The notes under the pieces: generated by a model
Databases searched by the model: none
Seen by the model: only the letters and a program-made list of their open reading frames with translations
What the model was told of the DNA's origin: nothing
Position numbers and translations under genes: made by a program
Shown: positions 1-33,387 of the stretch, in pieces
Position numbering within the stretch: position 1 is the stretch's first letter
How the letters are laid out: each line of letters begins with the position of its first letter
From: Campylobacterota bacterium
Lineage (GTDB): Bacteria; Campylobacterota; Campylobacteria; Campylobacterales; Arcobacteraceae
DNA length: 33,387 nucleotides
Reading direction: 5' to 3'
Assembly: GCA_003643835.1 (NCBI GenBank)
Contig: QMKX01000016.1
Coordinates: 1-33,387 of the forward strand

Positions 1-113
1 AAAAAAGTTTGGAAAAGGTTTTTTTTCTTGGGTTTTAGGAAGGGACTTTTGTCCCCCCCCCCCCCCGCAGGTGTGGCCGCACTTGTGTTTGGCTTTATTG
101 GTCGGTATATCAT
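1..113 (-). CDS. 5' end of an unrecognised gene with a G14 tract (partial)
   Basis: The coding strand has a very good ribosome binding site (AAAAAGGAGAG) three bases before ATG at 113-111. The frame then runs through 16 codons (MIYRPIKPNTSAATPA) into a run of 14 G (53-66 on the plus strand), giving four glycines and then DKSPFLKPKKK, and leaves the window still open. With 13 G the frame would stop within about 20 bases; with 15 G it would also stay open in this window, so the ON length cannot be decided here. Long G tracts just after a start codon are the usual phase-variation device in Campylobacter and Helicobacter. The product is not recognised because only about 37 residues are visible. 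Confidence 0.5.
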   Translation of the reverse strand, partial: MIYRPIKPNTSAATPAGGGGDKSPFLKPKKKNLFQTF

Positions 114-215
114 AATCTCTCCTTTTTTGTGGCTTTTGAAAGCCCAAGAAACATAAACCTTATGAAGTAGTTTAGCTTCTGGGTCATGTTATCTAAAAGA
201 ACTTAATCTTGGCAA

Positions 216-365
216 ATTTTGTGAAATTTTAATACCAGATAAATTTTAATATAAAAGTCCTATAGACAATAACACAAGCTACAATACATCTCTAAAGAAT
301 ATAAATATCAGTTATATTTTTATACTATTTGTTAGTTTGCCAAAAAACCAGACTATATATATGGT
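216..365 (-). repeat. Partial duplicate of the 6880-7035 region (truncated small membrane protein gene)
   Basis: This stretch closely matches 6880-7035. Shared blocks include the run around GTGAAATTTTAATACCAG, AAAGTCCTATAGACAATA and GTTAGTTTGCCAAAAAACCAG. The second half corresponds to the 3' half of the 33-residue membrane protein gene at 6984-7085 (residues from about YVVWFFG to the end). The 5' half, its start codon and ribosome binding site are missing here, so this copy is a dead fragment. It ends where the degenerate MITE-like element at 369-470 begins, which suggests the element, or a deletion next to it, removed the rest. Confidence 0.7.
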
Positions 366-368
366 AAT

Positions 369-470
369 CTTTAAAAACTTCTAAGCTCATAGTTTTAGCA
401 AAAACATTCTGTGAAAATAACTTATTTTATTTACCACTTCTATGGACAATAGAGGTTTTAAGAGGTGTTC
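369..470. mobile_element. Degenerate short MITE related to the element at 22949-23212
   Basis: The left side (CTTTAAAAACTTCTAAGCTCATAG) and the right side (CTATGGACAATAGAGG then TTTTAAGAGGTGTTC) match the terminal inverted repeats of the 264-bp MITE at 22949-23212, including the adjoining CTTATTTTATTT block. The interior is much shorter, and part of it (AGCAAAAACATTCTGTGAAAA) resembles the 45-bp tandem unit at 23315-23449. The outer GGGC is lost on the left. The stop codon of the neighbouring ATP-grasp gene lies inside the right repeat. Confidence 0.6.
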
Positions 471-1429
471 TTAACTCTATTAAGCCCATTTTTCAATATT
501 AGTTGGATGACTTTATCATAGGTCAATCCATGCTCAATTTTACATGATTCGGGAAAATAACTAGAACCAAAAGTCATACCAGGAACTAAATTGGCCTCAA
601 GAAAAAAACAATCTCCTTTTTTGTTAGCTTTAATATCTATCCTGCCAAAATCCCTCACACCTAAAGCCAAGAAAGAATCAACGGCAAGCTTTATCACTTT
701 ATTTTTCATTTCACCATGTTCAATTGATTTCAATTTTTCTAAATTATCATTTTTTGCCTTTTTTCCTAAAATTCTAAGCCCATTTTTTGATTCTGGTAGG
801 ACTATTTCGATAGGAGAAACTATTAATTTATTGTTTGATGCACTTATTATCGCAACTGTAAATTCTTGTCCATCTAAATATTCTTCCACCAATACAGGGA
901 TATTAAATGTGCTATACAACGACAATACTTTGCTATTAAATTCTGTAAAATTTGTTACAAAAGATAGGTCGTCAATACCGTTTCCGTTTGCTGCATTTAT
1001 AGGTTTCAAAAATAGAGGAAATTTAATCGGTAGTTCATTTGCATATTTATACTGCCCCGGAACTGCCATAAAATGTCTTGCGGTTTTAATACCTTTGCTT
1101 GATAAATTTAATTTAGCACTAATTTTATTAGAATCATATTTCAAGACATCCCTTGATGAACCTGTGAAATTGATCCCACGATGTGAAAAATATTCACTCA
1201 ACCAAATGTCATATTCATTTTGAGGCGAAATATATTTTACTGTTAAAACAACTAAGTCTGGATTTTTTTTGACAATATTTTCTAAATCTTCTTCAGTTTT
1301 ACATATATTTAGGCTTACATTATAACACATCTTTGCGATTGAATCAAATATGCCATTGCAAACCTTGAGTCCACCAAATCCTGTCTCCTTCAACTCTTTA
1401 TTTGTTGTTGTTATGATTTCAATTTTCAA
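458..1429 (-). CDS. D-alanine-D-alanine ligase-like ATP-grasp enzyme
   Basis: This 323-residue protein has the ATP-grasp fold of the D-Ala-D-Ala ligase group, which joins a carboxylate to an amine through an acyl-phosphate using ATP. Visible elements are the FLKP nucleotide-binding lysine (about K142), VEEYLDGQEF (about 181-190), GRIDIK (262-267) and the metal-binding LEANLVPGMT (277-286). It starts at TTG (1429-1427), preceded by AAGGAA at good spacing and by an in-frame TAG upstream, so no longer start is available. The last codons (NTS-stop) come from the terminal repeat of the mini-element at 369-470, so the C-terminus may be slightly altered. It stands alone amid decayed genes, not in a cell-wall cluster, so it may be an accessory amino-acid ligase instead of the essential Ddl. 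The true substrate is unknown. Confidence 0.8.
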   Translation of the reverse strand: MKIEIITTTNKELKETGFGGLKVCNGIFDSIAKMCYNVSLNICKTEEDLENIVKKNPDLVVLTVKYISPQNEYDIWLSEYFSHRGINFTGSSRDVLKYDSNKISAKLNLSSKGIKTARHFMAVPGQYKYANELPIKFPLFLKPINAANGNGIDDLSFVTNFTEFNSKVLSLYSTFNIPVLVEEYLDGQEFTVAIISASNNKLIVSPIEIVLPESKNGLRILGKKAKNDNLEKLKSIEHGEMKNKVIKLAVDSFLALGVRDFGRIDIKANKKGDCFFLEANLVPGMTFGSSYFPESCKIEHGLTYDKVIQLILKNGLNRVKNTS

Positions 1430-1489
1430 TATGCGTTTCCTTGTCTATTTTCCAGAGGTTGACAATATCGGTTAAATTTAACTCTAAAT

Positions 1490-1597
1490 TTATTTCTTTT
1501 TTATAAATAAACATTTGTGATTTTGAATATCCCATAATTTTTCAGTGAGTTCAGGATAATCATTTTTTGATAGCACTGATAGATATTTCGGTTTCAT
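1490..1597 (-). pseudogene. N-terminal fragment of a possible HNH-type protein
   Basis: An ATG at 1597 follows AAGGAA at normal spacing and opens a 35-codon frame (MKPKYLSVLSKNDYPELTEK onwards). It contains LWDIQNHKCLFI, which resembles the stretch just before and at the first zinc cysteine of many HNH nucleases (QNHKCFIC). The frame stops at TAA 1492-1490 after a lysine run in an A-rich stretch. A one-base shift there would extend it by about 25 codons (KEINLELNLTDI) before another stop next to the ATP-grasp start. I read it as a frameshifted, truncated remnant. The family assignment is weak. Confidence 0.35.
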
Positions 1598-1655
1598 TTA
1601 TTTTTCCTTGGGTCTGGTAAACTTTAGAGTAGTTTCTTATTAGTTTTTCTTATAA

Positions 1656-1985
1656 TTAGAGTGGTTTTTCCCTCAAGTATTTTAATATTATACTATAAAA
1701 ATCTTTATTTCTACGATTAAATCTAAATTCACTCTCTTTTAAGTGTAAATAAAATGTTTCAACACTTAAACCATTGAACTTTGAAAGTCGCCTTTTCGTA
1801 AAACTCCAGAACGATTCTATACCATTTACATGCGATTTTCCTCGTACCTTGTGCTTGTACTCTCTGTGAGAAATTCATCATGAGAGTGAAAAACTCTATA
1901 GTGGTCGTATCCGTTCCTTGTACTTGCACTCACTGACGAGAAAACTAACCCATCGTAGGCTTTCCAACCCCAAAAGCCGATATAG
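1656..1985 (-). pseudogene. IS1595-family transposase remnant (C-terminal part)
   Basis: Reading the minus strand across two frames gives WKAYDGLV, then HYRVFHSHDEF, then, after a shift near 1830, HVNGIESFWSFTKRRLSKFNG and LHLKESEFRFNRRNK, ending at TAA 1658-1656. The HVNGIE-FW-KRRL block and the following helix are hallmarks of the C-terminal end of IS1595-type DDE transposases (ISXO2-like domain). The N-terminal two thirds and the start are absent. The remnant joins the broken patB-like gene at about 1985, so it either inserted there or was joined by a deletion. It is not capable of transposition. Confidence 0.75.
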
Positions 1986-2353
1986 TGATATCTTTTGCCT
2001 TGTCGTCTATACCAGCAAATACAGTGTGTGTATGGGGAGCATAAACCAGATCGCAATGTATCTCATCGCTAAATACTACTATGTTGTTTTTGATACAAAT
2101 ATCTAGCAATACTATTAGCTCATCTTTGTGCCACGATGTCTGTGCTTCATACATACTATGTGGCACACCCTCGTATCCAAATATTGGATGCTTTAACCTA
2201 TCTGCCAGCATCTACGATAAACGATGGTGTATCTATATCCATATCAGCCACCCACAAAGGAGTGATATCGTTTGTACCAAATAGCTTCAATCTTTTTTTG
2301 TATTTCTCACTATTTGAGTTTTGTCTGTCTGTAGATCTATCAAAATTAAACAT
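1980..2353 (-). pseudogene. Broken PatB/MalY-type C-S lyase (PLP enzyme)
   Basis: ATG at 2353 has GGAGG upstream and begins MFNFDRSTDRQNSNSEKY, followed by DITPLWVADMDIDTPSFIVDA, the classic N-terminus of the PatB/MalY cystathionine beta-lyase family. After a frameshift near 2200 come LKHPIFGYEG and SWHKD. The next segment, ELIVLLDICIKNNIVVFSDEIHCDLVY, belongs about 100 residues further on in the family, so the middle (large-domain core) is deleted. The PLP-binding lysine region is also missing because the gene runs into the IS1595 remnant at about 1985. Intact members are about 390 residues. This is clearly non-functional. Confidence 0.8.
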
Positions 2354-2354
2354 T

Positions 2355-2522
2355 TTATTTTTTCCTCCATACGGTAACTTGCGATATAGTATGCTGGTAT
2401 TTTCTGTTTGTCTCTTTGATAACAAATGCCAGATCTTGAGTGTTAAGCAACTCAAACTTTTTTTCAAGTATATTTTTCATACTGTCTATCGTGTATATAG
2501 CTTTGTCGTTTTTGTGTTGCAT
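2355..2522 (-). CDS. Small unrecognised ORF before the patB remnant
   Basis: A 55-codon frame from ATG 2522 (MQHKNDKAIYTIDSMKN) runs to TAA 2357-2355, just short of the patB-like start; an internal ATG at 2480 is an alternative start. The text ELLNTQDLAFVIKETN and HTISQVTVWRKK looks like a helix-turn-helix (turn followed by VTVWR), so it may be the N-terminal piece of a DNA-binding protein. No clear ribosome binding site is visible for either start. It may be a fragment like its neighbours. Confidence 0.25.
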   Translation of the reverse strand: MQHKNDKAIYTIDSMKNILEKKFELLNTQDLAFVIKETNRKYQHTISQVTVWRKK

Positions 2523-2551
2523 CGCTACCATTTAACGATATGCTATTTAGG

Positions 2552-2749
2552 CTATATGGTTTCATATTTTTCCTTTTTGTTTAATATATCCAAAACTGCT
2601 TTTAGTTTGTCCTCATCAGCATAAAAATACTCCTCCAGTAGTGGTAGGATTTTGTATTTTTTGACAAACTCTAGATCCTCATCATCTTGGATAGTCATAA
2701 AATAGCTGTGTCCTATCATATAATCTTCGCCTAAATTGTCATTGATAAT
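2552..2749 (-). pseudogene. mcrB: 3' fragment of mcrB (McrBC restriction GTPase, C-terminal end)
   Basis: The frame beginning right after the HNH stop reads NDNLGEDYMIGHSYFM and then KKYKILPLLEEYFYAD, ending at TAG 2554-2552. IGHSYF followed by ILPLLEEYFY is the conserved C-terminal signature of McrB, the GTPase subunit of the 5-methylcytosine-dependent McrBC restriction system. Only about 65 of some 400-700 residues remain, with a TAA upstream in frame. A second ORF starts inside its end (ATG 2565, MKPYSLNSIS) and dies after about 33 codons. A separate mcrC N-terminal fragment lies at 5321-5629, so an McrBC locus has been broken up here. Confidence 0.7.
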
Positions 2750-2753
2750 TAAC

Positions 2754-3233
2754 CTATTTTAATATTTCATCTCTATGAAACTCTAAGTATTTTTCTCTTC
2801 CTTCTATTGGTAAAAGAGGAAAATATTTATTATTTGATATACCGATTTTAGAATATGTCATATTTGATAAAAATGGAGAAAGTATTGTTTTTTTGTCATT
2901 TGTAAATGACATAAACCCTCTATCAAACAAATAGTCAAATGTTGGTGTAAGCATAAATCCATTAAGAGGGTCTATTTTTTCTATTTCGGTTGATTTTGCC
3001 CATGGTTTAATATGACTAGCTATCAACAATCTATCATCTGAAACCATTGTAATAGGACAAAATGGACACTGACTCAATAGCTCATCTCTATATTTTCCTT
3101 GTCCTATTCTTGCTCTCGTTTTATACTGTTTTTCTTCAATATTATCAATCTCCTCTAATTCTTCCTTTTCTTTTTTTAGTGTATATGGGTGCACAACATC
3201 AGCAAAAAAGTCTAAAGTAGTATTTTTAACCAT
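2754..3233 (-). CDS. HNH endonuclease, C-terminal part
   Basis: 159 residues containing SQCPFCPITMVSDDRLLIASHIKPWAKS, then DPLNGFMLTPTFDYLFDRGFMSF, which is the HNH_2-type nuclease domain of predicted restriction endonucleases (zinc CxxC, catalytic SHI, N and D/H positions). It lies in the same frame as 3243-3455, separated only by TGA 3245-3243 and three codons. The original protein was therefore probably one chain of about 230 residues and this half lacks its N-terminal domain. Whether ATG 3233 is used is uncertain; no strong ribosome binding site precedes it. It probably belonged to the restriction-modification set with the C5 methyltransferase upstream. Likely inactive or partial. Confidence 0.65.
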   Translation of the reverse strand: MVKNTTLDFFADVVHPYTLKKEKEELEEIDNIEEKQYKTRARIGQGKYRDELLSQCPFCPITMVSDDRLLIASHIKPWAKSTEIEKIDPLNGFMLTPTFDYLFDRGFMSFTNDKKTILSPFLSNMTYSKIGISNNKYFPLLPIEGREKYLEFHRDEILK

Positions 3234-3242
3234 TATTTTTGC

Positions 3243-3455
3243 TCAACAATTTAAATCTTTTAGCTTTATAAAATGGTGATGAATACCATTTATTGCTGGT
3301 TTTGCATAATATTGAGACATAAATAATTTATCATCCAAAAATTCTTCGAACAAAGAAGCTATGACATAATTTTTTATAGCATCGCTTGACGAAGTTCCTC
3401 TTTCGTTACCTTTATGTTTCTTGTTTTTGTAAATAGCATATAATTTACTTTTCAT
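3243..3455 (-). pseudogene. N-terminal half of the split HNH endonuclease
   Basis: ATG 3455 overlaps the stop of the preceding HNH gene (ATGA), showing translational coupling. The 70-residue product (MKSKLYAIYKNKKHKGNERG to IKLKDLNC) ends at TGA, after which the same frame continues AKI-MVKNTTLDFF into the HNH half at 2754-3233. A single-base change of TGA would rejoin the two. I therefore treat it as a nonsense mutation in a decaying restriction gene rather than as two genes. Confidence 0.55.
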
Positions 3456-4174
3456 TGTAAAAATATCTTTTCATTATGATATTGTAGAAATTGAATATCA
3501 GGTATAAATTTTTTAGGAGTCACTAATGTCTGACCTTCAACTGATTTAAAATATTTTTCTATATACATTCCTTTAGTTTTTAAAATTTTACTAGATAGTA
3601 TTAGTTTAAAATCACTATCAAAAGTTATATATCCCCTATCAAAAGCTTTATCGTGTAGGTTATTGAGACAAAGTCCATTTTTTGGATTTAACCTATTTTC
3701 TTCACTTTCTGCCCATGGAATAATATGGCTGGCTACAAGTAATTCTGGGATATTTATACCTGTAATACAGCAAGTGTTGTCATAAGAAGATAAAACCGAT
3801 TTTCTAAAAAAAGACTGGTTAGTTCTTGTTTTTACTGTTCTTAAAATATCTTTACCTTTTTTATTCTTTTTCTCTAAAAGAATTTCACTTTCTTCAACTG
3901 ATTTGTTCCAATTATTTGTAAATTCTTGAAAAATTTCTCTATCTAATTTGCTACAATTAATGGCACCTTTGATTCCCCTTTTGCTTAATTCAGAATCTAA
4001 ACTTGCAAAATTAACAAGTTTCCATGAAACAGCAGATGGAGTTCTTTCTATTATTTCAGATAAGGATATTATCAACGGGTGACGGTAATTAATTTTACTA
4101 AATTCAATCTTGCAATATAAATTGAAAGTTAAAATTAATTCTTCTCTTGTCCATTTATTTCTTTTTGTTTCCAT
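3452..4174 (-). CDS. HNH-family restriction endonuclease
   Basis: 240 residues. The N-terminal half begins METKRNKWTREELILTFNLY, a SANT/Myb-like helix pattern seen in front of HNH domains of predicted restriction enzymes. The C-terminal half holds CCITGINIPELLVASHIIPW, then NPKNGLCLNNLHDKAFDRGY, the HNH_2 metal-finger nuclease with catalytic H-N-H/D spacing intact. It starts at ATG 4174, three bases after the stop of the truncated C5 methyltransferase, and overlaps the next ORF by four bases. The methyltransferase-HNH-HNH order points to a type II restriction-modification operon recognising a site protected by 5-methylcytosine. Because the methylase partner is broken, an active nuclease would be dangerous, so this gene may be silent. 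Confidence 0.8.
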   Translation of the reverse strand: METKRNKWTREELILTFNLYCKIEFSKINYRHPLIISLSEIIERTPSAVSWKLVNFASLDSELSKRGIKGAINCSKLDREIFQEFTNNWNKSVEESEILLEKKNKKGKDILRTVKTRTNQSFFRKSVLSSYDNTCCITGINIPELLVASHIIPWAESEENRLNPKNGLCLNNLHDKAFDRGYITFDSDFKLILSSKILKTKGMYIEKYFKSVEGQTLVTPKKFIPDIQFLQYHNEKIFLQ

Positions 4175-4177
4175 AAT

Positions 4178-4822
4178 TTATGATACCATGCAATTTTGCT
4201 TGTGTATTATATTTCCATTGATCTGAGTGTATCTTTTTTTTCTATTTTTTGAGCTTGTGACAAAAGCAACACCTTTTTCTTTTAAATAATACTTGCTATC
4301 AATATAATCTTCTAAAAAATCTTGCATTTTATGTTCAAGTGGAATATTTTCAGGAAATGTAAAATTATTGGATTTATCTTTAAATCCAATAATAAATATT
4401 CTCTCTCTGTGTTGAGCCATACCATAATCTTTGGCATTGAGTAGCTTATATGAATATCTATATCCTAGCTCGTCAAATGTTGCTTTTATTGTCTCAAAAG
4501 TATTACCTTTGTCATGGTTTACAAGACCTTTGACATTTTCATATATAAATACTTTTGGCTGACTTTCTTTGACGACTCTTGCAAACTCATAAAACAATGT
4601 CCCCATAGTATCGTCAAAACCTTTTCTTTTTCCTATCATTGAAAAAGATTGACAAGGACTTCCTCCTACAAGCAAATCTATTTTGTTTGTGTATTTTTTA
4701 CCATTGATATCTAGTACATCATTATACCAGTTTTGGTCGTTTATATTATAGTTTGCAAAATAACTTTCTTTGACAAACTTATCATTGTCACAGGCAAAAA
4801 TAATTTCATGATTTAGCTTCAC
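4178..4822 (-). pseudogene. C5-cytosine DNA methyltransferase, main part (frameshifted and truncated)
   Basis: Contains the catalytic motif IV GGSPCQSFSMIGKRKG, motif VI IYENVKGL and motif VIII QHRERIFIIG of Dcm-type C5 methyltransferases. Motif I (FSGIGAVEFAM) is in the other frame at 4806-5015; dropping one base near 4811 joins the two into one chain (FAMKSE-LNHEIIFACDND). At the C-terminus the protein stops at GNIIHKQNCMVS just where the target-recognition region should develop, so motifs IX-X are missing. Both defects together make activity very unlikely. It precedes the HNH gene by three bases, as expected of a restriction-modification operon. Confidence 0.8.
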
Positions 4823-5015
4823 TTTTCATAGCAAACTCAACAGCTCCAATACCTGAAAACATTGTTGCTAGTCGTATTTTAGATTGTTTATAAGCAAATT
4901 TTTTATCTACCCAGTTTGGTTTTTTATCATCTAGTTCTGATAATTTTGTGTTGTTCTTGAGTTTATAAAACGAATTATCATGAAAGCTTTTTTGTGTTGT
5001 GTTTGCTTGACTCAT
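4806..5015 (-). pseudogene. C5-cytosine DNA methyltransferase, N-terminal part
   Basis: ATG 5015 (MSQANTTQKS) has GGAG nine bases upstream, so it is preferred over the TTG at 5024. It carries the S-adenosylmethionine-binding motif I, RLATMFSGIGAVEFAM, and then runs out of frame (KSEAKS-stop). The remaining motifs continue in the adjacent frame at 4178-4822. No homopolymer is present at the break, so phase variation is unlikely. Confidence 0.75.
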
Positions 5016-5057
5016 ATACTGCAACTCCTACATTTTTGATATTTTATCTTAATAGTC

Positions 5058-5204
5058 TTAAAGAAACATCACAAAGTGGCTGTTCGCACATCTTGAGTAG
5101 TTTTCACTTTTTAGCTCTCTTATGCTCCAGTTGTTTTGTGATGATTGTGTTTCATAAAATATTCTTTCATTTTTGTTTGATATTCGTGTCAAAAAAATAT
5201 AATG
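5058..5204 (-). pseudogene. Fragment of a DUF1016/YhcG-type protein
   Basis: The minus strand reads FLTRISNKNERIFYETQ, then SSQNNWSIRELK, the pattern (ER-FY...WSVRELKRQI) at the N-terminal half of DUF1016/YhcG proteins, a PD-(D/E)XK-related family often found in restriction loci. Similarity ends at RELK and the frame stops at TAA 5060-5058. No start codon is present. It is upstream of the C5 methyltransferase and next to the repeat element at 5227-5375. Confidence 0.5.
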
Positions 5205-5226
5205 CTACCAACTTAACATAAATTTC

Positions 5227-5375
5227 GCAGACACTGTCTGCGATTTCTCTCTTGCACCAAGACTGAAGCCTCGGCACAAGAGAATTTTAACTTCATTAGA
5301 TGTCTCACTCGCGCTATCGCTTACCGCCCCACAAGTGGGTTGCCGCTCCATAGCTCGTGTTCGCACCGTGTGCTC
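5227..5375 (-). repeat. Hairpin-bearing repeat, copy 1
   Basis: On the minus strand it begins GAGCACACGGTGCGAACAC at 5375, contains a CCCAC-TT-GTGGG hairpin, the block GCGAGTGAGACATCTA, a CTTGTGCC/GGTGCAAG hairpin with loop CTTCAG (5249-5282), and ends in the palindrome CGCAGACACTGTCTGCG (5227-5243). Copy 2 at 13997-14117 shares the conserved blocks, while its hairpins have different sequence but the same pairing. It cuts off the mcrC frame: the last 17 or so residues of the 5321-5629 ORF come from this repeat. Confidence 0.65.
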
Positions 5376-5629
5376 ATGTTTATATCGTGGCTATATATCA
5401 ACATATAGACAAATATATCTAAGTTGCTTTTGTCGTTGTTGTCGTTGGTTATCTTAGGAAGTATAAAATAGTTTTCATCTGCATAGTTGATGATACCACA
5501 ATAATGCCGTGCTTTTATACAGCTAAAATCTGCTTTGAAATACTCTTGTAGTTTTGCGGTGTTTTGTATATGGACTTTGAGCTTTTCACTTTTTATTTGT
5601 TGATATTCGTATATTGTGTTGTCCAACAT
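5321..5629 (-). pseudogene. mcrC: 5' fragment of mcrC (McrBC system)
   Basis: 102 codons from ATG 5629 (AAAGG upstream). The text ARHYCGIINYADENYFILPKI followed by NLDIFVYMLIYSHDI matches the N-terminal region of McrC, the nuclease-bearing partner of McrB (YVGII-v-LPKI-ML pattern). The PD-(D/E)XK nuclease domain, which lies further on in about 350-430 residue proteins, is absent because the frame runs into the repeat at 5375 and ends LWSGNPLVGR. A TATAATAC-type -10 box lies about 30 bases upstream (5650-5670), so the stub may still be transcribed. Confidence 0.7.
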
Positions 5630-5691
5630 ATTGCCTTTGATTTTAGATATAGTATTATATCTAAACTTATTTAAAACAGCAAAATACCACC

Positions 5692-6540
5692 CTAAAACAA
5701 CTTTTTGAAACTATGGCAATACGGCTTTGAGTTCTTGCCTTGATAATAGTCCTGATGATAACTTTCAGCTTTGAAAAACTTCGCCTGTGGTTCTATAGTT
5801 GTAGCTACTTTGTGTCCCAATTTTTCAATAGTATCAAACACTTTTTTGATAGTTTTGCGCTCCTCTTTGTCACTTGTAAATACGGCACTAAGGTATTGAG
5901 CTCCTATATCTGGACCTTGACCGTTTGTCTGTGAAAAGTCATGTATTTGCATGAAAAACTTCAGCAAACTTTCATAAGAAACTTTTGTTTTGTCATATGC
6001 TATCTGGACTACTTCAAGGTGTCCTGTGTTGCCTTTTGATACCTCTTGATAAGTCGTCTTGGTCTCATCACCACCCATATAGCCAGATACTGCCGATATT
6101 ACACCATTTAGATTTTCAAAGAAGTATTCCACCCCCCAAAAGCATCCACCAGCAAAATATGCTTTGTCAAACTTGTTGTCAGATGTTGGCACAAAGTCCA
6201 AGCTCAATGAGTTAACACAATGCCTCGTGCTTTTTGGTGTCATCTGCTCGCCTTTAAACACATGACCTAGATGTCCGCCACACTTAGCACATACTATCTC
6301 AACTCGCCGTCCATCTTTGTCTGGTATCTCTCGTACACTATTGTATAGACTATCATCAAAGCTAGGCCAACCACTTCGACTGTCAAACTTTTGCGATGAT
6401 TTAAAAAGTGGAGCATCGCAATATTTACATTTATACAGACCATCTTTATAAAACTTGTCGTATTTACCACTAAAAGGATATTCAGTTCCTTTATTCAAGA
6501 TGATATTTTCTTCCTCTTTGGTTAGTTTATTTGTTTTCAT
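5692..6540 (-). CDS. msrAB: Bifunctional methionine sulfoxide reductase MsrB-MsrA
   Basis: This 282-residue fusion repairs oxidised methionine in proteins: the MsrB domain reduces the R-sulfoxide and the MsrA domain the S-sulfoxide. MsrB occupies residues 1-125, with zinc cysteines at 38, 41, 84 and 87 and catalytic C108 in RHCVNS. MsrA follows (about 126-282) with the active-site GGCFWG (C133) and a resolving PYC near 275. The order B then A is the one found in Helicobacter. There is no signal peptide, so it acts in the cytoplasm. The start ATG 6540 has AAAGGA upstream and a TATAGTATAA-like promoter. It is transcribed alone; the mcrC stub downstream has its own promoter. Confidence 0.93.
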   Translation of the reverse strand: MKTNKLTKEEENIILNKGTEYPFSGKYDKFYKDGLYKCKYCDAPLFKSSQKFDSRSGWPSFDDSLYNSVREIPDKDGRRVEIVCAKCGGHLGHVFKGEQMTPKSTRHCVNSLSLDFVPTSDNKFDKAYFAGGCFWGVEYFFENLNGVISAVSGYMGGDETKTTYQEVSKGNTGHLEVVQIAYDKTKVSYESLLKFFMQIHDFSQTNGQGPDIGAQYLSAVFTSDKEERKTIKKVFDTIEKLGHKVATTIEPQAKFFKAESYHQDYYQGKNSKPYCHSFKKLF

Positions 6541-6785
6541 ATTTGTCCTTTTTTATACTATAACAAAATATTCTTAGTATTGTCTTGTTGTGTTTTATAT
6601 ATTTTAGATAAAATGCTACATAAAATGGATAAATATTGACAAATACAAAATTTGAAGACCTACAATTAGACGAAAAATCCGAGTATTTTTAGCCAATAAT
6701 TTCAATACTAAATTTTTGTGTCTATATTCTACAGAAAATAGAAAATATGCCCTCTTAAACATAGGACATACAAAACATAGGACAG

Positions 6786-6844
6786 GAGACAATCTAAATA
6801 TCTTAGATCGTCTCACAGTCTCTGGACGATGGGAACGAGGCAAT
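6786..6844. repeat. Hairpin plus degenerate copy of the TGCCTCGTTCCC repeat
   Basis: GAGACAATCTAA and TTAGATCGTCTC (6786-6814) form a hairpin with 12-base arms and one mismatch. Directly after it, 6822-6842 reads, on the minus strand, TGCCTCGTTCCCATCGTCCA, matching repeats at 19786-19810, 21950-21985, 24248-24280 and 24919-24950. The 6541-6983 stretch otherwise holds no convincing gene; its 100-codon ORF (6616-6918) has no family features. Confidence 0.5.
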
Positions 6845-6983
6845 ATCCAAAAAAACTTAATATTATCAAATTTTTCGAGATTTTTGTGAAATTTTAATAC
6901 CAGATAAATTTTAAACATAAAAGTCCTATAGACAATAGCATAAACTAAAGCATATAAATATCACACAAACAAATGAATATCAG

Positions 6984-7085
6984 TTATATTTTTATACTAT
7001 TTGTTAGTTTGCCAAAAAACCAGACAACATATATGCCAGTGATTAGCATGATACTAAATCCTACTATTATATTGATATCAAACAT
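6984..7085 (-). CDS. Tiny single-span membrane protein (33 residues)
   Basis: ATG 7085 is preceded by AAGGAG seven bases upstream, the best ribosome binding site in this stretch. The product, MFDINIIVGFSIMLITGIYV then VWFFGKLTNSIKI, is one hydrophobic helix with a short basic tail, so it should insert in the inner membrane. The longer reading from 7205 lacks any start signal and is not supported. A -10-like ATTTGGATACGATAC lies just upstream on the minus strand, giving a very short leader. The 3' half plus about 100 bases downstream is duplicated at 216-365. Function unknown. Confidence 0.6.
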   Translation of the reverse strand: MFDINIIVGFSIMLITGIYVVWFFGKLTNSIKI

Positions 7086-7223
7086 TTTCCATCTCCTTGT
7101 GGTATCGTATCCAAATAAAATAAGATAGACCAAATTTTCCAAAATATTTTCCAAAATAGACAGAGTTTTTATGATGTCTATAAAATTTATATTATTTTGA
7201 TACAATAGGCCAAAAGGACAAAG

Positions 7224-9950
7224 ATGGACTACAAAGACACGATACTTCTACCCAAAACTAGCTTTCCTATGCGAGGAAATTTACCACAAAACGAACCGCT
7301 CAAATACAAACAGTGGTTTGAGACAAATGTATATGAAAAGATGAAACAAAACAGAGCAGACCAAGATATATGGACATTTCATGATGGACCTCCGTATGCA
7401 AATGGCGATATACATATAGGGCATGCCTTGAATAAAATACTCAAAGATATGGTTACAAAATATCACTACTTTGATGGCAAGGCTGTGCGATTTACTCCTG
7501 GGTGGGATTGTCATGGACTTCCTATAGAACAAAAAGTAGAAGAGAAGTTAGGCGGACAAAAGAAAAAAGAGCTACCCAAAAGCACAGTGCGACAGCTATG
7601 CCGTGACCATGCATCAAAATATATCGAGATACAAAAACAGCAATTCAAAGCATTAGGGGTTATATGTGACTGGGACAAGCCGTATCTCACTATGGAAAAT
7701 CACTTTGAAGCAAACATATACAAAGAACTCGTAGCCATAGCTAAAAATGGGCTACTAATCCAACGAAGCAAACCAGTGTATTGGTCGTGGGCTGCCCAAA
7801 CTGCTTTAGCCGAAGCAGAAGTAGAATACAAAGACAAAGTTTCGCCATCTGTCTATGTGGCATTTAAACTAAAAGACCAAGATGATAGCATAATCATATG
7901 GACTACAACTCCATGGACACTGCCTGCAAACAGCGGTATAGCTTTGAATAGCGATGCAAAATATATGCGAACAACGGACAATTATATAGTAGCTTATGAA
8001 CTATACAACAATCTAAAAGATGAAGGCATAGTTAGTGGAGACAAAGCAGGGGATATTGACCCAAAAGAGTTGGAAAATTGTATAGCTATAAACCCACTAA
8101 ATAACAGAACATCAAAAATAGTATTAGGCTCACATGTAGAGACCAGCTCTGGCACTGGATGTGTGCATACAGCTCCAGGTCATGGCGAGGATGACTATGT
8201 GTTAGGACTACAAAATGACTTAGCTATGCTTATGCCTGTAGCAGACAATGGATGCTTTGATGAGACGATCGTCAAAGAAAAGCTACTGCCAGAGGAGTTT
8301 GTGGGGGTCAATATATTTAAAGCAAACGATGCTATATTGGAACTACTAGGCGACAGCTTGCTAAAAAAAGTTGACATAACTCACTCTTATCCATTTTGTT
8401 GGCGGACACATAAACCTGTGATATATCGTGCTACAAAACAATGGTTCATAGCTCTTGACAAACCATATGGCAAAGACGACAAAACTTTACGACAAAATGC
8501 CATAGAAGCTATAGACAAAGTCAATTTTTATCCAAAAACTGGAAAAAACAGACTACTAAGTATGATCCAAAACCGTCCAGATTGGTGTATAAGTCGTCAA
8601 AGAGACTGGGGAGTGCCTATAGCCTTTTTTATAGACAAGACCACCAAAGAACCAGTGATGGACGAAAAAGTATTGAACTTCATAGCTATGATATTTGACA
8701 AACACGGTGCAGATGCTTGGTGGGATATGAGCGTAGAGCAGTTGCTTTATCCTGGTAGTGGATTGGATGCCAAAAACATAGTCAAAACCACAGACATACT
8801 TGATGTGTGGTTCGATAGCGGTAGCACCCAAAGAGCAGCGCTAAGAAGTGGGCAGTATGATGCTGGAAACTATCCTGCTGACATGTATCTTGAAGGAAGC
8901 GACCAGCACAGAGGGTGGTTTCAAAGCTCTTTGCTTGTGTCTTTAGCTTCAAACGAGCAAATACCATATAAAAGTATATTAACACACGGTTTCACTGTAG
9001 ATGCAAAAGGCGAAAAGATGAGTAAATCCAAAGGCAATGTAGTAGCTCCTGATAAAGTTGTCAAACAATACGGCACGGAGATATTGAGACTTTGGGTGGC
9101 TATGAGTGATTTTCAAAATGATCTTAAAATAAGCGATGAGATACTCAAACAGATGGCAGAACAATATAGGAAAATACGAAATACCTTGCGGTTTTTGCTC
9201 TCAAACATAAGTGACCTTGAGACACTATCGCCAGTAGAGGAGTTAGGACACATAGACAAGTGGATACTCAACAAGACCAAAAAAGTATATGACGATATAG
9301 ATAGCGACTTTGCTATATATGAGTTTAGCAAAGGTATCAACAAACTAAACAACTATCTTGTAGCAGATTTGTCAAATATATATCTCGATGTATGCAAAGA
9401 CAAACTATATTGTGACAAAAAGACAAGTAAAAGTAGGGTAAACTCACAAACAGTTATGGCTATGATAACCAAAGCTACTATACAGCTACTTTCGCCAATA
9501 CTCACATATACTATGGATGAAGCTCTAAATCATAGCAATAGTATCATAAAAGACAAAACTACAGACATATTTGATATAGGAAAATACAAGCTGCCACAAG
9601 TCCAGTGTGATATAGATGAAAGCTACTTGTTGGAAGCTAAAAATAGTTTCAATGAAACAATAGAGAATTTAAAAAAGGACAAAATTATCAAATCAACTCT
9701 AGAGTTAGTGATATATACCAAAAGTTCCAAAATAGATGTGTTAAGCCCAGCAGAAGCTGAAGATTGGTTTGTGGTAAGCAAGGTGATACACCACAAAGAA
9801 TATAAAATAGTAGGTAGTTTTAAAGTTCGCGGCGATATATTTGAGATATATTTTGCATCAAAACAAAAGTGTGAGCGATGTTGGAAGTATCGAGCCAAGC
9901 AAATAGGCGGTATATGTCACAGATGTCAAGAAGTAGTGAAAAATCTATGA
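7224..9950 (+). CDS. ileS: Isoleucyl-tRNA synthetase
   Basis: 908 residues, the normal length for bacterial IleRS type 1. It charges tRNA-Ile with isoleucine in the cytoplasm and edits mischarged valine. Visible: the class I signature HIGH (GDIHIGHALNK, about residue 62-72), the editing (CP1) domain with TTTPWTLPAN and GTGCVHTAPGHGEDD, the catalytic KMSKS (KGEKMSKSKGN near 595), and the C-terminal zinc finger CERCW...CHRC. It starts at ATG 7224 with AAAAGGAC upstream and a GATACAATA -10 box near 7200. The following small ORF overlaps its stop (ATGA). Confidence 0.98.
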   Translation: MDYKDTILLPKTSFPMRGNLPQNEPLKYKQWFETNVYEKMKQNRADQDIWTFHDGPPYANGDIHIGHALNKILKDMVTKYHYFDGKAVRFTPGWDCHGLPIEQKVEEKLGGQKKKELPKSTVRQLCRDHASKYIEIQKQQFKALGVICDWDKPYLTMENHFEANIYKELVAIAKNGLLIQRSKPVYWSWAAQTALAEAEVEYKDKVSPSVYVAFKLKDQDDSIIIWTTTPWTLPANSGIALNSDAKYMRTTDNYIVAYELYNNLKDEGIVSGDKAGDIDPKELENCIAINPLNNRTSKIVLGSHVETSSGTGCVHTAPGHGEDDYVLGLQNDLAMLMPVADNGCFDETIVKEKLLPEEFVGVNIFKANDAILELLGDSLLKKVDITHSYPFCWRTHKPVIYRATKQWFIALDKPYGKDDKTLRQNAIEAIDKVNFYPKTGKNRLLSMIQNRPDWCISRQRDWGVPIAFFIDKTTKEPVMDEKVLNFIAMIFDKHGADAWWDMSVEQLLYPGSGLDAKNIVKTTDILDVWFDSGSTQRAALRSGQYDAGNYPADMYLEGSDQHRGWFQSSLLVSLASNEQIPYKSILTHGFTVDAKGEKMSKSKGNVVAPDKVVKQYGTEILRLWVAMSDFQNDLKISDEILKQMAEQYRKIRNTLRFLLSNISDLETLSPVEELGHIDKWILNKTKKVYDDIDSDFAIYEFSKGINKLNNYLVADLSNIYLDVCKDKLYCDKKTSKSRVNSQTVMAMITKATIQLLSPILTYTMDEALNHSNSIIKDKTTDIFDIGKYKLPQVQCDIDESYLLEAKNSFNETIENLKKDKIIKSTLELVIYTKSSKIDVLSPAEAEDWFVVSKVIHHKEYKIVGSFKVRGDIFEIYFASKQKCERCWKYRAKQIGGICHRCQEVVKNL

Positions 9951-10045
9951 GTCTTCCAGTATCAATGACAGTGATCGTATCAACTATCGTAACTATTGTC
10001 ATAATATCGATATTGTGTGTTGGTGTCATCAAGATTGTAAGATAG
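9947..10045 (+). CDS. Tiny single-span membrane protein coupled to ileS (32 residues)
   Basis: ATG 9947 overlaps the ileS stop (ATGA), a classic translational coupling arrangement. The product MSLPVSMTVIVSTIVTIVII then SILCVGVIKIVR is almost wholly one hydrophobic helix ending in a basic residue. It runs to TAG 10043-10045, nine bases before the next lipoprotein start. It shows no recognisable family. Coupling and clean hydrophobicity argue that it is real, but it is short enough to arise by chance. Confidence 0.45.
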   Translation: MSLPVSMTVIVSTIVTIVIISILCVGVIKIVR

Positions 10046-10053
10046 TTTTAAAC

Positions 10054-10926
10054 ATGACAACTAAAATAGTATATATATGTTTTGGTTTGATAACTATGTT
10101 TTTGTTTAGTTCATGTGTCTCAAAACAAACCGCAAACTACGACAATAGAACTAAACATATATTGGGATTGGATTGCGAAAGAAATCCACGAAAATGCACT
10201 GATATCGGATTGTCCTATGAAAGAGGTGTGGGAGTTCCATCAAATATTTATATAGCTATAGATTTGTATACAAGAAGTTGTGAAGCAGGATATGCTAGAG
10301 CATGTTCTTATCTATCAGACAAGTATGTAAGCGATGAGTTACGACTGAAATACAACTGTATCATAAAAAATCACCACAAAGATATAGAAAAAGCAAAGAT
10401 AGATGAAGAATCAAAAGACAAACTTAAACAACTTTTTGCAGACCCAAAAAAAGGAGTAATGACAAAAAACGAACAAATAAAAAAAGGCATAGAAGTTTTA
10501 TACAAAACAGCGACACAAGGAACACCGATAAATCCTGTCGATATAGCCGAGACGGTTACAAATAAGTGTGAATACGACAACTACTCCAAACAAACACAAA
10601 AAATCATATTTGAACTTTATACTAAAGCTTGTGCACAAAATTTTTTAGAAGCATGTCACAGCTTAGCGATGTTGTATTATAAAGGCTACGGAACCAAAAA
10701 AAGTATAAAAAAGTCAAAGTATTATCTCAAAAAATCTATCACAAGAATAGACCGACGAGGCTTGACCTTTGTATCATTTATAAATCTTAGTCATATTGAT
10801 AAACAAAGATACAAATATCAATACAAAAAAAGATATAGAGACAATTGTTTTACTATCAAAAACCCAAAAAGTTGTATATATTTGATAAGATATACAGATA
10901 TGTTTGGTGTAGAAGATAGCTTGTGA
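10054..10926 (+). CDS. Sel1-repeat lipoprotein
   Basis: 290 residues from ATG 10054 (MTTKIVYICFGLITMFLFSSC), a lipoprotein signal peptide with lipobox LFSSC at C21. I prefer this to the upstream frame from 10015, which would bury the signal. It contains Sel1-type (tetratricopeptide-like) repeats, for example IGLSYERGVGVPSNIYIAID then YTRSCEAGYARACSYLS, and HSLAMLYYKGYGTKKSIKKS, with the Campylobacterota pattern of paired cysteines. Such proteins (like HcpA-E of H. pylori) are exported and mediate protein contacts. The GTGA overlap with the next gene indicates an operon of two paralogues. Confidence 0.85.
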   Translation: MTTKIVYICFGLITMFLFSSCVSKQTANYDNRTKHILGLDCERNPRKCTDIGLSYERGVGVPSNIYIAIDLYTRSCEAGYARACSYLSDKYVSDELRLKYNCIIKNHHKDIEKAKIDEESKDKLKQLFADPKKGVMTKNEQIKKGIEVLYKTATQGTPINPVDIAETVTNKCEYDNYSKQTQKIIFELYTKACAQNFLEACHSLAMLYYKGYGTKKSIKKSKYYLKKSITRIDRRGLTFVSFINLSHIDKQRYKYQYKKRYRDNCFTIKNPKSCIYLIRYTDMFGVEDSL

Positions 10927-11834
10927 AAGTCCAATATACGATAATATTTGTCGTTTTTATTTTCTATGGGTGTTCAAATAAGCTTAATAATAGTAAAATC
11001 GTTGATATAGAAAAATCTTGCAAAGCAGGCGATAAAATAAGTTGTCAAAAAGTAGCAGATATTTTCAAAAAGCGAAACAAACCAGGCGACCTGTCAAAAG
11101 CAGCCAAATGGTATACAGAAGGATGCTATCTAGAATATGGTAAAAGTTGTACTCAGCTGGGTTTGTTGTTTGAAAAAGACACAGTATTTGAAAAAGATAT
11201 AAAAAAATCTATAAGACTATACGAAAAAGCATGCGATATAGGCTATGCCGAGGCTTGCACACGCTTGGGTATAAAACATTTGCTATACAAAGCTAGAATC
11301 ACTGGGTATTGTCTAGATCAAGAAGCCCAAGAAAAGATAAGCAAATACAAGATAGATGAAAAACTAAAATCTAACTTGAGACAATATTATTATGACAGCA
11401 ATCAACATGAAAATATAAACAACACTTTAAAGGTATTTGGAAAAGTTGCGACCAAAATCGTAGTTGGTTATCCTATTGATGTGCAAAGAATAGTGAAACT
11501 ATTTTTGAGACAATGTACATATTTGAAACATTCCTCTACGCATAAGAAAAAAATTGTAGAGTTGTTTAACAAAGGGTGTTTTGGCAATTATAAAAAGGGA
11601 TGCTATGACTTAGGTATGTTGTATTACAAGGGATTTATAGCTCAAAGAAATAACCAAAAAGCGATGGAACTATTTGATATTGCCTGTAAAGCAAATCAAT
11701 CCAAAGCATGTGGTATGCTTGGGTTTATATATCAAAAGGGAAGAAAAGTGAAAGCTAACAAACAAAAAGCAAAAAAATATTTGAAAAAAGCATGCGTACT
11801 GGGTGACAAAAGAGCATGTAGCCGTATAAAGTAG
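10923..11834 (+). CDS. Sel1-repeat lipoprotein (paralogue)
   Basis: 303 residues from GTG 10923, overlapping the stop of the preceding Sel1 gene by four bases. The signal peptide ends at the lipobox FYGC (C17). Repeats such as YTEGCYLEYGKSCTQLGLLF, YEKACDIGYAEACTRLG and FDIACKANQSKACGMLGFIY carry the regular cysteine pairs seen in Helicobacter cysteine-rich proteins. Both halves share with the upstream protein a middle block with KIDEKLKSNLRQ versus KIDEESKDKLKQ, so the pair arose by tandem duplication. It should be periplasmic or membrane-anchored. Partners are unknown. Confidence 0.85.
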   Translation: MKVQYTIIFVVFIFYGCSNKLNNSKIVDIEKSCKAGDKISCQKVADIFKKRNKPGDLSKAAKWYTEGCYLEYGKSCTQLGLLFEKDTVFEKDIKKSIRLYEKACDIGYAEACTRLGIKHLLYKARITGYCLDQEAQEKISKYKIDEKLKSNLRQYYYDSNQHENINNTLKVFGKVATKIVVGYPIDVQRIVKLFLRQCTYLKHSSTHKKKIVELFNKGCFGNYKKGCYDLGMLYYKGFIAQRNNQKAMELFDIACKANQSKACGMLGFIYQKGRKVKANKQKAKKYLKKACVLGDKRACSRIK

Positions 11835-11933
11835 TTTTGAGGCAGGTATGTTTGGAAACTATTGTATAGGTTTGCATCGTATTTGATAAAATAGGTAACT
11901 TTAAGAATATTTAGATAATCTTGATAACTTTTT

Positions 11934-12297
11934 GGGCTAGACATGGTTTCGACTATATTAACTCGATATGAGTAGCATGTTCGTGTGAGTTACGACAAAA
12001 ACTCAAAAATTTTAGACGCAAATAATACAAATTATTCTCCAGCTTTCGCTAAAGTAGCGTAAGTTTAATTTTTGGAGCCAGCTTTTATGTGTAGCTATCG
12101 CATATATTTTGGGTTGGTCATAGTCTGATAGCTTGTTGTGTAGGTGTTGGTCTCATCTATACAAGACACCCTTGACCTTTGTTTGTATGGCATTTGGAAG
12201 CTTCGCTGCACAAGACGAGATATAAGCTTTGCTAAGCATGTAGAAGCTTGTGTTAGGTTGGTTTAGGACTGGGGTTCGATCCCCCACTGGTCCACCA
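11934..12297 (+). ncRNA. ssrA: tmRNA (ssrA), tag ANNTNYSPAFAKVA
   Basis: The tRNA-like ends pair: GGGCTAG at 11934-11940 with CTGGTCC at 12287-12293, followed by an encoded CCA (12295-12297) and a T arm GGGTTCGATCCCC. The resume codon GCA at 12018 opens the frame GCA-AAT-AAT-ACA...GTA-GCG-TAA (12018-12062), encoding ANNTNYSPAFAKVA, close to the known Campylobacter ANNVKFAPAYAKAA and Helicobacter tags. The length of 364 bases fits a standard one-piece tmRNA. It rescues stalled ribosomes together with SmpB. Confidence 0.96.
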
Positions 12298-12391
12298 ATA
12301 TATTTCAATTTATTAAATACTCTAGAAACCACAACAATGCAGATACATTGATGTCTTAACTATTTAAAGCTATAAAACATAAGGAATACTT

Positions 12392-12718
12392 ATGATAGAC
12401 AAACTTTTTGTATATGGAACACTATCTCCAAATCAACCAAATGAACATATTCTTAAAAAAATTGATGGCTCTTTTAAAAAAGCAACAGTAAGAGGAAAAC
12501 TCATAGAAAAAGGCTGGGGAGCGAAGATGGGTTGTCCGGGTATCAAGCTCGATGAAAATGCAAACAAAATACGAGGTTTTGTCTTTGAATCGGAAAACCT
12601 ACAAAATCACTGGGATATGCTTGATAGATTTGAGGGTGAAGAGTATGAACGAGTGGTTACAAAAGCACAATTGGAAAACAAAAGTATAACTGAAACATAT
12701 ATATATATATTGAAATAA
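12392..12718 (+). CDS. Gamma-glutamylcyclotransferase-like (AIG2/GGCT) protein
   Basis: 108 residues with the family's opening KLFVYGTLSPNQPN (the YGTL substrate loop) and the DRFEGEEYERV block near residues 88-98, where the second glutamate is the catalytic base. This is close to the YtfP/AIG2-like branch, small cytoplasmic proteins that may release 5-oxoproline from gamma-glutamyl compounds; the true substrate of short bacterial members is not established. It starts at ATG 12392 with AAGGAA upstream. A run of alternating AT encodes the TYIYI near the C-terminus. The next gene follows after 27 bases, so they are probably co-transcribed. Confidence 0.85.
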   Translation: MIDKLFVYGTLSPNQPNEHILKKIDGSFKKATVRGKLIEKGWGAKMGCPGIKLDENANKIRGFVFESENLQNHWDMLDRFEGEEYERVVTKAQLENKSITETYIYILK

Positions 12719-12745
12719 AACCAGTATTAAACAAAAAGGAAAATT

Positions 12746-13309
12746 ATGAAAATTTTACTCATATTAGCACACCCAAACAAAGATAGCTTAAACTATGCTA
12801 TGGCCAAAACCATAGAAAAACAAAAACAATCACAAGGTCACGAAGTTCAGTTTGTAGACTTGTATCACGACGAGCATAGGCAAGATTTTTTAAAAGCAGA
12901 CAATCTATCAAAAATCCCACCAAACTCAAACACCACGCACTTTCAAGAGCTCATACTATGGGCTGACAATATCACATTTGTATTTCCATACTGGTGGGGC
13001 AGTGAGCCTGCTATTTTGAACAACTGGATAGACAACAACCTGCTAACTGGTTTTGCCTTCAAATACGATGACAAGGGTCAGCCAAGTGGACTACTACAGG
13101 GCAAAACGGTCACTATATATACCACCAGTGGCACTCCATCGTTTGTGTATATGTTCACAGGTGGCTACAGATGGCTAAAGAAACGATGGAAAAAAGGTAT
13201 CGTGGAGTTTTGTGGTATGAAGCTTGATGGATTTCATACTTTTGGTTGGGTTACAAACTCAAAAGAAAAAGCTACAAAGATACTACAAGAAGTAGAAAAG
13301 ATAGCATAA
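12746..13309 (+). CDS. Flavodoxin-fold NAD(P)H:quinone oxidoreductase
   Basis: 187 residues of the NQO1/KefF/MdaB-like family: an N-terminal ILLILAHPNKDSLNYAMA for the FMN/FAD phosphate loop, VFPYWWGSEPAILNNWIDN (the WW-P-ILK-W-D pattern), and GKTVTIYTTSGTPSF. These enzymes reduce quinones by two electrons in the cytoplasm and limit oxidative stress. It starts at ATG 12746 after AAAAAGGAAAA. The neighbour is the cyclotransferase-like gene, and msrBA nearby also deals with redox damage, but no shared regulation is visible. Confidence 0.87.
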   Translation: MKILLILAHPNKDSLNYAMAKTIEKQKQSQGHEVQFVDLYHDEHRQDFLKADNLSKIPPNSNTTHFQELILWADNITFVFPYWWGSEPAILNNWIDNNLLTGFAFKYDDKGQPSGLLQGKTVTIYTTSGTPSFVYMFTGGYRWLKKRWKKGIVEFCGMKLDGFHTFGWVTNSKEKATKILQEVEKIA

Positions 13310-13392
13310 AAAATAATATACAGCATTGCCTATAATTTAAGTTTAGTTTAAATATCTTATGCTATACTGAGCTACACAAAAAAGGAGAAAAT

Positions 13393-13815
13393 ATAAAAAA
13401 TATATTTACGAAGTTATCAATACTATTGATATCTATGGTAATTTTTGCAGGATGTGCTACAAATAAAGCAGATTTGCCCGATAAACAAACTATTCAGTCA
13501 GAAAAATATCTAAAAGGATTAGCAAAAGAGACAAATAAGCAACTACCTAAAATGTTAGATGATGACACCAGACTTGATAAACTTACTGGAAAAAGCAAAA
13601 ATCTGACATACTATTATACTCTTGTAAAAATTAAGAAAGGCGAGTACACAGAAAAAGAGATCAAAGATGCTATGACACCTACTATTAAAAAATCTGCATG
13701 TACCAATGGAAAATTATTTACAAGTAATGGAGTCTCATTGATTAGTATTTATCGCAGTAAAGGTGGAAAATTTATGGCCAAAATAAATATCTTGCCTAAA
13801 GATTGTGGTTATTAG
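13393..13815 (+). CDS. Small lipoprotein with an apparent ATA start codon
   Basis: The frame ending at 13815 needs an N-terminus upstream of the first TTG (13426) or ATG (13435), since the text (x)KNIFTKLSILLISMVIFAGC is a textbook lipoprotein signal with lysines in the n-region and lipobox FAGC (C20). The only well-placed start is ATA at 13393, five bases after GGAG (13384-13387); there is no ATG, GTG or TTG in frame between. A TATACT -10 box sits near 13365. The mature part (about 120 residues) has KSKNLTYYYTLVKIKKGEYT, KKSACTNGKL and a final cysteine, so probably one disulfide. No family recognised. ATA may be a true rare start or a recent mutation from ATG. Confidence 0.65.
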   Translation: MKNIFTKLSILLISMVIFAGCATNKADLPDKQTIQSEKYLKGLAKETNKQLPKMLDDDTRLDKLTGKSKNLTYYYTLVKIKKGEYTEKEIKDAMTPTIKKSACTNGKLFTSNGVSLISIYRSKGGKFMAKINILPKDCGY

Positions 13816-13903
13816 TATTTTTATGGTGCCCTTAATTTAAAAGAATATACTATAAAATTGGACTTGACAAAAATAGTTTAAACAAATTGACTAAATTCAA
13901 AAC

Positions 13904-13971
13904 TTTTATAATCTTTAGATATCATAACCTATGTTCCAGATATCTATCCTCAAAAACTTTGTCAAGTCTTA
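13904..13971 (+). pseudogene. Orphan 5' end of a type IIG enzyme gene
   Basis: This stretch matches 16101-16168, the promoter-proximal region and first 14 codons of the intact type IIG gene: TTTTATAATCTTT, then ATG (13931) and MFQISILKNFVKSY. After that it diverges into the hairpin repeat (copy 2). It is a remnant of a second copy of the same restriction-modification gene. Confidence 0.75.
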
Positions 13972-13996
13972 TATAACAGAATGTGTAAATAGTCTT

Positions 13997-14117
13997 GAGC
14001 ACACGGTGCGAACACTCGTTAGGAATTGACACAGGCTTTTAGCCTATGGCAAGGAGCACGAGTGAGACATCTATGGGCTTTTAGCATATTTGTGTCAAGA
14101 CTTCAGGCTTGATACAA
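13997..14117 (+). repeat. Hairpin-bearing repeat, copy 2
   Basis: Begins GAGCACACGGTGCGAACAC, contains an AGGCT-TTT-AGCCT hairpin (14034-14046), then ACGAGTGAGACATCTA, and ends in TTGTGTCAAG/CTTGATACAA around the loop ACTTCAGG (14090-14117). It matches copy 1 (5227-5375, minus strand) in the fixed blocks, while the stems differ yet still pair. It follows a truncated restriction gene in the same orientation as copy 1 does. The remaining 14118-14218 holds a GATACAAT promoter and AGAGGT ribosome binding site for the methyltransferase. Confidence 0.65.
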
Positions 14118-14218
14118 AAAAAATGTTGAACTGATATTTTCTAACAATTTTTATTTTACAATTATCAAGAAATAACTAAATTTTATTATTTTAAGATACA
14201 ATTACAAAAAGAGGTAAA

Positions 14219-15379
14219 ATGTATAAAGAAATATCAATAAACTATAAAAATAATCTCAATCATCAGGATATATCTACAATAAAACAATTTAACAATTCAT
14301 TCGATGAAAATGAGGTTAAAATTGATTATATTGACAATAAAATTAAGATTATGTTAAAAGAGATCGATATAAATAAACTGAAAAATATTATAAAAGAACC
14401 CTCAAACAATACAAATAAAGATATTTATGATGATATTTTAAAATCTATTGAAGGTGTCAAGAGTTATGGTCTAAAAGGTAACAAGCGAAAATATGTAGAC
14501 TACAACAAAGAGAGAAAAGTAACAAACAGGAAAGAAAAAGAACTAAAAAGAAATCAATACTATTATGCTAAAGATAACCAATTTTCGAAAACAATAAACT
14601 CGCTTCCAGAAAAATATACAAATAAAATAATAGTAGGGGACAGCAAGCAAATTCTATCGAATATTCCAGATAACTCTATAGATATAATTTTCACATCCCC
14701 ACCATACAATTTTGGACTTGACTACGCAAACAATCAAGATGATGAACACTGGGAAGATTATTTTGAAAAGCTTTTTTCAATTTTCAAAGAGTGTATAAGA
14801 GTATTGAAGTATGGAGGTAGAATCATTGTAAATGTTCAGCCGCTATTTTCTGACTATGTACCCAGCCATCATCTTATCAGTAATTTTTTTATAAAAGAAA
14901 AACTTATCTGGAAAGGCGAAATACTTTGGGAAAAAAATAATTACAACTGTAAGTATACAGCATGGGGTAGTTGGAAGAGTCCGAGCAATCCATATTTAAA
15001 ATACACTTGGGAGTTTATAGAGGTATTTTGTAAAGGCGAAATGAAGAAAGTTGGAAACAAAGATGATATAAGCATATCTGCTGATGAGTTTAAAAAATGG
15101 GTTGTAGCAAAATGGTCAATAGCTCCAGAAAGAAATATGAAAAAATATGACCATCCAGCTATGTTTCCTGAAGAGTTAGTAGATAGAGTTTTGAAGCTTT
15201 TTAGTTATGAAGGCGATATTGTGTTGGATCCATTTAATGGAGTCGGCACTACAACAGCGGTGGCAAAAAAACTCAATAGAAATTATATGGGTATTGATAT
15301 ATCAAGTGAGTATTGCAAAATTGCCCAAGAAAGAATCAAAAACATAAAGGGCGAAGTTGGGTTGTTTGCAGATGAATAA
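14219..15379 (+). CDS. Type II DNA methyltransferase (N6-adenine or N4-cytosine, beta class)
   Basis: 386 residues. The catalytic motif IV TSPPYN is at 159-164 and the S-adenosylmethionine motif I LDPFNGVGTTTAVA at 336-349; this order (IV before I) defines the beta class. TSPPYN occurs in both N4-cytosine and some N6-adenine enzymes, so the base methylated is open. About 130 extra N-terminal residues rich in lysine and asparagine precede the core and may help recognise DNA. The endonuclease gene overlaps its end by eight bases, so this is a type II restriction-modification operon and the methylase protects the host. It begins at ATG 14219 after AGAGGT. Its AT-rich composition suggests horizontal transfer. 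Confidence 0.9.
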   Translation: MYKEISINYKNNLNHQDISTIKQFNNSFDENEVKIDYIDNKIKIMLKEIDINKLKNIIKEPSNNTNKDIYDDILKSIEGVKSYGLKGNKRKYVDYNKERKVTNRKEKELKRNQYYYAKDNQFSKTINSLPEKYTNKIIVGDSKQILSNIPDNSIDIIFTSPPYNFGLDYANNQDDEHWEDYFEKLFSIFKECIRVLKYGGRIIVNVQPLFSDYVPSHHLISNFFIKEKLIWKGEILWEKNNYNCKYTAWGSWKSPSNPYLKYTWEFIEVFCKGEMKKVGNKDDISISADEFKKWVVAKWSIAPERNMKKYDHPAMFPEELVDRVLKLFSYEGDIVLDPFNGVGTTTAVAKKLNRNYMGIDISSEYCKIAQERIKNIKGEVGLFADE

Positions 15380-16082
15380 AATGGACAGAAAAATAAAAGA
15401 ACTCATAGGAGACTACAATAGTGTAGTGAAAGTTATAGATAAAGATGCCAAAGATAGCGATGATAGATCGTATGGCGGTATGATACGAAGTGTCAAAGGA
15501 AAGTTGCAAGAACATATAACTGAAGAGATAGTCAAAGTAGCTTGGGAAGATATTGGTGGCTGCGAGGATAGAATAAATATAAATTCTAAAAAACAACAAA
15601 TCCATATTTTAAAAGATTATGTCAAGGCAATAGAAAATAATGATATCAAAAAATATATACTATCCAACATAGATGAATATTATTATGGATTAAGTGTAGA
15701 TAAGCAAGTATTTATTGATGGTGATATGGTGATAGGCATAGAGTGTAAATCATACACAGAAAATGCTATGATAAAAAGAATATTGGTTGATTTTAGTTTA
15801 TTGAAAACTATATATCCAAAACTACACTGTTATCTTTTTCAGTTAGAAAGCCAACTCGGAGGTGACTATAGCGATACTAATAACAGATCATTGGGTAGCA
15901 CTTCAACACATACATTGATGTCTTACTTTAAAGATACGAAACTAAATATAATCACATTTTTAAAAGGTGAAAGAAAAGTTGATAGGCCAATACACAAACC
16001 CGGTTTTTTCAAACCTCTAAAAAAGAACGAGATAAAAAAAGCAATCACACAAATACAAAATGATCTAAAACAATATCTGTGA
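15372..16082 (+). CDS. Type II restriction endonuclease (PD-(D/E)XK type)
   Basis: 236 residues from ATG 15372 (MNKMDRKIKELIGDYN), overlapping the methyltransferase end; a second ATG at 15381 is an alternative, and the track start at TTG 15357 is less likely. The central DKQVFIDGDMVIGIECKSYTEN fits a PD-(D/E)XK nuclease core, with D in the first strand and E-C-K in the second, followed by QLESQLGGDY. The context beside a cognate methylase makes it the cutting partner. The recognition sequence cannot be read from the protein, and I cannot name a characterised homologue. Confidence 0.8.
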   Translation: MNKMDRKIKELIGDYNSVVKVIDKDAKDSDDRSYGGMIRSVKGKLQEHITEEIVKVAWEDIGGCEDRININSKKQQIHILKDYVKAIENNDIKKYILSNIDEYYYGLSVDKQVFIDGDMVIGIECKSYTENAMIKRILVDFSLLKTIYPKLHCYLFQLESQLGGDYSDTNNRSLGSTSTHTLMSYFKDTKLNIITFLKGERKVDRPIHKPGFFKPLKKNEIKKAITQIQNDLKQYL

Positions 16083-16128
16083 TATAAACATGTTTGAATT
16101 ATTTTATAATCTTTGGATATTATAGCCC

Positions 16129-18945
16129 ATGTTCCAGATATCCATACTCAAAAACTTTGTCAAGTCCTACAGCTCACCACCAAATGAGAAAATAGACACA
16201 ATCCACAAGCTTGTCACCAAACCATACATAGCAGAAGATGCCAATGGTGCCGAATACATAACCTTGCTATCACAGCTACTAAACTGGTCAAATATATCCA
16301 GAGAGGTCAAAAACACCACTGACATGAAAAAAGCAGATGGTGTAGTATATGACAAACACGACAACCCTATAGCGATAATCGAGCTAAAAAGTAGCGACAA
16401 AAATATCTCAAACACAGACACTATAGCCCAAGCATTTCGCTACAAAAACGAAAAACCAACTTGCAAAGTAGTGATAATATCCAACTTCAAACAGCTAGAC
16501 ATATATAGCGATAGTAGTGACAAGTGCTTTCGCTTTGATATGACCGATAGACAAAACTACAAGACACTATATGCCCTGCTATGCCAAAGCTCCTTAGACA
16601 CAGGGCATATAAGTAGGCTAAAAGCGATATCCAAGTCCCAAGAGCAGATCACCAAAGAGGTATATAGGTTATACAGTAGCTTCCGCCTACAGCTTATCAA
16701 CAATCTTATAGCCAACAACCCAAACCAAACCAAAGAGCAACTACTAGCACACTCTGTCAAGCTACTAGACAGATATATGTTTGTTTTATTTGCCGAGGAT
16801 AGAGGGCTAATACCAGCAAACAGCATAGACAAGATCATAGCTCAATACGAGACAGCCAAAGACGGATGGGACGAGGCGAGACCGCTTTACTATTACTACA
16901 AAAAGTATTTTGAGTTTATAGACATAGGCAATCCATCGCTGGATATACCACGATACAACGGCAACTTGTTCAAGCCAGATGTAGAGCTAGACAACCTAAA
17001 TATAGATGATAGTATCATCAAGGAGGATTTGTCAAAGCTATCTGCATATGATTTTAGTGACGACGTAGATGTAGAAGTTTTGGGACATATATTTGAACAA
17101 TCATTAAACGACTTAGAACAGATAAAAGAGTCGCTCATAGCCACCCATACAGTCGTAGATACTAGAAAAAAGGACGGAGTGTATTATACTCCTAAGTTTA
17201 TCACGAGATATATCATAGAACACACCATAGGGACACTATGCTATGAACGCAAACTCTCACTAGACCTACTGCAACCCATGAGCGACACCGCTACGAAAAA
17301 ACAGAAGCAAACCAAACTAGCAAACCTCAAGCTATACAAGAGCTACATAGAAAACCTAAAGATAGTTGACCCTGCTTGTGGTAGTGGGGCATTTCTAAAT
17401 ATGGCATATCGCTACTTGCTAGAGGAACACCAATATATCCAAACCCTACAAGCCAAAGCAGGGGCAGGACTACTAGATATGCACCACATAGACAAAAGTA
17501 TCATAGAAAACAACCTATACGGAGTAGATATCAACACCGCCTCAGTGGGCATAGCCAAGCTATCACTGTGGCTACAGACTGCCAAACGAGATAGACCACT
17601 GAGCGATCTCATGCACAATATAATCTGTGCCAACTCTTTGACTGCAAACTGGAGCGAACTGTTTCCACAGATTATGGCAGATGGTGGCTTTACTAAAGAA
17701 ACCTCGGCAAAGCCGACCGCATCTGCTGGTTTTGATGTGGTGATAGGCAATCCGCCGTATGGAGCAGCATTTTCAACAGAAGACAAAAACAACTTAAAAG
17801 AGATTTACAAAACAATACATAAAGGCAAGTTTGATAGTTATTATTATTTTATAAAAAGGGGAGTTGATATTTTGAAGCAAGATGGACTACTCGGCTATAT
17901 TGTGCCAGACACTTGGACTTCGCTACAACAAACAGAAAAACTAAGAAAATTTATTTTAGATAATAATATTTTAGCATTAGAAAAATATAATTTTAAAGTA
18001 TTTGAAGATGCAAATGTAGATACAATCAGCATAATAATAGAAAAAGCAAACAAGTTAAACGAAAAAATAAATATTACTATCGTAAACAAGGATTTTGAGA
18101 AACAAGCAAAGCAAGTTTCTCAAAATAGATTTTTAAAAAATGATAGTTATATTTTCAATTATCAAATTAGCGAAAATGATGTAAATATATTATCCAAAAT
18201 AAAAAAAGATAAATTACAGATAAAAGATTTTTGTGAGTGGAGTCAGGGGCTAATTCCTTATGATAAATATACTGGAATGTCAAAAGACATGATTAAAAAT
18301 AGGGTTTATCATTCTGACTATAAAAAAGATAAAACTTACAAGGAAGAATTGGCAGGAAAAGATATAAGCAAATATGATTTACAATGGAACGGCAATAACT
18401 GGATAAGCTATGGAGACTGGCTAGCATCACCAAGGAAACAAAAGTTTTTTACAAGTCCTAGAATTTTAGTCCAAAGGATAAGAAATCCAAGATTAAAAAT
18501 AAGAATAGTTGCTACATATACAGAGGAAGAATATTATAATAATCCAGCGTTAAGCAACTTTATAAGTCTAGAAAATTCAAATATAGACTTAAAGTTTATT
18601 TTGGCAATATTAAATTCAAAAATGATAAATTGGATTTATACAAAAAGCTTCACAGATGTAAATATCAAACCAACTGATTTAGAAAAACTACCAATCCCAG
18701 ATATATCAAAAGAGAAACAAAAACCATTTATAGATTTAGTAGATACCATCATAGACACAAAAGAGAAAACTAGAAAATACAACAAGCACTTCGATAGTTT
18801 AAATGCAGTTCAGAGAATAGAGATACAAGAAGAGATTGAGAAGTTGGAGGGTTTAGTTTTGAGTAGTATTGACGAGATTGATAGTTTGGTTTATGGGTTG
18901 TATGGGTTGAGTAGTGATGAAGTTAAGATTGTTGAGGGCAAATAA
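16129..18945 (+). CDS. Type IIG restriction-modification enzyme (Eco57I-like single chain)
   Basis: 938 residues combining nuclease, methylase and target recognition. The N-terminal PD-(D/E)XK domain has KKADGVVYDKHDNPIAIIELKS (D70, E85, K87). A helical linker follows (about 150-350), then the methylase with motif I VDPACGSGAF (413-422), the YGVDIN acidic loop, and motif IV NPPY (541-544, adenine type). From about residue 550 the target-recognition part is much more AT-rich than the first half, and the last 60 residues (EKLEGLVLSSIDEIDSLVYG) form a coiled tail. It should cut and methylate at one site using S-adenosylmethionine. Orphan copies of its start (13904) and end (19807) flank the locus. 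Confidence 0.92.
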   Translation: MFQISILKNFVKSYSSPPNEKIDTIHKLVTKPYIAEDANGAEYITLLSQLLNWSNISREVKNTTDMKKADGVVYDKHDNPIAIIELKSSDKNISNTDTIAQAFRYKNEKPTCKVVIISNFKQLDIYSDSSDKCFRFDMTDRQNYKTLYALLCQSSLDTGHISRLKAISKSQEQITKEVYRLYSSFRLQLINNLIANNPNQTKEQLLAHSVKLLDRYMFVLFAEDRGLIPANSIDKIIAQYETAKDGWDEARPLYYYYKKYFEFIDIGNPSLDIPRYNGNLFKPDVELDNLNIDDSIIKEDLSKLSAYDFSDDVDVEVLGHIFEQSLNDLEQIKESLIATHTVVDTRKKDGVYYTPKFITRYIIEHTIGTLCYERKLSLDLLQPMSDTATKKQKQTKLANLKLYKSYIENLKIVDPACGSGAFLNMAYRYLLEEHQYIQTLQAKAGAGLLDMHHIDKSIIENNLYGVDINTASVGIAKLSLWLQTAKRDRPLSDLMHNIICANSLTANWSELFPQIMADGGFTKETSAKPTASAGFDVVIGNPPYGAAFSTEDKNNLKEIYKTIHKGKFDSYYYFIKRGVDILKQDGLLGYIVPDTWTSLQQTEKLRKFILDNNILALEKYNFKVFEDANVDTISIIIEKANKLNEKINITIVNKDFEKQAKQVSQNRFLKNDSYIFNYQISENDVNILSKIKKDKLQIKDFCEWSQGLIPYDKYTGMSKDMIKNRVYHSDYKKDKTYKEELAGKDISKYDLQWNGNNWISYGDWLASPRKQKFFTSPRILVQRIRNPRLKIRIVATYTEEEYYNNPALSNFISLENSNIDLKFILAILNSKMINWIYTKSFTDVNIKPTDLEKLPIPDISKEKQKPFIDLVDTIIDTKEKTRKYNKHFDSLNAVQRIEIQEEIEKLEGLVLSSIDEIDSLVYGLYGLSSDEVKIVEGK

Positions 18946-18950
18946 ACTAA

Positions 18951-19736
18951 ATGAAAATACTTGATTGGCGTAATCATAACCAAAGAATAAATATCACCAA
19001 TAGCTTTATAAGTTCAAAAGTACTTCGAGATATTTCTTGTTCTGGAGCCGAGTATTTCTATGCAGATGACTTAAGTTGGTTGCCTAACGATTTTGATAAA
19101 ATTTTATTTAGAAAAAATTTTCTAAAATTATATAAAGGAATTAAATGTTTTCATGCATGTTCGCCTGTAAATATAGACAATTATTTGATAAATGGCTTCA
19201 CTGGTGGAAACCATGAAAAGGCTATTGCGATATTTAATAAAATATTTTCTGATATTCCTGATGAGTATAGAAAAAAAGCAATAGTAGAGATTTCTAGATC
19301 CAGAGAAGATGAAGCACTGAAAACATTTTTTTTATGCGATAGTAAGTGTCTTATAAATAAAGACGGGCATTATCTAATTTATGGTAGCGAATATTTAATT
19401 GTATTGGCTGCTAATTTATCTGCTCAAAAAATTTCCACTGAATATTTTAGACAGAGGCTAAAAGGTATTGGAATTCCGACAATAATTGAAGCTGATATAG
19501 ATTTCTCTCTACTAGATAATAAACAAATTGATTATTTGATTGATTACTCTCTTTCAGACTGGGCAAATTATAATATATTTAATAGTCAATTTACACCTTC
19601 AGAAATGTCAATAATCGCAAAACAAAAGCTTCCATCGTCTGTAATAATCAATCATTGGCATCCTGAAAAAATTCATGACCCGTTTAACTGGGGCAAATGG
19701 TATAGTCCAGATAAAACAACCTGTTCCAGTTGTTAG
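18951..19736 (+). CDS. Unrecognised protein between the type IIG gene and an orphan C-terminus
   Basis: 261 residues, ATG 18951 just five bases after the type IIG stop, without a strong ribosome binding site, so probably coupled. The text KGIKCFHACSPVNIDNYLIN with GF after it, then HYLIYGSEYLIVLAANLS and GIPTIIEADIDFSLL, and a C-terminus ending TTCSSC. A histidine motif (FHAC) followed later by YGSEYL loosely recalls the H-Y-E layout of ADP-ribosyltransferase-like folds, but this is only a hint. Its AT-rich composition matches the recognition part of the upstream gene. It is wedged between the enzyme and a leftover enzyme end, so it probably arrived with the island. Confidence 0.65.
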   Translation: MKILDWRNHNQRINITNSFISSKVLRDISCSGAEYFYADDLSWLPNDFDKILFRKNFLKLYKGIKCFHACSPVNIDNYLINGFTGGNHEKAIAIFNKIFSDIPDEYRKKAIVEISRSREDEALKTFFLCDSKCLINKDGHYLIYGSEYLIVLAANLSAQKISTEYFRQRLKGIGIPTIIEADIDFSLLDNKQIDYLIDYSLSDWANYNIFNSQFTPSEMSIIAKQKLPSSVIINHWHPEKIHDPFNWGKWYSPDKTTCSSC

Positions 19737-19785
19737 TTAATAGCTTGTTCCAAAGTTTAAAGCATTAGAATATATACTTACGGTA

Positions 19786-19810
19786 TGCCTCATTCCATCG
19801 TCCAAGATGG
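19786..19810 (+). repeat. Degenerate CATCGTCCACGATG-type repeat
   Basis: TGCCTCATTCCATCGTCCAAGATGG is a decayed copy of the palindromic repeat found in the toxin-antitoxin spacers (24248-24261, 24919-24932). It directly abuts the orphan C-terminus of the type IIG enzyme, so it marks a recombination joint. Confidence 0.55.
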
Positions 19811-19869
19811 TTTATGGGCTGTATTGGTTGAGTGCGGAAGAGAAGCAGATAGTGGAGGGTAGAGAGTAG
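19807..19869 (+). pseudogene. Orphan 3' end of a type IIG enzyme gene
   Basis: Reads VYGLYWLSAEEKQIVEGRE-stop, a divergent copy of the last residues of the intact enzyme (VYGLYGLSSDEVKIVEGK). With the orphan 5' end at 13904 it shows that a second, related enzyme once occupied this locus or that a duplication was partly replaced. Confidence 0.75.
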
Positions 19870-19907
19870 AAACTTGGTGTTTCGTTGTAAATTTTAAGCT
19901 TTTGTGG

Positions 19908-19999
19908 TATAATATTAAGAATACTTGAGAAAATTATTTTTTCTGGTATAAAACGACTATGATATCTATTGATAAATAGTTAGACAAAGAAGGTAAATT
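19908..19999 (+). promoter_or_regulatory. Promoter and structured leader of the HEPN gene
   Basis: TGG-TATAAT (19908-19913) is followed by an 86-base leader with two pairings: AGAAAA/TTTTCT around TTATT (19928-19944) and CTATT/AATAG around GATA (19966-19979). An AAGAAGG ribosome binding site precedes ATG 20000. The same plan, with different bases in the first stem, precedes the gene at 21485. Confidence 0.55.
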
Positions 20000-21169
20000 A
20001 TGAATTTTTTCTTAACAACATATATTTTTCCAATACAACATGAAATAATTTTATCTAATAAATTAAATTTTAAACTAGATAATCCAAGAACAAAAGATGA
20101 AATCAATATCATAAAAGAAAATTTAAAAGTATCATTAGATAGTCCAGATAAAATGTATAAACATAATAAATATATGAGAATACCAATAAATAATATTGAT
20201 GAAAACATGCTATCTATTGAGAAAGCATTACAAAAATTTTATAAAAAATACAAAGATAATAATTATATACATGATTTCTATTTATTAAATAACGATTGTG
20301 ATATTTTAGAACAACTTGCAAAAATGTGGATTATCGCAAGATTTAGTGAAAGTAAAAATCAAAAACTAAAAGAAGAACATGAAACAATAATAAAAATTGG
20401 ACACAAGTACTTAAAAATGTTAGATGACAATCATCCAAAAATACAAAATTCTGATAATCTAATAAATTTTTCATATTTATTATCGGTACTAATCAATAAT
20501 GAAAAAGATGAATATTGCGGAACAGGTTTCATTCTTCATAGTGACATAAATAGACTTCTGGAGCCTATGCTTGATCTACATCTCAACAGCACCGTAATGA
20601 TGTTTTCAATACAGGCATATAGGGAATGCAGTGGCAACAGACAGCCTGAATGGGAAACAAATTTTGAATACATAAAAGATATAATCATTAATAATTCAAA
20701 AAAAATTGAAAAATTATTATCCGGTGATATAAAAGAAAAATTATTATACATTTCAAACTTATTAAAAGAAGCATCAAATACAAGTGATGAAAAATTAAAA
20801 TTGATGTCATATGTTTCTATTTTAGAATTGTTGCTTACACATAATCCTGATGAGCATAAATATAATGTTGAGAATTCTATTGCGAAACAGTTTCAAACAA
20901 AAATTGCAATCTTAGTATATTTACACTTAGATAGAAAAGAAGATTTAAAACAATTAAAAAACAAGTTAAAAATAATTTATAATCAAAGATCAAACATAGC
21001 ACATGGAAATTTTAAAAAATATAAAAACTATGTAGACAGTTTATCCAAAAAAGAAGGAACTGAAGAGTATTTTACTGATTTGATAACTGATACAATTTAT
21101 TTTATAAGAATAATACTATCCGAGTACATTGAAGATGTAGATTTTGTAGATTTTTTAAAAGAAAATTAA
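20000..21169 (+). CDS. HEPN-domain protein, candidate abortive-infection RNase
   Basis: 389 residues. The C-terminal third is helical and contains YNQRSNIAHG, with R330 and H335 in the R-x4-H spacing that is the RNase active-site signature of HEPN proteins; upstream LMSYVSILELLLTH is the typical preceding helix. This layout recalls Apea-type/Abi HEPN proteins, which cut RNA on phage infection. The N-terminal 250 residues (MNFFLTTYIFPIQ) look like a sensing or substrate domain and are not recognised. It lies behind the restriction-modification genes, in a very AT-rich stretch. No antitoxin gene is visible beside it, so the structured leader may matter for control. Confidence 0.7.
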   Translation: MNFFLTTYIFPIQHEIILSNKLNFKLDNPRTKDEINIIKENLKVSLDSPDKMYKHNKYMRIPINNIDENMLSIEKALQKFYKKYKDNNYIHDFYLLNNDCDILEQLAKMWIIARFSESKNQKLKEEHETIIKIGHKYLKMLDDNHPKIQNSDNLINFSYLLSVLINNEKDEYCGTGFILHSDINRLLEPMLDLHLNSTVMMFSIQAYRECSGNRQPEWETNFEYIKDIIINNSKKIEKLLSGDIKEKLLYISNLLKEASNTSDEKLKLMSYVSILELLLTHNPDEHKYNVENSIAKQFQTKIAILVYLHLDRKEDLKQLKNKLKIIYNQRSNIAHGNFKKYKNYVDSLSKKEGTEEYFTDLITDTIYFIRIILSEYIEDVDFVDFLKEN

Positions 21170-21392
21170 AAAATAAGTCAAGATTACTAAAATTAAAATA
21201 TTTGCTTGTTGTGGTTACATGCGATTTGTTAAATATTTCTGTTAATTTTTAACAATATAAAAATATCAAATCAAATACAAGTGATCGCAGCAAAACACCA
21301 AAAATACATTGCCAATTTAAGCGATGAAATGATTATTTGTAGCTATAATAGTCTAAAATTTATATTTTATAGAAAATATAAAGTTTTTATGG

Positions 21393-21484
21393 TATAATGA
21401 TAAAATTACTTAAGAGGTCGTCTCTTTGAGTAAAAATAACTACAATATCTATTGATAAATAGATATAGAAATAAAGGAATTAAA
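21393..21484 (+). promoter_or_regulatory. Promoter and structured leader, second copy
   Basis: TGG-TATAAT (21393-21398) then a leader with AAGAG/CTCTT around GTCGT (21412-21426) and TATCTATT/AATAGATA around GATA (21447-21464), followed by AAAGGA and ATG 21485. It aligns with 19908-19999. The rest of 21170-21392 is AT-rich and has no gene I can support. Confidence 0.55.
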
Positions 21485-21931
21485 ATGAAAACATTTAAGG
21501 ATTACATTGAAGATGACAGCATTGATGATAATGGTATTGATTATATTCTAATTGAAATACCAAAGAAAATTTTTGAAAATCTTAAAATTTCAACAGAGAG
21601 TTATTGGCAAGATTCGTTTTATAAAAACTATAAATACAGAGTTGATGTTGCAACAAATCATACACAGCAAAGACATGTGCATATAGCAAAAAGTAAATAT
21701 ATAAATTCAAAAAATCAACAAGTATCATGGAATATAGATGGCAGCAGACATGACAAAAAATCCTTTAATGCAGCTATTGGCTCAAGCAAAAAAGTTCAAG
21801 ATATTGCAAAACAAGCACTAAGCTTAAACGATACCATTGCTTTGGAATCATGGCAAAAAGAAGAAATGGCATTAGAACATGCAGGTGAAAATACAGAGTA
21901 TAAACCAATTACAATAAAAGTAGCAACATAA
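21485..21931 (+). CDS. Conserved small protein of unknown function (RHVHIA / DGSRHD motifs)
   Basis: 148 residues from ATG 21485 (MKTFKDYIEDDS), with AAAGGA upstream; the upstream TTG at 21452 lies inside the leader and is rejected. The middle shows TNHTQQRHVHIAKSK, then VSWNIDGSRHDKKSFN, a histidine-rich pattern I have seen in small uncharacterised families (possibly DUF6367) often found in accessory regions. The conserved histidines and aspartate might bind metal, but no activity is established. It shares its leader architecture with the HEPN gene upstream, which suggests common control. Confidence 0.6.
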   Translation: MKTFKDYIEDDSIDDNGIDYILIEIPKKIFENLKISTESYWQDSFYKNYKYRVDVATNHTQQRHVHIAKSKYINSKNQQVSWNIDGSRHDKKSFNAAIGSSKKVQDIAKQALSLNDTIALESWQKEEMALEHAGENTEYKPITIKVAT

Positions 21932-21949
21932 CAATTACTAAGAGATATC

Positions 21950-22165
21950 TGCCTCGTTCCCAACGTCCTCATTGGGAATGCATACATGACAAACAACCGA
22001 AATAATAGACAAAACAAGAGAATCGCTTTTGCTTTAGCAAAATGTTTCCTGCAAAAGTAGCCGTGGCGATTTTTTGTGATAACAAAAAAACTTTCTATAA
22101 AACAAGAGAATCGCTTTTTTCGTAGAAAAAATGTTTCCTGTAAAAAGCCATATAGTCAGACTATT
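21950..22165. repeat. Spacer A: palindromic repeat plus hairpin repeats
   Basis: Begins TGCCTCGTTCCCAACGTCCT with a TTCCCAA/TTGGGAA palindrome, then GCATACATGACAAACAACC, a block shared with spacers at 24262 and 24933. After that come two relatives of the 45-bp unit: AGAGAATCGCTTTTGCTTTAG...GTTTCCTG and AGAGAATCGCTTTTTTCG...GTTTCCTG, with TAGCCGTGGCGATTTTT between. No gene is supported in 21932-22270 apart from these and the promoter at 22230. Confidence 0.6.
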
Positions 22166-22225
22166 TGGATAGCAAAGGCACTATTTGTAGCTAAAATGGC
22201 ACAAGATGTCTATAGTGTTAAGTTT

Positions 22226-22246
22226 GTTTGGATATAATACATAAAA
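22226..22246 (+). promoter_or_regulatory. Shared-type promoter of the first toxin-antitoxin pair
   Basis: AAGTTTGTTTGGATATAATAC is nearly identical to promoters before brnT (23672-23692), the CopG gene (24371-24391) and the TMEM43-like gene (25069-25089), with a looser match before the broken antitoxin (AAGTTATTTGCATACAATA). Confidence 0.6.
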
Positions 22247-22270
22247 ATATTGACACAAAGGATTATATGT

Positions 22271-22519
22271 ATGCATAGATTAAATCTAACCATAGACGAA
22301 GCACTGTACGAACAAGCCAGAGCATTTGGTGCAGTCAAGAAAAAGTCAATATCTGCTATGATGAGAGAAAGCTTGACACAATATCTTTCGAAAAACTCAA
22401 ACTCAAACTCAAAAGCCAGCTTGACAATAGAAGCAGACGATGAAAAAGAAGTTTTGGCTATACTGTCAAATGATACATTCACTACAAACAAAGAGTTTAA
22501 AAACAGATACAATCTATGA
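22271..22519 (+). CDS. Antitoxin, ribbon-helix-helix type
   Basis: 82 residues from ATG 22271 (MHRLNLTIDEALYEQARAFG), AAAGGA about ten bases upstream. The opening RLNLTIDEALYEQARA, then KKKSISAMMRESLTQYLS, is the beta-strand plus two helices of a CopG/MetJ-like DNA-binding domain; the C-terminal tail (ILSNDTFTTNKEFKNRYNL) would wrap the toxin. Its stop overlaps the toxin start by four bases (ATGA), as expected. It should repress its own operon. Confidence 0.75.
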   Translation: MHRLNLTIDEALYEQARAFGAVKKKSISAMMRESLTQYLSKNSNSNSKASLTIEADDEKEVLAILSNDTFTTNKEFKNRYNL

Positions 22520-22755
22520 ACATTTCATATTCAAAAACTTTTGAAAAAAAGTTCTCAAAATATGATAAAAAACTCCAAAAAAAGATATTTGATACTATCT
22601 TAAAGCTACCAAATGGAGATGTAGCAAGATTAACAGGCAACAATATTCCACCAATATATAGAGCGAGAGTATCAAAATATAGAATACTGTTTCATATAGA
22701 TAAAGAAGCGATAAAAGTCCTAAAAGTAGATAGCAGAGGCGATATTTATAAGTAG
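22516..22755 (+). CDS. RelE/ParE-family toxin
   Basis: 79 residues: MNISYSKTFEKKFSKYDKKL, then GDVARLTGNNIPPIYRARVSKYRILFHID and a C-terminal VLKVDSRGDIYK. The YRARVSKYRILF strand pair and the final strand with DSRGDIY are the RelE/ParE fold signature. It may cut mRNA on the ribosome or poison gyrase; the sequence does not decide. It is paired with the RHH antitoxin directly upstream. Confidence 0.82.
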   Translation: MNISYSKTFEKKFSKYDKKLQKKIFDTILKLPNGDVARLTGNNIPPIYRARVSKYRILFHIDKEAIKVLKVDSRGDIYK

Positions 22756-22948
22756 CCGGACAAGAGCTACATAGATTCACAACAAACACACCAAGGGGCA
22801 AACGGACACTCTCGCCAAGCAAAGAGCTATGAGAGCTGACCATACAAGCATAATTTGTAGTCAAAACAGGACAAAGATTGTATTTAAGTTATTTGCATAC
22901 AATATTCAAAACAACCCAAAGGACACATATGCACACAATACAGCTAAA

Positions 22949-23212
22949 GGGCACCTCTAAAAACCTCTATGCTCATAGCTTTGGGATAGCTTTTCGTATA
23001 GTTGAGTTCTGTTTTGATGGACTACCTGGGTAATTCGAAAGACAGAACTCAACTATACGAAAAGCTATACAAAGCCCGTAGGGAAGGGGAACTAAAAGGA
23101 TATTTCACCAAAAATTTTTCAAAGTTATCCAGATAGCTTTGAAAAATTATTAGGCAAAATATCTTATTTTATTTCCAACTTCTATGAGCTATAGAGGTTT
23201 TTAGAGGTGCCC
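22949..23212. mobile_element. 264-bp MITE with IS5-like terminal inverted repeats
   Basis: Ends are GGGCACCTCTAAAAACCTCT (22949) and its inverted copy ending at 23212; the inverted repeats extend about 30 bases with a single base difference (CTATGCTCATAG versus CTATAGCTCATAG). It is flanked by TAAA (22945-22948 and 23213-23216), or by CTAAAG if the outer G/C is counted as target, in either case a direct target duplication. Inside are a perfect 27-base inverted repeat (22986-23012 with 23042-23068) and a perfect 12-base one (23113-23124 with 23137-23148). It has no transposase. A full-length IS with these ends must supply it in trans. Confidence 0.85.
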
Positions 23213-23314
23213 TAAAGATAGACAACAGTATCTACGACAGGATTATGTTTTTTTTGGATAGTCTCAAACACAAAGGTATAGAGATAACCGAGACACAAAC
23301 ACCAGACGATGAGC

Positions 23315-23449
23315 AAAACTAGCCGTGGCGATTTTTGCTTTAGCAAAAAAGTTTCTGTGAAAACTAGCCGTGGCGATTTTTGCTTTAGCAAAAAAGTTTC
23401 TGTGAAAACTAGCCGTGGCGATTTTTGCTTTAGCAAAAAAGTTTCTGTG
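23315..23449. repeat. Three tandem 45-bp repeats with internal hairpin
   Basis: Three identical units (23315-23359, 23360-23404, 23405-23449), each starting AAAACTAGCCGTGGCG and containing TTTTTGCT-TT-AGCAAAAA. Since 45 is a multiple of three, each unit is open in several frames, which creates spurious repeat ORFs on both strands. Diverged single copies lie at 22010-22140 and within the mini-element at 369-470. There are no variable spacers, so this is not a CRISPR array. Confidence 0.9.
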
Positions 23450-23537
23450 AAAAAGCTAAACTCCTTTTATGCTATCGATGGTTGTGGTGATGGTTTGTTT
23501 GAAAACAAAAGCATACAATCTATCAAGTCAAATAAGT

Positions 23538-23648
23538 ATGAATAAAAAGATATTTATAGATGCAAATGTATTGTTGGATTATATAGATACAAGTAGAAAT
23601 CACCACACCGCACAAGCTACCAAAAGCAAAGTTTCTATTTATCTGTAA
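23538..23648 (+). pseudogene. PIN-domain toxin, N-terminal stub
   Basis: ATG 23538 overlaps the antitoxin stop. MNKKIFIDANVLLDYIDTSR is the first strand of a PIN ribonuclease with its first catalytic aspartate. After HHTAQATKSK the frame runs into the spacer module that also occurs at 24300-24391 and stops at TAA 23648. PIN toxins are about 130 residues, so the nuclease is gone. Confidence 0.8.
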
Positions 23649-23671
23649 ATTTTTATAAGTTTGGTTATTGT

Positions 23672-23692
23672 AAGTTTATTTGGATATAATAC
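23672..23692 (+). promoter_or_regulatory. Shared-type promoter of brnTA
   Basis: AAGTTTATTTGGATATAATAC ends five bases before ATG 23697, so if it is the -10 box the brnT message is nearly leaderless. The 85 bases around it are homologous to 24300-24391. Confidence 0.55.
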
Positions 23693-23696
23693 ACAC

Positions 23697-23990
23697 ATGA
23701 AGTTTAAATGGGACAAAAATAAAGAAAAGATCAACATACAAAAACATGGTGTATCATTTGAGCAGGCTTCTTATGTATTTGCTGACCCATATGCTCTAAA
23801 CAGATTTGACGACAAGCACTCAACCACAGAAGATAGGTGGGTGCTACTGGGCAAATCGTTGGGCAAAACTTTGCTACTAGTGGTGCATACATTTAAGACA
23901 AGTTTTGATATAGAACATATCAGGATAATCAGTGCCAGAAAAGCAACAAGAAAAGAAAAACAAACATATCAAGAAAGGTGTCCGTTATGA
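23697..23990 (+). CDS. brnT: BrnT-family toxin
   Basis: 97 residues from ATG 23697 (MKFKWDKNKEKINIQKHGVS); the earlier in-frame start at 23661 lies upstream of the promoter and is rejected. FKWDKNKEKINIQKHGVSFE and then RWVLLGKS, HIRIISARKATRKE, are diagnostic of BrnT (RelE-like ribonuclease fold, normally toxin-first). The acidic HSTTEDRW block is present. Its stop overlaps the BrnA start. A message start this close to the ATG fits a leaderless or very short-leader transcript. Confidence 0.9.
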   Translation: MKFKWDKNKEKINIQKHGVSFEQASYVFADPYALNRFDDKHSTTEDRWVLLGKSLGKTLLLVVHTFKTSFDIEHIRIISARKATRKEKQTYQERCPL

Positions 23991-24196
23991 AAGCAGAATA
24001 CGACTTCACAAATGCCGAGCAAGGCAAGTTTTATAGACCTATAGAGCAGTTGGATATACCAATATATTTAGATGATGAACTCAAGGTTTTTTTCATGAAA
24101 AAGATGAGCGAAAAGCCAAACGATTTTTCGCTCAATACTATTGTCAATCTGTTGATCAAACAAGATATAGAAATATCAAAACAATTGGCACATTAG
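23987..24196 (+). CDS. brnA: BrnA-family antitoxin
   Basis: 69 residues from ATG 23987, overlapping the brnT stop (ATGA), with AAAGG upstream. It begins MKAEYDFTNAEQGKFYRPIE, and continues IPIYLDDELKVFFMKKMSEK, SLNTIVNLLIKQD, the beta-strand plus helix-helix of BrnA/CopG-type repressors. It binds BrnT and represses the operon promoter. The order toxin then antitoxin is normal for this family. Confidence 0.8.
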   Translation: MKAEYDFTNAEQGKFYRPIEQLDIPIYLDDELKVFFMKKMSEKPNDFSLNTIVNLLIKQDIEISKQLAH

Positions 24197-24235
24197 ATAG
24201 CAAAATGGCTGACATTCTATGTCTATCCACCAATG

Positions 24236-24391
24236 ACTCGCCCCCCCCATCGTCCACGATGATTATGCGGACATGACAAATAACCAAAACAACACACAAA
24301 AAGCTACACCACAAGCCAAGCAAAAGCAAAAATTCTATTTGCCTGTAAATTTGTATCAATTTGTTGCTATAAGTTTATTTGGATACAATAC
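24236..24391 (+). repeat. Spacer D: palindrome, conserved block and promoter
   Basis: A run of eight C (24241-24248) leads into CATCGTCCACGATG (24248-24261), then ATTATGCGGACATGACAAAT, then CACACAAAAAGCTACACC and the promoter AAGTTTATTTGGATACAATAC (24371-24391). It is homologous along most of its length to 24919-25089, and its second half to 23600-23692. Confidence 0.65.
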
Positions 24392-24415
24392 TTAAAACAA
24401 CACAAAGGAGCAAAT

Positions 24416-24643
24416 ATGAAACAAGCTGTCAGTGTAGAACTAGAGAAAGATGTCGTCCAGTATTTAGATGGATGTGCCAAAGAACTCAACAAAACCAGGA
24501 CAAACTTGATAGAAAAAGCTATCGAGTATTATTTTGACAGGTTAGATGAGATAGTCAGCGACAAAAGAATAGATGATATAAATAGCGGCAAGACAGAGCT
24601 GTATACACTAGAACAAGTAGCAAAAAAACTTGAGTTAAACTAA
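24416..24643 (+). CDS. CopG-type antitoxin
   Basis: 75 residues from ATG 24416 with AAAGGAG upstream. MKQAVSVELEKDVVQYLDGC, then NKTRTNLIEKAIEYYFDRLD, is a clear ribbon-helix-helix DNA-binding domain; the tail TLEQVAKKLELN would bind the toxin. Its stop (TAA 24641-24643) shares a base with the toxin ATG. It should neutralise the RelE-type toxin and repress the pair. Confidence 0.85.
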   Translation: MKQAVSVELEKDVVQYLDGCAKELNKTRTNLIEKAIEYYFDRLDEIVSDKRIDDINSGKTELYTLEQVAKKLELN

Positions 24644-24894
24644 TGTATGAAGTCATCATGCCAAAGCATGTTTTCAAAGAACTTTCCAGCACAAACAAAA
24701 AAGACCAACAACTAATCTTTGATAAAATCAAAGACTTAGAAAAAGGCAATTTTACAAACGACAAGCCACTCAAGGGCAAACACAAAGGCAAGTTTAGAAA
24801 AATAGCAGGTGATTATAGGATAGTGTATCTAAGACAAAACAACACACTCACTATAGCGGTGTTGAAAATAGCACACAGAAAAGGAGTTTATTAG
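24643..24894 (+). CDS. RelE-family toxin
   Basis: 83 residues. MYEVIMPKHVFKELSSTNKK, then KPLKGKHKGKFRKIAGDYRI, VYLRQNNTLTIAVLKIAHRK and GVY: the K-G-R-G-YR core and the terminal IAHRKGVY are textbook RelE/StbE. It is expected to cleave mRNA in the ribosomal A site. It directly follows its antitoxin. Confidence 0.92.
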   Translation: MYEVIMPKHVFKELSSTNKKDQQLIFDKIKDLEKGNFTNDKPLKGKHKGKFRKIAGDYRIVYLRQNNTLTIAVLKIAHRKGVY

Positions 24895-24918
24895 ATAGTT
24901 TTGCAAACTGACTTGTGC

Positions 24919-25089
24919 CATCGTCCACGATGGATATGCGGACATGACAAACAACCCAAACGACATACACAAAAGCAAGTAAACGCACTACACACCACAA
25001 GTCAAAGACAAAATCAAATAATCCAAAATAGGCTGTATAGGTATAATTTAAATATAGAACTGATTTTTAAGTTCATTTGGATACAATAC
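24919..25089 (+). repeat. Spacer E: palindrome, conserved block and promoter
   Basis: CATCGTCCACGATG (24919-24932), GATATGCGGACATGACAAAC, a CACACCACAAGTC block, and the promoter AAGTTCATTTGGATACAATAC (25069-25089) that serves the TMEM43-like gene. It matches spacer D in the same order. No gene is supported in 24895-25103. Confidence 0.65.
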
Positions 25090-25103
25090 AAAAAAGGATA
25101 TAC

Positions 25104-26264
25104 ATGAGCTATAGCGAGACTACAAATACCAGTTGGTTTGCGAGGATAGGTGACTCTATCAAAGGAGTGTTGGTAGGGTTGTTGCTGTTTTTGCTATCGT
25201 TTGTGCTGCTGTTTTGGAATGAAGGCCGCACAGTCCAGACTACCAAAAGTTTAGACGAAGGTGCCAGCGCTGTAGTTAAACTTACTTCTGCCAAACTAAA
25301 CCCCAAATACGATGGCAAACTAGTATATATCAGTGGCAAAGCAGACACTCAAGATGTATTGGTCGATGATAGTTTTGGTGTGTCGGTTAGAGCTATCAAA
25401 CTATCCAAAACAGTCCTCACATATCAGTGGAGCGAAGATGTCAAGACCGAAACCACCAAAGAAGTAGGGGGCAATGAAAAGACCACCAAGACATATACAT
25501 ACAAAAAGATATGGAACGAAAGATTGATAGACTCATCTGCTTTCAAACAACAAGAAAATCATCAAAACCCCACAGATGTTTTGTATCAAAGTAGTGAGAT
25601 ATTTGCTTCTGCTGTATCGTTGGGCGAGTTTGTATTGAATCAAACACAAATTCGCAGTATAGGAGGTGCTGCAGTTTTGCCTATATCAAAGCTGCCAGAA
25701 AACTTGACGACAAACGCAAAGATAGCCAACAACACCATATATATCAGTGTAGGTGAAGCCAACAACACTGCCACAACTATAGGCGACCAAAAGATTAGCT
25801 TCAAAGTCGTCAAACCTACAGTTGTATCGATAGTTGCCCGTCAAGTTCAAAATAGTTTCGAGCCATATAGCACTCAAGCAGGAGACGATATATCTATGAT
25901 AGATACAGGAGTGGTATCGGCGGATGCTATGTTTGTATCGGCACAACAAGACAACACCATATTTGCTTGGATACTACGATTTGTAGGGTTTTTTATGATG
26001 TTTGGCGGCTTGTCTATGATACTCAAACCACTTTCAGTAGTAGCTGATGTGTTGCCACTATTAGGCGATATAGTTGCTATGGGTGTTGGGTTTATATCGT
26101 TTGTTGTGGCATTATGCTTTAGTTTATTGACCATAGGAGTGGCTTGGATATTTTATAGACCACTTTTAGGCATATCACTTGTAGTTGTTGGGTTTGCTAT
26201 AAGTGGTGCCTTGTATTATGGTAGAAAAAAACAAACCACAAACCACAAACCACAAACCACATAA
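25104..26264 (+). CDS. TMEM43-like membrane protein
   Basis: 386 residues from ATG 25104 (MSYSETTNTSWFARIGDSIK), with AAAAAGGA upstream. A first membrane helix lies at about 15-40 (GVLVGLLLFLLSFVLLFWNE), immediately followed by EGRTVQTTKSLDEGA, the TMEM43 family opening. A large non-cytoplasmic domain follows to about 290, then three or four helices at the C-terminus. Bacterial members are uncharacterised envelope proteins. The tail QTTNHKPQTT is coded by four near-perfect 7-base repeats (CACAAAC), which could slip. The next gene starts 11 bases on. Confidence 0.85.
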   Translation: MSYSETTNTSWFARIGDSIKGVLVGLLLFLLSFVLLFWNEGRTVQTTKSLDEGASAVVKLTSAKLNPKYDGKLVYISGKADTQDVLVDDSFGVSVRAIKLSKTVLTYQWSEDVKTETTKEVGGNEKTTKTYTYKKIWNERLIDSSAFKQQENHQNPTDVLYQSSEIFASAVSLGEFVLNQTQIRSIGGAAVLPISKLPENLTTNAKIANNTIYISVGEANNTATTIGDQKISFKVVKPTVVSIVARQVQNSFEPYSTQAGDDISMIDTGVVSADAMFVSAQQDNTIFAWILRFVGFFMMFGGLSMILKPLSVVADVLPLLGDIVAMGVGFISFVVALCFSLLTIGVAWIFYRPLLGISLVVVGFAISGALYYGRKKQTTNHKPQTT

Positions 26265-26275
26265 AGATATAGATA

Positions 26276-26893
26276 ATGAGGTATTATCCACACATATTAG
26301 CTATAGGGTTTTTGCTATTTTTTGCTGTGCTGGCTATAGATCCACACGATAGAGCAGTATGGATAGTAGAGATAGTGCCAGTAGTTTGTATATATGTAGC
26401 ACTAGTGCTGACATACGACAAGTTTCGTTTCTCGAATATATCGTATAGCTTGATGATGGTGTGGATGGTATGGCATACTATTGGTGGGCACTGGACCTTT
26501 GCCAATGTTCCTTTTGATTTTGTCACAAATTTATTTGACTTTGAGCGAAATCATTTTGATAGAGTGGGGCACTTTTCTATAGGCTTTTATGCTTATGCTA
26601 TGCTTGAGTTTTCGACAAGGAAGCGATATACCAACATAATACCGGGCTCGTTTTTTGCTCTGTTTTTCATCATGAGTGTAGCTTGTGGATACGAGATCAT
26701 AGAGTGGGCATATGCCGTAATAGATGGTGGAGACACTGGTATAGAGTTCTTAGGCTCACAAGGCGACATATGGGATGCCCAAAAAGATATGTTGGCAGAT
26801 ACATTAGGAGCTATAGTGTCTTTATGTTTATTTTGGTATATAAGACCAGACAGATTGGAAAATAGCTTAAAAACAGACAAAAATCCAATATAA
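26276..26893 (+). CDS. yjdF: YjdF-like DUF2238 membrane protein
   Basis: 205 residues with about six hydrophobic helices. The family motifs are visible: HTIGGHWTFANVPFD, RNHFDRVGHFSIG, and GSQGDIWDAQKDMLADTLGA near the C-terminus. DUF2238 members are inner-membrane proteins of unknown function. It follows the TMEM43-like gene after 11 bases and is probably in the same transcript. The start ATG 26276 has only a weak ribosome binding site. Confidence 0.88.
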   Translation: MRYYPHILAIGFLLFFAVLAIDPHDRAVWIVEIVPVVCIYVALVLTYDKFRFSNISYSLMMVWMVWHTIGGHWTFANVPFDFVTNLFDFERNHFDRVGHFSIGFYAYAMLEFSTRKRYTNIIPGSFFALFFIMSVACGYEIIEWAYAVIDGGDTGIEFLGSQGDIWDAQKDMLADTLGAIVSLCLFWYIRPDRLENSLKTDKNPI

Positions 26894-27009
26894 AAAAACG
26901 ACACTACCACAACAATAAGTTTTTGCTTTTGTATTAAAACTGGGGTGCTTTTTATGTTTTTTAGATATAATACCTCATATTTAAAATCCTAAAAAAAAGA
27001 CAAAAAATT

Positions 27010-27831
27010 ATGAAAAACAAAACTTCAGTATTAATCACAGGGTGTTCGAGCGGAATAGGACAAGAAACAGCCATATATCTAAACAAACAAGGCTACGATG
27101 TCCACTCAACTGCGAGATACCAAAAAGATGTCTTGTCGTTATCGAAACAAGGACTTAAGGCATACAAACTTGATGTAACCAAAAAAGAAACTATAAAAGA
27201 GTGTTTGAAGCAAATTTTAAAACAAACAAATGGAAAAATTGATGTTTTATTTAATAACGCCGGCTACGGACAGATGGGAGCTATGGAGGATATAAGCACA
27301 AATGTGCTTAAAAAACAGTTTGAGACAAATGTATTTGGCTTGTTTGAGATGACAAACGAGGTGCTAAAGATTATGCTACAAGCAGGACATGGCAAAATAA
27401 TCCAACATAGTTCGGTTCTTGGTTTGGTGTCGCTGAAGTATCGCGGGGCATATAACGCAAGCAAATATGCTGTTGAAGGTTTGAGCGACACTTTAAGACT
27501 TGAACTAAAAGATACAAATATATATATATCATTGTTAAACACTGGACCTGTTACAAGTAGTTTTAGAGAAAATGCTATAAAAAGTTTGAAAAAAAATGTT
27601 AACATAGAAGCTTCAAGATTTAAAGATAGATATATAAAAAGCATAAATGCCACAAAAAGCGATGTGCCATTTAATTTAGAAGCCATAGATGTAGCAAAAG
27701 TAGTAGAAAAAATAATAAAAACAGATAAACCAAACCCGAGATACTATATAACCAAAGCTACATATATATTTGGATTTTTCAAAAGAGTTTTAAGCACAAG
27801 TTTGCTTGATAAGATACTGGCAAAGGTATAA
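27010..27831 (+). CDS. Short-chain dehydrogenase/reductase
   Basis: 273 residues of the classical SDR family: the cofactor loop TGCSSGIG (10-17), NNAGYG, catalytic serine in QHSSVLG, and YNASK (Y-x3-K). R near the end of strand 2 (STARY) suggests NADP(H). The substrate is unknown; the closest layout is the group of oxidoreductases with a C-terminal helical extension (about 220-273). A TTAGATATAATACC promoter is at about 26959-26972. It heads a run of tightly packed genes to priA. Confidence 0.88.
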   Translation: MKNKTSVLITGCSSGIGQETAIYLNKQGYDVHSTARYQKDVLSLSKQGLKAYKLDVTKKETIKECLKQILKQTNGKIDVLFNNAGYGQMGAMEDISTNVLKKQFETNVFGLFEMTNEVLKIMLQAGHGKIIQHSSVLGLVSLKYRGAYNASKYAVEGLSDTLRLELKDTNIYISLLNTGPVTSSFRENAIKSLKKNVNIEASRFKDRYIKSINATKSDVPFNLEAIDVAKVVEKIIKTDKPNPRYYITKATYIFGFFKRVLSTSLLDKILAKV

Positions 27832-27834
27832 ACC

Positions 27835-29076
27835 GTGATAAATAGTTTTGAAAAATTGTATTCAAACAAACAAATAATAAACAACATAACAAAAAAAGGT
27901 TATAAAAATCCAACAAACATACAAAAACAGTTGGGACAATTTCTAATACAAAAAACGGATATAATAGCCATATCAAAATCAGGCACAGGAAAAACAGCTG
28001 CATATTTGTTACCTATCATAGACAACATTATAAATAAGAAAAAAAAGGATTTCATATCAGTTGTCATATTGGTGCCTACTAAAATATTAGTAGATCAAGT
28101 ATCTAAAATGCTTTTTGATTATAGCCTAAATTGTGACATAAAGCAGATAAAACTGACAAATAAAACAAATAATAATACAAATGGTATTGATATCGTCATA
28201 GCAACACCAAATAGACTAAATATGACTATAAAAGACGAAAACATAGATATATCTGCGGTTGAAACCATAGTAATAGATGAGGCAGATATGGTATTTAACG
28301 ATGGATTTTTAAGTGATTTGAAGTTTATATATAGTTTTTTGCCTAAAAAAACCAAAACGATATTGTTATCTGCTACCATATCACAAAATATCAAATATAT
28401 TTCAAAAAATTTTTTGAAAACTTATAGAACAATAAATATTTCAAACAAGCAAGATATAATAAATCATATCAAATACAAAGCATACAAAGCTGACAAAAAA
28501 CAAAAAATAAATATGTTGATACACCTGCTTGAAAATAAAAAATCAAAATGTATGGTTTTTTTCAATTCAACAAAAGCTGTCGATGATATAAATAAAATAC
28601 TTATAAATACACAAATACCATTTGTAATCTATCATGGTGATTTGGATTTTAAGCAAAGGCAAAAAAACATAAACAAATTTAAGCAAAATTATGTTAAAAT
28701 AATGCTCTGCTCAAATATAGCAAGTCGTGGTATAGATATAGATGATATGGGTTTGGTTATACACTATGATTTGCCAGACAAATTGGATGATTTTACCCAC
28801 AGATGTGGTAGAACTGGTAGAGCAGGGCGAATTGGTGAGGTTGTATCTTTGTTGACTACAAATGATTATAAAAAATTTGATAAAATTACAAATAGATTAA
28901 AATTGTCTATCAAAAGAGATACAATGGAAGGATTTGAGCTAAAGGATTATCAACCCAAACAAAAAGCAAAAAGCAAAACAAACACAAAAAAAAAGCAAAA
29001 GAGATTGTCTGCTATAAAATCAAGTAGTGACAATAAAAAAATAATATCAAAAAAACATAGGACGAAGAAACGATGA
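27835..29076 (+). CDS. DEAD-box RNA helicase
   Basis: 413 residues from GTG 27835, four bases after the SDR stop. Motifs in order: Q motif (GYKNPTNIQKQ), I SGTGKT, Ia VPTK, Ib ATPNR, II DEAD, III SAT, V ASRGIDI, VI HRCGRTGRAG. The tail (about 370-413) is very rich in lysine and should hold RNA. It unwinds RNA in ribosome assembly or decay, like RhlE/CsdA types; which one is open. The stop overlaps the next ATG by four bases. Confidence 0.95.
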   Translation: MINSFEKLYSNKQIINNITKKGYKNPTNIQKQLGQFLIQKTDIIAISKSGTGKTAAYLLPIIDNIINKKKKDFISVVILVPTKILVDQVSKMLFDYSLNCDIKQIKLTNKTNNNTNGIDIVIATPNRLNMTIKDENIDISAVETIVIDEADMVFNDGFLSDLKFIYSFLPKKTKTILLSATISQNIKYISKNFLKTYRTINISNKQDIINHIKYKAYKADKKQKINMLIHLLENKKSKCMVFFNSTKAVDDINKILINTQIPFVIYHGDLDFKQRQKNINKFKQNYVKIMLCSNIASRGIDIDDMGLVIHYDLPDKLDDFTHRCGRTGRAGRIGEVVSLLTTNDYKKFDKITNRLKLSIKRDTMEGFELKDYQPKQKAKSKTNTKKKQKRLSAIKSSSDNKKIISKKHRTKKR

Positions 29077-29321
29077 ACAGATTGGCAAAACTAAGTATCA
29101 AAATAGATAAAATGAAAAATAAGATAAAATACCTCGAACAAGAAAACGATGAACTTCGTATCAAGTTAGAGCAACTTAACAATAGTAATACTTTTTTAGA
29201 TGAAAAAAGTGAAGATATGATAAACAAAATATCAAATATAATGCAAAGCAACGAAGATGATGAAAAATACGATGATTTTGATATAAATTCAACAATAGTG
29301 AGCGACAATGAACGAGGGTAA
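29073..29321 (+). CDS. Small coiled-coil protein, unknown
   Basis: 82 residues. The first 40 (MNRLAKLSIKIDKMKNKIKY, LEQENDELRIKLEQLNN) form a heptad coiled coil; the rest is acidic and probably unstructured. It is coupled to the helicase before and to the next ORF by a 14-base overlap. ZapB-like or SlyX-like division helpers look similar, but nothing specific supports either. Confidence 0.7.
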   Translation: MNRLAKLSIKIDKMKNKIKYLEQENDELRIKLEQLNNSNTFLDEKSEDMINKISNIMQSNEDDEKYDDFDINSTIVSDNERG

Positions 29322-29532
29322 AAAAATCACATTTAATGTAAATAACTTGGATTATACGGTAAGTATTGGACCAGATAGAGATAAAATATTTGAAAAAGAG
29401 TTGCGAAAACTTTTGCCATTGGGTCAAATCATTGATACAAAAAAACTTTTGTCTGCTTATATGCACCAGACACTCGTGGCATTGCAATACAAACAAAAAA
29501 TAGATGAGATGTTAGACAAGATAGATGAATGA
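29308..29532 (+). CDS. Small conserved protein, unknown
   Basis: 74 residues: MNEGKKITFNVNNLDYTVSI then a helix-rich remainder KLLSAYMHQTLVALQYKQKI. The two-strand start followed by helices resembles the layout of ZapA, and it follows a ZapB-sized coiled coil, but the key ZapA residues are not evident. It overlaps both neighbours (14 and 8 bases), so it is surely translated. Confidence 0.65.
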   Translation: MNEGKKITFNVNNLDYTVSIGPDRDKIFEKELRKLLPLGQIIDTKKLLSAYMHQTLVALQYKQKIDEMLDKIDE

Positions 29533-29908
29533 TAGTTTCACTATCGTAGAGTTGTTGCTTGCTGTTTTAATATTGTCTATTGTATCTGTTTTTAGTGTTC
29601 CTGTATTTATTGAGGCACTAAACTACTCAAAAATGGTAGAGAAAAAAACAGAACTTTTGTTGATAAGAGCAACCATACAAGAAAATAGAAATAAAAAACT
29701 TATGAACATTAGCTTGGTTGCTTATGAAAACAACCTTGAAAACATACTAACAAATCTAAATATAGATAGTAGTTGGATAAAAATAAGCGATACTATTTAT
29801 GAAGTCAATATTGGTGATAAAATAGTAGAATTTCAATACAAAAAAGCTACGGGACAACTTATATGTCAACATATATCACAAAGTGGTTGTGAAGAGCTAA
29901 ATAAGTGA
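29525..29908 (+). CDS. Type IV prepilin-like protein
   Basis: 127 residues beginning MNDSFTIVELLLAVLILSIV. FTIVELLLAVLI is the prepilin N-terminal helix with Glu at position 5 of the mature chain. The residue before the cut is serine instead of glycine, which is unusual and may slow or block processing by the prepilin peptidase. Two cysteines near the end (ICQHI, SGCEEL) could form the pseudopilin D-loop. It may act in DNA uptake or secretion. It overlaps priA by four bases. Confidence 0.8.
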   Translation: MNDSFTIVELLLAVLILSIVSVFSVPVFIEALNYSKMVEKKTELLLIRATIQENRNKKLMNISLVAYENNLENILTNLNIDSSWIKISDTIYEVNIGDKIVEFQYKKATGQLICQHISQSGCEELNK

Positions 29909-31755
29909 ATTTTTATGAAGTTTGTATACTTAAATCTCCCCTGAAGACACTTGCATATAGTTATGACAAATCAATAGAAATAGGGTGCGAAGTGTTAGTG
30001 CCACTTGCGCATAGAAAAGATATGCAAGCTGCGGTTGTGTTGAAAAAAATTGATAAACCACCATTTGTGTGCAAAGATATTTTTGAAGTTGGATTTGTAT
30101 ATAGTAAATATATGATAGAAGTAGCGAGGTTTATATCGGATTATTATGTGTGTAGTATAGGTGAGGCTATTGGGTTGTTTTATGCTTATGATAAAAATAT
30201 AAAATATAAATCAATACAAAAAACTTTTAAAGACACAAAAAACTTGACCGAAAACCAACAAAAAGCATATGAGTTCGTAGACAGCCACAATATATCGCTT
30301 CTATTTGGCGATACAGGAAGTGGTAAAACAGTTTTATATCTCAAAGCTATAGAAAAAATTCTCAAACAAAACTTGCAAGCACTGTTTTTGATACCAGAGA
30401 TATCATTGACACCGCAAATGCAACAAAGAGTTCAAGAGATATTTGGTGAGTATGTAGCCGTATGGCATAGCAAAATAACAAAAAAAAACAAACAAACAAT
30501 TTTAAACAATATTCAATCAGGAGACACGAGAGTAGTAGTAGGCGCAAGGTCGGCTCTTTTTTTGCCGTATGCAAAACTTGGCTTGATAATAGTAGATGAA
30601 GAGCACGATATGTCATACAAAGCAGATAAAAAACCACGATACAATGCTAAAGATATAGCTATATATATAGCTTCAAAATATAATATCAAACTCATAGCAG
30701 GAAGTGCTACTCCATCTATAACGTCATTTTATAAATTGCCATACATAAGATTGGAGCAAAAATATTTTAAAAACAAAAACAAAATAATTTTGACAAAAAA
30801 CACGAACATAGAATATGATATATTTTCAAATAAAATAGAACAAAACTTGAAAAACAATGGCCAAATAATGGTATTTGTGCCTATACGCGCAAACTTCAAG
30901 TATCAAGTATGTAGTGATTGTGGCAAAGCAGTTGAGTGTCCGTATTGTTCGGTTAGTATGAGTTTGTATACTATATCAAAGGCGATCAAGTGTCATTATT
31001 GTGGGTATATTGAACCTATCCCAGATATATGCCCATCGTGCAAAGTAGGGGTGATAACCAACAATATAGTAGGCACAGCCCAAGTAGCAAAACAACTACA
31101 ACAGATGTATACAAATAAAGTTATCAAGCAGTTTGATAGAGACAAAATCAAAACAAACAATCAACTAAAAAAAGTATTAGAAGAGTTCAATGACAACAAA
31201 ATAGATGTATTGGTAGGCACATCTATGCTCTCAAAAGGTCATGACTATCACAATGTGAACTTAGTCATAATACTTGGACTTGATTCTATACTCAATATGG
31301 ATAGCTTCGTAGCAAGACAATTAGCAATAACTATGGCTATACAAGTAGCAGGTAGGGCAGGTAGGAAAAATCAAGGAGAGGTTATAATATCTACGAAAAA
31401 TAGAGAGTTTTTTGACTACTATTTAAATCAAAGCGACTACAAAGAGTTTTTAACCAATGAGATAGAATATCGCAAAGAGTTGTATCCGCCCAAGATAAGA
31501 GTAGCCAAAATAGTATGTAGCCATAAAAATCAAGCAAAAGCAAAACAAAATATGGATATGGTTGTAGCAAAAATAGATAAAAAACAATACCCAAACATAC
31601 AAATAATCAAAGCAGACATCTGTAAAATAGCAAAGATAGCAAACAGGTTTAGATACGAGCTGGTCATAAGGTCAAAAGATGTCAAACAACTTTTAAGTTT
31701 TTTGCATACAATAAACAAAACAGAGTATATGATAGATATGGATAGCACTATATGA
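29905..31755 (+). CDS. priA: Primosomal replication helicase PriA
   Basis: 616 residues from GTG 29905, the length usual in Campylobacter. It restarts stalled replication forks. Short N-terminal DNA-binding region (1-110), Walker A GDTGSGKT (135-142), DEEH (231-234), and the zinc-binding insertion with CSDCG, CPYC, CHYC, CPSC (about 330-380), then helicase motifs V-VI (GTSMLSKGHDY, QVAGRAGR). Last gene of the operon that begins at 27010. Confidence 0.96.
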   Translation: MNFYEVCILKSPLKTLAYSYDKSIEIGCEVLVPLAHRKDMQAAVVLKKIDKPPFVCKDIFEVGFVYSKYMIEVARFISDYYVCSIGEAIGLFYAYDKNIKYKSIQKTFKDTKNLTENQQKAYEFVDSHNISLLFGDTGSGKTVLYLKAIEKILKQNLQALFLIPEISLTPQMQQRVQEIFGEYVAVWHSKITKKNKQTILNNIQSGDTRVVVGARSALFLPYAKLGLIIVDEEHDMSYKADKKPRYNAKDIAIYIASKYNIKLIAGSATPSITSFYKLPYIRLEQKYFKNKNKIILTKNTNIEYDIFSNKIEQNLKNNGQIMVFVPIRANFKYQVCSDCGKAVECPYCSVSMSLYTISKAIKCHYCGYIEPIPDICPSCKVGVITNNIVGTAQVAKQLQQMYTNKVIKQFDRDKIKTNNQLKKVLEEFNDNKIDVLVGTSMLSKGHDYHNVNLVIILGLDSILNMDSFVARQLAITMAIQVAGRAGRKNQGEVIISTKNREFFDYYLNQSDYKEFLTNEIEYRKELYPPKIRVAKIVCSHKNQAKAKQNMDMVVAKIDKKQYPNIQIIKADICKIAKIANRFRYELVIRSKDVKQLLSFLHTINKTEYMIDMDSTI

Positions 31756-31766
31756 TAGAATACAAA

Positions 31767-31793
31767 AGTTTGAAAATTATAGTTTTCAATACT
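31767..31793. other. dif-like site upstream of xerH
   Basis: TTTGAAAA-TTATAG-TTTTCAAT (31769-31790) is an inverted repeat with a 6-base centre, the arm-core-arm layout of a Xer recombination site, 22 bases upstream of the recombinase start. The arms match at 7 of 8 inner positions. In epsilonproteobacteria difH commonly lies beside xerH. I call it from structure and position, not from a remembered consensus. Confidence 0.6.
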
Positions 31794-31814
31794 CTAACAT
31801 ATGAAGGTATATAG

Positions 31815-32879
31815 ATGAGACATAGTATTGATTATAAATTAGATGTTTATAACTCACTTTTTTTTTGGATAAAGCTATATATGCGTTCAAAGGTTAATTC
31901 TCTGTCAAACAGACAAGTAAAAAGTCAAACAAAGCTAACGGTATCAATACAAACACTTAAAAAAGATTGTGATGATATGGATAAGTTGAAACAGACTATA
32001 AAAGATATACGAAACAATGGTCTCATAGGTGTGGCGACCTATTTTCATCCACTAAATAAGCTATATGACTATGTATATCAAAACTATGACAGCAACACAC
32101 TAAAAAATATAGACGAGGAGTTTTTAAGCGAATTTTTAGTTACAAATACAGCAAGCTTGAGCGACGCTACGAAAAAAAACTATCGTATCACTATCATAGG
32201 ATTTTTCAGTTTTTTAGACAAACAAAACCAAGACACCGATGGCAAGTCTCATATATATCGTATAGAGTTAAAAGGTTGGGGTGGAATTACCGGTGGAAGT
32301 GGCGTCAAACTACCCTCTTTTATGGATGAAAATGAGATAAAAAAGTTTATTCAAGCTATTGATACATATAAGTTTAAACCTGAAGTTCAGCATAGAAATA
32401 AGCTTATAATCAAGATAATCCTATACACAGGTATAAGAGTAAGCGAGGCTATAAATATAAATATCAAAGATATTATAGAAAAAGATGGCTATTTTACTAT
32501 AAAAATAGTCGGCAAAGGCAACAAACAACGCACAGTCCTGCTAAAACTATCACACATAAAAAGCGACTTGCAAATGTGGTTAGACACACGAACTTGCCAA
32601 AGCGATGCCCTATTTTGCACCAAAACAGGTAGCCGACTTTTACAATCGTATGTCAGCAGAACTGTAGAAAACATATTGAGAAGCTGTGGTATCAAAAAAG
32701 AGAAAAATGGAGCCCATATGTTAAGACACAGCTTCGCTACACTTTTATACAACAAAAGCCAAGATTTGATACTGGTGCAAGAAGCTCTAGGTCATGCATC
32801 GCTTGATACATCGAAAATATATACTCACTTTGATAACAATAAGCTGAAAACTGCTGCCAATATGATGGACGATATGTAG
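31815..32879 (+). CDS. xerH: XerH-type tyrosine recombinase
   Basis: 354 residues, close to Helicobacter XerH. The N-terminal half is the core-binding domain. The catalytic set is complete: R208 (TGIRVSE), K234 (VGKGNKQR), H301 and R304 (HMLRHSFAT), H327 (LGHAS) and nucleophile Y336. Unlike XerC/XerD, XerH works alone to resolve chromosome dimers at difH. It begins at ATG 31815 after GAAGG. The dif-like palindrome just upstream supports the assignment over a phage integrase. Confidence 0.88.
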   Translation: MRHSIDYKLDVYNSLFFWIKLYMRSKVNSLSNRQVKSQTKLTVSIQTLKKDCDDMDKLKQTIKDIRNNGLIGVATYFHPLNKLYDYVYQNYDSNTLKNIDEEFLSEFLVTNTASLSDATKKNYRITIIGFFSFLDKQNQDTDGKSHIYRIELKGWGGITGGSGVKLPSFMDENEIKKFIQAIDTYKFKPEVQHRNKLIIKIILYTGIRVSEAININIKDIIEKDGYFTIKIVGKGNKQRTVLLKLSHIKSDLQMWLDTRTCQSDALFCTKTGSRLLQSYVSRTVENILRSCGIKKEKNGAHMLRHSFATLLYNKSQDLILVQEALGHASLDTSKIYTHFDNNKLKTAANMMDDM

Positions 32880-32925
32880 AGTATTATTTATAAAAAAAAT
32901 GGTATACTAACAAAAAAAGAACAAT

Positions 32926-33387
32926 ATGAAAAAGATTTTTTCCATAGCCTTGTCGCTATCACTTATGTATTCATCTACGATGGCAAGGACGATAGTATTC
33001 AACCAAGCCGATATATCGATACAAAAGATAGCAGAACTCAAAGCACAATACCCAGATGCGAAGTTTTATTCTATGCCTGCAGGTGAGTTTGTCCAACAAG
33101 CAAAAAACGGCAAAAATATCAAGATCAAAGACAGAAGTTATATATTGATAGACGAGAAAACAGATGAAAAAATAGCCAAAACTCAAGAACGAGGAGGAAC
33201 AAACTTTTTTGATGGTCCAGATGGAGCTGTTGTTTTGCTAGCGGTTGTAGGTATATTTATAATAGGCTTCGTCATAGTAAATGGTCTATATGTGTTAGCA
33301 TATGCTCTCACACAAGGCAAGGCAGATAACTATTGGTTTGATATCGGTATAACTGGCTCACACATGATTGGAAAAGATGGAAGCGAT
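32926..33387 (+). CDS. Exported membrane-anchored protein, unknown (3' end outside window)
   Basis: ATG 32926 opens a frame that stays open for 154 codons to the window edge. MKKIFSIALSLSLMYSSTMA is a Sec signal peptide cut after STMA. The mature part has FNQADISIQKIAELKAQYPD and SYILIDEKTDEKI, then a hydrophobic helix VVLLAVVGIFIIGFVIVNGL at about 105-124, followed by YWFDIGITGSHMIG. A TGGTATACT -10 box is about 25 bases upstream. No family recognised. Confidence 0.75.
   Translation, partial: MKKIFSIALSLSLMYSSTMARTIVFNQADISIQKIAELKAQYPDAKFYSMPAGEFVQQAKNGKNIKIKDRSYILIDEKTDEKIAKTQERGGTNFFDGPDGAVVLLAVVGIFIIGFVIVNGLYVLAYALTQGKADNYWFDIGITGSHMIGKDGSD

What the first reader, a model, noticed from the sequence alone, without database searches (positions are those of the whole stretch)
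13904..19869. Type IIG gene flanked by orphan copies of its own start and end
The first 14 codons plus promoter region recur at 13904-13971, and the last 19 codons recur, diverged, at 19807-19869. A full type II operon and the intact enzyme sit between, and an unknown gene sits between enzyme and orphan tail. The order fits replacement or duplication at a restriction hot spot, with hairpin and palindromic repeats at both joints.
Basis: seen in the sequence. Interest (0 to 1): 0.55.

Follow-up and report, generated by a model that had tools for sequence, protein, structure and literature searches.

The report
Recombination scars at restriction gene ends
In an Arcobacter-like bacterium a restriction gene appears to have been rebuilt by DNA exchange that placed another restriction system in front of it and an unknown gene behind it, leaving spare copies of a gene start and end as scars, and such scars recur in related bacteria.

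Summary
The repeats are real. Head copy 13904-13971 matches 16102-16169 at 61/68; 19803-19869 is a IIG tail. The intact enzyme is a mosaic: codons 34-512 are close to a congeneric homologue (G002; 13% synonymous change), while its first 33 codons and its AT-rich second half are not. The orphan tail matches G002's tail (53/57) better than the intact gene's tail (40/57): it reads as the displaced end of the resident gene, pushed past an imported specificity half plus an unknown gene. The orphan head is sister to the intact head, not G002-like, and brackets a type II operon, as in insertion with long target duplication. So: two scars, not one displaced enzyme. In 298 Campylobacterales genomes, at one E-value limit, 27 of 86 IIG tails and 7 of 63 heads sit in short frames not cut by contig ends, against 0 of 150 listed middles. 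Three genomes keep only head and tail; two keep an Eco47II-type operon between them; in a sister-species pair one site holds an intact IIG or a head-tail minigene, each followed by a different overlapping gene. Best reading: conserved parts of IIG genes are recombination anchors through which defence genes are exchanged, leaving ends behind.

The parts
13904..13971 (+). orphan IIG head: promoter-like element plus first 13-14 codons; the frame stops after about 21 codons
   Evidence: 61/68 to 16102-16169; three coding differences, all synonymous (read)
13996..14103 (+). hairpin-forming repeat dispersed in the genus, between orphan head and methylase
   Evidence: seven further hits to 13996-14075 in own genome, copies in G001/G002; fold of 13990-14115 -35.6 kcal/mol, z -1.9, 7 of 200 shuffles as good
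14219..15379 (+). type II DNA methyltransferase
   Evidence: PF01555 E 4e-44; PADLOC MTase_II
15372..16082 (+). type II restriction endonuclease (first ATG at 15372; the open frame begins with TTG at 15357; searched as 15366-16079)
   Evidence: PADLOC REase_II E 2e-106; relatives about 60% identical beside the same methylase in 5 genomes of one genus, one of them broken
16102..16169 (+). head copy that starts the intact IIG gene
16129..18945 (+). intact type IIG enzyme, Eco57I family, 938 aa
   Evidence: PF07669, HSDR_N_2, TaqI_C; PADLOC REase_MTase_IIG E 1e-125
16228..17664 (+). core block of the IIG shared with the G002 homologue (codons 34-512)
   Evidence: 60/456 synonymous changes against 10/23 in codons 1-33; 91.7% nt identity over 16102-17664
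17762..18945 (+). second half of the IIG (specificity part and tail), read as imported
   Evidence: apart from a 28-nt motif no DNA match to the G002 homologue between 17762 and 18668; GC3 21.5% for 17761-18708 against 45% in the core
18951..19736 (+). cargo gene of unknown function, 261 aa, 5 nt after the IIG stop
   Evidence: no Pfam/NCBIfam/PADLOC family; relatives on 14 plasmid records, best 31-33% identical, one beside SAVED/ThiF/nucleotidyltransferase genes; GC3 20.7%
19803..19869 (+). orphan IIG tail, read as the end of the resident gene
   Evidence: 53/57 to G002 tail, 40/57 to intact tail

Best explanation
The locus is a type IIG gene rebuilt by at least two recombination events. Right side: incoming DNA crossed over inside the conserved methylase core (about 17664-17761), replaced the specificity half, brought its own tail and the unknown gene 18951-19736, and rejoined the chromosome at the old tail, which was left as the orphan at 19803-19869. 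Left side: a type II operon stands between two copies of the IIG head, as expected of insertion with long target duplication, or of a crossover in the early core that carried in a [head, operon, head] block; the intact enzyme keeps a promoter and start. Shown: mosaicism, composition, the allele affinity of the tail, repeats, and recurrence in other genomes. Inferred: order of events, and uptake of DNA with RecA-type recombination at the core and a short-homology join at the far end. I also infer that IIG genes are favoured sites because one polypeptide carries both activities, so that losing it is not lethal, and because the head keeps a promoter and the tail often holds the next gene's ribosome site.
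For: Mosaic: synonymous change against G002 10/23 in codons 1-33, 60/456 in 34-512 (Fisher p 0.0006), and 8/20, 20/41, 18/49, 19/45 in the later bins; GC3 58/45/21.5/20.7% for head, core, C-half and unknown gene. Orphan tail 53/57 to G002, intact tail 41/57 to G002. Recurrence: 132 tail places in 92 of 298 genomes; 26 in frames under 150 aa, 24 after dropping two cut by contig ends; 11 tandem arrays. In 8 of the 11 arrays (11 intervals in 7 loci, plus the window) the intervals gave no IIG hit at E 0.001 except one of 13 residues. Heads: 73 places, 14 in frames under 150 aa, 10 after dropping four at or near contig ends. At one limit, E 1.1e-7: frames under 444 aa and not cut: tails 27 of 86 (3 cut ones dropped), heads 7 of 63 (5 cut ones dropped), middles 0 of 150 listed. 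Head and tail without body in G004, G211, G302; with the same C5-methylase/Eco47II-type operon between them in G054 and G073. Sister pair: between the same neighbours G221 has an intact IIG and G211 a head-tail minigene, each overlapping a different downstream gene.
Against: No empty or single-head version of this very site was found; DNA searches found no matching flanks in the genus. The head copies differ at 7 of 68 positions, the three coding ones all synonymous, which fits two alleles of working genes at least as well as a fresh duplication. Codons 16-33 differ in half of their residues and may simply be a variable stretch, so the left breakpoint is weaker than the right one (codons 1-15 alone: 5/14 against 60/456, p 0.03). 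Relatives of this RM operon in five other genomes show no direct repeat of 30 nt or more around the operon. Several orphan heads (G139, G227:C112, G293, G242) look like plain decay, or stubs without a recognisable cargo pattern. Two arrays (G225, G065) hold repeated IIG pieces and fit duplication; one (G307) was not examined. A start close behind the tail is not clearly above background for short frames (12/33 against 52/228, p 0.07). The window's orphan tail has no gene start close behind it (next at 130 nt).
Confidence: 0.6

Rival explanations
1. One resident IIG gene was split: the whole block RM operon + second IIG + unknown gene was inserted into it with loss of its middle, so orphan head and tail are two ends of the same dead gene.
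For: The order head-cargo-tail is seen elsewhere with a type II operon inside one IIG (G054, G073), so such events happen.
Against: The two ends have different affinities: tail G002-like (53/57), head not (56/68) and closest to the intact head (61/68). The inserted IIG would itself have to be a mosaic with a G002-like core.
Confidence: 0.17
2. Tandem duplication of a IIG gene followed by decay of one copy left fragments by chance.
For: Repeated IIG pieces exist in some arrays (G225 with three tails in one 1786-aa frame, G065); decayed heads exist.
Against: No middle hit in a frame under 444 aa among the 150 listed (list cut off near E 1e-7); intervals between tails in 8 of 11 arrays hold other genes and no IIG homology beyond one 13-residue hit; the orphan tail is closer to another genome's allele than to its neighbour.
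Confidence: 0.12
3. The ends persist because they work: the head supplies promoter and start, and the tail's last codons (often GTG GAG GGN) supply the Shine-Dalgarno site of the next gene, so the body can be deleted in frame but the ends are kept. This explains survival rather than origin and can hold together with the best explanation.
For: Minigenes in G211 and G302 keep frame; the tail overlaps the next gene in G004 and G211 and abuts a TTG-started frame in G302. GAG instead of GAA at the tail Glu codon 38/60 against 786/2447 in the bodies, p 1e-6; next start within -11..+10 nt in 23/43 long frames against 52/228 background, p 8e-5.
Against: Short frames 12/33, p 0.07; the window's own orphan tail has no start close behind it and carries three amino-acid changes against G002 (my reading).
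Confidence: 0.35
4. Assembly or binning artefact of a draft genome.
For: G000 has 40 contigs and the genus is rich in dispersed repeats, one of them at the left joint.
Against: One search found no dispersed repeat at 19803 (the joint near 17700 was not searched as DNA); similar architectures occur in single-contig genomes (G004, G073) and on contigs of 161 and 183 kb (G211, G308).
Confidence: 0.04

Closest known systems
Insertion of RM systems with long target duplication in Helicobacter pylori (Nobusato et al. 2000, not looked up, known from citations; Furuta et al. 2010, not held; described in PMC4978471 section 20, read, and in one passage of PMC2749054)
   Same: An RM operon stands between direct repeats copied from the DNA it sits next to; in H. 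pylori, too, one RM system is thought possibly to have been inserted into another RM cluster in this way.
   Different: Here the repeated DNA is the start of a IIG gene, the repeats differ by 10%, a second scar of another kind lies at the gene's end, and in other genomes the cargo is often not an RM system (AbiD, DUF3800 protein, STAND-type protein, pentapeptide protein).
Domain movement and TRD exchange in type I and type IIG specificity genes (passages of PMC3077401 and PMC3983042)
   Same: Recombination at conserved sequence changes the specificity part while the rest stays.
   Different: There the exchanged unit is a recognition domain in an S subunit; here the second half of a fused IIG enzyme comes together with a downstream gene and the old tail is left behind.
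Spare-cassette systems such as hsdS or pglX inversion (recalled)
   Same: Extra partial copies lie near the intact gene.
   Different: No IIG homology lies between intact and orphan tail; no inverted copy of head or tail is among the pairs listed.

Membership tests
Type IIG (Eco57I-like) restriction-modification enzyme | single polypeptide with nuclease-like N-terminus, amino-methylase with NPPY, and TRD | tested here: met
   HSDR_N_2, Eco57I and TaqI_C domains in one 938-aa frame; NPPY at residue 541; PADLOC IIG model E 1e-125
Type IIG (Eco57I-like) restriction-modification enzyme | cleavage and methylation activity | not testable with these tools
   needs protein or methylome
Insertion with long target duplication | RM unit flanked by direct repeats of target DNA | tested here: met
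   13904-13971 / 16102-16169 around the operon, 61/68
Insertion with long target duplication | one repeat belongs to a target gene left uninterrupted | tested here: met
   16129-18945 open, 938 aa
Insertion with long target duplication | relative with the site empty and a single repeat copy | tested here: inconclusive
   G002 homologue has one head and no operon beside it but other flanks and a 3.8-kb contig; flanks not found in the genus as DNA
Insertion with long target duplication | repeat copies identical or nearly so when young | tested here: not met
   7 of 68 differ; could be old
Specificity exchange by recombination within a conserved core | near-identical core joined to unrelated specificity half | tested here: met
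Spare TRD cassette (shufflon-like) array | silent TRD copies beside the intact gene | tested here: not met
   no IIG hit in 18946-19802 at E 0.001 with 11 IIG proteins

The most novel reading that the evidence does not exclude
Type IIG genes of Campylobacterales are exchange slots. Their core, start and end serve as homology arms, and the end also as a ribosome-binding joint, through which unrelated restriction and defence genes are swapped between chromosomes by ordinary recombination, without transposase or integrase. Each swap leaves a displaced head or tail, so tandem heads and tails are a layered record of earlier occupants, and a head-tail minigene is the emptied slot.
Probability: 0.35. 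Interest if true: 0.72.

Novelty: new variant of a known kind. Interest (0 to 1): 0.52.

Why it matters
RM systems turn over very fast yet are poorly represented on mobile elements; a survey of 2261 genomes calls it an intriguing question how this can be (passage of PMC4176335). Scars made of the ends of a common RM gene would give a concrete, testable route: exchange by homologous recombination at conserved IIG sequence. They would also let one read from a genome which defence genes a slot held before, and would explain short unannotated frames in front of defence genes.

Tried and rejected
Spare-TRD array: rejected, since no IIG homology lies between the two tails. One nested insertion: held as a rival; the two orphan ends have different affinities. 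Looking for the empty site in the genus: the flanks gave no matching neighbourhood as DNA. Relatives of the RM operon in five genomes of another genus (unnamed; Helicobacter is my guess from genome size and gene content), plus one weak hit in G082 that I did not follow: no hit of the window's IIG in the 10-kb stretches and no direct repeat of 30 nt or more around the operon. Solved structures for the REase and the unknown gene: nothing useful. Translational coupling as the sole reason for tail survival: only partly supported. Right-joint palindromes: not found. Promoter-like sites: 40 found against 30.9 expected (sd 5.5), terminator-like 4 against 2.7: not informative. My first comparison of ends and middles used unequal E-value limits; it was recounted at one limit (E-values and frame lengths typed; the 150 listed middle hits counted by eye).

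Paper searches: among the titles and abstracts listed I saw no report of IIG ends as flanks of defence cargo. That is weak evidence: an open-access library only, one search listed 15 of 1,456 papers, and Nobusato 2000 and two papers by Furuta and Kobayashi (2010, 2012) were not read (the two not held).
Full report
WHAT WAS CHECKED. The window is contig 16 of a 1.43-Mb, 40-contig genome. A homologue of the IIG was found in a contig titled Arcobacteraceae bacterium GMC3_bin_14 (L039); its length (3780 bases) and match positions agree with G002:C10 of the same genus, so I treat them as one. The head repeat (13904-13971 against 16102-16169, 61/68) and the tail repeat (18887-18938 against 19808-19859, 75% of 52) are real. 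The head stretch has no third copy at E 0.001 in the genome. The order is orphan head, dispersed hairpin repeat, type II methylase, type II REase, head plus intact IIG, unknown gene, orphan tail.

THE INTACT ENZYME IS A MOSAIC. Against L039/G002 the DNA is 91.7% identical over 16102-17664, again 94% over the NPPY region 17728-17761, then shows only a 28-nt motif until 18668. By codon, synonymous change among identical residues is 10/23 in codons 1-33, 60/456 in codons 34-512, and 8/20, 20/41, 18/49 and 19/45 in the bins after that (Fisher p 0.0006 for codons 1-33 against 34-512; for codons 1-15 alone 5/14, p 0.03). GC3 is 58% in codons 1-33, 45% in the core, 21.5% in 17761-18708 and 20.7% in the unknown gene. 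The second half of the enzyme and the unknown gene therefore look like one imported piece. Which of the two homologues changed at the left breakpoint cannot be told.

THE TWO ORPHAN ENDS HAVE DIFFERENT AFFINITIES. The orphan tail is 53/57 to the G002 tail and 40/57 to the intact tail, which itself is 41/57 to G002. So the orphan tail goes with the G002-like core and reads as the old end of the resident gene. The orphan head is 61/68 to the intact head and 56/68 to G002 (intact head to G002 58/68). In its 13 full codons it differs from G002 in 6 and from the intact head in 3, all synonymous (my reading of the three sequences). One displaced gene does not explain both, though 68 and 57 positions are few.

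RECURRENCE. A profile of IIG tails (A1) was searched in 298 Campylobacterales genomes: 132 places in 92 genomes. 26 are in frames under 150 aa; two of these are cut by contig ends (G059:C123, G246:C59), leaving 24. There are 11 tandem arrays with 16 secondary tails. A head profile (A2) gave 73 places in 53 genomes, 14 in frames under 150 aa, of which I drop four at or near contig ends (G056:C29:3, G059:C94:53, G296:C102, G076:C1), leaving 10. A profile of the methylase motif region (A3) gave a list of 150 places down to E 1.1e-7, by my count, the rest not shown; the shortest frame is 444 aa, and of the 55 with E below 1e-30 the shortest is 510 aa. At the same limit of 1.1e-7, frames under 444 aa not cut by a contig end hold 27 of 86 tails (3 more are cut) and 7 of 63 heads (5 more are cut). 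Ends survive; middles do not. Caveats: A3 also reaches other methylase families, and sequencing errors in drafts could shorten some frames.

WHAT LIES BETWEEN ENDS. In seven array loci, 11 intervals between successive tails had no IIG hit at E 0.001 except one of 13 residues, and neither had window 18946-19802 (11 IIG proteins as queries). Cargo there includes an AbiD/Abi_2 protein (G113), a DUF3800 protein (G308) and a pentapeptide-repeat protein (G301). Flanking tail repeats are 90% over 71 nt (G308), 96% over 101 nt and 94% over 181 nt (G301), others 67-93%; head repeats are 83-90% over 134 nt (G056). G225 and G065 instead hold repeated IIG pieces, so some arrays are duplications; G307 was not examined.

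EMPTIED AND REFILLED GENES. In G211 and G302 about 35 head codons run in frame into about 21-23 tail codons (58 and 56 aa by my reading; open frames 69 and 71); in G004 head and tail adjoin with a frameshift. The tail overlaps the start of the next gene in G211 (1431 aa, STAND-type) and G004 (522-523 aa) and abuts a TTG-started 218-aa frame in G302. In G054 and G073, from two families, the same C5-methylase plus REase operon (82% and 87% identical between them) lies between a IIG head and a IIG tail; G009, from a third, has the operon and the tail, and its REase is the one matched to Eco47II. 22 of 298 genomes have this REase; of the 20 loci fetched, 3 have the IIG tail beside it: three of the five most similar (85-100%) and none of the other 15 (flanks of up to 1500 bases only). 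One origin of the operon-tail link followed by spread is possible.

SISTER-SPECIES PAIR. G211 and G221 (same genus) share neighbours on both sides: the left flank 73% identical over 1056 nt, the right flank, which reads as isoleucyl-tRNA synthetase (recalled, no search), 85% over 1700 nt. Between them G221 has an intact 997-aa IIG whose stop overlaps a 183-aa gene; G211 has the head-tail minigene whose stop overlaps the 1431-aa gene. This is an occupied and an emptied version of one slot with different cargo at the tail joint. Only 2 of 11 genomes searched in that genus, G211 included, had the left neighbour gene, so this is a single pair.

WHY ENDS MIGHT BE KEPT. In 80 distinct tails in the loci then held the Glu codon of the final I-V-E is GAG in 38 of 60 against 786 of 2447 in the gene bodies (p 1e-6), giving GGAGG-like sequence just before the stop. 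The next start lies within -11 to +10 nt in 23 of 43 long frames (p 8e-5) and 12 of 33 short ones (p 0.07) against 52 of 228 background frames. The window's orphan tail has no such start. Coupling is thus a partial explanation at most.

THE WINDOW'S CARGO. The RM operon's REase is about 60% identical to proteins in five genomes of one other genus, beside the same methylase in each and broken in one; I recall HpyAIV (GANTC) as a candidate, untested. The unknown gene has relatives on 14 plasmid records, the best 31-33% identical (Halioglobus, Cupriavidus, Vibrio), none in phages at E 0.001 and one at 26% in 298 Campylobacterales; one Vibrio relative stands beside nucleotidyltransferase, ThiF and SAVED genes, which I read as a CBASS set.

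MECHANISM. Shown: mosaic structure, allele affinity of the tail, direct repeats, recurrence, and one slot with two contents. Inferred: crossovers in the conserved core during uptake of foreign DNA; a far join at or near the old end; head duplication by target duplication or by import of a [head-operon-head] block; tolerance because a IIG carries both activities in one protein (established knowledge of postsegregational killing by two-gene RM systems, recalled).

KNOWN AND NEW. RM insertion with long target duplication, possibly also into another RM cluster, is known in H. pylori (PMC4978471 section 20 read, PMC2749054 one passage). Domain movement in specificity genes is known (passages of PMC3077401 and PMC3983042). 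IIG ends as recurrent flanks of mixed defence cargo did not appear among the listings of my eight paper searches. I rate it a new variant of a known kind.

Noticed in passing
window 11934-12297: tmRNA gene (tag ANNTNYSPAFAKVA) 1.6 kb upstream of the orphan head; a classical integration neighbourhood, but no copy of its 3' end was sought downstream.
   Followed up: no
window 13996-14103: Hairpin-forming repeat dispersed in this genome and in G001/G002, some copies at contig ends.
   Followed up: partly
window 22011-22130 and 23315-23453: Repeats (45-nt spacing, three identical 49-nt copies at 23315); most of the matches in G000, G001 and G002 fall on this kind of sequence, few in G003.
   Followed up: partly
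L154 (G056:C29), minus strand: An intact IIG followed downstream by two orphan heads about 2.2 kb apart with other genes between: a head array.
   Followed up: partly
L112, L113, L114 (G301, three contigs): Arrays of IIG tails 0.7-4.6 kb apart with a pentapeptide gene, what reads like a toxin-antitoxin pair (untested) and other genes between; repeats up to 96% identical.
   Followed up: partly
L115 (G225:C1:1311500-1322500): One 1786-aa frame with three IIG tails and repeated IIG C-terminal hits.
   Followed up: no
L118, L127, L069 (G009, G073, G054): Same C5-methylase/Eco47II-type RM operon followed by a IIG tail in three families; in two it also follows a IIG head.
   Followed up: yes
L157 (G293:C22) and L147 (G242:C21): Orphan IIG head behind the same upstream gene in two species: a stub of about 45 codons in one, a decayed longer gene in the other.
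   Followed up: partly
window 20000-21169: 389-aa gene after the orphan tail, GC 23%, no family match; an R-x-x-x-A-H-like motif suggests a HEPN domain (recalled, untested).
   Followed up: no

What the first reader, a model, noticed from the sequence alone, without database searches (positions are those of the whole stretch)
19908..21484. Two covarying structured leaders before a HEPN protein and an unknown protein
Both genes are preceded by TGGTATAAT, an 86-base leader with a first stem of different sequence but preserved pairing (AGAAAA/TTTTCT versus AAGAG/CTCTT), and a nearly identical second element CTATTGATAAATAG. Different bases with the same pairing argue for RNA structure. HEPN toxins need control and no antitoxin ORF is visible, so an RNA leader, or a repressor binding the CTATT/AATAG palindrome, could hold both genes together as one undescribed defence unit.
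Basis: partly seen in the sequence, partly recalled or inferred. Interest (0 to 1): 0.6.

Follow-up and report, generated by a model that had tools for sequence, protein, structure and literature searches.

The report
Twin hairpin leaders on two genes
Two unrelated neighbouring genes in a defence-gene region of a Campylobacterota-type bacterium carry the same kind of start: an ordinary promoter, a hairpin at the very 5' end of the RNA and a shared 18-base motif; this most likely protects or tunes both messenger RNAs, and nothing found shows that the two genes form a new defence system.

Summary
ORFs 20000-21169 and 21485-21931 each follow an 86-nt leader. The leaders are homologous to each other (0 of 3000 shuffles score as high), but only from the promoter to the start codon. 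They share an identical 18-mer, ATATCTATTGATAAATAG. Both have a first hairpin that kept its pairing despite 13 substitutions in 34 columns (neutral-divergence simulations P about 0.0015-0.03). The other claims do not hold. TGGTATAAT is the normal sigma70 extended -10 box of this phylum. The leader has no credible further copy in this genome, 200 relatives, the GTDB contigs or viral contigs. The 148-aa protein is Pfam DUF6367, found elsewhere without this leader or this HEPN-like partner. The predicted +1 falls 0-1 nt before hairpin 1 in both leaders. The genome encodes RNase J and an RppH-like hydrolase; no RNase E/G was detected. Best reading: a duplicated promoter-5'UTR segment with a 5'-terminal hairpin that stabilises mRNA (precedents ompA, H. 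pylori vacA), plus a short AU hairpin of unknown role. A shared operator, or feedback by the HEPN-like protein on its own leader, is not excluded. 'HEPN' rests on one RX4H motif. Interest is low to moderate.

The parts
19905..19913 (+). extended -10 box TGGTATAAT, promoter of leader 1
   Evidence: sequence; consensus scan; ordinary Campylobacterota sigma70 motif TGxTATAAT (PMC3656092)
19921..19949 (+). leader 1, hairpin 1 (5'-terminal stem-loop; predicted +1 at 19920/19921)
   Evidence: fold; position relative to -10 box
19962..19979 (+). 18-nt block ATATCTATTGATAAATAG identical in both leaders; CTATT-GATA-AATAG inverted repeat (hairpin 2 or operator)
   Evidence: alignment; pattern search
19987..19993 (+). 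likely Shine-Dalgarno AAGAAGG, outside both hairpins
   Evidence: sequence
20000..21169 (+). 389-aa protein with an RX4H motif (RSNIAH, residues 330-335); HEPN-like, tentative
   Evidence: translation; motif; weak MauJ match E 0.0055 on the C-terminal part, below cut-off
21390..21398 (+). extended -10 box TGGTATAAT, promoter of leader 2
   Evidence: sequence
21406..21433 (+). leader 2, hairpin 1 (5'-terminal stem-loop; predicted +1 at 21405)
   Evidence: fold
21445..21462 (+). second copy of the 18-nt block; the inverted repeat extends to 21466 here
21473..21478 (+). likely Shine-Dalgarno AAAGGA, outside both hairpins
   Evidence: sequence
21485..21931 (+). 148-aa DUF6367 family protein (PF19894)
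   Evidence: Pfam E 3.1e-38; relatives

Best explanation
The two leaders are copies of one promoter-5'UTR segment that was duplicated or captured in front of two unrelated genes. The promoter is an ordinary sigma70 extended -10 type. Transcription probably starts 0-1 nt before hairpin 1, so the mRNA's 5' end is tucked into a stem. That should block the RppH-like hydrolase and RNase J, which attack unpaired 5' ends, and so keep both mRNAs long-lived and similarly expressed. The short AU hairpin with its invariant 18-mer sits before an exposed Shine-Dalgarno and adds a sequence-specific function that I cannot name. Shown: homology, structure, its position relative to the -10 box, and the nuclease set of the host. 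Inferred: the transcription start, the stabilising effect and the duplication.
For: Leader homology is significant and confined to promoter-5'UTR. Both leaders fold with z -2.2 to -3.8. Stem-1 pairing is kept through 13/34 substitutions (neutral simulations P 0.0015-0.03). The stem starts about 8 nt after the -10 box in both. Only 3 of 18 comparable TGnTATAAT sites in this genome have a hairpin of -7 kcal/mol or better there, and two of those are these leaders. The host has RNase J (TIGR00649, 640 bits) and an RppH-like Nudix protein (111.5 bits against a cut-off of 116), and no RNase E/G was detected. B. subtilis RppH needs at least two unpaired 5' nt (PMC3997798). A 5'UTR stem-loop lengthens vacA mRNA half-life in H. 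pylori (PMC4843948).
Against: No transcript data exist for this locus. The 18-nt identity in element 2 is more sequence conservation than a pure stabiliser needs. Only two sequences are available, so covariation by itself is not significant. No orthologous leader was found elsewhere to show conservation over time.
Confidence: 0.45

Rival explanations
1. The CTATT-GATA-AATAG inverted repeat is a DNA operator at about +42 to +63, bound by a dimeric repressor that blocks transcription of both genes.
For: It is an 18-bp identical, nearly palindromic block in an otherwise 56-65% identical leader. In leader 2 the palindrome extends to 9-bp arms.
Against: No other site in the genome except one inside a coding gene and a weaker, probably chance, match at up to 2 mismatches. 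The right flank differs in leader 1 (AATAGTTA against AATAGATA). No repressor gene is evident next to the two genes, and the nearest candidate DNA-binding protein (22271-22516, CcdA-like) has no such site upstream. It does not explain stem 1.
Confidence: 0.2
2. The shared leader is a feedback target: the HEPN-like protein, if an RNase, binds or cuts its own leader and that of the DUF6367 mRNA, limiting its own synthesis and coupling both genes.
For: RX4H motif; both leaders share structure plus an invariant motif; an RNase that autoregulates through a 5'UTR stem-loop is known (RNase E on the rne leader, cited in PMC3997798).
Against: RNase activity is unshown and the HEPN assignment is weak. 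DUF6367 occurs elsewhere without a relative of this protein. The single-sequence structure model was useless (pLDDT 39).
Confidence: 0.12
3. Plain common descent without present function: a promoter segment was duplicated and the leaders are drifting; structure and 18-mer are leftovers.
For: Other intergenic segments in this island are also repeated before different genes (D4, D7, D12). No copies in other genomes.
Against: Random divergence of leader 1 at the observed rate rarely keeps a hairpin as stable as leader 2 (0.15-1.1% of simulations; 3.3% in the reverse direction). An 18-nt identical run is unlikely at about 60-65% identity (about 1%, my estimate).
Confidence: 0.18

Closest known systems
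5'-terminal mRNA-stabilising stem-loops (E. coli ompA and papA; H. pylori vacA 5'UTR)
   Same: Stem-loop at or near the 5' end of the transcript, ahead of a free Shine-Dalgarno; vacA is from the same phylum and has no RNase E (PMC4843948); ompA has two protective elements (cited in PMC3997798).
   Different: Here two different genes share a homologous leader with an invariant 18-mer. No half-life has been measured, and the sequence is unrelated to any Rfam family.
Type III toxin-antitoxin systems (RNA antitoxin upstream of an RNase toxin, e.g. ToxIN)
   Same: Structured RNA segment upstream of a putative RNase gene.
   Different: No tandem-repeat RNA and no terminator between RNA and gene; the putative toxin is HEPN-like, not ToxN-like; the second gene is unrelated to the first yet has the same leader.
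HEPN-MNT type II toxin-antitoxin modules
   Same: A HEPN-like protein in a defence-gene neighbourhood.
   Different: No nucleotidyltransferase partner next to it; the next gene is DUF6367 with its own promoter.
DUF6367 (PF19894)
   Same: The 148-aa protein is a clear member (131 bits against a cut-off of 25).
   Different: Elsewhere it stands alone or in an attC-bearing array, next to varied defence genes, and without this leader.

Membership tests
5'-terminal stabilising stem-loop leader | stable hairpin beginning within about 0-2 nt of the transcription start | tested here: inconclusive
   Predicted +1 (7-8 nt after the -10 box) is 0-1 nt before the stem in both; the start itself is not mapped.
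5'-terminal stabilising stem-loop leader | pairing, not sequence, is kept | tested here: met
   13/34 substitutions, hairpin kept; P 0.0015-0.03 in simulations; only two sequences.
5'-terminal stabilising stem-loop leader | disrupting the stem shortens mRNA half-life | not testable with these tools
   needs a rifampicin decay assay
Type III toxin-antitoxin | tandem RNA repeats followed by an attenuating terminator before the toxin ORF | tested here: not met
   no repeat array before the gene, no + strand terminator found in the scanned region
HEPN-MNT toxin-antitoxin | adjacent MNT nucleotidyltransferase gene | tested here: not met
   Neighbours are a 261-aa protein of no known family and DUF6367
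HEPN ribonuclease | RX4-6H motif in an alpha-helical domain | tested here: inconclusive
   RSNIAH at residues 330-335; no HEPN-family Pfam hit above cut-off; fold not obtained
DUF6367 | match to PF19894 above the curated cut-off | tested here: met
   131.2 bits against 25
Known Rfam RNA family | match at gathering score | tested here: not met
   only tmRNA in the window; leaders give only chance matches

The most novel reading that the evidence does not exclude
The leader is a dedicated cis-acting RNA that the HEPN-like RNase recognises in both mRNAs, so that a nuclease and DUF6367 form a two-gene defence unit controlled by a shared RNA target rather than by a protein antitoxin.
Probability: 0.08. 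Interest if true: 0.65.

Novelty: new member of a known kind. Interest (0 to 1): 0.27.

Why it matters
If real in vivo, it is a compact natural pair for testing how 5'-terminal hairpins protect mRNA in bacteria that use RNase J instead of RNase E, and a case of promoter-leader sharing between unrelated defence-region genes. If the HEPN-like protein acts on the leader, it would be a new way to restrain a toxic nuclease. On present evidence it is mainly a local curiosity with one clean mechanistic prediction.

Tried and rejected
Widespread RNA element: covariance model R1 found only the two window copies at meaningful scores; the next hits in relatives (38 bits and below) carry hairpin 1 or element 2 but not both convincingly, and look like coding sequence or unrelated hairpins. 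Exact leader pattern: 0 hits in GTDB contigs; single chance hits inside genes in viral contigs (and 65/67/68). Regulon in the own genome: no other site except one in a coding gene and one weaker match. Leader peptide: the ATG ORF MISIDK* in leader 1 has no start codon in leader 2. Attenuator: no U-run after the stem. RNA thermometer: the Shine-Dalgarno lies outside the stems. HEPN-DUF6367 unit: a Sulfurimonas contig has DUF6367 next to an Abi_C protein, but in an attC-bearing array and unrelated to this protein. HEPN relatives: none in plasmids, phages, viral contigs or relatives; the G102 hit is a chance N-terminal match. Structures: HEPN-like protein unusable; DUF6367 moderate, no PDB match.

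Full report
Observation. Both genes are preceded by TGGTATAAT (19905-19913 and 21390-21398) and an 86-nt leader. The two leaders are homologous: local alignment score 29 against a shuffled mean of 10.5 (sd 1.9, maximum 21 of 3000). The homology stops at the start codon and is weak upstream of the -10 box; neither 100 nt further upstream nor the coding sequences are similar. An 18-mer, ATATCTATTGATAAATAG, is identical in both.

Structure. Leader 1 folds with z -2.2 (whole leader) or -3.8 (both hairpins), leader 2 with z -3.5 or -3.4. Written as a structural alignment (leader 2 adjusted by removing one bulged T and adding one A after the stem so that the arms align), 12 pairs give 3 two-sided changes, 3 one-sided changes and one mismatch in leader 1. 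With two sequences the pair shuffle is not significant (66/500). A better test is neutral divergence: leader 1 mutated at the observed level keeps a hairpin as stable as that of leader 2 in 0.65% of runs, in 0.15% when only the truly changed positions are randomised, and in 1.1% when the observed bases are permuted among them; in the reverse direction the figure is 3.3%. The second element is sequence-conserved, and its pairing is not tested by covariation.

What is ordinary. TGxTATAAT with an A/T-rich upstream region is the general sigma70 promoter of this phylum (about 89% of mapped C. jejuni promoter regions, PMC3656092); the own genome has 91 near-matches to TTTNNTGGTATAAT against 37 for the reversed control. 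It does not link the two genes. Kinship of the window to Campylobacterota was inferred from gene content and the relatives (for example Sulfurimonas among DUF6367 relatives), not from a named record.

What is less ordinary. With a usual spacing of 7-8 nt, the transcript would begin at 19920/19921 and 21405, that is 0-1 nt before hairpin 1 in both leaders. Among 18 distinct TGnTATAAT sites of this genome only three have a hairpin of -7 kcal/mol or better in that place; two are these leaders. The genome encodes RNase J and an RppH-like hydrolase (just under the curated cut-off), and no RNase E/G was detected. RppH needs unpaired 5' nucleotides (PMC3997798), and a 5'UTR stem-loop lengthens vacA mRNA half-life in H. 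pylori, with RppH/RNase J exclusion proposed (PMC4843948). This makes a 5'-terminal protective hairpin the best-supported role for stem 1. The Shine-Dalgarno sequences are outside both hairpins, there is no terminator tail, and the short ORF in leader 1 is not kept in leader 2, so thermometer, attenuator and leader-peptide ideas are disfavoured.

The two genes. The 148-aa protein is DUF6367. Relatives were found in Acinetobacter and Sphingomonas plasmids and in 11 genome contigs from Campylobacterota, Proteobacteria, Deferribacterales and Bacteroidetes/Chlorobi-group records; one of the latter is probably the same locus as relative G082. Neighbours are often defence genes: DNA methylases, a type I specificity subunit, TIR, Schlafen AlbA_2, Abi_C. 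In the Sulfurimonas contig the gene lies in an array whose spacers look like integron attC sites. None of the loci searched with the leader model has the leader. The 389-aa protein has an RSNIAH motif but no family match above cut-off and no relatives in any set searched. A single-sequence structure prediction failed, so 'HEPN' stays tentative. Nothing shows that the two proteins work together beyond adjacency and the shared leader.

Distribution of the leader. The covariance model found only the two window copies at convincing scores in the own genome and 200 relatives. An exact pattern over the GTDB contigs gave none, and viral contigs gave only chance matches inside genes. Exact patterns would miss diverged copies, so absence is shown only at that sensitivity. 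The element therefore appears local. Duplication or capture of a promoter-leader segment within the island is the simplest origin; other repeated intergenic segments in the same island show that such events happen here.

Verdict. The defence-unit reading is unsupported. Best mechanism: a shared 5'UTR whose 5'-terminal hairpin stabilises both mRNAs, with an extra conserved element that could be a hairpin or operator (0.45). Rivals: operator (0.20), drift after duplication (0.18), HEPN-like nuclease feedback (0.12).

Noticed in passing
window 19808-19870: A 75% copy of the 3' end of the type IIG methyltransferase gene (18887-18938) lies just before the promoter of leader 1, a remnant of recombination or duplication (D8).
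   Followed up: no
window 13904-13971 and 16102-16169: 90% identical 68-nt copies of the start region of the type IIG gene flank the type II restriction-modification pair (14219-16082), as if that pair had been inserted there (D2).
   Followed up: no
window 22053-22101, 23315-23453: A 49-nt repeat (AAAACTAGCCGTGGCGATTTTTGCTTTAGC...) with three perfect tandem copies and a diverged fourth 1.2 kb away (D1).
   Followed up: no
window 22209-22240, 23661-23692, 24360-24391: A promoter-like 32-nt segment (AAGTTTATTTGGATATAATAC) is repeated before three genes or gene pairs, two of them toxin-antitoxin-like (D4).
   Followed up: no
L016:950-2450: Sulfurimonas contig with DUF6367 and an Abi_C protein separated by attC-like hairpins: DUF6367 as a probable integron gene cassette. 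The end of the window's DUF6367 gene (ACATAACAATTACT, about 21926-21939) resembles the left end of such a site.
   Followed up: partly
window 18951-19736: A 261-aa protein with no family match (Pfam, PADLOC, NCBIfam; PHROGs only chance-level) directly after the type IIG enzyme, possibly an accessory or effector gene.
   Followed up: partly
window 11934-12297: tmRNA gene directly upstream of the defence region, a common integration site for islands.
   Followed up: no
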